From: a virus
Strand: one strand, 5' to 3'
IMG/VR virus record: IMGVR_UViG_3300033149_007232
Span: 1-41,667 of that record
Length of the DNA stretch: 41,667 bases
Shown: positions 1 to 41,667 of the stretch, piece after piece
Layout of the letters: each line of letters opens with the position of its first letter
Position numbering within the stretch: the first letter of the stretch is position 1
Program-made: the position numbers and the translations under genes
Notes under the pieces: generated by a model
The model's input: only the letters and a program-made list of their open reading frames with translations
What the model was told of the DNA's origin: nothing
Database searches by the model: none

Positions 1-521
1 AGATCCGGCATGCGCGCCAAGATTCCGAAGTCCAGAAGGTCTCCTGCTTCTATAGATTTGATATAAGGACGGCTCACTATCAACCGACAATCCTCGAGCC
101 AGCGTTCGTGGTCACAAAAAACGCTGCATAGGTGCCAATCCCCTCGCACAGCGAGAAGAATGGGTTTGTCGGTCTGAACGACAACGTTTAGGACCTCCTG
201 CTCTTCGTTGCATGCGCGAAGCTGGTGCTGAAAATCGATCATACGATCTAGCAGCTCGCCCATGTCGACCCGGTCCTTTTTGAGGTTGAGGAAAACGTGA
301 TTCCCGAACTCGATCTGCAGTCGCGCTTCATCGAGCGGAAGCTGCTTGTTCTCATCAAGCTCGCCGCTTTCCTCTTGGACCCGCCTTCGGGCTTCAGCAG
401 CTATCTGTCGCGCCTGCCACTCAATCAGGCCGAATGCCCTCATCAAGACAGCTCGGCCAGCTGACTCTCCTCGCCGCAGCCTATTGCAGGCCCAGGCGAT
501 CATTTCTTCCCTACTCGGCAT
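1..521 (-). CDS. Hypothetical protein, 3' end beyond window
   Basis: I read this gene directly from the sequence. It starts at ATG 521-519, inside the last codons of the upstream HTH gene (11-base overlap), with AGGGAC about 10 bases upstream. It stays open for 173 codons and runs off the left edge, so the C-terminus is missing. The protein begins MPSREEMIAWACNRLRRGES. It is rich in Arg and Glu, is predicted largely helical in its first half, and becomes more mixed later with Trp and Cys (around LAVRGDWHLCSVFCDHERW). I recognise no family. It follows a possible small-terminase HTH gene, so a DNA-packaging or structural role is possible but not shown. Confidence 0.7.
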   Translation of the reverse strand, partial: MPSREEMIAWACNRLRRGESAGRAVLMRAFGLIEWQARQIAAEARRRVQEESGELDENKQLPLDEARLQIEFGNHVFLNLKKDRVDMGELLDRMIDFQHQLRACNEEQEVLNVVVQTDKPILLAVRGDWHLCSVFCDHERWLEDCRLIVSRPYIKSIEAGDLLDFGILARMPD

Positions 522-807
522 CTGTTTCGTCCCTCAACATCCGTACTAAATAGGCTCGCCGACGCACCTCTTCTGGAGTCGTCGGCGAGCCCTTGAACAA
601 ACTGTAAAGCCGCTTTTTATAGCGAGCGCGCCTGCGCTTAGCTGCCTCCATAGCGTCTTTAAACTCGGGGTCGGAGCGCAGCCAAGCAAGGAGCTCTGCA
701 GTCGAGAGCCCGACATATCTGGCGGCCTCTGGAACCGTGGCACCATGGGCTACTTGCTGCAAGATTGTGTTTCGTGTGCTCCCATCTCTGCGGCGCGATC
801 TATTCAT
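511..807 (-). CDS. HTH DNA-binding protein, possible terminase small subunit
   Basis: This is a 98-residue basic protein. Residues about 13-45 read as a helix-turn-helix (TILQQVAHGATVPEAARYVG followed by a recognition-helix-like stretch), then a charged helix (DAMEAAKRRRARYKKRLYSL). The pattern 'repetitive/gapped HTH, then a helix with Lys/Arg pairs' is typical of small terminase subunits and of small transposase-type HTH proteins. It lies 13 bases after the glutaredoxin gene and overlaps the next gene by 11 bases, so it is part of the operon. The large terminase is 21 kb away on the other strand, so genomic context does not support the assignment strongly. A plain transcriptional regulator is the main alternative. 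Confidence 0.65.
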   Translation of the reverse strand: MNRSRRRDGSTRNTILQQVAHGATVPEAARYVGLSTAELLAWLRSDPEFKDAMEAAKRRRARYKKRLYSLFKGSPTTPEEVRRRAYLVRMLRDETDAE

Positions 808-820
808 CGAACGGGAAGGT

Positions 821-1066
821 TTATTGTTCGCCGATCATCTGCTTGAGTCGTTCAACTGCAGCTTCACCGCAGAAGACCTGATACTCGCCATAATCATTAA
901 AAACCAGGGCCGGAATCTGACTAATGTTCATCTCCATCAGATCGGCCCATGCATCCAGGTCTTCGTCTATATCAACTATTTCGACGGGCAGCTGGCACTC
1001 TTGGACAAGCTGTTTAGCGGCCATGCATACCCGGCAGTCTTGCTTCCCGTAGAGTGTCACCGTCAT
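821..1066 (-). CDS. Glutaredoxin/thioredoxin-like protein
   Basis: An 81-residue protein with the size and order of a glutaredoxin fold. It has a first strand (VTLYGK), the redox motif C11-R-V-C14 at the start of helix 1, a second strand (VEIVDIDED), and the cis-proline region IPALVF before the last strands and helix. Such phage proteins act as disulfide reductants, often for ribonucleotide reductase or virion assembly, in the cytoplasm. The start ATG overlaps the stop of the preceding gene as ATGA, so the two are translationally coupled. No ribonucleotide reductase is visible in the window, so the partner is unknown. Confidence 0.85.
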   Translation of the reverse strand: MTVTLYGKQDCRVCMAAKQLVQECQLPVEIVDIDEDLDAWADLMEMNISQIPALVFNDYGEYQVFCGEAAVERLKQMIGEQ

Positions 1067-1299
1067 TCGCTTTTTTCTCCTGTCGGGGAAAGAAGTTCGG
1101 TGGCTCGCTGCGGCGTTTGCCCCGGGCCTCTGAAGAGCTCGAGCAGCTCTTCGGGCTCGGTTATTCGTTGGACAAGCAGACGAAAGGCGCTACTGGCTAA
1201 TGCCAGCTCTATGTAGCGCCTAAGAGGCAGGTGGGCTCTTCGAGCTTCATCCCGGAGCTGCTCTTCAAGCTCGGGCCAGTTGATTGTTACAGTTAGCAT
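1063..1299 (-). CDS. Hypothetical protein, ribbon-helix-helix-like N-terminus
   Basis: A 78-residue protein starting MLTVTINWPELEEQLRDEAR. A short N-terminal strand followed by two amphipathic helices (to about residue 40) is what a ribbon-helix-helix DNA-binding or antitoxin-type domain looks like. The C-terminal half is acidic and Pro/Thr-rich and probably disordered. It overlaps the glutaredoxin gene by four bases (ATGA). The RHH reading rests on the secondary-structure pattern only. No toxin gene is adjacent, so I do not propose a toxin-antitoxin pair. Confidence 0.6.
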   Translation of the reverse strand: MLTVTINWPELEEQLRDEARRAHLPLRRYIELALASSAFRLLVQRITEPEELLELFRGPGQTPQRATELLSPTGEKSE

Positions 1300-1328
1300 T
1301 TTCAGCCACCTGCTTCAGTATACTTGAT

Positions 1329-1529
1329 TTACAGTAGGGCCCGCAAATGCCCTTCGCGTTCAAGCTCCAACAGAGCTTCCTCCTCGCTCAAGTCAAAATC
1401 CTCATCATCCTCTTGTAAATCGGTTTCGACAGGTCGAGAAAAGCGCCTGCGAGAAACCAGACCGAGACGCAACAGCTCTTGATGTCGCCGTTTAAGAAGC
1501 TCCAACCGTGCTATTTTGTCCACCGGCAT
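1329..1529 (-). CDS. Small acidic hypothetical protein
   Basis: A 66-residue protein. The N-terminal third is basic (KIARLELLKRRHQELLRLG) and the C-terminal half is strongly acidic (LQEDDEDFDLSEEEALLELE). It overlaps the 3' end of the RNase H gene by 38 bases, starting at ATG 1529-1527. I recognise no family. A bipolar charge pattern like this suits a small DNA-mimic or adaptor protein, but nothing in the sequence shows that. Confidence 0.6.
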   Translation of the reverse strand: MPVDKIARLELLKRRHQELLRLGLVSRRRFSRPVETDLQEDDEDFDLSEEEALLELEREGHLRALL

Positions 1530-1959
1530 TTTTGAGTTCCTCCGTCAGCCAAGAAGAAACATGAACACGAAGCTTCCTGGACAGATCATCAACCAGCCTT
1601 GCCTCTTTTGTACTGCAGCGCTCCAGATATTCAAACGTCAAAGTGAAACGCTGCTTAAAATGCTCCAAGGCCTTCCACAGCCAAAGATTGGCCGAAGGCT
1701 GAAAGACTCTTCGTGCGCATTTTACAACATAAAGGCTATCGGAGAAAGCTATGATGGTGGGAGAGCCGCTCGTTTGTCGCTCTATAAATGCAAAGGCATG
1801 AAGAAATGGCATCAGCTCCATGACATTGATCGTAGTGTGACTGACAAAACCTGAGAGGATGATTTCGGGAGCGTCCCGAGGTTTGACAAGCGCAGCCCAG
1901 GCTCCGGCCTTATTTATTCCTGAGCCGTCAGCGATCACGATGTAGTCTGCTTCGTGCAT
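1492..1959 (-). CDS. Ribonuclease H (RNase HI fold)
   Basis: A 155-residue protein with the RNase HI arrangement. The first strand carries D11 in IVIADGSG with the following AGAWAAL strand, then E48 in the helix NVMELMPFLHAF, D74 in IIAFSDSLYVVKC, and the last acidic residue D124/D125 in STKEARLVDDLSRKL. These match the D-E-D-D metal-binding set. The enzyme would cut RNA in RNA-DNA hybrids, here most likely removing primers made by the phage primase or processing R-loops. AAAGGA precedes the ATG. It overlaps the upstream gene by 25 bases and the downstream gene by 38. The C-terminal 20 residues are polar and probably flexible. Confidence 0.85.
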   Translation of the reverse strand: MHEADYIVIADGSGINKAGAWAALVKPRDAPEIILSGFVSHTTINVMELMPFLHAFAFIERQTSGSPTIIAFSDSLYVVKCARRVFQPSANLWLWKALEHFKQRFTLTFEYLERCSTKEARLVDDLSRKLRVHVSSWLTEELKNAGGQNSTVGAS

Positions 1960-2525
1960 TTTTTAGTTCCTTTCCGCTTGGCCTTCTTGTCTTTCTCCTC
2001 ACAAGCTTTCTGTAGTTGGGAAAGAAGGTTCTTGAGCGTCTTGAGAGGCACACCTGACGCTTCGGGCAGCTTTTCAGGCTCTGCAAGTTGATCAAGAATA
2101 TTACTAAGTCGTTGGCACGCTGCAGTCAGCTCATCCGCTGTTCTCGCAGCAAGGATGTGAAAGGTCGCAACCTCGTAGAAAAGACGAAGCTTCTCTGGTT
2201 CTTCAGGCTTCCAATCATAAGCCCGCCGCAATTGGGCTATTACACCATCAGGCTCTGTGTACGATGGCGTATATCTGACTCCAACTTTTTCCTTCATTTT
2301 CTCCTTGAGCTCTTCCATTTGTTGTTCTATTGCCCGGAATTGGTCATAAAGCTGCTGATACTGCTGCATAAGAGCCGTAAGCCCCTTCTCCTCGCAAAAT
2401 TGATCGTTCTCATAATCATCAATACATTGGTATCCCTGTCCTCGTATAAATGCCTCAAGCAGGTGCTGATGAAGAGCATGGGCGAGATCCACAAGCTCTT
2501 TGCGCATTTTGATCGTCAACGTCAT
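1935..2525 (-). CDS. Coiled-coil hypothetical protein with Lys-rich tail
   Basis: A 196-residue, mostly helical protein. Residues about 50-85 form a likely coiled coil (LMQQYQQLYDQFRAIEQQM and onward), residues 100-170 are further helices rich in Leu and Glu, and the C-terminus is a lysine-rich tail (KKAKRKGTKK). The ribosome binding site GGAGGAAAGAGG precedes the ATG. It is the second gene after the terminator at 2980-3007 and overlaps RNase H by 25 bases. I recognise no family. The basic tail and placement beside RNase H would suit a nucleic-acid-associated protein, but that is inference. Confidence 0.7.
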   Translation of the reverse strand: MTLTIKMRKELVDLAHALHQHLLEAFIRGQGYQCIDDYENDQFCEEKGLTALMQQYQQLYDQFRAIEQQMEELKEKMKEKVGVRYTPSYTEPDGVIAQLRRAYDWKPEEPEKLRLFYEVATFHILAARTADELTAACQRLSNILDQLAEPEKLPEASGVPLKTLKNLLSQLQKACEEKDKKAKRKGTKKCTKQTTS

Positions 2526-2539
2526 TCCTCTTTCCTCCT

Positions 2540-2959
2540 TTATATAGCTTGGCCCAAAAGCTCGTCAAAAATCTTTTCACACACACCGCGCCTGCGTACC
2601 GGCTTTGCCACGACAAGCCCAAGTTTCTGTGCGCCTTCCAAAGCATCGCTCAACGAACGACAAGAGAACGATGGATGCTTTGCTCGCGTGACGCGGAACG
2701 ATCTGAGCTCTGTTTGCTCTTCGCGCTCCACAAGATGCAAAAGCTGCAGAACTCTGGCCCTCTTATATTGCCAAAGCTCCAGCTGCATCCCATTCAGTCT
2801 GAAAAGTTTGTAATCGAGGACGCTTTTCCGAGACGGAGCCATCGGATAGTGTCGCAGTTTGAACCACTCGCATTGTCCGTCGTCCTGTTGTAGAAGGACA
2901 TAGCTGGGGCGGCCACTGAGCGCTGTCCTACGGGTGAATCCAAGCGCTTTAACCTCCAT
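2540..2959 (-). CDS. Hypothetical protein
   Basis: A 139-residue, very basic protein (many Arg/Lys, for example KPVRRRGVCEKIF near the end). The first half is probably beta-rich (SYVLLQQDDGQCEWFKLRHY) and the second helical. It starts at ATG 2959 with a strong GGGAGGAGAAGC leader immediately after the terminator hairpin, so its mRNA must come from readthrough past that hairpin or from a promoter I cannot locate. No known family recognised. Confidence 0.65.
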   Translation of the reverse strand: MEVKALGFTRRTALSGRPSYVLLQQDDGQCEWFKLRHYPMAPSRKSVLDYKLFRLNGMQLELWQYKRARVLQLLHLVEREEQTELRSFRVTRAKHPSFSCRSLSDALEGAQKLGLVVAKPVRRRGVCEKIFDELLGQAI

Positions 2960-2979
2960 GCTTCTCCTCCCAAAAAGAG

Positions 2980-3007
2980 AAAGGCGACCTGAAGAAAGGT
3001 CGCCTTT
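2980..3007 (-). terminator. Intrinsic terminator after the portal gene
   Basis: A perfect 10-base-pair stem, AAAGGCGACC / GGTCGCCTTT, with an 8-base loop. On the minus strand it is followed by TCTCTTTTTGG. It lies 26 bases after the portal stop codon and closes the long replication operon. On the plus strand the stem ends in TTTT as well, but no gene lies there to need it. Confidence 0.85.
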
Positions 3008-3033
3008 TGATTACAAGATGAACTGCTTTTTTT

Positions 3034-4800
3034 TTACGACCGACCGAACATTTGTTCTCGGACCTGCACGCCACCGATCATATTAGTCTGCCTACGAATC
3101 CGTTCCATTTCGACTTTAACCATTGCGTGCAGAGCTCGATTTTGCTGTGCCAACTGCCTGAGCTGACTGTCTTTAACCGTTTCAGGCGCTGACATGAGCT
3201 GCGCGGCTATTTCCTGCGCTCTACGGTAGAACTCGCTCACTCCCATGCTCACAGGAGCAGCCATTTGCGAAAACCCGCCACTTTCGACAGGCAAAGTCTC
3301 ACCTTCTCCGCCAGCTGGCGCTTGAGGTTGCATGCTTGCTTGTATTTCCTGCATCTCTTCCTGCAGCTCACGATCCTCTTGCATGCGAATTCGAGCTTCG
3401 CGTAGAGGATCGATACCCCACTGTGCATATGCTGTTCGGCGCGAGATCTTGCCTACGGATTCGAGCTCCAGAAGCAGGCGCTTCCGAAGCAAGTCATCGG
3501 CAATAGAAGGCGGCCTGAGAAGCACCGTAGTTTTGGGCCAGCCCATAATAGCCGCAATCCTGTCAGCTATACCTTGAAGCCACAGCCGCATCTGGGCTGT
3601 AAGATGTTCCCATTTTCTCTCCATAAGCCGCACGGCTTCCGGCGTGCTTCTCCATTCCAGATTTCCTCTGTAGAACTGGATGGGCACGCCAAGGCCGGTT
3701 ATCGTATCTTCCGAGATAAAGCGAAGGACATCCGGCCTGAGAAGCCGTGAACCCTCAATACCGATTGGTTCATATTTTAACGGTATTGGAGAAAAGAACC
3801 ATGCAGTAGGATCTTTCCGATGCTCCTGTATCATAGTCATAATCTTTTCGCCCACGAAGGATCCTCCGACGCCGTGCAACATTGGATCTATCTCAGACGT
3901 CGGTGGCGCGTATGTCGCAGGCGATATAACTCTCATCGGGAATAGATATGAGAGCGCTATAAGCTCATTGCATTTATACAGGAGCTGCAATTGCCAAAGC
4001 CGTCCAAACGAAGCTACAATCGGCGGAATACCCCAGCCACCGGTATCAATTCCTGCAAGAGTATCCGTGCGCATATGCTGCAACAGACCCGGTAAAAGCT
4101 GTAAGTATTGATCTTGAGCAACGGCCTGTAGAACCTCAAGCGGCGTTGTATCAAGCATAAATTTGTCGCCGCTAGAAAGCCTTCGCTTGAGCTCTTTAGG
4201 CGGGCGCCAGTAATAATTTCTGACATCCGTTACCGGGTTGTATTCGATCTCAATCTCATAAGGACTCCAGCGCTTTATCCTAAGCCTTTGCGGGCTTTTA
4301 TCCCGCAAATCCACAACAGCGAAAGGGCCTTTATATTTGCAATTAGGATTTGCGCATGTCGCGATGAATAGAAGCTCTTTGCCGCGTGTCTGCATCCTGT
4401 AATCTATCGCTTCGGCCGGATAATAAGTATGACATTTGGGGCAGATCAATGCGCGGTGGAATGGCAGATAAACAGACGTAAAGGAATTGCCATAAGTCAG
4501 ATAATCATCACCTACAAGTGTGAGCGAATCGGGAATCCGTAGTGCAATATTAAATACATCACGCCACTTTCCCGCTTCTGCTTCGCTCGCGTCCTGAATT
4601 TCTATATCAGTAAGAAAATACCGCACGATGAGCTGCAGACCGTGCCGGTATTCAGGAATCATATGCCAGATCTTTTCCGAAAGACGGAAAAGATCATGCA
4701 GCTTCTCCGGCATAACTCTGGAGCTTACCGTGCTCCAAGGATGACCATATTCACTGCCTACAGTCTCAAGATCTTGTGGCAGCACCGGATATCGAGCCAT
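3034..4800 (-). CDS. Portal protein with inserted zinc ribbon
   Basis: A 588-residue protein resembling large phage portal proteins, which form the dodecameric ring at the packaging vertex. It has an N-terminal alpha/beta region with LVGDDYLTYGNSF, a central wing/stem region with long helices (SFGRLWQLQLLYKCNELIAL; WEHLTAQMRLWLQGIADRI), and a helical C-terminus after a Pro/Gly linker (near residues 490-520). A zinc ribbon is inserted early: C120-P-K-C123 and C149...C154. The gene is the last of the operon and is followed by a terminator. Portal normally sits next to terminase, but here TerL is 17 kb away on the opposite strand. The assignment comes from overall pattern, not from a single diagnostic motif. 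Confidence 0.75.
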   Translation of the reverse strand: MARYPVLPQDLETVGSEYGHPWSTVSSRVMPEKLHDLFRLSEKIWHMIPEYRHGLQLIVRYFLTDIEIQDASEAEAGKWRDVFNIALRIPDSLTLVGDDYLTYGNSFTSVYLPFHRALICPKCHTYYPAEAIDYRMQTRGKELLFIATCANPNCKYKGPFAVVDLRDKSPQRLRIKRWSPYEIEIEYNPVTDVRNYYWRPPKELKRRLSSGDKFMLDTTPLEVLQAVAQDQYLQLLPGLLQHMRTDTLAGIDTGGWGIPPIVASFGRLWQLQLLYKCNELIALSYLFPMRVISPATYAPPTSEIDPMLHGVGGSFVGEKIMTMIQEHRKDPTAWFFSPIPLKYEPIGIEGSRLLRPDVLRFISEDTITGLGVPIQFYRGNLEWRSTPEAVRLMERKWEHLTAQMRLWLQGIADRIAAIMGWPKTTVLLRPPSIADDLLRKRLLLELESVGKISRRTAYAQWGIDPLREARIRMQEDRELQEEMQEIQASMQPQAPAGGEGETLPVESGGFSQMAAPVSMGVSEFYRRAQEIAAQLMSAPETVKDSQLRQLAQQNRALHAMVKVEMERIRRQTNMIGGVQVREQMFGRS

Positions 4801-4813
4801 AGCTGCCCTCTAT

Positions 4814-4975
4814 TTAGACGGGTTTTACGGCCGCCGATTTGATGTTCTTATCGTATTTTGCCTTGCAGCGCTCGCACAAAGCAACTGCGCCAGAAGGAGT
4901 TTCTACGATCACAACAGCGCGTCTGCCACAATCGCATCTGCTAGCGCCGACTTTTAGCTCTCCATCTTTTTTCAT
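4814..4975 (-). CDS. Small zinc-ribbon protein (53 aa)
   Basis: A short gene, found by reading the 177-base gap between portal and the next gene. It starts ATG 4975-4973, two bases after the upstream stop, with GGAGAGG 10 bases before, and ends TAA at 4816-4814. The 53-residue product has two Cys pairs, C14-D-C16 and C34-E-R-C37, with CxC and CxxC spacing, and a lysine-rich C-terminal tail (KAKYDKNIKSAAVKPV). This is a small zinc-binding module. It directly precedes portal, which carries its own zinc ribbon. Function unknown. Confidence 0.75.
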   Translation of the reverse strand: MKKDGELKVGASRCDCGRRAVVIVETPSGAVALCERCKAKYDKNIKSAAVKPV

Positions 4976-4977
4976 GG

Positions 4978-5463
4978 TTACTTTTCCTCTCCAGCCGCCA
5001 TAAACATCATGATTTCGTAGTCATCATCAGGTTCGCCGTCATAGGGCAACCGAATGACCTGCCTTAGTTTTATGCTCTTGCCTGATGGGCTTTGCACCGT
5101 CAAAGCCTTGAATGGATTTTTCCCATCAGGATCTTTTCCTGGCTTGAAACTAAAGCGTTGTACGCCTTTTTTCAAACCGAGCTCCAATATCACGCCCGGA
5201 TGCTCTCCGTCCCTATCGTATCTAAGCAGCACCAGATCGAACGGAGCGGTTATCACATCCCCATTTTCTCGCTCAAAACTTACAATGAAAAGCTCTCCTT
5301 GCTGGTCTTCCTGAGGCTGTTCTTGTTTTTTACGAGGCTTCCGTTTGCTCACGGAGCCTTCTTTTTTCTGGGCCATTACTCTCCGTTTGATCTCCTCAAC
5401 AGACGTTGGGAAGTTTCCAGGCTCCGTGATATCAGCCTCTGTTAGTCTAGCGTCGTCGGCCAT
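4978..5463 (-). CDS. Hypothetical protein
   Basis: A 161-residue protein. It has a charged, Lys/Gln-rich, probably disordered N-terminal third (KRKPRKKQEQPQEDQQ), then a compact beta-rich domain from about residue 57 (LFIVSFERENGDVITAPFDL) to the acidic end (GEPDDDYEIMMFMAAGEEK). It could be a nucleic-acid-binding or virion accessory protein, but I recognise no family. It sits between the Cys-rich gene at 5494 and the small zinc-ribbon gene, in the same operon. Confidence 0.65.
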   Translation of the reverse strand: MADDARLTEADITEPGNFPTSVEEIKRRVMAQKKEGSVSKRKPRKKQEQPQEDQQGELFIVSFERENGDVITAPFDLVLLRYDRDGEHPGVILELGLKKGVQRFSFKPGKDPDGKNPFKALTVQSPSGKSIKLRQVIRLPYDGEPDDDYEIMMFMAAGEEK

Positions 5464-5493
5464 AGTCCATCTCCTATTCTACAAGAGAAGGGC

Positions 5494-6285
5494 CTACCTT
5501 GTCCACACGGCGTCTACAAATTCTCTTCGTTTCTCCTCCAGACAAACCAAGCACTGGTCGCCCTCAAACCATGCTTCATGCCCTTGCTCGCACAGCTTCT
5601 TGTGCCAAACCTCTTGATGGCACGAGAGTGGGCATTCTGCTGTCGTTTTGGGGCAAGCAAAGCAAGGTCCGCAAGCCTGTTTATCTCGTCGGCGTCTCAA
5701 AGAGCTATTTCGAGAGCGTTGCCTTGGCGTAGCTGTGCAGCGGCTGAGCCGTATGAAACCTTTCAAATCTCTCTGTAGAGGACCAGTCATTTGAGCTTGA
5801 GTGAGCTCGCGAGGATGCCGCGGTTCTTTCTTGGAGGATCTCATCCCAACACGTTCGATAATGTACTGAACGATTTCTTCCGGAAAGCGAAGGAGCCTTT
5901 TAGCTGTAGCGAGCTGTCCGTTAAGAATTTCGATATGCAGATCAGCTCCATCGGGTCTGACAGTGACATGTCTGCATAATAGCTTTACTTGCTGAGGTAC
6001 GAAGTGTTCTTCGCCTAAAGGAAGCCCGCGCTGAAGAGCATCAAGCCCAAACACACATCGCCGGACAAGCTTATGCAGCCGCTCATTAGTCAGCTCTTGT
6101 CCTATGTAGCGCATAAGCAACGGTTGCAAAAGCTCGTGGCGCTTTGGAGGCAGGAGGAGGAGCTGGCCAAGCTGATGGGCCAGCTCCTTGACCTGCCTCG
6201 CCTCAATAACTCCAGGCCATCGATCTTTAACCAGCTTGAAGATCAGCTGGGTTTTGTCCTCTTTGCTTTGAAGCTCGTCATGCAT
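5494..6285 (-). CDS. Hypothetical protein with Cys-rich C-terminus
   Basis: A 263-residue protein. The first 150 residues are helical (LVKDRWPGVIEARQVKELA onward). The middle is basic and Arg-rich (RNSSLRRRRDKQ). The last 60 residues carry at least eight cysteines plus histidines (CGPCFACPK, CPLSCH, CEQGH, CLVC), enough for two zinc sites. The start ATG overlaps the preceding stop as TAATG, so it is coupled to the HTH/ParB-like gene. An HTH-like helical front plus a zinc-binding end suggests a DNA-binding protein. No named family recognised. Confidence 0.7.
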   Translation of the reverse strand: MHDELQSKEDKTQLIFKLVKDRWPGVIEARQVKELAHQLGQLLLLPPKRHELLQPLLMRYIGQELTNERLHKLVRRCVFGLDALQRGLPLGEEHFVPQQVKLLCRHVTVRPDGADLHIEILNGQLATAKRLLRFPEEIVQYIIERVGMRSSKKEPRHPRELTQAQMTGPLQRDLKGFIRLSRCTATPRQRSRNSSLRRRRDKQACGPCFACPKTTAECPLSCHQEVWHKKLCEQGHEAWFEGDQCLVCLEEKRREFVDAVWTR

Positions 6286-7016
6286 TATTCAGATTCAACA
6301 GCTGTGAGAACCGCGAGAAATTCATCAATGACGTTAGTCAGGCTGATTAGCGCTTTCACCATCTTGTCCTTTTCGTCGGGCAAGATAGCGAGCTCCTGCT
6401 CATCAAGGGCTTCCCTGATCTCCTGAAGCATTCCCACAAGTTTTATACTTGTTTTCTCGAGGCTCTTGACGGGCGGCTTCCTGACGGCTCTACGTTCCGC
6501 CTTATCCACTTCGTCTTCTACTTTCTCTGAGCTTTCCTTGGATTTCTCGGAAGCTGCTTCGATCTTCGTCATTATCAGCCGAGTCAGCTCCCCTGGAGTG
6601 CAGCCGACGGACTTACGCGCCTCGACAAGCTTCTTCAGAAACGGCCTGCGCGTCTCTTCTGGCAACTTGGTCGCCAGCCGTAGCTGGTATTCCGGAATGT
6701 AGGGTGCTAGCTCTTTGAGCTCCTCCAAATCACTGTAGTTGAGAAACAGATGATAACACCTGTTGACTTGAGACTGCGACATGCCAAGCTGCTCACCCAG
6801 CTCCTGCTGCGTGTGTGCGCCGAAGAAGTCCGGCGTTGTAGACATGAGGTGCACACATCTGCCTATGAGCCAGTTTCGGATGATTCTGAAGCCCGATTGG
6901 AGCCAATCACACGATGAGATCGATTTGAGCACGTTATTCCATCGCTCTTCTGGTGTCTTTCCGACAAAAACCTTTTCTATGCTCAATGTAGTGAGCATCT
7001 GTTGAGCATCTGCCAT
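6285..7016 (-). CDS. ParB/KorB-like HTH DNA-binding protein
   Basis: A 243-residue protein. Residues about 69-92 form a good helix-turn-helix (TQQELGEQLGMSQSQVNRCY), preceded by a helix with a Cys/Trp-rich stretch and followed by a further helical block (YIPEYQLRLATKLPEETRRP) that resembles the helical region after the HTH in ParB-type proteins. A long charged linker (150-180) leads to a C-terminal helical domain, possibly for dimerisation. The N-terminal CTPase box of true ParB (GERRxRA) is absent. It may be a transcription or replication-origin binding protein. It is translationally coupled to the Cys-rich gene that follows. Confidence 0.6.
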   Translation of the reverse strand: MADAQQMLTTLSIEKVFVGKTPEERWNNVLKSISSCDWLQSGFRIIRNWLIGRCVHLMSTTPDFFGAHTQQELGEQLGMSQSQVNRCYHLFLNYSDLEELKELAPYIPEYQLRLATKLPEETRRPFLKKLVEARKSVGCTPGELTRLIMTKIEAASEKSKESSEKVEDEVDKAERRAVRKPPVKSLEKTSIKLVGMLQEIREALDEQELAILPDEKDKMVKALISLTNVIDEFLAVLTAVESE

Positions 7017-7017
7017 G

Positions 7018-7473
7018 CTACTCCTCCTGCCGATGTCTTACGAGGAACTGCCGTAAAGGCTCGAAGACGTAAATTCTGTTCCGAACACGGCGAATGACAA
7101 GCCGTTCGAAACCGCGCATGATGCTAGAGCTCTCTGCACGAGAAGCCAAAGCCAACGCTTGATTGAACTTAGGCTCATCGTATGCATGCATGATCCAGTT
7201 CTTACCTTCGATATTCAGTACTATCGAAGGCAGACAGATGTCCGATGCGTCTTGAATCAGCTCCCAAAACGGCTGTTTCGTTAGCGGTCTGAAAAATACA
7301 TCAGAGCTCAACCGTTCGGAAAAGAACCAAACCGCCCTGTCCAGCCGATTACAAAGGCTAATCAAAGAGCACCCACAAATCTTATGGGCTTGTTTATTGG
7401 CATGCTCTTCAAATGCTTTAGCGCGCCTAACACGCTGTTGTTCGAAGAACGCTGCTACGTCAGGTCTTGCCAT
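7018..7473 (-). CDS. Hypothetical protein
   Basis: A 151-residue alpha/beta protein (MARPDVAAFFEQQRVRRAKA at the start; SIVLNIEGKNWIMHAYDEP in the middle; basic C-terminus RRVRNRIYVFEPLRQFL). It overlaps the recA-like gene by 14 bases and is followed immediately by the HTH gene. I recognise no family. Placement between a RecA-like recombinase and a ParB-like gene suggests a role in DNA metabolism, by context only. Confidence 0.65.
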   Translation of the reverse strand: MARPDVAAFFEQQRVRRAKAFEEHANKQAHKICGCSLISLCNRLDRAVWFFSERLSSDVFFRPLTKQPFWELIQDASDICLPSIVLNIEGKNWIMHAYDEPKFNQALALASRAESSSIMRGFERLVIRRVRNRIYVFEPLRQFLVRHRQEE

Positions 7474-8605
7474 TGACCACCTCTCTCTCCATTATGTTCC
7501 ATAATTTGTAGAGCCGCTGCATGAGCTCTTCATTTCCTCGCATAGCTGCGAGGATTTCCTCTGCAGAAGCCTTTTTCTTACCCAGCAGATTCTGAACAAA
7601 GGTGCCACGATAAGATTCGCCCCATGTTTGCAGCTGGCCCATGCCAAGCTCCTCAAATCTTGGCTCGCTTGCGCACAATTTTATGTCCGCATCATCCCAT
7701 TCAAATGTAAATTCTTTGTACTCTGCCCAGCTCAAACGCACATAAGGCACGTGTCTGTTCGGGCGGCCTATGGATGATGTCTGAGCCGTAAGCTGGATCG
7801 GAAGGAACAAGTCTTGTTGCTCGAATCCCGATGCAGGACGAACGCGCAGCTCAAAAATCGTCTGGTAGCCAAGAGTTCGCGGACCTGGTGTTATGATTTT
7901 TGCATAGGGCCCTGTGAAAGAGATCTCTTGCCTCTCGTGATTGATCACGATAAAGCTGGCTTGAGCAGGATGAAGCTCACGGGCGATCTTCACGAACGCC
8001 CTGCTCCAAGCTTGGCCATACGGCGCTACAGAAATCGCCATGCCAGAAGCTTCCAATTTCTGCTCGTCTTTTTTCGGCAGCAGAAGCGGCAAAGAGTCAA
8101 GAATAATGAGCCCGCAGGGCTCTGGACCGTCTTTATCCTGGTTCCAGACCCTGCGGGCTTCCTGCAAACCTTTTGCGAAATCTAGAATTGTGGCAATCGT
8201 TGAGGCTAGGGCATCTTCACGCTCTTTCCCCTTGGCCTCTTCGAGATTGACCGCCGTGCGCACGATGAGCAGATGTCGTTTGGACTCTTCATCCCCGAGA
8301 AGGCTCTCAGCTATATCAGCCGGGATCTTATTCTCGGCGTCAATATATAGAGCCCAACCCTGGCTATCGATCATCCAGCGAACTAATTGTAGCGCTAGCG
8401 ATGATTTGCCGGTCTTTCTCGGCCCATGCATATGAACAATGTGACCGAGTGGAAAGACATTTGCCTGCAAGAGATACTGCAGGCACAGCGGCGGCAGCCT
8501 GATGCCGCGATAGACGCGCCGGGATAAATCAACAGCGTCCATGACGTTGTCGCTTCCGAAACGTCTTATCGCGGCGTCCCTGATTTTCTCGATCCAGTTA
8601 TTCAT
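7460..8605 (-). CDS. RecA/Sak4-like recombinase ATPase
   Basis: A 381-residue RecA-fold ATPase. The Walker A motif GPRKTGKSS is at residues 61-69. YIDAEN (E91) matches the RecA catalytic-glutamate region, Walker B is LIILDS with D170, and FIVINHERQ matches the RecA 'NQIR' loop position. It is followed by GPRTLGYQTI, which corresponds to the second DNA-binding-loop region. It would load on single-stranded DNA for strand exchange, working with the SbcCD and UvsW-like proteins of the same operon. A short front region (1-50) and a C-terminal 120 residues without RecA similarity are phage-specific. A strong inverted repeat lies inside the gene at 8109-8159. Confidence 0.85.
   Translation of the reverse strand: MNNWIEKIRDAAIRRFGSDNVMDAVDLSRRVYRGIRLPPLCLQYLLQANVFPLGHIVHMHGPRKTGKSSLALQLVRWMIDSQGWALYIDAENKIPADIAESLLGDEESKRHLLIVRTAVNLEEAKGKEREDALASTIATILDFAKGLQEARRVWNQDKDGPEPCGLIILDSLPLLLPKKDEQKLEASGMAISVAPYGQAWSRAFVKIARELHPAQASFIVINHERQEISFTGPYAKIITPGPRTLGYQTIFELRVRPASGFEQQDLFLPIQLTAQTSSIGRPNRHVPYVRLSWAEYKEFTFEWDDADIKLCASEPRFEELGMGQLQTWGESYRGTFVQNLLGKKKASAEEILAAMRGNEELMQRLYKLWNIMEREVVNGKT
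8109..8159. repeat. Inverted repeat inside the recA-like gene
   Basis: AGCCCGCAGGG (8109-8119) pairs perfectly with CCCTGCGGGCT (8149-8159). The stem extends inward after a one-base bulge by TCTGG (8121-8125) with CCAGA (8144-8148). That gives about 16 base pairs around an 18-base loop. There is no U-tract, so it is not an intrinsic terminator. It encodes residues just before Walker B. Confidence 0.6.
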
Positions 8606-9962
8606 TCTTCTCCTGCTTCGCTTGCAGCTTCTGCGCTTCAGCCTTCAGAAGCTGTTCGAGCCTCTTTGCCTTTTCCTCATCTACAGCAAACTGCCCCGCT
8701 GTTCCGGACAGTGGAGCTGCCTGCTCTCCGCCGGCGGGCTGGGCAGGCTGAGTCGGTGGCTGTACAGGCGGCGCGCCCTGCTGCTGGGAGAGCATCGAAA
8801 GAGCTCTTTCCAAAGCGTCGGGCCGAGGCTGCTGCGCGCGTGGCGCTGCCTGTTGAGATTGAGACTGCTGCTGAATCGAAGCGCTGCGTTTGAGATCGAT
8901 ATACCACTCTCCGGCTTTGCGAAGCCGCATCCCCGGAGAATAGGCCTTGGCGACCTCCTCAGGAAGCAACGACTCATAAGGCGTCTCTCTTAACGCAAAT
9001 GATACCAACTCAGGTCCGTATGCCCGCACAAGAAGTTGGAGCTGCTGCTCAGTTGTCAATTTCCGAAGCACGGGCGTACGGTCGGTTTCCCGCTTGGCTG
9101 CCTCCTCCGCTGACCAAGGATACCACTCTGCACGGATCTCGTCAACCGAAACAGGGCGGCTGAAAGCGGCCTGAGCAGAGAAACGATGCTCTGTAATGTT
9201 CCTCTGCACTTGCCCTTCCAGACGCCTATGTTGTCCATGCAGCTCTATTACAAGGCCGTTTTGTGGATCTACAAGCTGCTCTGGAGCGGCCTGTTGGAAT
9301 AGCTGTCCTTCCCGAATGGCGCGAGTTGCTGTACGCCCAAACTGCAGAATAGCGGGATGCAGCGCGCCCGGGCTCCGCCCATCCTGATATTGGGTATCGG
9401 TATAACTGATCTGCTTGTTATTGAGCAGATGCACGCGGGCAAGCGCCTGCAGTTCCGGCTCGGGTACTGCCGCACCTTCGGTCGGACGAACAGCTTCTCC
9501 GATCTCCGTCAGAAAGCTGCGCCACTGATCCTGACGTGTGAGATATGTCCACTCCGGCGGAACGCCTGTTATTTCGGCCGCCATACGGAGCTTGCGCCAG
9601 ATCAGCATGTAAGGAGAATTGCGTACTGCGCTTCTGAGCGCATCTGGAGAGCTGAGTGATTGAAGCTGCAACACCTCGGTTATGTCAGAGGGAAGCAGCC
9701 AGATTGAAAACTTGCGCCCCGGCAGCCCTGCGAAGTCCACAGCCATCTCGAGATAGATGAATGTGGGTCGCCCTGCCTCCATTGCCGGCCTGATGTCCCC
9801 CGTTTGAACGTCTACATCCGGGAGAAATCGAAACCTGCATAGCGGAGACGCCCGAAACACGGGCGGGGCGCTGGTTTCGTATTTGAGGTTGTTTCTGTAG
9901 CTTTGCATACCATCCTGCGAACCCTTCAGATCCTTCGTTGGGTCGTAATCGAAGTAACTCAC
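8598..9962 (-). CDS. Candidate single-stranded DNA-binding protein
   Basis: A 454-residue protein starting at GTG 9962 with AGGAGG just upstream. Near the N-terminus it has an FRASPLCRFRFLPDVD stretch of the type seen at the start of phage SSB domains (T4 gp32 has a comparable RFLP). A long mixed domain follows to about residue 370. The tail is Gln/Pro/Ala-rich and disordered (SIQQQSQSQQAAPRAQQP), and the last 25 residues are charged and helical. The placement between DNA polymerase and the RecA-like ATPase is where phages often keep an SSB. The assignment is by position and architecture. A virion or other DNA-binding protein is possible. It overlaps the recA-like gene by 8 bases. Confidence 0.5.
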   Translation of the reverse strand: MSYFDYDPTKDLKGSQDGMQSYRNNLKYETSAPPVFRASPLCRFRFLPDVDVQTGDIRPAMEAGRPTFIYLEMAVDFAGLPGRKFSIWLLPSDITEVLQLQSLSSPDALRSAVRNSPYMLIWRKLRMAAEITGVPPEWTYLTRQDQWRSFLTEIGEAVRPTEGAAVPEPELQALARVHLLNNKQISYTDTQYQDGRSPGALHPAILQFGRTATRAIREGQLFQQAAPEQLVDPQNGLVIELHGQHRRLEGQVQRNITEHRFSAQAAFSRPVSVDEIRAEWYPWSAEEAAKRETDRTPVLRKLTTEQQLQLLVRAYGPELVSFALRETPYESLLPEEVAKAYSPGMRLRKAGEWYIDLKRSASIQQQSQSQQAAPRAQQPRPDALERALSMLSQQQGAPPVQPPTQPAQPAGGEQAAPLSGTAGQFAVDEEKAKRLEQLLKAEAQKLQAKQEKNE

Positions 9963-9978
9963 CTTTTCCTCCTTCGTT

Positions 9979-9998
9979 TTTACCCAAATTTGGGTAAA
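9979..9998. promoter_or_regulatory. Perfect 20-bp palindrome, putative operator, copy 1
   Basis: TTTACCCAAATTTGGGTAAA is a perfect 20-base palindrome in the gap between the polymerase stop (10005) and the ribosome binding site of the SSB candidate. Its 14-base core ACCCAAATTTGGGT recurs intact at 34996-35009, and half of it at 24091-24104. On the RNA it would make a nearly loopless hairpin just before the Shine-Dalgarno, so either DNA-level or translational control is possible. Confidence 0.55.
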
Positions 9999-10004
9999 CC
10001 AGGT

Positions 10005-12737
10005 TCACTTGCCAAACTGCTCTGCTAACTCTGTCGAAAGTCCTGCTCGAACCAGCTCTTCCGTAGAAGGCGCTTCGCCCCATCGGAAGTAAAGTGAAAC
10101 CTCGTAATCGAGAGAGACACCGTATCCTGGGATGGGTATCTTTAGCGCGCTCGGAAGGATTTTCTCGAGCAAGGTTTCGACCTCATTTATCGGGCAGTAC
10201 AAAGGAATGTTATCATGCTGATCAGGACAAATCTTGTAGTGCATTTTGTGCTCGTCGCGTAGCTGTTGCAGCCGCGACATAGCCAAGCCTGTCAGGTCTG
10301 CCACAGTACTTTGTATTGCGAAATTGACGGCCTGTCTTTCTTGCCCAGCTTGTATTGATTGCACGGGCGAAGAATACAAGTGTTTGACACGAGACCAAGG
10401 AGTCACCACGTAGCCCGGGCTCTTAACTGCAGCCATCTGTCTGTGTTTATAGCGAACGCATTTAGGGAATGCTTCATCAAGATACTGCAGCCACTTGCGA
10501 CAATCTTCGGGTGTACAGTCTACGCCCGCCTCGATCATCTTCATATGCAGGCTTTCTGGTGTGATAAGATAGGCCCAACCGAAGTTACACGTTTTAGCAT
10601 GATCCCGCAAATGCCCATAGCCATTGGACTTGCACCAATCCTTGGGATTTCCAAACTCAGGCTTGTATGGGAGATCATACATCCGTATCGCCTGTTCTGC
10701 ATGGAGATCCCTAGACGGATCATGCAAAGCGGCAAAAAGCTCGTCGTCCTCTGCAAGCAGTGACAGAACAACAAGCTCAGCCTGTGCATAATCGGCACAA
10801 ACAAGCAAATATCCGGGCGGAGATACGACGATAGAGCGAATAGAAGGAATGGATGGGTCGCCCAGAATTTCTCGAATACGCTCCATCCGACGTCCTGTGA
10901 GATTCTGCAAGTTTGGATTCTTCGTAGAACGTCGGCCAGTCTTCAACGTGCTCCGTATTTCTGGCCTGACGTAGCCGTCCCTATCTATATACGAGGCAAA
11001 GGCACGAGGCTCAGAGATGATTCGTCCGTCCTCTGCGCGCTTAAACGGTTTAAGAAGCTTCGAGACGGGCTGATAGATGATCCGATAATCTGCTAGAAGC
11101 TTTGGAATAGGATGCTTATTGCGCAAAGCGGCCAACACAAACTTATCGGTAGAAGGTGATTCATCGCTGTCGTCGCCAAACCAAGGACTATCAGATGTAG
11201 ACTTTACAGGTGTCAATTTCAGGCGTTTGAACAGCAGCTCTTTTACTTGAGGATAGCTGCGCGGATTGAAGTTCTCCATGCCAACCTTTACAGCCTCTTC
11301 CCGCAACTGCTGCTCAAGCTCCTCACATACACGTCTAAGCACCTGCGAAAGCATCTCCAACCTTTCGAGGTCGATCTTGAAACCGACTTCTTCCGCCTCC
11401 GCAAGCGCCCGCTCTTGCGGGAGAACGATGGTCTGTAGGAGCTTAAACTGCTGCTCCGAGAAGAGCTTCTGCTGAGCGAGCATAACGCGCAGCGTTCCGT
11501 CCGCATCTCCGAGCGCATAAGGAAGCAAGATTTCGTCGGGAATGCCCTTAAACGCATTCTGCTCGATATCGAGCTTATGCTGTTCGACATATTCTTGTTT
11601 TTCGACGTCATAGCGCTGCATATCGGTAAAGCGAATTATCATATCCTCCAGCTTGTGGCTCCTATTCTCCTCAAGAATATGATCCGCAAGCATCGTGTCC
11701 CAAACGACGCGATCGAGAATGCTGAAGCCCAGCTTGGCCTTGATCCAATGATCGTCGGAGCGAATATTTTGCCCGACGATCATCATTCCAGGTCGCAGCA
11801 GAAACTCCTTCAGTTTCTCCGCCGCAACCTCAACAGAGGGCTCAAACGCCGGCTTGAGCTCAGTATCATGCAGAACTATGACTGCCGCATGTCTGGGAGC
11901 CCACGCGAACTGAATGCATCGAAGCTGTCCATCAGGCAGCCTCCCGCCCCATTCGCAATCCAGAGAGACGAGATTGACATCTTCAAGCTCCTCAAACAGC
12001 GCATCAAGCTGAGCTTCGTTTCTTATGATACGCCAATCGCGTTTTTCTTTGGGCCTATGCTCGTTGAAGACCAAACGTTTGAAATTGGCAAGATCCCGCC
12101 TCAGACCCAGCTCCATAAAGCGGGAGTGGGAATAAACTTCGGCGGGATGAACCGTAGCCATTATTTTGCTCGTCACGCCGTAAGGGAATTCATGCTCAAT
12201 AATCGTTCCTCGAACATCGTCGAGTTTCCGACCCAGCACAAATCTCACAGCATCAGAACCCAAAAGCAGAATGTACTTCGGCTTGACGAGCCTTATTTCC
12301 TGATGCAGGAGCCAAGCACACTGTTTGAATTCTTTCACCGCCACTCTTGAACTTGCAGCTGGGAAACGTAGGATATTCGTGACATACATTGTGGCTGGAT
12401 CCAGCCCTTCTTCCCTGCAAAGACGTTCGAAGAATTGGCTGGTCTCGCCGACGAACAGCCGCTGCTGCGCAATCTCCAATCTGCCCGGATGCTTTCCGAT
12501 CACCATAATGTCGCAAGGTCTCGGCCCAAGCGTATCGCCTTTCCATAGGTGCCCGCATAGGAAAGGCACCACTCGACGCTCTCCCTTCTTGACATCCGGC
12601 AACACAATATCGAATGGCTGAACAAGAAGCGAGGTAGCCAGCACTTTTACCTCACAGCCGCAGGCTTCCGCAGTCTCGACTATTGCTGAGCCTATAGGGA
12701 ACCCAGCAATTTCATCCTCAAACTCATCAAGCGTCAT
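10005..12737 (-). CDS. polA: Uracil-DNA-glycosylase-like / DNA polymerase I fusion
   Basis: A 910-residue replicative DNA polymerase of family A with an extra N-terminal domain. Residues about 60-225 are of the UDG superfamily: GKHPGRLE (81-88), RLFVGETSQFF, TNILRFP and HPAE (197-200). The 3'-5' exonuclease is intact: D260/E262 in SLDCEWGG, VGQNIRSDD (about 328), and Y407...D411. Polymerase motif A is CADYAQAEL (D649, E654). The O-helix is R711...K715...F719...Y723. The motif B-side block is RQAVNFAIQSTVADL, and motif C is QHDN (D842). No 5' nuclease is present. Odd points: the third residue of the usual HDE is Asn, and the UDG motif GExPG reads GKHPG. AGGAGG precedes the ATG. Confidence 0.93.
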   Translation of the reverse strand: MTLDEFEDEIAGFPIGSAIVETAEACGCEVKVLATSLLVQPFDIVLPDVKKGERRVVPFLCGHLWKGDTLGPRPCDIMVIGKHPGRLEIAQQRLFVGETSQFFERLCREEGLDPATMYVTNILRFPAASSRVAVKEFKQCAWLLHQEIRLVKPKYILLLGSDAVRFVLGRKLDDVRGTIIEHEFPYGVTSKIMATVHPAEVYSHSRFMELGLRRDLANFKRLVFNEHRPKEKRDWRIIRNEAQLDALFEELEDVNLVSLDCEWGGRLPDGQLRCIQFAWAPRHAAVIVLHDTELKPAFEPSVEVAAEKLKEFLLRPGMMIVGQNIRSDDHWIKAKLGFSILDRVVWDTMLADHILEENRSHKLEDMIIRFTDMQRYDVEKQEYVEQHKLDIEQNAFKGIPDEILLPYALGDADGTLRVMLAQQKLFSEQQFKLLQTIVLPQERALAEAEEVGFKIDLERLEMLSQVLRRVCEELEQQLREEAVKVGMENFNPRSYPQVKELLFKRLKLTPVKSTSDSPWFGDDSDESPSTDKFVLAALRNKHPIPKLLADYRIIYQPVSKLLKPFKRAEDGRIISEPRAFASYIDRDGYVRPEIRSTLKTGRRSTKNPNLQNLTGRRMERIREILGDPSIPSIRSIVVSPPGYLLVCADYAQAELVVLSLLAEDDELFAALHDPSRDLHAEQAIRMYDLPYKPEFGNPKDWCKSNGYGHLRDHAKTCNFGWAYLITPESLHMKMIEAGVDCTPEDCRKWLQYLDEAFPKCVRYKHRQMAAVKSPGYVVTPWSRVKHLYSSPVQSIQAGQERQAVNFAIQSTVADLTGLAMSRLQQLRDEHKMHYKICPDQHDNIPLYCPINEVETLLEKILPSALKIPIPGYGVSLDYEVSLYFRWGEAPSTEELVRAGLSTELAEQFGK

Positions 12738-12747
12738 CAGCCTCCTC

Positions 12748-13788
12748 CTATACTGCTAGCTTTGCCTCCTCCAAGGCATCTTCGATAAGCTTCCCTAGCT
12801 CTTCCCGCTGAAGATCGCCAGGGTCATGACCGCTTGGTATTCTTACTATACCCACTGGATGATTCCGTCTCAGCACCGTCTGCATACGCATCAAGCTCGC
12901 CAGCGCCCTGGGATTGCGATCAGCAAGGTCGGAATCAAAAGCAAAGAGCACCGGCTTGCCTGCCCAGGTGCTTTCGATAAGGGCATGCTGCTTCGCCGAT
13001 ATCCTGCATCCGAAAACGGCTACGCCACAATCTCCAACTTTCAAAGCATCGAAGACGCCTTCCGTGAGAACTACATAGGGTTGATCCTTCGCCCATGCGT
13101 AGTTATATAGAGTGCTGGTTAAACGAGAGCCCTCGAGCGTGTAATATTTGAGTTGAAAGTCACTTGGCTCGTAAGGAAGGCGGCATTGTGCTCCTATGAG
13201 TTTCCCATCTGGGTCATGAATCGGAATAATTATGCGCCCACTTGCAAGCGGGATTCTTTCATCCAAAGGACAGAAACAGATGCCATGCTCAGCAAGCTCC
13301 CTTATATCAAACCCTCGATGCTCCAAATACTGAACCGCTATATGAATAGGCGGTAAATCCGCTATAGATATAAGGTTTTGCGGATAGCAAACCGGCCCCG
13401 CCGGGGCTTTTCGCCCCGGCTTAACGTCAAGAAGGACCGGTGGTCCGCCTCGGCGGATCTCGAGATATAGATTACGTTTGTTTTCGGTTTCTGATAGACA
13501 CGCCTCTTCGTTGAAACACCACGCCAGCCCGTATGGACTGAAATGGACGATTCCATGCGGCGTTTGTATAGAAGCGTCATAAAGGTAGCTTATCCATAGT
13601 CTATAGCGAGTATCATCACAGAACGGGCAACAGACTCGGTAGTTCTCGCCATCTTCTATAACGCGTCCAACAGGCAAGCCGTCGACAAGTTGAATTGTAT
13701 ATGTCGCCTGCTGCCCTTGTTTCGCCACCTTTACGGAACCGAACAGCTCTAAGAGCCTGTTGTACAGGCTCTCGTTGAGCACGTTCAC
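12748..13788 (-). CDS. DnaG-type primase (zinc + TOPRIM)
   Basis: A 346-residue primase. The N-terminal zinc domain has C54-P-F-C57 with C91 and C97. The TOPRIM domain has VVLTEGVFDALKVGD (E243) and FAFDSD (D285, D287), the metal-binding acidic set. It lacks a recognisable C-terminal helicase-binding domain, so it is shorter than bacterial DnaG (about 600) and closer to the primase half of phage primase-helicases. It starts at GTG 13788, overlapping the helicase stop as GTGA, so the two are made together. A GC-rich perfect hairpin (GCCGGGGC-TTTTC-GCCCCGGC, 13400-13420) lies in the coding sequence. Confidence 0.88.
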   Translation of the reverse strand: MNVLNESLYNRLLELFGSVKVAKQGQQATYTIQLVDGLPVGRVIEDGENYRVCCPFCDDTRYRLWISYLYDASIQTPHGIVHFSPYGLAWCFNEEACLSETENKRNLYLEIRRGGPPVLLDVKPGRKAPAGPVCYPQNLISIADLPPIHIAVQYLEHRGFDIRELAEHGICFCPLDERIPLASGRIIIPIHDPDGKLIGAQCRLPYEPSDFQLKYYTLEGSRLTSTLYNYAWAKDQPYVVLTEGVFDALKVGDCGVAVFGCRISAKQHALIESTWAGKPVLFAFDSDLADRNPRALASLMRMQTVLRRNHPVGIVRIPSGHDPGDLQREELGKLIEDALEEAKLAV

Positions 13789-15188
13789 GCTTCGTCCTCC
13801 GCCAAAAACAGCATGGACTGCGTGTCTGTCTTTGCAGGGACGAACCTACACAGCTCTCCTTGAAGCTGAACTCGACATCGTTGCCCCTGCATGCCCGAGC
13901 TGCGTGACTTCGCACAGACGAAATAGCCTCGCCTGTGCTCGTCGAGCATAGAAATCACGCAGCAGTTCTCAGGCCGCCAACCGAGCGAACGCACTTCAGC
14001 AGCGGCATACGTATTGAACCTCTTCGATTCCGCACCGCTTGCGCTTACCTGATGGGTGAGAAGTATCGTGAGCTTATGCTTTTTCGCAAATGCGCTGAGC
14101 TCCGTCATCATACTCATCACCCGCGTGCGCAAAACAGTAGGAGGATCACCGCTTGCAGCCATTGTGCGTTCGACAAGCGGCCATAGCGGATCTATCACTA
14201 GCAAATCAATTTTCCGCTTCTGATGTCTAGTCTCAACAATTCGCAGCAACCCGGGCAGCGCCGCTTCTGCAAGGCTGGCGGAAAGACCATCATGAAGCCA
14301 TAAGTTATGCTGCCCAAGCTTCGCAAGCTCAATTCCGTTTTTTACAGCGGGAGGAAGCAAGTTCGGATCGGAAAAGTCCAGATTCACGAGCTCGTTCCGG
14401 TCGTAGCCAGAAAGCATGCTCAAGGCTCGTATCGTAAACTCCGATATCGGCCTACCATCTGCACCGTCTACGAACGGACGCTGCTCGTATGTTGCGTAGA
14501 AAACGTGATGCCCTTTAACTGCCACAGAAACAGACAGCTGAATTGCAAGAGTCGTCTTGCCTCCGCCAGTGGGTCCGAGAATCACATAAACTTCTGTTGG
14601 TTTCAAACCGCCCGTGAACAGAGCATCCCAGACTGCAACTCCGGTTCGACGTATCGAGGGTCGACCTATATACTTCTGCGGATCTTGCAGAATGTAGAAG
14701 CCGGTCGGGGCCTCCTCGCCCTTTAGAAGCCCAAGAAGCTCCGTTTGCAGCTCTTCAAGCTTTTGCTGAAGCTGCAGCCCATCAAGCGCCGAGAACGAGA
14801 GCTTGCCAAGTTGTGGTTTGACATAGAAATCGACAAGAAACTGTTGCAACAGCTTTATTCCAAGCTCTCGCTCCTGCTTTAACGCTTGAAGCTCGCCCCG
14901 CAAAGCTAAACTGAACAACCCTGCCAGCTTCTCCGCAGCATCGACCTGAAGCTCTCTTGCGCTTTCCTGAAGAGCGAGCTGCAGAGCTTGAGGCGAGGTG
15001 GGAGTTACTCCATAGCGCTTTCGGTAACGATTGCATGCATCGGCCCAAACAGCGAGATAGGCAAGCTGCGGGTTTTCTCTACAGAAGCGAACCACATCTA
15101 TTCTCGCAACAAACAAATCCAGCAAAGCGGGCTCTGCGTGCAGGAACAGCGCAAGCAAAGCTACTTTCTCATCAGACCATACAATCAC
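13785..15188 (-). CDS. dnaB: DnaB-like replicative helicase
   Basis: A 467-residue RecA-type hexameric helicase. A helical N-terminal region (1-160) is followed by the ATPase domain with Walker A GPTGGGKTT (205-213), GHHVFYATYEQ, Walker B LLVIDPLWPL (D333), and the sensor LTILLTHQVS (Q380). A cluster of basic residues follows (FVCAKSRSSGMQGQR). It would unwind the fork and recruit the primase encoded next. It starts at GTG 15188 with a GTGA overlap to the upstream gene. The N-terminal domain does not clearly match the DnaB N-domain, so it may use a phage-specific interaction surface. Confidence 0.88.
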   Translation of the reverse strand: MIVWSDEKVALLALFLHAEPALLDLFVARIDVVRFCRENPQLAYLAVWADACNRYRKRYGVTPTSPQALQLALQESARELQVDAAEKLAGLFSLALRGELQALKQERELGIKLLQQFLVDFYVKPQLGKLSFSALDGLQLQQKLEELQTELLGLLKGEEAPTGFYILQDPQKYIGRPSIRRTGVAVWDALFTGGLKPTEVYVILGPTGGGKTTLAIQLSVSVAVKGHHVFYATYEQRPFVDGADGRPISEFTIRALSMLSGYDRNELVNLDFSDPNLLPPAVKNGIELAKLGQHNLWLHDGLSASLAEAALPGLLRIVETRHQKRKIDLLVIDPLWPLVERTMAASGDPPTVLRTRVMSMMTELSAFAKKHKLTILLTHQVSASGAESKRFNTYAAAEVRSLGWRPENCCVISMLDEHRRGYFVCAKSRSSGMQGQRCRVQLQGELCRFVPAKTDTQSMLFLAEDEA

Positions 15189-15688
15189 GTCAGCACCTCC
15201 TTCAGCTCCGGATCGAGCTGTAGCAGAGCCTCTTTATGCTCGGACGGTAGAGTGAGCCATTCGAGTGAAGCCCTGTCGAGGTATGCTTGACTATCGAGCC
15301 CATACTTTCTGCAGAACACCAGCTTTGTCAGGGCGCTTTCATGTCCATGAATAGAAAGAATAGCCTCAGGAGACGCCTTGCTGAAACGGAGCTCGTCCTC
15401 CATCGCCTCAACCTGGCTTGCCGGGCTCGGAACAACCAGCTCTGTCGTCTGACTCTGGTAGAGAGAGACCATTTTCGGAGACGTAACCTTCTCGACGAAT
15501 GGTTCCGGAAGTCCCATCGCAAAGAGCATATACTTCTCGGCCTCTATTCCACGACTCTGAAGCGTTGCGGCCAACTTATCGAAGAACGGCTTATGACGCG
15601 CTTTCAGCTGGTAGGATGGAAGCTCTTGCCGCCTATAGATGACATAGAGCTGCTGCAAGAGCTCCGACAGCCGCTCCAATGCATTCAC
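15185..15688 (-). CDS. Hypothetical protein, possible helicase accessory
   Basis: A 167-residue, mostly helical protein starting at GTG 15688 (GTGA overlap with the UvsW-like gene) and overlapping the DnaB gene by four bases. No catalytic motif is visible. The block SELLQQLYVIYRRQELPSYQ is helical, a central segment (about 70-110) looks loop-rich, and the C-terminus is acidic and Leu-rich. Helicase loaders and accessory factors in phages often sit directly before the helicase gene and are coupled to it. That is the basis for the suggestion and it is inference only. Confidence 0.6.
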   Translation of the reverse strand: MNALERLSELLQQLYVIYRRQELPSYQLKARHKPFFDKLAATLQSRGIEAEKYMLFAMGLPEPFVEKVTSPKMVSLYQSQTTELVVPSPASQVEAMEDELRFSKASPEAILSIHGHESALTKLVFCRKYGLDSQAYLDRASLEWLTLPSEHKEALLQLDPELKEVLT

Positions 15689-17136
15689 AGGTTCATCTCC
15701 CGTAGCTTGAATCCGAGCTCTCTGTAATGTCTGAACCTCTGGATGGATCGGTTGTAGAACGTGCGCCCGAAATCATCCAGAAAATCGACCACAATGCCAG
15801 AACGTTTCTCTCCGCTGCGTCTCGTCACGCGCCCTGGGATTTGTATAGATTCTATAAGACCGGGAACTCCATCGGCGCGTATCACTACTTCGAGATTGGG
15901 CAAATCGAGACCTGTGTCCCAAATACTGGTACAAATGACCTTGGTCTTTTCACCACGTCTGAAACGATCTGCAGCAGCCAATACCTGAGCCTGATGCGTG
16001 ATGGGCCGGCAGCCTTCGGGGATCAGACCCTTGCGCTTCAATTGAGCCCACCGACCTTTTGTAAGGCTGCCGGGCCCATAGACGACATCGAACTCCGGAA
16101 GTTCCTGCTTTAAGTGGAATACATGCTCAAGATCATCCCGCGCTACGATGATTGTAGGCTTATCTGCATACTTGCGAGCAACCTGTGCAATAAACTGATT
16201 CCGCTGCTTATTGGCTATAATGCCAAGCTTTTGTCGTCGCAAATAGCTGTCATGATCGATCGGAGCCCCCGTTATTCGATAGATGTGCACTTCCACAGGA
16301 ACTATCAGCCCTTCCTCCACGGCCCGCCGATAGGTCAGATTGTAGATGATAGGGCCGAATAGCGCCTCTATGATCGGCTCTCTTCGGTCAAGCCGACCAG
16401 AAGGACTGGCGGTGAAGCCATACATATTTGCAGCATTGACTTGGCAGAGGTAGTCGCTTCTCTGCTCAGCTGCTGCCCCATGAACTTCATCGTAGAACAA
16501 AATCTGACAAGTATGGATCGGAGCCCGCAGAAGCGAACGGATATGGCAAATAGTGATTCTTGCGGGTTCGCTATGGCCGTGGACCTCTCCAAGACCGCTG
16601 ACCTCACTCCCGTAGATCTTAGTGAGATAGGAATACATAGCCGAAAGTGGAGCGATTTTATGTGATGTGATTATGATCTGTGTCGAAGGGAGAACCTCGC
16701 ATAGCTGTTGAATAAGAACAGTTTTGCCCGTAGCCGTGGCCATATTACAGATGCCGCAATCTGCGGCAAGCACTCGGCTCATGGCCTCGATCTGACAGGA
16801 TCTTGGTGGTGCGAGGAGCCTATCGAACTTCGGTTCTTCGATTTGTAAGCCTCTACGATCCTCGTAGTGAATCGTATAGCCATGCTCCTCCAGCTTTCGG
16901 CGTATGCGGCTTAGAAAGCCAGCCGGCACGATCATAAAAGATGGATCATCCTGGCACCGGGCAAAGAGGGCTTCATTGTTCGCACGAATTTGTATGTCGC
17001 CCTTACGAGGATCAAAGCTGGCTCGCTTCATCAGAAAGGTAAGTTCGACCTCCAATATTTGCGGAAATGGCCTCACGTAAAGAAGTCGGCCTCCACGATA
17101 TATCTCAACCGTGGAGCTTGTCTGTTTCGATGACAT
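15685..17136 (-). CDS. UvsW-like superfamily 2 DNA helicase
   Basis: I take ATG 17136 as the start because GGAG lies about 10 bases before it. An in-frame GTG at 17151 has no clear site. The product is 483 residues. It has an N-terminal about 110-residue domain, Walker A ATATGKT (133-139), DEVH box (216-219), motif III GFTASPSGR, motif V TSIWDTGLDLP and motif VI QIPGRVTRRSG. This set is of the UvsW/RecG-like SF2 helicases that regress forks and move branches, and in T4 control the switch to recombination-dependent replication. It overlaps the SbcC gene by about 30 bases. A general restriction-type DEAD helicase is the alternative. Confidence 0.85.
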   Translation of the reverse strand: MSSKQTSSTVEIYRGGRLLYVRPFPQILEVELTFLMKRASFDPRKGDIQIRANNEALFARCQDDPSFMIVPAGFLSRIRRKLEEHGYTIHYEDRRGLQIEEPKFDRLLAPPRSCQIEAMSRVLAADCGICNMATATGKTVLIQQLCEVLPSTQIIITSHKIAPLSAMYSYLTKIYGSEVSGLGEVHGHSEPARITICHIRSLLRAPIHTCQILFYDEVHGAAAEQRSDYLCQVNAANMYGFTASPSGRLDRREPIIEALFGPIIYNLTYRRAVEEGLIVPVEVHIYRITGAPIDHDSYLRRQKLGIIANKQRNQFIAQVARKYADKPTIIVARDDLEHVFHLKQELPEFDVVYGPGSLTKGRWAQLKRKGLIPEGCRPITHQAQVLAAADRFRRGEKTKVICTSIWDTGLDLPNLEVVIRADGVPGLIESIQIPGRVTRRSGEKRSGIVVDFLDDFGRTFYNRSIQRFRHYRELGFKLREMNL

Positions 17137-19060
17137 GATCAAAGACTCCACTCTGTTTGAGGCTATCGTGGTGCGTGCTCAGAATAAGCTGCCTCCCACT
17201 CCTGTTGCAGTAGTTTTGCACGCTTTGAAGCAGCTGCACGAGCTCCTCGACAGCTTCCGATGAAAGGAAAGCTGTCGGCTCATCAAGCACAAGCAGGCCT
17301 ACCTCTGGCAGAAACAACTCCCAAGCAGCCAGCGCGAATGCTATAGCCACGAGAGTCTTCTGACCTCCGCTAAGCCGCTTGCCATGAATCTGGAACTCCT
17401 GCCCTTCCGGACGAAAGACCGGCTCGAATTCTTCATTCAGCCAGAGCTGGAAAGGTAGCTGCAGCTCAGATACCTTCCGCTCGAGAATTTTGTTGAGCTG
17501 CGAAAGCATCCTGCGCGACAAAGCGGCTGGCAGCGCATCTTTGTGCAGGATGCTGGCTGCCTCCGATAGAAGCTCACGATACCTGGAATCCAGCTTATAC
17601 TGAATCTGCTTGCGCTGCAAGACAGAAATCTCGGCTCCAAGGGCCGAAAGGCGGGACGAAGCCACATCCCTCTGCGCCCTCATCGTATCGATTTTGCGCT
17701 TCCGCTCAAGAAGCGACGATAGCTCGGCTTGAGCCTGTTCGGCCTGCCTCTGCGCTGCGCTCGCTTCTTTCCTGAGCCGTGTAGCTTCGTCCTGCAGCCG
17801 CGTCAGTTCCCGCTCGATCGTCACCCTACGCGTCTGAACTTGATCGAGCTCACGTTTTGCAGCTAGAAGGTCAAGAATCTTCTGTTTGCGCTGTTGAAGC
17901 TCCGTGAGGCGCTGGCTCAAACGCTTTACGTGTATGGCCTCTTCTATGCGTTTCATAGCCAGAAGAGCTTCTTCCGCTTGCTCGCCGATAGCGCTTATGC
18001 CGCCTCTTGAGAAGATTGAGCCACACAACACGCACCGATCCTTAAGCAGAGGAAAGCTGCATATAGGACAGGCCTGTTCTTCGAGCTCTGAGAGGCGCTG
18101 CGCCTCTGCCGTAAGCGCAAGATGACGATAGTGAAGTCGCTGTTTGCGCAGATTGATTTCGAGCTCTTCCGCGCTTTGCTCAAGCAGCTCTGGGTCTGTT
18201 TCCAACTGTTCGCTGAGCTCGGCATGATCGTTCAATGTTAACTCAATCTCACCAAGCTCAGCCTCTAACGCCGTCGGATCAACATCCAAAAGGCGCTGCT
18301 GGAGCGCCTTCTCGGCAGTTTCGAGCTGTATTTTCTCTTTCTGCAAGCTATCGAGTTGCTGCTCGACTTCACAAAGCTTATCTCCAGCCTTCGTGGCCCT
18401 CAGAGCTTCCGTAAGTTCAGCTATTTTCTGTTCCAATGCCGGAAGCTCCTTTTCTTCGGCAGCAATAGCCTCGCTCAGCGAAGCCATCGTGTTCTTCAAC
18501 CTCTCCTGCTCTTCAAGTGCGCGTCCGAGAGGCTCGCTGAAATCCTGCACGGTGATGGTGCTGAGCTGCTGCATAATAAGATCGCGTAGGCCTTGCAGTC
18601 GCTTGAGACCGAAGAGCCGCTGCAACGCATCCTTGCGTTGGGAAAGAGGCCCGAAGAGCATGGATGCGAATTCGCCTTGCCGCAGAAAGGATACTTGCTG
18701 CAGCGCCTCCACAGGCGCTCCGAGGAGCTCTTCGAGCCTTTTGTATCCTTCAGACGCTTTGTAGCTTCGACCGTCTATTTCAAGCTGAACGGCCGGTTGT
18801 CCAAGTTTGCGAAGTATCTGCACGTTGCTGTCTCCGGCTTCAAGCTCAAGAGCTATTTCACCCTCAGGCTGGCCCCAACGCAGCATGTCGGACAGCGATG
18901 CATTCGACGCGCGCCCAACAAGCAAAAGCTCGATCGCCGACAATACATTCGATTTGCCTGAACCGATTGATCCGACGACTCCTATCAAATTTCCGTCGAA
19001 GCGGATCGTCGTGTCTCGAAACTGACAGTAGTTAACCAGCCTTAGGAGCTTGAGCCGCAT
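17105..19060 (-). CDS. SbcC/Rad50 (T4 gp46-like) recombination ATPase
   Basis: I take ATG 19060 as the start: GGGAGGAG lies 6 bases upstream, and the protein then begins MRLKLLRLVNYCQFRD, a standard Rad50 opening. The 651-residue protein has Walker A GSIGSGKS (30-37), a Q-loop region, two coiled-coil arms, and a hook with two Cys pairs: C331-P-I-C334 and C343-V-L-C346. The signature motif is LSGGQKT (563-569), Walker B is LLVLDEPT (589-596), and the H-loop is STHH. It would form the ATP-driven clamp of the nuclease complex with the SbcD gene just upstream (29-base overlap). The arms are short, as in gp46. Confidence 0.92.
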   Translation of the reverse strand: MRLKLLRLVNYCQFRDTTIRFDGNLIGVVGSIGSGKSNVLSAIELLLVGRASNASLSDMLRWGQPEGEIALELEAGDSNVQILRKLGQPAVQLEIDGRSYKASEGYKRLEELLGAPVEALQQVSFLRQGEFASMLFGPLSQRKDALQRLFGLKRLQGLRDLIMQQLSTITVQDFSEPLGRALEEQERLKNTMASLSEAIAAEEKELPALEQKIAELTEALRATKAGDKLCEVEQQLDSLQKEKIQLETAEKALQQRLLDVDPTALEAELGEIELTLNDHAELSEQLETDPELLEQSAEELEINLRKQRLHYRHLALTAEAQRLSELEEQACPICSFPLLKDRCVLCGSIFSRGGISAIGEQAEEALLAMKRIEEAIHVKRLSQRLTELQQRKQKILDLLAAKRELDQVQTRRVTIERELTRLQDEATRLRKEASAAQRQAEQAQAELSSLLERKRKIDTMRAQRDVASSRLSALGAEISVLQRKQIQYKLDSRYRELLSEAASILHKDALPAALSRRMLSQLNKILERKVSELQLPFQLWLNEEFEPVFRPEGQEFQIHGKRLSGGQKTLVAIAFALAAWELFLPEVGLLVLDEPTAFLSSEAVEELVQLLQSVQNYCNRSGRQLILSTHHDSLKQSGVFDHVIETDKLHG

Positions 19061-20039
19061 ACCACTCCTCCCTGAACCTTTGCAGAGTAACTGTGGGCTC
19101 GTTAGACACAAGGAGCTCTTCAAGCAGTCGCTTGAGAGCTTCGTCCTGCGTAAATTCACCGATAAGCCCATCAAACGTCTCCGGTCGCACTTCTACTTTC
19201 TGGATCGGAACAGAAGATGGAAGCGCCCTACGAACAATTTTGATGTCCGGATAGCTTTGTTCGAGTCGCTGCACATGCTCGGCGCATTGAGGCTCGTAAT
19301 CTACAAACAGCACACAGCCTGCCGGCAAAGGCGGGATATTCGGCTCCGTTCCGGCTCGGAGCACGATTCTCCAAAGCGGACGGACGAGAGGGAGGGTGAT
19401 ATATTCGAAGCCTGCATCGCTATACTTCAAGGCGGTGGAGTCTTTACCTATCTCCGCTCGACTCTGTGGAAATAGCGAGCCAACATAGTAAAGACAGCGT
19501 GAAGCATCAAGCCGAAGCACCTCCGCGATATGCCAATCCCCGGAAACTACAGATCGAACATTGGGTGGAATCCAGCTCTCATCGAGCGTCCACGATATAG
19601 GCCCACCGAGGCTCCGAGCAAGCTGATGCATAACCAGAATATCTATCGGGCCAAGCTCGGCGATCTGCTCCAGCGCAGCTTTAAGCTGAGTTCTAGGGCG
19701 ATAGCTCAATCCCGCAAGAGTGACACCATCAAGATAAACCGTCTTCATGTCGAGGAGCTCACCTTTTATGCCTGGCACGGTTATCCAGGGCGGATTAGCC
19801 AGTTCATGTTGCCCCTCGATTACAAGAACTCGACCTTCAAAATTCGAGAGAATTTCCTGATAACGCTTCAAGCTATACGATGTTGGAGGATCGAAAACGT
19901 CTCCTGCCAACACCAAATGCGCCTGCTCGTTTGAAGCTCGTTCTACAAGCTGTTCAAACTGCCTAAACGTGTCATCTTCGAGATCGAGATGAGCCCAAAC
20001 TCTCCGCTTGAGGTGGATATCACCTGCAAAGAAAATCAT
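19032..20039 (-). CDS. SbcD/Mre11 (T4 gp47-like) nuclease
   Basis: A 335-residue calcineurin-like phosphoesterase. It has GDIH (6-9), GDVFD (46-50), H138 in ILVMHQLA, and GDWH (167-170). The third motif, normally GNHD, reads GQHE (76-79), a change at the metal-binding Asn and at the acid. The C-terminal 150 residues hold the capping and Rad50-binding regions. With SbcC it would process double-strand ends to start phage recombination. GAGAGGGAGGG precedes the ATG. If the GQHE change alters metal binding, the nuclease could be weakened or specialised. Confidence 0.9.
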   Translation of the reverse strand: MIFFAGDIHLKRRVWAHLDLEDDTFRQFEQLVERASNEQAHLVLAGDVFDPPTSYSLKRYQEILSNFEGRVLVIEGQHELANPPWITVPGIKGELLDMKTVYLDGVTLAGLSYRPRTQLKAALEQIAELGPIDILVMHQLARSLGGPISWTLDESWIPPNVRSVVSGDWHIAEVLRLDASRCLYYVGSLFPQSRAEIGKDSTALKYSDAGFEYITLPLVRPLWRIVLRAGTEPNIPPLPAGCVLFVDYEPQCAEHVQRLEQSYPDIKIVRRALPSSVPIQKVEVRPETFDGLIGEFTQDEALKRLLEELLVSNEPTVTLQRFREEWYAAQAPKAG

Positions 20040-20060
20040 CCCTCCCTCTCTCCTTTGCCT

Positions 20061-21044
20061 TTATACGGCGAGAACTTCAAGAGCCCGCTGCTTGAACTGC
20101 TTTGCAGACCCAAACCAAATCGAGTGCACCCGGTTCTCCTCTTTACTCGCGTAGCGGCTCTTCCGAGTACGCCTCTCGTGATCGCACCACTCTATGATTG
20201 CATTCCAAAGCCCATAAGCCGTGCCACGAACGCCCGGCTTGTCCAGTCCTCGTCCTCCTCCATCAAAGAGCTGCAAGATCGAGGACTGAGCATTCTGGCG
20301 TATTGTCTGGCCTCGTTTCGAGTCGGCTTCCGGGAAGAGCTCATCGAGAACTGCTTTTGCCCCCTGAGTGGTAAGGTCCCTAGAGCTGAGAACTGATGCG
20401 AGCTCATTATACCTTTGATTATAAACATCCGACAACTGGAGGACCTTTCGTGCTTGATTGATTTTCGTGTAAATGTCGCCAGTATGAACAATCCTTACTG
20501 ACTGAACGGCCTGCTCGAGAGCGAGATTGACTGTATTCATACAGACGACTCTGATGAGAGTATTCGCCACGATACAGGATTTGGTCCCATCATGGCTCGA
20601 AGTTGCAAGGATATATGGCACGTGTGGGTCATCTTTCACAGGCTCTATTGGCTCAGGACGCTGCGCCATGAGCCAAATGATTTTACCTCCCCTGAGCTCT
20701 CCGGCCGTTCTGTAGATTGCCTGACGCGAACCGATGAGCGTGTCCATGAAATCAAACAGCTGCCAGTTCTGGATCGGACGATAGCCCACGCCAACCACGC
20801 CAAGAGGAGCATGCGAGTCAGCACGCACAACGGCGCGCTTGTCCGTGATAGCAACATGGTCGTCTTCGTGCACTGCTTCGAGCGACCACAGCTCGACTTC
20901 CCAATTGAGCCTAGCTGTTTCGAGAGCTTCTTTCGCCGTGAGCGCCTTATCCACGGCTGTGCCCAATCCATGCCAAGGAGCTCCATCTTCCTTGACATAA
21001 AACATCTTTGCGCCTTTTTCGTCAAACGAAAGCTCGTGCGGCAT
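20061..21044 (-). CDS. DUF932 family protein
   Basis: I take ATG 21044 as the start because AAGGAGGAAGCA lies directly upstream. The longer reading frame begins further up inside the hairpin region. The 327-residue product matches the DUF932 (phage/plasmid-like protein) pattern: the front part reads APWHGLGTAVDKALTAKEAL, followed by AVVRADSHAPLGVVGVGYRPI, then ILATSSHDGTKSCIVANTLIRVVCMNT. The family occurs in phages, plasmids and some defence islands, and its biochemical role is not established. The gene heads the recombination cluster, directly before SbcD, so a role in DNA replication or repair is plausible. Confidence 0.85.
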   Translation of the reverse strand: MPHELSFDEKGAKMFYVKEDGAPWHGLGTAVDKALTAKEALETARLNWEVELWSLEAVHEDDHVAITDKRAVVRADSHAPLGVVGVGYRPIQNWQLFDFMDTLIGSRQAIYRTAGELRGGKIIWLMAQRPEPIEPVKDDPHVPYILATSSHDGTKSCIVANTLIRVVCMNTVNLALEQAVQSVRIVHTGDIYTKINQARKVLQLSDVYNQRYNELASVLSSRDLTTQGAKAVLDELFPEADSKRGQTIRQNAQSSILQLFDGGGRGLDKPGVRGTAYGLWNAIIEWCDHERRTRKSRYASKEENRVHSIWFGSAKQFKQRALEVLAV

Positions 21045-21074
21045 TGCTTCCTCCTTGTTGATAGCAAACATAGA

Positions 21075-21098
21075 GGGAGGGGCCTTGCGGCCCCTCCC
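21075..21098 (-). terminator. Strong GC-rich hairpin upstream of DUF932
   Basis: GGGAGGGGCC (21075-21084) and GGCCCCTCCC (21089-21098) form a perfect 10-base-pair stem with a 4-base loop. It sits between the stop at 21140 and the DUF932 start at 21044. On the minus strand it is followed by TCTATGTTTGC, so there is no proper U-tract. A weak or factor-assisted terminator, an mRNA-stability element or an attenuator are all possible. Confidence 0.55.
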
Positions 21099-21139
21099 CC
21101 AACCTATCAAGTAGGCCTGGTATTTTTTGAGTTCACGAT

Positions 21140-21886
21140 TTATCCCAGGTCCCACTTGATGAAGCGTTGCTGACCGACCACTGAGCCGTCAGCAACTTCC
21201 TGAAGGCGCGGCACATACGTGAGCCGCGCGAAGATTGGGACATCTGGCGGAACTCGGATGGCCCAGAATGGGGCCATCCAAAGTTCATTCTCTCCGAACG
21301 TCTTCTTAGCTCCTGCAAGGTAGAACTTCCACAGACGCTCGGTCAGTTGCTCATGCCCAGCGCCTAGGAAGTCCCGAATGGTACTAAGAACGGTTGCGTC
21401 TTCTTTAGCCTCTTCAGGAATTTCAGGTGCTTCCACCTTCTCGAAGAGATCGTCCACGTCCGTCCTCAGGCCTGTTGGCATGCGGTACGGACTTTTCATG
21501 ACAAAGAATTCCGGCCACCGCGGCTCGTTGACGGGCTGCGGCTCCTCTTCCTCCAGTATCTGACGAATCTCATCCTGCCAGATACCGCAGCTCGTCGATG
21601 GCGTCTCCAGGACAAACGAGCGTTGGAGACGCTCGGCCCTTTCCCCGGGTGCGACAGTGCGTTTATTTACTATCGCGCCCCGACGCGGGCCGTTCTTGAT
21701 CTCCAGGAACTCATTTGAGCCTATTATGAGCTCCTGAGATCCAGGGTTCCTCACAATCGGATAGAGACGCACAAGATGCTTGTCGCCTCGCTCCTGGATC
21801 GTGAAGACCCGAACATGCGGGGCTCCGAAAGCACGAGAGCCTTTGACGGCGCCCCATTCCGACCGAGGAAGAATGCCCATAAGCAT
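21140..21886 (-). CDS. Hypothetical protein
   Basis: A 248-residue protein with an AAGGAGGAGGTG leader before the ATG. The first 110 residues are mixed alpha/beta (HVRVFTIQERGDKHLVRLYP). The middle is Glu/Pro-rich (EEEEPQPVNEPRWPEF; EKVEAPEIPEEAKED), and the end is beta-rich with Trp/Pro (ELWMAPFWAIRVPPDVPIF). The sequence SPYRMPTGLRTDVDDL suggests a conserved surface. I recognise no family. It lies between the small membrane protein and DUF932 at the front of the replication operon. In phages with this order such genes are often early host-takeover or DNA-processing functions. Confidence 0.7.
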   Translation of the reverse strand: MLMGILPRSEWGAVKGSRAFGAPHVRVFTIQERGDKHLVRLYPIVRNPGSQELIIGSNEFLEIKNGPRRGAIVNKRTVAPGERAERLQRSFVLETPSTSCGIWQDEIRQILEEEEPQPVNEPRWPEFFVMKSPYRMPTGLRTDVDDLFEKVEAPEIPEEAKEDATVLSTIRDFLGAGHEQLTERLWKFYLAGAKKTFGENELWMAPFWAIRVPPDVPIFARLTYVPRLQEVADGSVVGQQRFIKWDLG

Positions 21887-21966
21887 GGTGCACCTCCTCC
21901 TTCAAAAAAGAAATGGAACCAAACGACTGGACGCTCAACAGTCTAAGGACTACCATGGAAGTAGGG

Positions 21967-22137
21967 CTATACAAGCTCCGGCAAAGAATCGAACAGGAAA
22001 GAAGCTCCTGCAAAGCCGAGGGAAATGAAAAACAGCCCTACATACCATGGTGGCACGAAGAATCCTACGATCATGAACGCCATAGAACAGAAGCCAATCC
22101 AGCTGGGTAGTTCGTATATACCCGTATCTCCCTTCAC
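21967..22137 (-). CDS. Small two-helix membrane protein (56 aa)
   Basis: I take GTG 22137 as the start because AGGAGGT lies 7 bases upstream. A longer reading from GTG 22200 has no such site. The 56-residue product has a short polar front (KGDTGIYELPS) and two hydrophobic stretches, WIGFCSMAFMIVGFF and WYVGLFFISLGFAGASFLF, separated by VPP. A small protein with two membrane segments and short ends could be a holin or a superinfection-exclusion protein. No endolysin is adjacent, so holin is only a possibility. It is the first gene of the replication operon, and the start of TerL lies 63 bases away on the other strand. Confidence 0.7.
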   Translation of the reverse strand: MKGDTGIYELPSWIGFCSMAFMIVGFFVPPWYVGLFFISLGFAGASFLFDSLPELV

Positions 22138-22200
22138 GGCCGCACCTCCTGGCCGTAAAAACAGCCATAGAGGGTTGGCGCGTCTCCATCCGTATCGCAC

Positions 22201-23889
22201 GTGCTACCTATAACCATGATGACGAAACAGATAGCCACCAATATAAATGCTCGTTCGAGCATGCTTCCTTTTCTCCAGTTGATCAACTTAAAGGGGAAGC
22301 CTTATTCGCTTGAAGGATTTCGGCCTTTTGTGCCGATGTTTAAGGCCTCCCCTTCCAGGCGGACTACCTGGAAGACGGGACGGCAGCTGGGCAAAACAAC
22401 CGGCCTCAGCGCCCAAGCCCTTCTCCAGGCCTCCCTGATCCCACAGCTGCAAATCCTGATTGTAACTCCGTTTTACAATCAGGCTCACGAGCTTGCAGCT
22501 CACAGGATCAATCCAATGATCGCCGACAGTCCCTTCGTGCAATCACTTCTTGCTGATGACAGCAAGAAGCTAATGGAGCATAGCTTCAAGCATGGGAGCA
22601 GAATACTCATCTCCCATATCTTGAAAAATCCGCTCCGCGTGAAGGGCATTAGCGCAGATGTTCTACTCGTCGACGAGTCACAGGATATGGATGAACAAAT
22701 GATGCCTACGGTGTATTCCTGCCTCGACGCGAGTTCGCTCGGCATTTACCAGTTTGTGGGCGTCCCAACAACCAGCTCTTGCTTTCTTATGGAGCTATGG
22801 CGGGACAGTTCGCAGGCTGAATGGGCTGTGCCCTGTCCATCCTGCGGTTACTGGAATATACCGAGCAAAGATCAAGATCTGTTCAAGATGATAGGCCCAA
22901 AAGGCCCCATCTGCGCTAAATGTGGAAGCAGAGTCTATCCTGATAGCTCGAAGGCCTGTTTCGTGCACGCCCGGCCTGAACGTCGCCTCAAACATGCGGG
23001 CTACCACGTTTCCCAAATTCTTCTACCCATGCATTATAAATATGAACACAAATGGGAAGAGCTTTTGGAAAAACAACGCATCCTTCCCGAGTACCAGTTT
23101 GTCAACAACATTCTGGGTGAAGATTTTGACTTGGGATCCCGCCCGCTTACCTTAGAGGACATCAAGGCCGCATGTGCGCTGCCGCCTCTTGACTATAATC
23201 AGGCAAAGTCTCGATTAAGCGGCTATGAATTTACCGCCTTGGGTGTAGACTGGGGTGGCAAAGGCTTGGCCGCAGGACTTTCCAGAACTGCTATCGCTGT
23301 CATTGGAAAGCCCAAAGGTAAGCTCGAGTTTCATCTCCTGTGGGGCAAAATTTTTCGGCTTACGGTACCACCGGAGATGGAAATTGCCGAAATAGAACGG
23401 ACCTTCAAGGATTTCCGTTGCGGGCTTCTTGCCCACGATATGTTAGCAGGTCCGCTCTACGAAACCTACCTCAGACAGCAGACATCAATTCCGCAGCAGT
23501 TTATTCGTGGTGTAGCCCACGAATGGATTTCACCAGCAAAAGCCATCATCCGTCGAGCCACTTCGCCGCTTTATCCCTATGGCTACTATCAGCTCGACAA
23601 GACGAGATCCATTCTGCTGATGATAATGGCCATAAAACGCAAGAAGCTCCTGCTGCCGGCCTATCAAAGCATAGAAGAACTCGCGTCGGACCTTCTTGCA
23701 TGTGAACTTTCCACGTCAGAACGTGCTTCTGACGTGCTATTAGTTAGAAGAGCGGCTAACGAATCTGATGACTTCGCTATAGCCCTAAATCTGGCTCTGC
23801 AAGTCGTGATCTGGAAATATCACGCTGTCGAGGCTATTCTCGGCGGTCCTCCAGATCTCAAAACCTTACTGCCAGAGGAAGGCGTCTGA
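22201..23889 (+). CDS. Terminase large subunit (TerL) with zinc ribbon
   Basis: The only plus-strand gene, 562 residues if read from GTG 22201. ATG 22216 or 22219 are alternatives, and none has a clear ribosome binding site. The ATPase has Walker A GRQLGKTT (60-67) and Walker B VLLVDE (154-159) followed by SQDMDEQ. A zinc ribbon, C212-P-S-C215 and C238-A-K-C241, is inserted before the nuclease domain, which begins with GVDWGGKG (D350) and ends with a second acidic cluster (NESDDFAIAL). The enzyme packages DNA into the capsid through the portal. It is read against all its neighbours and followed by a clear plus-strand terminator. Confidence 0.9.
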   Translation: MLPITMMTKQIATNINARSSMLPFLQLINLKGKPYSLEGFRPFVPMFKASPSRRTTWKTGRQLGKTTGLSAQALLQASLIPQLQILIVTPFYNQAHELAAHRINPMIADSPFVQSLLADDSKKLMEHSFKHGSRILISHILKNPLRVKGISADVLLVDESQDMDEQMMPTVYSCLDASSLGIYQFVGVPTTSSCFLMELWRDSSQAEWAVPCPSCGYWNIPSKDQDLFKMIGPKGPICAKCGSRVYPDSSKACFVHARPERRLKHAGYHVSQILLPMHYKYEHKWEELLEKQRILPEYQFVNNILGEDFDLGSRPLTLEDIKAACALPPLDYNQAKSRLSGYEFTALGVDWGGKGLAAGLSRTAIAVIGKPKGKLEFHLLWGKIFRLTVPPEMEIAEIERTFKDFRCGLLAHDMLAGPLYETYLRQQTSIPQQFIRGVAHEWISPAKAIIRRATSPLYPYGYYQLDKTRSILLMIMAIKRKKLLLPAYQSIEELASDLLACELSTSERASDVLLVRRAANESDDFAIALNLALQVVIWKYHAVEAILGGPPDLKTLLPEEGV

Positions 23890-23902
23890 TTTCGACATAG
23901 CA

Positions 23903-23932
23903 AAACAAAAAGAAGGGTACTAACGTACCCTT
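23903..23932 (-). terminator. Intrinsic terminator facing the 3' end of TerL
   Basis: An 8-base-pair stem, AAGGGTAC / GTACCCTT (23913-23920 and 23925-23932), with a 4-base loop. On the minus strand it is followed by CTTTTTGTTTTG. The U-tract exists only on the minus-strand side, so it stops transcription coming from the right before it enters TerL antisense. Confidence 0.75.
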
Positions 23933-23943
23933 CCTTACGAGCT

Positions 23944-23997
23944 GGTCTTCTTCTCTTTCCTCCAAAGTATGGGAAGGAGAAGAAGACCAATTTTTTT
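23944..23997 (+). terminator. Intrinsic terminator of the terminase gene
   Basis: GGTCTTCTTCTC (23944-23955) pairs with GAGAAGAAGACC (23977-23988), extended inward by further pairs (CTTTCC-type with GGGAAG). It is followed on the plus strand by AATTTTTTT. It lies 55 bases after the TerL stop. Read from the minus strand, the same hairpin is the central stem of the candidate RNA at 23903-24019. Confidence 0.85.
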
Positions 23998-24017
23998 ATC
24001 CCAGAGACAAAAACCTA

Positions 24018-24054
24018 CTCACTTTACTATAAGCTCTTTTCAGGCAAAATTTAG
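24018..24054 (-). promoter_or_regulatory. Promoter-like element, copy 1 (CTAAAT-17-TATAGT)
   Basis: On the minus strand, CTAAAT (24054-24049) is followed after exactly 17 bases by TATAGT (24031-24026), continuing as TATAGTAAAGTGAG. The same two boxes, the same spacing and the same downstream AAAGTGAG occur at 32101-32137. TATAGT is a fair -10 box, but CTAAAT is not a sigma70 -35. The CTAAAT box is partly inside the terminator stem of the preceding operon. Confidence 0.55.
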
Positions 24055-24082
24055 CCCCTCTCCTAGAGGTTGAGAGGGGCTA
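24050..24082 (-). terminator. Terminator after the 26164-24105 operon
   Basis: TAGCCCCTCTC (24052-24062) and GAGAGGGGCTA (24072-24082) form a perfect 11-base-pair stem with a 9-base loop. It starts 23 bases after the stop codon of the gene ending at 24105. On the minus strand the run after the stem is AATTTTGCC, a short U-tract. Confidence 0.75.
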
Positions 24083-24090
24083 GCTTTATT

Positions 24091-24104
24091 CAAATTTGGG
24101 TAAA
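24091..24104. promoter_or_regulatory. Half-copy of the ACCCAAATTTGGGT palindrome
   Basis: CAAATTTGGGTAAA is identical to the right part of the 20-base palindrome at 9979-9998. The left arm is lost (ATT instead of ACC). It directly abuts the stop codon at 24105. Confidence 0.4.
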
Positions 24105-24410
24105 CTATACGCTTGTGTCCACAATCGTATAGTCCTTTCTAAACTCGCCATCTTTGGCTTTATAGGTCTCAGCAGCGCGCGCCTCGATTGCGGGACTGCG
24201 GAATTTCAGCTCCGCTCGTGCCTCCTGCAACAACCTATTGAGAACAGGCAAACTGCCCAAATCGCTGCGTTTGTTGGAGATCACAACCGCCCTGGCCTTT
24301 TTAGCCGAACCAGGGAGCTCTTCGAGCTCGATCTTCGGATAGACGGGCTCGACCTTTACCACCTTCCGCGCTGCCTTTTTAGAACGCTTCTTAGGGCTCG
24401 CTTTGGCCAT
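24105..24410 (-). CDS. Basic hypothetical protein
   Basis: A 101-residue protein with a strongly basic, Lys/Ala-rich front (KASPKKRSKKAARKVVKVEP) and a mixed remainder (ARAVVISNKRSDLGSLPVL). GGAGTAAGAG precedes the ATG. The front resembles a histone-tail-like or DNA-condensing segment, so an internal virion or DNA-binding role is possible. No family recognised. It is the last gene of the operon that starts at the 26178-26227 promoter and is followed by a terminator. Confidence 0.7.
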   Translation of the reverse strand: MAKASPKKRSKKAARKVVKVEPVYPKIELEELPGSAKKARAVVISNKRSDLGSLPVLNRLLQEARAELKFRSPAIEARAAETYKAKDGEFRKDYTIVDTSV

Positions 24411-24424
24411 CTCTTACTCCTTCT

Positions 24425-25096
24425 TTATCCGAAAGAAATAGCGTTTAACTCTGACAGAAACTTCTGCGTGCCATGTTGAAAGTCTATACTTTTGAGCTGC
24501 TGAATCATCAACAAGGCTCGTGCTTCAAGATAGTTCTTGAGGTAATCACTATTTTGCTGCCTTATCCGCTGAATCGCAAGTGAAAACTCTGGCTCATCGG
24601 AAAATGAAGCCTCCCTTGGAGGCGGAGAAGGTTGGATGAAATCAAGAGGCTTGGGCAGAGAAACTACGGGCATTTGCTCGAAGATTGTTCGAATCAATGC
24701 CAGCACATCTGAAGCAAATCGCTCGGAAAGCTTCTCTTGAGAACTCGGCGGCTCATTGAGAATCGCCTCATAGATCGACCAAGCCGCTTCTTCTGCGCTT
24801 GGCAGCTCCCACACTTCGAAATTGACTGGCAGATCCTCGCCGCCTATGCAGTTGGCTATATGTATGAAGCCCTGTGCGCTTTTGTAAAAGACGTCGGTCG
24901 TAAGCAGAGTGATAAGGGCATGAGCTTTATCGAGATTGCACTGCGGAGTCTTGGGATTGAGGCGTATAAGCGCGTCGGATAGGGCCTCTGCATCCCACTC
25001 GAAACACTCAATCCCGAAATTGTCTATTGCTATGGCCACGAGAGGCGTAGCGATAGCATGCTCGTCCGCAAGTAGAGGATATTTAGATGGCAGCAT
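24425..25096 (-). CDS. Hypothetical protein
   Basis: A 223-residue protein, acidic overall. The first 130 residues are alpha/beta (PLVAIAIDNFGIECFEWDAE). A proline linker (SLPKPLDFIQPSPPPREAS) leads to a helical C-terminal segment (FSLAIQRIRQQNSDYLKNYL). The ATG follows the upstream stop directly, with AAGGGAAGG as ribosome binding site. The stretch TPQCNLDKAHALITLLTTDVF suggests a helical bundle. I recognise no family. It is transcribed with the 355-residue gene before it and may belong to the head or neck module. Confidence 0.65.
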   Translation of the reverse strand: MLPSKYPLLADEHAIATPLVAIAIDNFGIECFEWDAEALSDALIRLNPKTPQCNLDKAHALITLLTTDVFYKSAQGFIHIANCIGGEDLPVNFEVWELPSAEEAAWSIYEAILNEPPSSQEKLSERFASDVLALIRTIFEQMPVVSLPKPLDFIQPSPPPREASFSDEPEFSLAIQRIRQQNSDYLKNYLEARALLMIQQLKSIDFQHGTQKFLSELNAISFG

Positions 25097-26164
25097 TTAC
25101 CTTCCCTTTATAAGGAAGGCCCAACGCTCGAGCCGCGGAGCTGATTTTGGCAAAAGCTGTCTAAGCAGTCCTACCTGCTGCGCTGGCAATTTTTCAGCAG
25201 CTTTGAGGAACCTCTCTTCCGTAACGATCAGCCCTTCGCCGAGCGCCTCCTTCAGAAATCTTTCTCCCAATGCCGCGGCCACCTTATCAAGCTCGACACC
25301 CTTTAGCTGGTCCTTATACAAGGGCTTTCCATCCTGAAGTAGGACGCTGCCCTCCAGAATATCTGCCGCCTCTTTGAAAAGATGAGAACAGAGCTCCTCT
25401 TCGGGAGTATTGAGGCCTTTCCCATAATATCTGGTCAGGCCAAGCGTCTCATCCAGCATGGCCAGGACCTGAAGATGTTGCTGATGGGCCTCTTTGGAAA
25501 ATGGCTCACGTGCAATCTGAGCTGCATATTCATATGCGCCCTGGCGAATTTCAGGATCGTCCGCCATCAGGCTTCTCGTCAAAATAGCTTTTGCGGCCTG
25601 TTCTGGAGGGCAGACACCCAATCCAGCTGCTTTGAGGAAATAGTCTTCATTGTCGAGATGGATAGACTGCTCTTTGGCGGATTCCAGCAAGGCGCAGGCG
25701 GCCTTCCTACGCCAAATATACGGGATTCTGTGGCGATACCTATAAAGGCTCTCAGCTGCTTGGTGTATCTGTTGAGGAGTATCCAGCGGATAGAGCTGAA
25801 TCCTCTCACCTCGCCACTCTTCATCCAATGCGAACTTTCTCGGCTTCGCTGGCGATTCCTGCGCCCTGCGTTGCATGTCCTGGTAGTCTATACCGTAGAT
25901 CTGTGCGACCTTCTTCAAACGCGGCTCAATGATGCCACGAAGATCCTTAGGAAGAGCTTCTCTGTTTTGCAAGAAATAGGCTATACTCCACCAAGCGGCT
26001 GCTTTGTTGTGAACCGGATAGAGCTTGCCCGGGCCTGCAAAAGCAGACTGAGGCAACGCTTCGTAATCCTCCCGCTCTGCCTGTTTCACATAATTCGGAG
26101 CAGCAAATTTTCTGAGCAGTGTCTCTCGCAAGCTTCCGCCTTTATCGGTCGTTGGATCGATCAT
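25097..26164 (-). CDS. Hypothetical virion-associated protein
   Basis: A 355-residue, largely helical protein. Residues 37-51 (LPQSAFAGPGKLYPV) followed by HNKAAAWWSIAYFLQN match a short motif often found in phage head-associated proteins (proteins of the type 'LPDSxFA...PIHD..H...A'). That motif alone does not define a function. The rest is helical repeats such as EQAAKAILTRSLMADDPEIR. It is the first gene after a good sigma70-type promoter with an operator-like palindrome. TAGGAGAG precedes the ATG. Its size would allow a capsid-module role, but no HK97-fold signature is visible. Confidence 0.65.
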   Translation of the reverse strand: MIDPTTDKGGSLRETLLRKFAAPNYVKQAEREDYEALPQSAFAGPGKLYPVHNKAAAWWSIAYFLQNREALPKDLRGIIEPRLKKVAQIYGIDYQDMQRRAQESPAKPRKFALDEEWRGERIQLYPLDTPQQIHQAAESLYRYRHRIPYIWRRKAACALLESAKEQSIHLDNEDYFLKAAGLGVCPPEQAAKAILTRSLMADDPEIRQGAYEYAAQIAREPFSKEAHQQHLQVLAMLDETLGLTRYYGKGLNTPEEELCSHLFKEAADILEGSVLLQDGKPLYKDQLKGVELDKVAAALGERFLKEALGEGLIVTEERFLKAAEKLPAQQVGLLRQLLPKSAPRLERWAFLIKGR

Positions 26165-26177
26165 ACCAACTCTCCTA

Positions 26178-26227
26178 GAGTAAAGCTTTACTCAATTCAT
26201 TATATCCGCGCTTGTTACGTGGCTCAA
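26178..26227 (-). promoter_or_regulatory. Sigma70-type promoter with palindromic operator
   Basis: On the minus strand, TTGAGC (26227-26222) is followed after exactly 17 bases by TATAAT (26204-26199). A perfect 16-base palindrome, GAGTAAAGCTTTACTC (26193-26178), covers the predicted start point and ends just before the ribosome binding site AGGAG of the gene starting at 26164. A repressor bound there would block the promoter. The -35 box overlaps the last codons of the upstream gene. Confidence 0.8.
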
Positions 26228-26679
26228 GAGCTTCCCCATGCTGGATATACATGAACTGTCGCATCATGCATGGCATTCAATCCATCGTGCCACTCTGCAT
26301 GCTGATATCGATTGAAGAAAATATCCCCATGGCGCTGGCAGACAGCCTGAAGAGAATTCGAGTATTGGACGGTCGCCGACAAGTATATGGAGTTAACGAG
26401 CATGAAGCGAAGCACAAGATCTGGCTCGGACACAGTGCCGTCAGCAATATCAGCGTAATAGTCGTAGCTGTCGCTGAGCGCTGTCTGAAAAATAGGGGCT
26501 TGATTTATGAATCTTGCGGCGTCGGAAATAGACGGAATATCCTCTGGTGCATAAAGGGAAAGTTGAGTATGAAGATTGTGCCAGAAATAGACAAGACCCC
26601 TAGAGGCTCTATACATTTCTGGACGAGCGCAGGCCGTTCTCAGAACCTCTAGCACGTCCTCAAATGTATGATTAGGCAT
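26224..26679 (-). CDS. Hypothetical protein
   Basis: A 151-residue protein rich in aromatic residues and His (ASRGLVYFWHNLHTQLSLYA; DSYDYYADIADG). It is predicted mostly helical. The start overlaps the previous gene by 8 bases. Its last codons overlap the -35 box of the promoter that drives the next operon. I recognise no family. It belongs to the string of small genes after the tail-tip gene. Confidence 0.6.
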   Translation of the reverse strand: MPNHTFEDVLEVLRTACARPEMYRASRGLVYFWHNLHTQLSLYAPEDIPSISDAARFINQAPIFQTALSDSYDYYADIADGTVSEPDLVLRFMLVNSIYLSATVQYSNSLQAVCQRHGDIFFNRYQHAEWHDGLNAMHDATVHVYPAWGSS

Positions 26680-26929
26680 TTGGAGAGGTCACCTGCTCAA
26701 GAGTAATGGTCACATCGTAGCCGGAACTATCATCCACACTTATGTCCGCAACCCGATAAGAGCCCACCGGAAAAGCCAAAGCCCCGCGTGTGTAAGTACC
26801 GCCAAGCTCCCCCTGTAGGATCCCCAGCGCCTCATAGGCTCTGTTTCCAGGAGGACTCCATGAAGGCGGGTCAAACGACCAGAATACGTGAAGTTCGCCG
26901 CCATAAAGGACCGCTCTAGCTACTGCCAT
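26672..26929 (-). CDS. Small beta-rich hypothetical protein
   Basis: An 85-residue protein, nearly all beta by pattern (VARAVLYGGELHVFWSFDPP; GSYRVADISVDDSSGYDVTI). It starts at ATG 26929 with GAGGAAG upstream. It overlaps the preceding small gene by 14 bases and the following one by 8. A small virion decoration or tail-assembly protein is possible, but no family is recognised. Confidence 0.6.
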   Translation of the reverse strand: MAVARAVLYGGELHVFWSFDPPSWSPPGNRAYEALGILQGELGGTYTRGALAFPVGSYRVADISVDDSSGYDVTITLEQVTSPNA

Positions 26930-27101
26930 GGTCTTCCTCGCGCTTTGTGCAGATATTCAAACAAAAATTGAGAGTCACCCGCTCCGGCCCATCCTCGAGC
27001 GCACATTCTACTATCGTGCTGCGAAGGCATGGACCTCTGCTAATTATAGTAGCATATTTGCACGGTCGTTTCACTCGCCTGCGTTCTGCTTCCTCGAACA
27101 T
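26916..27101 (-). CDS. Small Cys-containing protein (61 aa)
   Basis: I take ATG 27101 as the start because GGAG lies 7 bases before it. The longer frame from 27191 would overlap the upstream gene fully and has no site. The 61-residue protein is basic, with five cysteines (KRPCKYATIISRGPCLRS; TLNFCLNICTKRE). The cysteine spacing does not match a standard zinc ribbon. Function unknown. Confidence 0.6.
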   Translation of the reverse strand: MFEEAERRRVKRPCKYATIISRGPCLRSTIVECALEDGPERVTLNFCLNICTKREEDHGSS

Positions 27102-27103
27102 CA

Positions 27104-27715
27104 CTACGCTCCGGAAGTAGGTTTTGTGATCCCAAGCTCCTGCGCAACATCCTGCGCTTCCTGCTTTGTGCAGACTCCTGCTTCTACACAATCCCTTAAA
27201 GCATAGTATGCCTGGTCGTTGCCGTGAAACGCCAATATAGCTTTGGCCCCGTCGCTAAGAAGCGCCTTTCGCGCGCTATCGTCGACCACGCCTCTATAAA
27301 CGAGCACACCAATTACCTCAAGCAAAATCCAAAGCTCTGTCTCACCAGCTGTAAGAGCTGCTATAAGCCGCTGCTTAAGGGCTTGCCGATCGACATTGCT
27401 GTAAAGATACTCGAAGAGCCTGAGCAGCAGCTTTCTCACAGGAGCGTTGGGCCAAGACAAATAAGCAGCCCTGCGTTTTGTGGCCTCGTTTTCCTCTAGA
27501 TCAATGGGCTCAAGATCCTTCCAAAACCCTTGTGGGCAATTTGAAGCCGGGCCCTCCATGAATTCATCTGTGAGCTCCAACAGAGGGTCGCCTTTTGCAT
27601 CGACTCCTCCAGCTTTGCATCTTGGCCACTTCCAAAGGGTCGAAGGAGCAGTTCTGCGAAACTCGCAAAATCTGCATTTTCGAATCCTAGCCAGTTTCAA
27701 CGCTCTATCTATCAA
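27104..27715 (-). CDS. Zinc-ribbon hypothetical protein
   Basis: A 203-residue protein. Its N-terminus has C14-R-F-C17, C33 and C60 (NCPQGFW), a cysteine set seen in many small phage proteins of the C-x2-C...CPxGxW type. The remainder is helical (ALKQRLIAALTAGETELWIL). The start is TTG 27715, supported by GGGAGGAAGG close upstream. It follows the Cys-rich 135-residue gene by 16 bases. Probably a small structural or assembly protein; function unknown. Confidence 0.65.
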   Translation of the reverse strand: MIDRALKLARIRKCRFCEFRRTAPSTLWKWPRCKAGGVDAKGDPLLELTDEFMEGPASNCPQGFWKDLEPIDLEENEATKRRAAYLSWPNAPVRKLLLRLFEYLYSNVDRQALKQRLIAALTAGETELWILLEVIGVLVYRGVVDDSARKALLSDGAKAILAFHGNDQAYYALRDCVEAGVCTKQEAQDVAQELGITKPTSGA

Positions 27716-27731
27716 GAGTCCTTCCTCCCAT

Positions 27732-28139
27732 TCAGACCTTGTAAAGGGTTATCTCGGTTTCGCATCCCGCACCGCCACAATCTACGATTCCACTATCAGT
27801 ATAAGTTCCAGCGGGACAATCGTTATTTGCCGGTCGCAACCAAATACAAAGTTGCAAATCATTGGGGCCCATAATTCTCGCCACTTCCCAATTGTCCGCT
27901 TCTACAACGCCGCAACGAACACGCCCTTCGTTGTTTCTATACCAACTACAATCTGTGGAGCCGGCGGCTCGGTCGGCATAATAAGTTGTAAGCGTGCCCG
28001 TATCACAGGTGGTGTCAAAAGCCAGAGTCGTCCCGCACTCGTCTGGACAGGTGTCAGGACAGCCCCCGCAGCAGCATTCGTCCATAAGCTGCCCATTATC
28101 ATGCATAAGCAGCATATCGCCATGATATTGCAGCGGCAT
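27732..28139 (-). CDS. Cysteine-rich hypothetical virion protein
   Basis: A 135-residue protein with 13 cysteines, including a triple C22-C23-C24 and C27, C31, C35, and later C121-GGAG-C126. Such density suggests disulfides or metal binding and a protein exposed outside the cell, as in virion surface parts. The rest is beta-rich and polar (TLTTYYADRAAGSTD). It starts 10 bases after the tail-tip gene with GAGGTC upstream. No family recognised beyond the 'ECCC' front seen in some environmental phage tail genes. Confidence 0.7.
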   Translation of the reverse strand: MPLQYHGDMLLMHDNGQLMDECCCGGCPDTCPDECGTTLAFDTTCDTGTLTTYYADRAAGSTDCSWYRNNEGRVRCGVVEADNWEVARIMGPNDLQLCIWLRPANNDCPAGTYTDSGIVDCGGAGCETEITLYKV

Positions 28140-28149
28140 TACTCAGACC

Positions 28150-31086
28150 TCAAGGACAAGGCGCTGCGGTGGCCCAGGTTATCCAATCACTTTCGTCGTA
28201 GGCCGTAACGACTTTGATCTTCTTGGTTTTAACCTGCAAATAGGCGTATCCAGCCGCTGTATCGTGGAAGTATCGAATATCTGTGATGATAGTTTGTTCG
28301 TGGCTGGCTGTTGGGAGCGCATGAAAGCCTTTGGTGCTTGAGGCGTTTGTCCCGTAGTATTTATCTGGACCAGGATCTGCTTCATCTCCAACAAGCTGCA
28401 AGCTATCGACAGGTGCCGAAGCTATCTCTATGGAATTAGTTGTCTTTACCTTAGTTTGATATTGTTCATCTGCGCCGTCGTTTGCAACGCTAAACTCGAT
28501 AGCGCCTGCCGGATTTCCCCCATCCTGGTACTCGACAAGCTTGTCTGAAAGCCATTTAGCAGTTTCGTCGTCAGAGCTCACCCGCACGCGCCACTGTGCA
28601 GGAATGAACATGTTATCTTTATCAACAGTTGTGGCATCCAGCTCCACGTAATACGAATGGACTATAGACGGATTCTCGTCATCTCCAGCAGGGCCGATGG
28701 CTGCGATTGAAAGATAATCGCTGCCGCCTGTTTGGTAAATGTAGGCCCCAGCAGTTTCTACCAAGCCCGGCAGCGAAACTTGCAAGGTGTCCTTGGATGC
28801 CGAAGTGATCTCCCCAACCTTCACCCACGATGAAGTATAGGCTCTCCAGATATATACCTCATAATCGTGAGCCCCTCCATTTTCGCCATAGCCTTTTATA
28901 GTTAGCGTTGCGCTCGAGACCTCTCCAGACCAGGAAGAAACATTGAAATCAAACCTATGACCAGCATACGTGAGGGAGGTGGCAGTGTAGTCTATGCTAT
29001 TCTCATCATCAGCAGCAATTGTCGCCAACTGCCCGGCGTCTAAAGCGCTCCCGGTTTCAAAATCTAATCCGACTGCAGGAACAGTGCTGCTCTCTCCTTC
29101 CATGCCTGCAGCTGGAGTTTGCGAATAATTGTGAGTCGTGCGAGCCTCCCCCAAAAATCCAGAATCACCGGTAGCTACATACACGCCAACGGGACGCTTA
29201 CAATTGATCTGCGTGCCCTCTGTACCATCTGGTGCAAGATAGACGCAGGGATAGAAGACATCATCCGTCGTCATCTCTACTTTGGCACGGAGCTGTGGCG
29301 GCTGGCCATCCGAAGAGAGAAGGCTAATATAGCTCGTGGCGTCATGGGGAATCGAAATATCGACAGGAGCCTCTAAATATTCACCGTCTGTCGTCACCAC
29401 GTGTACTTTGATAGCGCAACGGCCCCAAATAGCCAGGTCGCTTACGTCAATAATTGCGTGCCCACTGGAGCCGCCCGAGATGGCTACTTCTTTGGCGAGA
29501 GACCACACGCCGCTTGTGTTTGTGTAGATCTCAATTTTGCTCGGTGCTGAGGCAAAGGAATAATCCTGTCTATTGCAAAAGATAAAACCCGGCTGGAAAT
29601 TCTCGGCAAAGATGGTGCCAGAGCGGCCATAAAGGGCAAGAGAGTCTTCAGAGACAAGCTGCAGATTATCGAATGCGCTAAGAGCTACGCGCTCAGCACC
29701 GAGCGCAATATCGGTGCCCACACAAGAAATCGTAGATGCATAAATCTCGATACCGCTGGAGCCGATTACAAGCTTGCTGTCGCCGACCTGAAGGGTAGTT
29801 GTTCCGTCCTCCGATATTTTGAATAAGCTGTCAAGCTCTCGAAGAATCTTGTAAAGCCTTATAGTATCCCTATGATCAGAACCTGAGATAGTGGCGGATT
29901 CGGTTGCTTCCGACTCAAATTCAGGAGCCGCCCCTCTATCGAGCAAAGCATGATGATCAATGGTGAGCTCGTACTGGGCGTTCTTGAATATGCTCTCATC
30001 CCGGGCAATCATTCCGAAGTAGTTGCCCTCTATGGAGTCCGGGATGACGGTGATTGTAGTCTGAAGCTTGCGAGTATCGTAGCCTGATCCTGTAGGTGTC
30101 TGCCCAAAGCCTGGAGATTCTGATGTATAGTCACCCATCTCCGAGCTTGATGGGTCGATGACGCCGGCAGGATAGGTCGGATCAACATTCGCTGGGATCT
30201 GGATGCGCGTAACGGGCGCTTGCGGATTAATCCGCCCGAACTCGATACTTTTAGCGCTGTGAAGCTGATAAGAACCGTCGAATGCCTTGCGAGCCCGAAG
30301 CACGAGAGCCCCATCCGGCATGGTGATCCCAGATGTTTGCTCCGGTGGCTGCAGCTGCACAAGGGTTAGCTCTAGATCTCCAGCATAGCCCCTAAGACGG
30401 AGATATTGTGGGATGGGCTTGGTCGAAGGATAGCTCTGCATGGGCGAAAGAGCACCTTCTTTCGCCCTCCATAGGTAAGGAACTATGAGACAAAATTCGC
30501 TATATTCGCCTTTGTCGGAGATCCTTTCATCAACACAGCCGCCGGCGAAGAAGGTCATATTGAAGCCTATTATCTTCAGAAGGCTGTCGATAACGTGGGC
30601 TTCAACGCCTGCCTTTGCGCCAGCCTTAAGGACAGCCTGGGCAACATTGGCCCAAAGCTGCGTCCCGCTTGGCCAGGCCATACCAAAGCTGTCGCCGGCG
30701 ACAAATTTCTCCGTCCCCTCGTGCTGTTTAATATAGTCCGAATCGTTGATGTCGTCTCGAGCCTGGACGAGAGGAGGATAGCTCTGATCGCGAATGTCCT
30801 TGTCCGTGATAGAGCTGCTTGGATAGCGAAAGACAAACGGGAGTGCGCAGACAATAATGAAGGGCTGATTATAGCCGTCTGCGCCTGGAGGGATATACAA
30901 CAGAACTTTCGTGCCTGCTTGGAGCGCCATCATGCTCTGCGCTCCTGCAGGCGGCTGCCCTATCGGCGTTCCAAGAACAGCTGTTACAACGCCCGCAATA
31001 TGCGGGACTTTGACTTGATAGACATTGTTCTCAGGGACGCCGTCAACTACTACGCCTATTTGAAGCGTTCCCGCCAGCGGATGCAT
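28150..31086 (-). CDS. Large tail-tip/baseplate spike protein
   Basis: A 978-residue protein. The first about 85 residues look like the OB-fold of tail-spike proteins (GVVVDGVPENNVYQVKVPHI; GTKVLLYIPPGADGYNQPFI). The middle (250-490) is beta-rich with a LQVGDSKLVIGSSGIEIYAS stretch of the kind found in beta-helical spikes. Residues about 683-820 form a discrete module that also makes up most of the 182-residue protein at 39018-39566. The C-terminus (about 925-978) ends with TKKIKVVTAYDESDWITW, a pattern common at the ends of phage tail proteins. It probably forms the puncturing tip and carries receptor-binding modules. It overlaps the lipoprotein gene by 44 bases. Confidence 0.75.
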   Translation of the reverse strand: MHPLAGTLQIGVVVDGVPENNVYQVKVPHIAGVVTAVLGTPIGQPPAGAQSMMALQAGTKVLLYIPPGADGYNQPFIIVCALPFVFRYPSSSITDKDIRDQSYPPLVQARDDINDSDYIKQHEGTEKFVAGDSFGMAWPSGTQLWANVAQAVLKAGAKAGVEAHVIDSLLKIIGFNMTFFAGGCVDERISDKGEYSEFCLIVPYLWRAKEGALSPMQSYPSTKPIPQYLRLRGYAGDLELTLVQLQPPEQTSGITMPDGALVLRARKAFDGSYQLHSAKSIEFGRINPQAPVTRIQIPANVDPTYPAGVIDPSSSEMGDYTSESPGFGQTPTGSGYDTRKLQTTITVIPDSIEGNYFGMIARDESIFKNAQYELTIDHHALLDRGAAPEFESEATESATISGSDHRDTIRLYKILRELDSLFKISEDGTTTLQVGDSKLVIGSSGIEIYASTISCVGTDIALGAERVALSAFDNLQLVSEDSLALYGRSGTIFAENFQPGFIFCNRQDYSFASAPSKIEIYTNTSGVWSLAKEVAISGGSSGHAIIDVSDLAIWGRCAIKVHVVTTDGEYLEAPVDISIPHDATSYISLLSSDGQPPQLRAKVEMTTDDVFYPCVYLAPDGTEGTQINCKRPVGVYVATGDSGFLGEARTTHNYSQTPAAGMEGESSTVPAVGLDFETGSALDAGQLATIAADDENSIDYTATSLTYAGHRFDFNVSSWSGEVSSATLTIKGYGENGGAHDYEVYIWRAYTSSWVKVGEITSASKDTLQVSLPGLVETAGAYIYQTGGSDYLSIAAIGPAGDDENPSIVHSYYVELDATTVDKDNMFIPAQWRVRVSSDDETAKWLSDKLVEYQDGGNPAGAIEFSVANDGADEQYQTKVKTTNSIEIASAPVDSLQLVGDEADPGPDKYYGTNASSTKGFHALPTASHEQTIITDIRYFHDTAAGYAYLQVKTKKIKVVTAYDESDWITWATAAPCP

Positions 31087-31960
31087 CTATCGATTCCACT
31101 CCCATAAGCATTTTAAGTCTGCTTACTGCGCTCTTCACAGAAGGGGCCATAACGGCTTCTACAGTGCTGTCAAACGCATCCCTGCAAGGCTTGGACAGAG
31201 CCTTTCTGCCTTGCTGAATAGCCACAACAGCTGAGCGCATCTGAAGGCTGACGCGCGCGAGTTCCACAACGCAAATCCCGAGCGCCGCTAGGCCTACGCC
31301 TACAGCTCCGAATACAATATACCACAAATAGCTGTAGATTACGAAACCGATAAGCACAGCGCTGCCTATCGCAAAAAGAGCCGAAGATAGCAACTTGCTG
31401 TAGAAGAGACGCGTATAGAGCGCAAGACCGAAGAAAGCTAAAGCCACTAGAGCCCCCGCGCCGTATGTAGCAAGATCAGGAATCGAAGTGTCTTTAGCTT
31501 TGCTTTTGATATAGGTTTCGGGAGGCTTCTTTAGAGACCGAGCTGCTTCGCGTAAAGTGCCCGCAAGTTCCTGCACATATGTTCTGTCGTCCGGCGCAAT
31601 CGGCTGCTTAGGGGGCCCTTCTGCCTCAACTACAGCTTTAAGTAGTAAAAGAGCATCATGCGCCTTCGCCCTCGCCTTCACCAGCATGCCTTTTAGCTTT
31701 TTGAGATCTTCTGGCGAGGAAGCCTGTGCTGAAGTTTCAAGCTGGCTTACTTCTGCTACGGCCTCTTCCAGCAGAAGCTCTGTCTGTTCGACTAGCCTTT
31801 CAGCGCAAGAGACCGCCGCTTTGCGCGATTCTTCATACTGCAAGTAGGCTTGCATCTCCGCTATTGATGGAGCCTCTTTTTTTGTCTGCGTACGAAACAG
31901 ACTGCAACCGCTTACCGATAGTACAAGCAGGCAGCTCAATAAAGCTACTAACTTTCGCAT
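31043..31960 (-). CDS. Lipoprotein with coiled coil and membrane helices
   Basis: A 305-residue protein with a bacterial lipoprotein signal: a basic start, a hydrophobic run and lipobox V-S-G-C19. Residues 30-150 are charged and helical, probably a coiled coil. About three membrane segments follow (around 164-182, 190-208 and 211-232), then a basic 70-residue tail. A lipid-anchored N-terminus, periplasmic coil and C-terminal membrane segments recall unimolecular spanins, which fuse the two membranes of Gram-negative hosts at lysis. Three membrane segments and the long tail are unusual for those. It lies behind the promoter/RNA block at 32012-32137, and GGAGGGCAAGAG precedes the ATG. Confidence 0.75.
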   Translation of the reverse strand: MRKLVALLSCLLVLSVSGCSLFRTQTKKEAPSIAEMQAYLQYEESRKAAVSCAERLVEQTELLLEEAVAEVSQLETSAQASSPEDLKKLKGMLVKARAKAHDALLLLKAVVEAEGPPKQPIAPDDRTYVQELAGTLREAARSLKKPPETYIKSKAKDTSIPDLATYGAGALVALAFFGLALYTRLFYSKLLSSALFAIGSAVLIGFVIYSYLWYIVFGAVGVGLAALGICVVELARVSLQMRSAVVAIQQGRKALSKPCRDAFDSTVEAVMAPSVKSAVSRLKMLMGVESIDASAGGNASNRRSS

Positions 31961-31990
31961 TCTCTTGCCCTCCTTCCTCCTCTAAGTATA

Positions 31991-32011
31991 GCTTTCAGTC
32001 TAGCTGAAAGC
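31991..32011 (-). promoter_or_regulatory. Hairpin before the lipoprotein start
   Basis: GCTTTCAG / CTGAAAGC, 8 base pairs with a 5-base loop. It lies immediately after the T-tract of the structured RNA at 32012-32103 and ahead of the lipoprotein ribosome binding site. It would shape the 5' leader of any read-through transcript. Confidence 0.5.
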
Positions 32012-32103
32012 AAAAAAAAAATCCCCCGGATCTGATCCCCCACCAAATTGATGGCCGGGTGGGCCTTTGGGGCGCCTCCAGGGGATGAGACGAATTCCGT
32101 CTC
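32012..32103 (-). ncRNA. Candidate structured RNA or regulatory leader, about 92 nt
   Basis: On the minus strand the block starts with hairpin GAGACG-GAATT-CGTCTC (32103-32087). ATCCCCTGGA (32086-32077) then pairs with TCCGGGGGAT (32030-32021), 10 pairs with one wobble. Between these arms CCAAA pairs with TTTGG, and GGCC pairs with GGCC around CACCC. Ten T residues follow (32021-32012). This is a multi-stem fold closed by an intrinsic terminator, directly behind promoter-like element copy 2. It could be a free small RNA or a leader that controls the lipoprotein gene by attenuation. Confidence 0.5.
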
Positions 32104-32137
32104 ACTTTACTATAAGCGATTTTCGACAAAAATTTAG
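32101..32137 (-). promoter_or_regulatory. Promoter-like element, copy 2 (CTAAAT-17-TATAGT)
   Basis: On the minus strand CTAAAT (32137-32132), 17 bases, then TATAGT (32114-32109), continuing as TATAGTAAAGTGAG. Boxes, spacing and the downstream sequence are the same as at 24018-24054, while most of the spacer differs. It lies between the sigma factor stop (32153) and the lipoprotein start (31960). Confidence 0.65.
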
Positions 32138-32152
32138 CTTCAAGCGTAGGCC

Positions 32153-32905
32153 TTATTTCACACCTTTTTGCAGGCGCTTCACAATACGTGTAATGCGCTG
32201 GCTAACAGCACCTGGAGAAATATGCAGACGCTTCGCAATCTCAGCCACAGGAAGCTGCTCGGAACCGTGGGCTCCAATTCGCCAATCCAGAATCTTCTGG
32301 TCTATAGGGTCGAGGCTTCTGTACACGGCCTCAAACCACCAAGAGCTTTCAACTTCCCGCGCTGGCTGAGCAAACTCTTCAGGCGCTTTCTCCCGAAGAA
32401 CGCTTTCCGGTACGCCGAGATGCACAGCTTGTCTGATTTTTTCTATCCTCTTTAGCGATAGCCCGGTCTCGTCTGCTAGCTCCAAAGTGCTGGGTGGACG
32501 GCCAAGCTTTTGCACAAGACGCTCTTCGGCCGTCTTGAGATTCTGCAAATCCGCCCAGAGCATTTTTGGAACTTTAAACTCTTGAGCCCGCTCGTGGACT
32601 ACAGCTGTAAGTGGCGCGAGCTGATAGCGAAGATGAGTAGCAAGCGAACCTTTGGAAGGATCATAGGTCTCAAATGCTTTTACTGCGAGTCGTTTTGCCT
32701 CAAGCGCCACAACAGGATCATCCTTGGAACCAGCATAAGTTCGTATTGCTCGACGTAGAAGAGGTGCGCTTGCATCGAGCAAAACGGAGAGTGTTTCGCT
32801 CGAAGGCCGCTCTTTCCAATGCTGCCAAAGCTGCTGCAGATCAACTGCGCGCCCATATTTCGGCGAAAGCGAGGTTGCGAGACTATCATTAGATTCTACG
32901 ACCAT
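32153..32905 (-). CDS. Phage RNA polymerase sigma factor
   Basis: A 250-residue sigma70-family protein. The region-2-like block has LAVKAFETYDPSKGSLATHL. Region 3 reads ERLVQKLGRPPSTLELADET followed by GLSLKRIEKIRQA. Region 4 has SLDPIDQKILDWRIG and a helix-turn-helix LPVAEIAKRLHISPGAVSQR. It would redirect the host RNA polymerase to phage promoters, probably late. It sits in the middle of the tail operon, overlapping the hub gene by 10 bases. The next downstream element is promoter-like copy 2. The region-2 sequence is divergent, so the promoter specificity may be unusual, which would fit the non-consensus CTAAAT box. Confidence 0.88.
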   Translation of the reverse strand: MVVESNDSLATSLSPKYGRAVDLQQLWQHWKERPSSETLSVLLDASAPLLRRAIRTYAGSKDDPVVALEAKRLAVKAFETYDPSKGSLATHLRYQLAPLTAVVHERAQEFKVPKMLWADLQNLKTAEERLVQKLGRPPSTLELADETGLSLKRIEKIRQAVHLGVPESVLREKAPEEFAQPAREVESSWWFEAVYRSLDPIDQKILDWRIGAHGSEQLPVAEIAKRLHISPGAVSQRITRIVKRLQKGVK

Positions 32906-34485
32906 GTGAACTCACCATCTTTCGGTAGAGCGAACTTATAGGGCGTATAGGATATCTCATTCTGCGTTGTGTAATACAACCTTGATGAAATGAAATGGTG
33001 TGTTGCTCCAAGATCATCGATCGTGCCTGTATCCATAATGTAGGACAAATACAGGTCTGCTACGCAGCCTGAATCTCTATCCATTATAAGATCAAGTCCT
33101 ACGGCGACACCATAGTAGGTTCCGTATTTCAAAGCTCCAGGCTCACCAGAAACATCGTGCGAGAACTTTGTCAGAGCGCCTATCGCTGGAAATCTATTTT
33201 GCGAGAGCCCGGGAAGTCGAAGTGTAATCTGCCTTCGTCCGTATGTTCCATTGAGCAGATGTTGAAAGCAGTATCTATTTGCAGGCAGTTCGACCTCGCT
33301 ACCCATAGCTTGGCTGGGATCGAAAAGACCCGGAGTCCTTACAATTTCAAATTTGCCTCCAGAACCAAAAGGATCGGTTTCAAGCCAGCTTAGCGTACTA
33401 CGACCCAAAATATAAATACCGCCCTGCGGTCCAAGATTCCAGGGGCCGGGCTCGGCCTGTGTGAGCATATAAACCGCCCTAAGCGGAAGAGTTTCGAGCC
33501 ATGCGCCAACACTCAGCGAGATAATATCTGATGAATCGTATTCTACCGCGGGCTGATTTGCATGTATTGGATGTGGAGGAAAAACAAGCGGGAGCAGACA
33601 GCCTGCTGCAGGCCATGGACATATGTAATATAAGGCCGCATCACAGAATGCCCTGAGCACGTCCCATAGCGTACCAGAGGAACTGCACAAGATCCTACCT
33701 ACGCCCGCAGCTATCGATTCGCGAAAATTCAATGAAAATGCTGGAATAAAATCATCTGTGAGACTATAGATAGATGTCGATATTGCCCCATAAGGATCGG
33801 GATAGTTTATCTGCTCCGATCCAGTCGGCCAATTCATATCATCTAACACATCAGATGCAAGTCGCGCTCCTGATTGCGAAGCCGACAAGTCGGGATAGTT
33901 GTATTGGGTGTAGCAAATCAAGAGCAGAGTCGCAAGCACCGCTTCCTGAAATCCAATAGTTCCATCGGCCAACTTGGAAATAAGCGCGTCAGCCGCGCCC
34001 AGATTTAGCCTCCCATCCTTCAGATTCCAAGGGTCCGTACCGATTCCATCCCAGATAAGGGCGAGCTGTGGATAGTTGTCTTCATAGTGGACTTCCACAG
34101 GCTGCACAGTAGCCGGCTGTTGTCTGAGCGCATCAAGCCGATGTATAAGACTTATGGAAATGACGCGCCCTTCTCCTGTGGTCGCCTCCCCAATGAAGCT
34201 TATCCAACCGGTGAAAATGACTAGCCAATCAGCATTGCCATGTTCTCGCGCCAAGAGCTCGACAAAATAGCGCCTGCCCAAAGTAGGAAGACCGACAGCT
34301 GTCCCCCCTGAGATAATTATGTCGCTTCTGTAGCCGTAAGGAACGGTGACTGTAGCAGTGGGAATTTCGTTAAGTCGGTAGCTCACACGATAGCTTAGTA
34401 TAGGCAGCTCGCGATAGCTTCCTGATTCAGGCTCATAATAGTATCTGAGCTTCGCCTCAGGCTGCAAATACGAAAAAGAAGCCAT
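32896..34485 (-). CDS. Baseplate hub/tail protein (gp27/gpD-like)
   Basis: A 529-residue beta-rich protein. Its opening (LPILSYRVSYRLNEIPTATV then TVPYGYRSDII) and FVELLAREHGNADWLVIFTG-type strands are what baseplate hub proteins of the gpD/gp27 family show at their N-terminal domain. A Trp/Pro-rich middle (YYICPWPAAGCLLPLVFPPH) and further strands (GTYYGVAVGLDLIMDRDSG) follow. Hubs connect the tail tube to the spike. The spike candidate is encoded two genes downstream. A cluster of Gly, Pro and Cys residues around 275-300 is a phage-specific insertion. Confidence 0.75.
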   Translation of the reverse strand: MASFSYLQPEAKLRYYYEPESGSYRELPILSYRVSYRLNEIPTATVTVPYGYRSDIIISGGTAVGLPTLGRRYFVELLAREHGNADWLVIFTGWISFIGEATTGEGRVISISLIHRLDALRQQPATVQPVEVHYEDNYPQLALIWDGIGTDPWNLKDGRLNLGAADALISKLADGTIGFQEAVLATLLLICYTQYNYPDLSASQSGARLASDVLDDMNWPTGSEQINYPDPYGAISTSIYSLTDDFIPAFSLNFRESIAAGVGRILCSSSGTLWDVLRAFCDAALYYICPWPAAGCLLPLVFPPHPIHANQPAVEYDSSDIISLSVGAWLETLPLRAVYMLTQAEPGPWNLGPQGGIYILGRSTLSWLETDPFGSGGKFEIVRTPGLFDPSQAMGSEVELPANRYCFQHLLNGTYGRRQITLRLPGLSQNRFPAIGALTKFSHDVSGEPGALKYGTYYGVAVGLDLIMDRDSGCVADLYLSYIMDTGTIDDLGATHHFISSRLYYTTQNEISYTPYKFALPKDGEFTWS

Positions 34486-34496
34486 CGTCCGCCTCC

Positions 34497-34973
34497 TTAG
34501 GAGAAGCTCAATTCGGTATCGAGCAGCACCAGTGTCAATGTGAAACTATAAAGCGGAAGATCATTTTCGCCGATGGAGAAGTTAAACGAGCTGTTAACAA
34601 GGAGGGCGTATCTTGAAGAAGCATTCACGAAATAAAGACGGACCTTTTTGGGTTCGGCCGAGCCTATAGCTTTATACGTGTTCCAATGAGAAACTGCGGT
34701 TTGGAACCCTGTACCGCCAACAGCAAGGCCACCTATAGTGACCTTAACTGGGCGGTCTCCGAACTCCTGATAGTAAATCTTACCTTCAAGGGATTTTTGG
34801 AGTTGGTAGTCAACAGCGAATGTAAAGTCTGAGAAAGAAAGAAGATAGCAACTAGTAGAGAAGAGCTCCGTCGTATCATCGACGTTTTTGATAGAGAACC
34901 GAGCAGGCACAGAGGCGGCTGGGGTTTTTACTACTACAACCTGCCCGAGATTGTCCCCGAAGATCCAAGGCAC
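34497..34973 (-). CDS. Tail/baseplate beta-rich protein
   Basis: A 158-residue protein starting at GTG 34973 with GGGTTGAG just upstream. It is predicted mostly beta (VKVTIGGLAVGGTGFQTAVS; PLYSFTLTLVLLDTELSFS). Position directly before the baseplate hub, and size, suit a baseplate or tail-tube-terminating protein. No family motif is recognised. Confidence 0.65.
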   Translation of the reverse strand: MPWIFGDNLGQVVVVKTPAASVPARFSIKNVDDTTELFSTSCYLLSFSDFTFAVDYQLQKSLEGKIYYQEFGDRPVKVTIGGLAVGGTGFQTAVSHWNTYKAIGSAEPKKVRLYFVNASSRYALLVNSSFNFSIGENDLPLYSFTLTLVLLDTELSFS

Positions 34974-34974
34974 C

Positions 34975-35130
34975 TCAACCCTCTTGCATAGCTTTACCCA
35001 AATTTGGGTTTTCTACTGTCTGCCCTAGCTTGGGAGCGTTAAAGACGAGTTTTCTTTCAATCACTGGCTTAGATTTCTTCTCCGGCAAAGGCCCAAAGTA
35101 CAAAAGCTCTAACCAAGCTACTTGCTTCAT
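34975..35130 (-). CDS. Small hypothetical protein (51 aa)
   Basis: A short gene found by reading the gap before the next start. It begins ATG 35130, overlapping the upstream stop as ATGA, and ends TGA at 34977-34975, one base before the next gene's GTG. Its 51 residues (start MKQVAWLELLYFGPLPEKKS) show no known motif. The palindrome ACCCAAATTTGGGT lies inside it, encoding NPNLG. The tight fit to both neighbours supports it as a real gene, perhaps a short tail-assembly product. Confidence 0.6.
   Translation of the reverse strand: MKQVAWLELLYFGPLPEKKSKPVIERKLVFNAPKLGQTVENPNLGKAMQEG
34996..35009. promoter_or_regulatory. Palindrome ACCCAAATTTGGGT, copy 2
   Basis: A perfect 14-base palindrome, identical to the core of the 20-base palindrome at 9979-9998. 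It lies in the last codons of the 51-residue gene, 23 bases before the GTG start of the tail gene at 34973. Together with the half-copy at 24091-24104, it suggests a dispersed binding site. Confidence 0.5.
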
Positions 35131-35876
35131 TTTATCTTTGGTTGTTTGGTCCCTACAGAAGTCACAGAGCTCAAGGCGCTTTGAATCGCCTTACGAAGTG
35201 ACTGAGGAGCTGAGCTCAGCCAAGCTGTTATCTTTTGCACGCCTTCTTCACCTGGGAATGCAACCTGTCTGCCCTGACCAGCAAATGCAGCCCAAATATT
35301 GCCAAGTTCAGCAAGTGGTGCGCCTTCGAGCCATCGCTTCAGCTCCTCGCCCATCGACAAAATCGGAGGTTGACGCATAAGCTGTTTAGACTCTTCGTAA
35401 GCAGCCGGCAGCTGTCTCAACTCTCTATGGGCTTGCTGCAGCTCCCAACGTTTATAGCCTGGTGGCAGAATCATTCCATGTGGGCCAACATTACGACGCC
35501 GAAGAATATACGGCAAATAGCCGTAGCGCGCCCAATAACGATGCACCGGACTGGACTGAGCCAAGGCTAAGAAGAACTTCAAATAGCCTTTACGGAAGAG
35601 AAAGTCGCCACCAGCGCGTGCGATTTCTGCGCGCATGCTATGCGGATCTCTACCTCTTTGCCAAAGATAGCTAAAAGCCTTCCTCCATCTTGGAGATCCT
35701 ATCGTCGCAGTCTCGAAATCGTATGCTGCACGCGTAACAGGTGTTCGAATGCCCAATCTATAAGCTTCAGCTCCGATAGCCGTCAAAGCCGCAGCCCAAC
35801 CCTGCGAGGCAGCTTGTCGCACGAGTTCACGTATAGGCGTCGAGGCACTGAAAGGCGAGCGGTACGTAGCAGGCAT
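35127..35876 (-). CDS. Hypothetical virion/tail protein
   Basis: I take ATG 35876 as the start, with GGGAGGT 6 bases upstream; it overlaps the previous stop as TAATG. The 249-residue basic protein is helical and Arg/Ala-rich (LVRQAASQGWAAALTAIGAE; ELQQAHRELRQLPAAYEESK). It might be a fragment-sized tape-measure-like or tail-tip-associated protein, since it lies between the tail-chaperone-like and hub genes, the normal tape-measure position. It is far too short for a long tail's tape measure. No family recognised. Confidence 0.65.
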   Translation of the reverse strand: MPATYRSPFSASTPIRELVRQAASQGWAAALTAIGAEAYRLGIRTPVTRAAYDFETATIGSPRWRKAFSYLWQRGRDPHSMRAEIARAGGDFLFRKGYLKFFLALAQSSPVHRYWARYGYLPYILRRRNVGPHGMILPPGYKRWELQQAHRELRQLPAAYEESKQLMRQPPILSMGEELKRWLEGAPLAELGNIWAAFAGQGRQVAFPGEEGVQKITAWLSSAPQSLRKAIQSALSSVTSVGTKQPKIK

Positions 35877-36574
35877 TAGAGACCTCCCAGCGAAGCTTGT
35901 CGCAGAGCAAGGTAAGAGTAGAGCACCCAATTCTGCGGATTGCTGTACGAGGAAAGATTGCCGATCAGCTTTTCAAGAACCTGTATGCTTTTGGCTGGAT
36001 CCGATATACCGAAAGTGCGCTCAATTGGAGAGAGTGCCTTTCGAAGCCACATGATCGTCCTTATGTCCTTTGGTGCCAGCCCGCTGATGAGTCCTCGTTT
36101 CGCAGCCTCGCGTGCTGTAGCTGCCGCAACGGCAAGGTTTGGCGTTTCGGTCTCTCTTCGAGTCAAGCCCGGTATTTGAGGATGCTCGAAAGCTTTTATC
36201 AAAGCTTTAAAGCCCTGTTCGAACTCGGGCCTACTTATTCGGCCTTTTGCAAGCGCAAGCGCCCGGTAAACATCCGTAGCCGTGCTGGTATAAGGATTTG
36301 CACCGAACAAGTTCAAAACATATGTCAAAGGCTTTACCCAGGGACGAAGAGTCTCTGTAGCGAGCTCTCTACCCCCAGGCCCGAGAAACAGACCCATAAC
36401 GCCGGTTAGAGGCCTCACGAGCTGCTCGGTCTGCATTTGTTCTATCTTCTTCCCGACTTCTGTCTTCCCGGAAGAAGTTTCGCGCAGCTTTGGAATAAAC
36501 ACTGGCTTAGGGCTTTTGCCCAAGTTTCCGAACAAATACGCACCAGCGAGCGGTGTAGGATCGAATTTAGCCAT
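35876..36574 (-). CDS. Hypothetical virion/tail protein
   Basis: A 232-residue helical protein, slightly basic (TGVMGLFLGPGGRELATETL; LAVAAATAREAAKRGLISGL). Its C-terminus ends in Leu/Gly-rich turns. The start overlaps the tail-chaperone-like gene by 8 bases, and the stop overlaps the next start (TAATG). The two neighbouring genes 35127 and 35876 together occupy the place where a tape measure is expected. I recognise no family. Confidence 0.65.
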   Translation of the reverse strand: MAKFDPTPLAGAYLFGNLGKSPKPVFIPKLRETSSGKTEVGKKIEQMQTEQLVRPLTGVMGLFLGPGGRELATETLRPWVKPLTYVLNLFGANPYTSTATDVYRALALAKGRISRPEFEQGFKALIKAFEHPQIPGLTRRETETPNLAVAAATAREAAKRGLISGLAPKDIRTIMWLRKALSPIERTFGISDPAKSIQVLEKLIGNLSSYSNPQNWVLYSYLALRQASLGGL

Positions 36575-37037
36575 TGTTTTGCAGCCTCTGCATTGTGAGT
36601 CTTGCGAATGTTTCGAGATCCACAGCTCGCTCGAGAAGCATGCTACAAAGAGTGCAGACCTCTTTGCGAAAATCTTCCACTATCGCATCAAGTAAATTAT
36701 AGAGCGCGCTATCTTCGAGCTCAAGACTACGACCGGCCTCTGAGAGGGTGCCATTAAGTATATAATGCTGCAAAGGTTGCAGCGTCTGTTGTCGATCGCC
36801 GAGTCGTATCCACTCCACACATGCAGCCATTCGCAATCTGCGAGCCAACATCTCAAGGAATTCGTCGGGATAGCCCTCTTTCTTGAGCTCACAAAGATAG
36901 CTGATGATGCAGGTTATCTCTTCTCTCGTAGGCGTTCGCAGACAAACTTCAAGATCTTCCCCAAGAGAGACGCGACGACGATACGGACGACCATTGAGGA
37001 CTGTCTTGAGCATCTTTTCCTGTGGTATTTCAGCCAT
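36567..37037 (-). CDS. Tail assembly chaperone-like protein
   Basis: A 156-residue acidic helical protein. Size, composition and position (right after the tail-tube-like gene, before the tape-measure position) match phage tail assembly chaperones, which coat the tape measure during assembly. Many phages make a frameshifted longer form. No slippery site with a long overlapping frame is evident at its end. The link is positional. There is no diagnostic motif. Confidence 0.55.
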   Translation of the reverse strand: MAEIPQEKMLKTVLNGRPYRRRVSLGEDLEVCLRTPTREEITCIISYLCELKKEGYPDEFLEMLARRLRMAACVEWIRLGDRQQTLQPLQHYILNGTLSEAGRSLELEDSALYNLLDAIVEDFRKEVCTLCSMLLERAVDLETFARLTMQRLQNNG

Positions 37038-37038
37038 C

Positions 37039-37545
37039 TTAGAACGAATCCGGCAGTTTCACATGTTGACCGCGTATAGTGACATTCACAGCTACGAGGA
37101 TACCGCTTTCTGTTTGCGTAAGACTGTAAGACTCAACTCGACAATATCGTAGCATAGCCGTTATGGATTGCAGAATTTTCTGCTGAGTGCTTGTGGCCTC
37201 TCCCGCCGTCGCTCGAATATCAGTTACAGCCTTCAATGTAATCCAGTTATCATCGGCGGTGAGATTCGCTACTCTACAATAGGCCGTAAGGAAATCTATA
37301 AGCTTGGGCCCACAAATAGCCGAGATGTTGAGAACAGCGCTTTCGGGCGAGCATCCAATAAGCGTCCTTCCGCCGCCAAGCTGGCGCTTTACCGAAGGCT
37401 GCTGCACGCTGAAGGCTGCATTTAGTACGCCGAGTCGATATGCGCTGTCGCCAGTCCCGACAACAATCTCCTGCTGCCCTCCACGAGGGAGCTGGCTGTA
37501 GTCTTGAAAAACAGCTTTGAATAGATCGGATCCTGTAACGCTCAT
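37039..37545 (-). CDS. Tail tube-like protein
   Basis: A 168-residue protein, mostly beta with one helix, typical of tail tube subunits in size (QEIVVGTGDSAYRLGVLNAA; ESYSLTQTESGILVAVNVTI). It lies between the tail-terminator-like gene and the chaperone-like gene, the normal tail tube place. The glycine-rich stretch KRQLGGGRTLIG may be a loop. The assignment is by position and pattern. Confidence 0.55.
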   Translation of the reverse strand: MSVTGSDLFKAVFQDYSQLPRGGQQEIVVGTGDSAYRLGVLNAAFSVQQPSVKRQLGGGRTLIGCSPESAVLNISAICGPKLIDFLTAYCRVANLTADDNWITLKAVTDIRATAGEATSTQQKILQSITAMLRYCRVESYSLTQTESGILVAVNVTIRGQHVKLPDSF

Positions 37546-37550
37546 AGCCT

Positions 37551-38162
37551 TTACATGTCGAAATCAGACTTAAGTCTGCTTGGGAGAAGTGTCGGGTTAA
37601 TGGTGTAATGATGCGTGCCTATCGTTTTGACTTGCACTACCACTGTCCAGAGCCGATCGCTGCTCCTCTGCGGAGCTCCGATTGCTGTCACCTCGAAATC
37701 CTTGAGTTTGAAATCATCTTCGATCTGTCTCTGAATCTCTTTGAACCTGAATGCCACCTCACAAGCCAGCCTATCTGCGTGAGCAGCCGTCTCGGGGCTT
37801 CTGCAAATGATACTGAACGTACAGGACGACAGAAATCCGTGAGTCTCTACATCGGAATCATCCGCCTGGAAAATAAAGCCATCCTGATTGCCGATTGGTA
37901 TTAGGCTGGCCGTGTCTCTGGAAACCACTATCGCTGTCGAGGCTGTCTTGATATCGAACATAGAAGCTGAGGTGATGACAATTCGGCTCTTCGTATGATC
38001 GCTATTCCAGTAGTAGCTCTTGAGCATCGTATCTCGAACGAGATCCGCCTGACCATCACCATCGGCGTCCTCGAACAAGGCCCTGAGAAGCTCGATGATA
38101 CCTTCTTCGATAAGAGCCGGAATAGGCCCGAGCGCCGCAATCTGTGATCTGACATCAGCCAT
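37551..38162 (-). CDS. Tail terminator-like protein with Asp-rich loop
   Basis: A 203-residue protein. An N-terminal helical part contains D32-A-D-G-D-G-Q-A-D40, a calcium-loop-like Asp/Gly repeat. It is followed by an alpha/beta domain (SRIVITSASMFDIKTASTAI; HYTINPTLLPSRLKSDFDM). The order in the operon (after the neck protein, before the tail tube) suits a tail terminator. The Asp loop lacks the full EF-hand pattern because position 12 is Arg. Assignment by position. Confidence 0.6.
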   Translation of the reverse strand: MADVRSQIAALGPIPALIEEGIIELLRALFEDADGDGQADLVRDTMLKSYYWNSDHTKSRIVITSASMFDIKTASTAIVVSRDTASLIPIGNQDGFIFQADDSDVETHGFLSSCTFSIICRSPETAAHADRLACEVAFRFKEIQRQIEDDFKLKDFEVTAIGAPQRSSDRLWTVVVQVKTIGTHHYTINPTLLPSRLKSDFDM

Positions 38163-38165
38163 AGT

Positions 38166-39002
38166 TTACCAATCCGCCTCTCCCTCTTCAGGATCGTAGG
38201 TGGAATCCCAAGTGAGGTCGTAAATCACATCATCCGGGTCTGCAGCCAGCAGAGATAGAGTCTGCACAATAGGATGGCCTTTGATGGCCACGGATGTTTC
38301 GATCTCACGGACGAAGTAGCGCTCGTCGAGCCCGTCTATAATAACAACATCCTGCTCGTGCACAATCGGAAGCAGAGGGCATCGAAGCACGGCCTGCGCT
38401 CGAACAAGCGTTCCTGCCGCGGAGGGAGCCGCTACACGCTTTGTCTTCAACAGCAAACCCTTTGTTCTGTAAGGCGCATGATAGCCGCCTACATAGCCGG
38501 TGCCATAACAATTGGAACAACGGGGATTGACTACCTCGCCGGAAACAGGAGAAGTACACTGCGTGCAAGCTGTGCCCCAAAACTTTCTGCCGAGCAGCCA
38601 GATAGTCTGGCCTCCGAAATTGTCACTCGCCGCAAGGAGCTCTTTCCTGCGCAACTCTTGGCAAAGACGAAGATCCTTTGCTGTCCAGGTCGACGGAAAA
38701 GAAGAAGGGGCAGAATAATAGGTAGAGCCGTCTGCTGTGAGCTTTACCCTGTAGAAACCCTCGAGGACAGCGCTGTAGTCGCGCCGCGTAGGATCCGTGT
38801 AGCTGTAGTTGGAAGTAGTCCCCACATCGGTCCAATCACTCGAGAAGCTGCGAGCCCATTGCACCGTAAACGAGATACTATCAGCCTGAAAGCCGTTCTG
38901 TAAAGTCCAAGAAATCTGCGTCCCGCCTCGGACAAGCCGATCCACCTTAACGTAGCTGAATGGGTAGGTTTCCCAATCGAAGCTATAGGGCGCACGACTC
39001 AT
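38166..39002 (-). CDS. Neck/head-completion protein with zinc ribbon and Fn3-like domain
   Basis: A 278-residue protein. Residues about 20-100 look like a fibronectin-III or Ig-type domain (TQISWTLQNGFQADSISFTV onwards, with NYSYTDPTRRDYSAVLEGFY). A helix leads to a zinc ribbon, C146-T-Q-C149 and C162-S-N-C165 followed by YGTGYVGGYHAPY, a pattern seen in many phage neck-type proteins. A beta-rich C-terminal domain ends acidic. It probably joins head and tail. It sits directly before the tail terminator-like gene. Confidence 0.7.
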   Translation of the reverse strand: MSRAPYSFDWETYPFSYVKVDRLVRGGTQISWTLQNGFQADSISFTVQWARSFSSDWTDVGTTSNYSYTDPTRRDYSAVLEGFYRVKLTADGSTYYSAPSSFPSTWTAKDLRLCQELRRKELLAASDNFGGQTIWLLGRKFWGTACTQCTSPVSGEVVNPRCSNCYGTGYVGGYHAPYRTKGLLLKTKRVAAPSAAGTLVRAQAVLRCPLLPIVHEQDVVIIDGLDERYFVREIETSVAIKGHPIVQTLSLLAADPDDVIYDLTWDSTYDPEEGEADW

Positions 39003-39017
39003 TTCCCTGTCTGTAAA

Positions 39018-39566
39018 CTAGATGATTATGACTTGGCTTCGCATTCCGCCACCACCGGCAGCGGCGGTAATCTCTAGCTCCACGTAGTAATTGTACAGAA
39101 GAGCTGGCGGGATAGCGACTTTCGTCGGTCCCATAACAAGCAAATCGATATAATTCGTGCCTCCGCTGTTGTAAACATAATTGGAACAATTTACGGAAAC
39201 AGAGCCCTGAACTGTTGCTTTCGACGACTGCGTGTGGCTATCGAGCAGCTCCCACGAAGAAGTGCTGTTGTTCCAAATATAAAGACCGTAATAATAGCCC
39301 CCGCCTCCATTATCGCCGTAACCTCTGCTTAGAGCATCTATGGATGAAATATCGGCCGGCGTTTCGCTGATGGCAAACTGGAACCTGTGACCAACATAGC
39401 CTCCATAGCTTGTATTGACATTGTTGTCGTCGTCGGCGCTGAGGGTATCCAACTCGGCCGAGCTGAACTCGGTCTCGCTATCCATCAAGTGAGTATCCGG
39501 AGGCTGCGAACCGTCGCCGCCGTAAAAGCCTGTGCTACCAGAGCTATTCGGATTATAGATAGCCAT
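39018..39566 (-). CDS. Tail/fibre protein made of a shared beta module
   Basis: A 182-residue protein, mostly one beta-rich module (residues about 37-166). The same module occurs in the 978-residue spike protein at about residues 683-820: both have 'DDxNxx...GHRF.F', 'GYG(E/D)NGG', 'YxxYIW...TSSW', 'YxxGGT/SxY' and 'YYVELxxT'. The front 36 residues and the short end (GGGGMRSQVIIII-like) are specific to this copy. A receptor- or carbohydrate-binding virion surface domain is the best guess. Confidence 0.65.
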   Translation of the reverse strand: MAIYNPNSSGSTGFYGGDGSQPPDTHLMDSETEFSSAELDTLSADDDNNVNTSYGGYVGHRFQFAISETPADISSIDALSRGYGDNGGGGYYYGLYIWNNSTSSWELLDSHTQSSKATVQGSVSVNCSNYVYNSGGTNYIDLLVMGPTKVAIPPALLYNYYVELEITAAAGGGGMRSQVIII

Positions 39567-39822
39567 CTGAAACGTCTACCTTCTCAAGATCCTCGCTCAC
39601 AAGAAGATACTTTCGTTCTCGCAGCTTTACAATACAAAGCTTCGGATAAACTTCCGAAAGTCTCTGGACCCAACGACTTGCCTGACACCCTTTGGGCAAG
39701 GACACAATACCATAGGCTGGTGAGCCTGAGAGTAGCGGGAGTGTCACACCGAAACTCTTTGCCACGAGTTCAAGCTTTTCTGCTTGCGAAAGCTTCTTCC
39801 AATTCTTGTGCAATCTACCCAT
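39553..39822 (-). CDS. Small hypothetical protein
   Basis: An 89-residue basic protein (MGRLHKNWKKLSQAEKLELV at the start; KLCIVKLRERKYLLVSEDLE at the end), alpha/beta by pattern. It overlaps the next gene by 14 bases and is 3 bases from the collagen-like gene upstream. No family recognised. The front looks like a helix that could bind nucleic acid or another protein. Confidence 0.6.
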   Translation of the reverse strand: MGRLHKNWKKLSQAEKLELVAKSFGVTLPLLSGSPAYGIVSLPKGCQASRWVQRLSEVYPKLCIVKLRERKYLLVSEDLEKVDVSDGYL

Positions 39823-39825
39823 CTT

Positions 39826-40314
39826 TTATGTCCAATCGCCGTAAATCGAAAGGCTCACCATGTTGATCCCATAGGCTGTCTCGACACAAGGCTGCAGATA
39901 ATAACCCGCCGTCAATGTTGTAGTCCAGCCTGTAAAAGTTGTTGTCTCGTATCTCGTCCCAGTATCGAGCTTGAGAGGGCTACTGCCGCAAATCGAGCCC
40001 GAAGGAGAAAATGAATAGTCGGAAAAGCTGTAGGCATGCAGGTTGATTTGCACGCTGCCTGTGGGCTTAACAAGAATACGCGCTCTGGAGATAGAGAACC
40101 TGTTCGGAAGCTCCTTCGGCGGTTGGTAGCCCACAGGAAGCGAGGTAACGATCTGCCACTGCATGCTCCAGATACCAAGTCCCGCTGGTCCTGTATGCCC
40201 TGTGGGACCTGTGTAGCCTCGAGGCCCCGGCGGTCCGTAGTCTCCTGGAGGTCCTGTATATCCAGTAGGTCCTGTTGGCCCAGTCGGTCCAGTTGGTCCA
40301 GTCACAACAGACAC
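39826..40314 (-). CDS. Collagen-like fibre protein
   Basis: A 162-residue protein starting at GTG 40314 with GGAGGG upstream. Residues about 6-46 are Gly-X-Y repeats ([19 protein letters not shown], then a break at GDY and more repeats), as in phage fibre proteins with collagen-like triple helices. The C-terminal domain (about 78-162) is homologous to that of the 160-residue protein at 41079-41561: 'GS(V/I)Q(I/V)', 'SICG(S/A)SPL', 'GWTT.L..G'. Probably a trimeric surface fibre. Confidence 0.8.
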
Positions 40315-40329
40315 AGCCTGCTCCCTCCA

Positions 40330-41079
40330 TTATGACAGGTATTTGAAACCTCGCTGAATATTCCAGTTGTATTGATATTGGCGTATCCACGTTCGCCAGA
40401 TCTGATCATAATATTGAGCGAGCGCAAGATAGTCCTTGGCCTTAGCTTTGTCCTGCACAACAAGACCCTCGGCCCGATAAGGCATGTCTGCTCTGATGTA
40501 ATGAAGTGCCCTGCGTCTGAGAGCCTTGGCAATAGTTCCGCATTTCCAGTAGTAGACGTGATCCTGCGGGAAGGTCGACTCTGTGAACGTTCTGTGCCCG
40601 CCTATATCCGGCAGGCCGTTAAACTCATCGAGCGCCTCCCTGCGAGCCTCGTAAAGTAGCCAGTCGGGAAATTCCTCATCTTCGAGCAGCGGATTGTCGG
40701 CTGACAGATCCCACAGGGCGGCCCGGATAGCATCAATCGTAAGAACCTCATCGCCGGAAAGGAGCGTCAAAGTAATAGGGTCGCTCTTGACTATTCTTGT
40801 CGTGAGATCTGCCGTGACCTGCCCTCTATAGACGCCTGATGCTGCTGTATCGGCATCGTCGATTGTGACGGTAGCGGTATTGCTGCTCTTCGTAAAGTCG
40901 GAATCGCTTTTGGTAATACTTCCAAGCTCGAGCGTGAGCGTAGCAGAGCTAATATCGAGCGGTGTGCCGTCGGAACGTTCGACAAACTCGAAGGTGAGGG
41001 GGAACTTCTCGCCCGTATAGCGCGTTAGCTCGGTAAGCGCTACATCTTCCGATCCTACGCTAACCGTTATGGTTGGCAT
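40330..41079 (-). CDS. Ig-like domain fused to head-tail adaptor
   Basis: A 249-residue protein. Residues 1-105 are an Ig-like/BppU-type beta domain (FPLTFEFVERSDGTPLDISS; TATVTIDDADTAASGVYRGQ). Residues about 108-249 are a helical domain (FPDWLLYEARREALDEFNGL; KAKDYLALAQYYDQIWRTWI) of the kind used by head-tail adaptors that sit under the portal ring. Stop and start overlap as TGATG with the fibre-like gene before it. The fusion of the two parts is unusual, and the functional label is an inference from pattern. Confidence 0.6.
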   Translation of the reverse strand: MPTITVSVGSEDVALTELTRYTGEKFPLTFEFVERSDGTPLDISSATLTLELGSITKSDSDFTKSSNTATVTIDDADTAASGVYRGQVTADLTTRIVKSDPITLTLLSGDEVLTIDAIRAALWDLSADNPLLEDEEFPDWLLYEARREALDEFNGLPDIGGHRTFTESTFPQDHVYYWKCGTIAKALRRRALHYIRADMPYRAEGLVVQDKAKAKDYLALAQYYDQIWRTWIRQYQYNWNIQRGFKYLS

Positions 41080-41561
41080 CAGCTACCGATCCTCACTTTG
41101 AGACTGACGACGCATCGCGTGACCGTGCTTGCGGAATCCACGTTAAAGATCAAAATATCGCCCTCCGACAGCTGAGTCGTCCATCCCGACAGCGTAGTGT
41201 CTTTCGTTTTTCTGCCGGAAGAGACCGAAAGCGGGGAAGCGCCACAAATGCTGGAAGAGCTTGGAAAGTCCGCGTAGGTCGTCTTCTCGATATCGACCTG
41301 AATGCTACCGTCCACATCACAAAGCAAAGAGCCTTCGAGGATCGTTGCGGGCCAAGGAACAACAGCCATCGCACAGCCGGTCGCCGGCGTAAGAGCAGAG
41401 CCTCCGCCATCCAGAACGATATTTATCATCGCTCCGGTGACCGGCCCTGTGTGGATCGCCGAGAATGGGATCCGGTAGTTCGAACCGGATCGAGCCACAA
41501 CAAAGCTATCCGAGCCTTGCGGTGTTGATTGTGTTAGCGCGCTTATTTTTTTGTCAGCCAT
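41079..41561 (-). CDS. Fibre-like protein
   Basis: A 160-residue protein. The front (KKISALTQSTPQGSDSFVVA, with RSGSNYRIPFSAI) is the common opening of phage tail-fibre or virion-surface proteins. The C-terminal domain (about 76-160) is homologous to that of the collagen-like protein at 39826-40314. GGAG precedes the ATG. The two genes flank the adaptor-type gene, so they could be parallel fibres or an assembly pair. Confidence 0.65.
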   Translation of the reverse strand: MADKKISALTQSTPQGSDSFVVARSGSNYRIPFSAIHTGPVTGAMINIVLDGGGSALTPATGCAMAVVPWPATILEGSLLCDVDGSIQVDIEKTTYADFPSSSSICGASPLSVSSGRKTKDTTLSGWTTQLSEGDILIFNVDSASTVTRCVVSLKVRIGS

Positions 41562-41587
41562 CGATTCTTACTCCAGCTATAGCTTGG

Positions 41588-41667
41588 CTACTCTAGAAGC
41601 ACTTTGCCTCCATCCTCGAGCAAAAGATGGTCACCGTCCTCAAGCAGAAGGCTGTCTGCGCCCACAG
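41588..41667 (-). CDS. C-terminus of an LLLEDG-motif virion protein (partial)
   Basis: Only the last 26 codons are inside the window. They end at TAG 41590-41588 and read ADSLLLEDGDHLLLEDGG, then KVLLE. The repeated LLLEDG motif is common at the ends of phage structural proteins in environmental genomes. I cannot say more about the protein. 26 bases separate it from the next start. Confidence 0.6.
   Translation of the reverse strand, partial: VGADSLLLEDGDHLLLEDGGKVLLE

Follow-up and report, generated by a model that had tools for sequence, protein, structure and literature searches.

What does the folded stretch between the sigma factor gene and the lipoprotein-like gene of this phage do: does it yield an RNA with a function of its own, does it form a leader that controls the gene behind it, or does it simply mark the place where one operon ends and another begins? 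The stretch (hereafter the block) covers positions 32103-32012 on the minus strand of the window, the 41,667-nt piece of viral DNA that was analyzed as a whole, and its fold lies on the same strand that codes for the neighboring genes. An earlier note, made from the letters alone, had proposed either a free small RNA of about 90 nt or a leader that ends transcription early.

The fold and its T tract

The multi-stem structure claimed behind the sigma factor gene is real. On the minus strand, the block folds with a minimum free energy (MFE) of -45.0 kcal/mol, against a mean of -32.2 (sd 3.8) for 200 dinucleotide shuffles, none of which was as good (0/200; z -3.40); the plus strand is unremarkable (-34.8 kcal/mol, z -1.34). 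The best fold comprises a separate 5' hairpin followed by a branched hairpin, in which a 10-pair stem closes over two side-by-side inner hairpins (Table 1), and pair probabilities for the 5' hairpin and the closing stem are 0.83-1.0. Both of these stems had been proposed correctly from the sequence, whereas the inner CCAAA/TTTGG and GGCC/GGCC stems proposed with them did not hold up, since forcing them gives -40.7 kcal/mol, 4.3 kcal/mol worse than the best fold. The ten T residues said to end the block do so, following the closing stem directly, and this T10 is the longest A/T homopolymer within the whole window. A stable GC-rich hairpin and a U tract directly after its stem, the features of an intrinsic terminator, are both present; a simple terminator scan did not report the T10 site because the hairpin is branched.

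A protein-coding reading of the block was dropped, as it contains no ATG and no leader ORF beginning with one, in agreement with the earlier remark that it has no useful coding frame. Rfam covariance models gave 0 matches to the block at gathering thresholds and only chance matches far below gathering scores, which rules out a known riboswitch, sRNA or leader family and fits the earlier failure to recognize a riboswitch class.

It is very improbable that a stable fold arose here by chance or through GC content, with no RNA role at all. The stability itself is not unique, in that 4 of 904 equally long minus-strand windows match or exceed it (placing the block in the top 0.5%), but the departure from the shuffles, the intergenic position and the promoter-like repeat exactly at the start all weigh against this view. 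Chance is also argued against because T10 falls exactly at the stem end and the 5' hairpin falls at the start expected from the repeat's second copy. The block is instead probably a branched (Y-shaped) intrinsic terminator at an operon boundary, with the lipoprotein operon restarting just downstream.

Table 1. Features of the block, its surroundings and comparable sites in the window
Feature	Position	Strand	Remark
Phage sigma factor gene, 250 aa, sigma-70 regions 3 and 4	32153..32905	-	Upstream of block
Promoter-like repeat copy 2, TAAATTTT-N11-GCTTATAGTAAAGTGAG	32087..32138	-	52-nt repeat; putative promoter
5' hairpin GAGACG-GAATT-CGTCTC, 6 bp	32087..32103	-	MFE and pair probabilities; starts within 1 nt of start expected from copy 2
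Branched (three-way) hairpin	32021..32086	-	MFE and pair probabilities
10-pair closing stem	32086-32077 with 32030-32021	-	MFE and pair probabilities
Inner hairpins of branched hairpin	32076-32061 and 32059-32038	-	MFE and pair probabilities
T10 tract	32012..32021	-	Sequence; expected RNA end (intrinsic terminator tail)
Inverted repeat GCTTTCAG-CTAGA-CTGAAAGC	31991..32011	-	Directly after T10; putative function
Purine-rich Shine-Dalgarno region AGGAGGAAGGAGGG	31968..31981	-	Before lipoprotein ATG (31960)
Lipoprotein-like ORF, 305 aa, signal peptide with lipobox LSVSGC	31043..31960	-	First gene after boundary; lipobox read from sequence
Promoter-like repeat copy 1	24004..24055	-	52-nt repeat
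Second folded stretch, behind copy 1	23909..24020	-	Ends in intrinsic terminator 23936-23909; convergent with terminase gene
Second window copy of clade element: GGGAGGGGCC-GCAA-GGCCCCTCCC hairpin, then TGTTT-GCTATCAA	21058..21098	-	Shortly before ATG at ~21043

The promoter-like repeat and the RNAs it might produce

The promoter-like sequence reported directly ahead of the fold was confirmed as one copy of a repeat: copy 2 is 79% identical over 52 nt to 24055-24004 (copy 1), including 17 consecutive identical bases (GCTTATAGTAAAGTGAG), and its downstream end overlaps the block's 5' hairpin. The expected start was taken from the position of a TATAGT in copy 2. There is no TTGACA-like -35 box at 16-18 nt spacing from this TATAGT, as a sigma-70 promoter would have; by eye, the repeat resembles the two-box arrangement TAAA-N15-GC seen with alternative sigma factors, a likeness offered as a lead only. 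Among other viral contigs, 0 carry an exact copy of the 17-mer, and the repeat was not found in the relatives G001, G002, G003 and G005. A 23-nt promoter match in G005 was discarded as a chance match inside a coding region.

Behind copy 1, the stretch 23905-24025 folds at -51.9 kcal/mol (z -6.88), and its terminator comes just short of where the terminase gene, which runs in the opposite direction, ends. The hairpin at 23943-23989 has a T7 next to it on the other strand and, with that T7, probably ends the terminase transcript. The region 23890-24104 behind the terminase gene holds copy 1 together with a strong plus-strand hairpin and T tract that face a minus-strand terminator.

A second way to read the block, then, is as a dedicated trans-acting small RNA of ~90 nt, transcribed from a copy 2 promoter to U10 and acting on RNAs or a protein, with copy 1 giving rise to a second RNA of ~110 nt. 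Hfq-type RNAs are expected to have a U tail of the length of U10. The absence of an ATG from the block, the position of its 5' hairpin relative to copy 2 and the presence of a strongly folded, terminator-ended stretch behind both copies would suit such an RNA, and the earlier description of a structured, terminated segment of ~90 nt behind a promoter-like repeat is supported. Moreover, promoters used by phage sigma factors typically show good conservation and a low copy number, as this repeat does, and have been found through pairwise alignment of intergenic regions (PMC4331800). However, the two RNAs would share no common structure, the strong hairpin behind copy 1 may have no purpose beyond the terminase transcript, no homologue occurs in any relative, and the repeat, being off sigma-70 spacing, is a putative promoter. 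A small RNA of this kind is rather unlikely. The more elaborate proposal, that a duplicated sigma-specific promoter drives a lineage-specific regulatory pair of small RNAs, both discrete and ended by terminators and placed at the two ends of a late operon, is unlikely.

A third conceivable role is that of an attenuator, a leader whose transcription would begin at copy 2 and whose conditional termination would control the lipoprotein operon. The order promoter, terminator, gene is the one that an attenuator would have, and two GGGGGAT repeats can compete for one 5' ATCCCC arm, so that a fold lacking the terminator stem can be drawn as an alternative. This non-terminator fold is, however, 14.7 kcal/mol weaker, and because of that gap the two folds do not form a balanced switch, which would have mutually exclusive structures of comparable stability. 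A switch is made unlikely by the same gap together with the lack of a leader peptide with an ATG, and the candidate start sites downstream of T10, as well as the Rfam result for riboswitch and leader families, also speak against it. Overall, an attenuator is decidedly unlikely. Of the two roles first suggested for the block, the free small RNA is possible, and the attenuator loses ground to the energy gap, the missing leader ORF and the downstream starts.

Other features of the window were recorded in passing. A near-perfect 20-bp palindrome, TTTACCCAAATTTGGGTAAA, occurs at 9979-9999, 24085-24105 and 34993-35013, in gene-boundary or gene-end regions, with 0 occurrences expected by chance, and probably serves as a binding site for a protein, such as an operator. 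At 26165-26223 (minus strand), a promoter-like TTGAGC-17-TATAAT site followed by the palindrome GAGTAAAGCTTTACTC precedes an ORF starting at 26164; the arrangement has the look of a promoter of host type that carries an operator. The minus-strand gene at 10005-12737 encodes a family A DNA polymerase whose N terminus carries a uracil-DNA-glycosylase-superfamily domain.

Relatives of the phage and a recurrent element that includes a T run

The sigma factor, portal and terminase proteins place the contig in a clade with Salmonella phage Arash, Vibrio phages D69, D148 and D181, and many IMG/VR contigs. Because members of this clade are mostly 100-210 kb, the 41.7-kb window is probably a genome fragment. 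The best sigma factor match, L010, is 39% identical, and nothing closer turned up; a blastn search with the region against phages gave no match, and neither the terminase nor a 978-aa protein, each used singly to scan viral contigs, led to a relative. In nearly all relatives with a readable boundary, the gene after the sigma factor begins within ~10 nt; in a few, the two genes stand 23-78 nt apart. No homologue of the block was found in 14 related records beyond the chance match in coding sequence, nor behind the sigma factor gene wherever the boundary was readable. By these comparisons, the block is lineage-specific, since nearly all relatives with a readable boundary have no gap behind the sigma factor gene that could hold it.

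What the relatives do carry is a recurrent element, on the late-gene strand just upstream of genes, that consists of a GC-rich hairpin, a T run and (A)GCTATCAG. In the four best-covered relatives, GCTATCAG occurs 10 times after TTTN, compared with 3 for the next among the 2520 distinct orderings of its letters (mean 0.19), and it is also the commonest of all 8-mers in that position. Hairpins are stronger before GCTATCAG sites than before other T runs, with medians of -23.2 versus -12.5 kcal/mol (Mann-Whitney p 9e-5; preceding 50 bases folded in three of the four best-covered genomes). The sites lie 12-69 nt ahead of a same-strand ORF in G001 and G003, and one such element also occurs in L026, the contig that carries the portal relative of best E-value. 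In most relatives, the hairpin is simple, not branched, and there is almost none at the G003 copy. The AGCTATCAG form of the element, with its hairpin and T run, recurs before genes in G001, G002, G003 and L026. The G002 element was considered as a positional orthologue of the one at the block and dropped; a protein of ~150 aa, not the lipoprotein, precedes the relatives' homologue of the 978-aa protein. We infer from its sequence that the element would serve as a phage late promoter.

The block likewise has a hairpin and a T run, followed not by an exact AGCTATCAG but by GCTTTCAG, the first 8 bases of the inverted repeat that comes directly after T10, which has one mismatch to GCTATCAG and is without the A. 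The chance of a match as good as GCTTTCAG at one given position is 0.0015; window-wide, finding two one-mismatch matches to the motif behind T-rich stretches is not significant, as 13.6% of permutations do as well. The window does contain one clear member of the element, with a simple hairpin, at 21098-21058 (Table 1), and its position suggests a true start at the ATG at ~21043 (MPHELSF...) for the gene listed as 20061-21155. A further candidate start site behind T10 is a weak sigma-70-like TTGCTT-17-TATACT at 32013-31985 (minus strand), whose spacer is spanned by the inverted repeat.

The lipoprotein-like ORF behind these sites has no Pfam or PHROG match and shows weak, sub-threshold NCBIfam similarity to RcsF, so that its proposed role as a possible lysis gene is unsupported. 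The ORF is also unlike a typical short spanin.

The probable operon boundary and its known counterparts

In the terminator reading of the block, polymerase arriving from the tail/sigma operon, or started at copy 2, would transcribe the minus strand through the 10-pair stem and U10 and stop at ~32012, thereby ending the sigma-gene transcripts. The lipoprotein operon (31960 downwards) would then start at a site of its own just behind T10, either the clade element, here in the form GCTTTCAG, or the weak sigma-70-like TTGCTT-17-TATACT. If copy 2 works as a promoter, transcription from it would also release a discrete ~90-nt RNA that begins with the 5' hairpin and carries a U10 tail, plausibly as a by-product or else as a small RNA. 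Two observations count against a boundary: a promoter-like repeat upstream of the terminator would be superfluous at a plain one, and the window's motif is inexact and without the A.

If the boundary reading is true, the block is mainly a regulatory landmark, marking the point at which one operon stops and the next takes over in a clade of large, sigma-encoding phages that has received little study, and it would bring with it two testable promoter motifs, GCTTATAGTAAAGTGAG in the present genome and TTTAGCTATCAG in the relatives. If the ~90-nt RNA turned out to be a discrete product, phage small RNAs would gain one more member.

The block would be an element of an already-known kind, a phage intergenic terminator or short terminated RNA. 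Like phage intrinsic (Rho-independent) terminators, it has a GC-rich stem directly before a U tract and lies between two operons of the same direction; it differs from them in its three-way hairpin, its separate 5' hairpin, its unusually long U10 and the promoter-like repeat upstream. The putative ~90-nt RNA would resemble lambda OOP RNA and PreS, which are likewise short, terminated and phage-encoded (reviewed in PMC12197685), OOP being transcribed from its own promoter. Finally, the repeat is similar to the sigma promoters of phage 7-11 and phage phiEco32 in being short, well conserved, low in copy and intergenic in a phage with its own sigma factor, whereas the sequences of the putative promoters described here, GCTTATAGTAAAGTGAG and TTTAGCTATCAG, are other than the TGATGT/TAATGTATA of those phages (PMC4331800).
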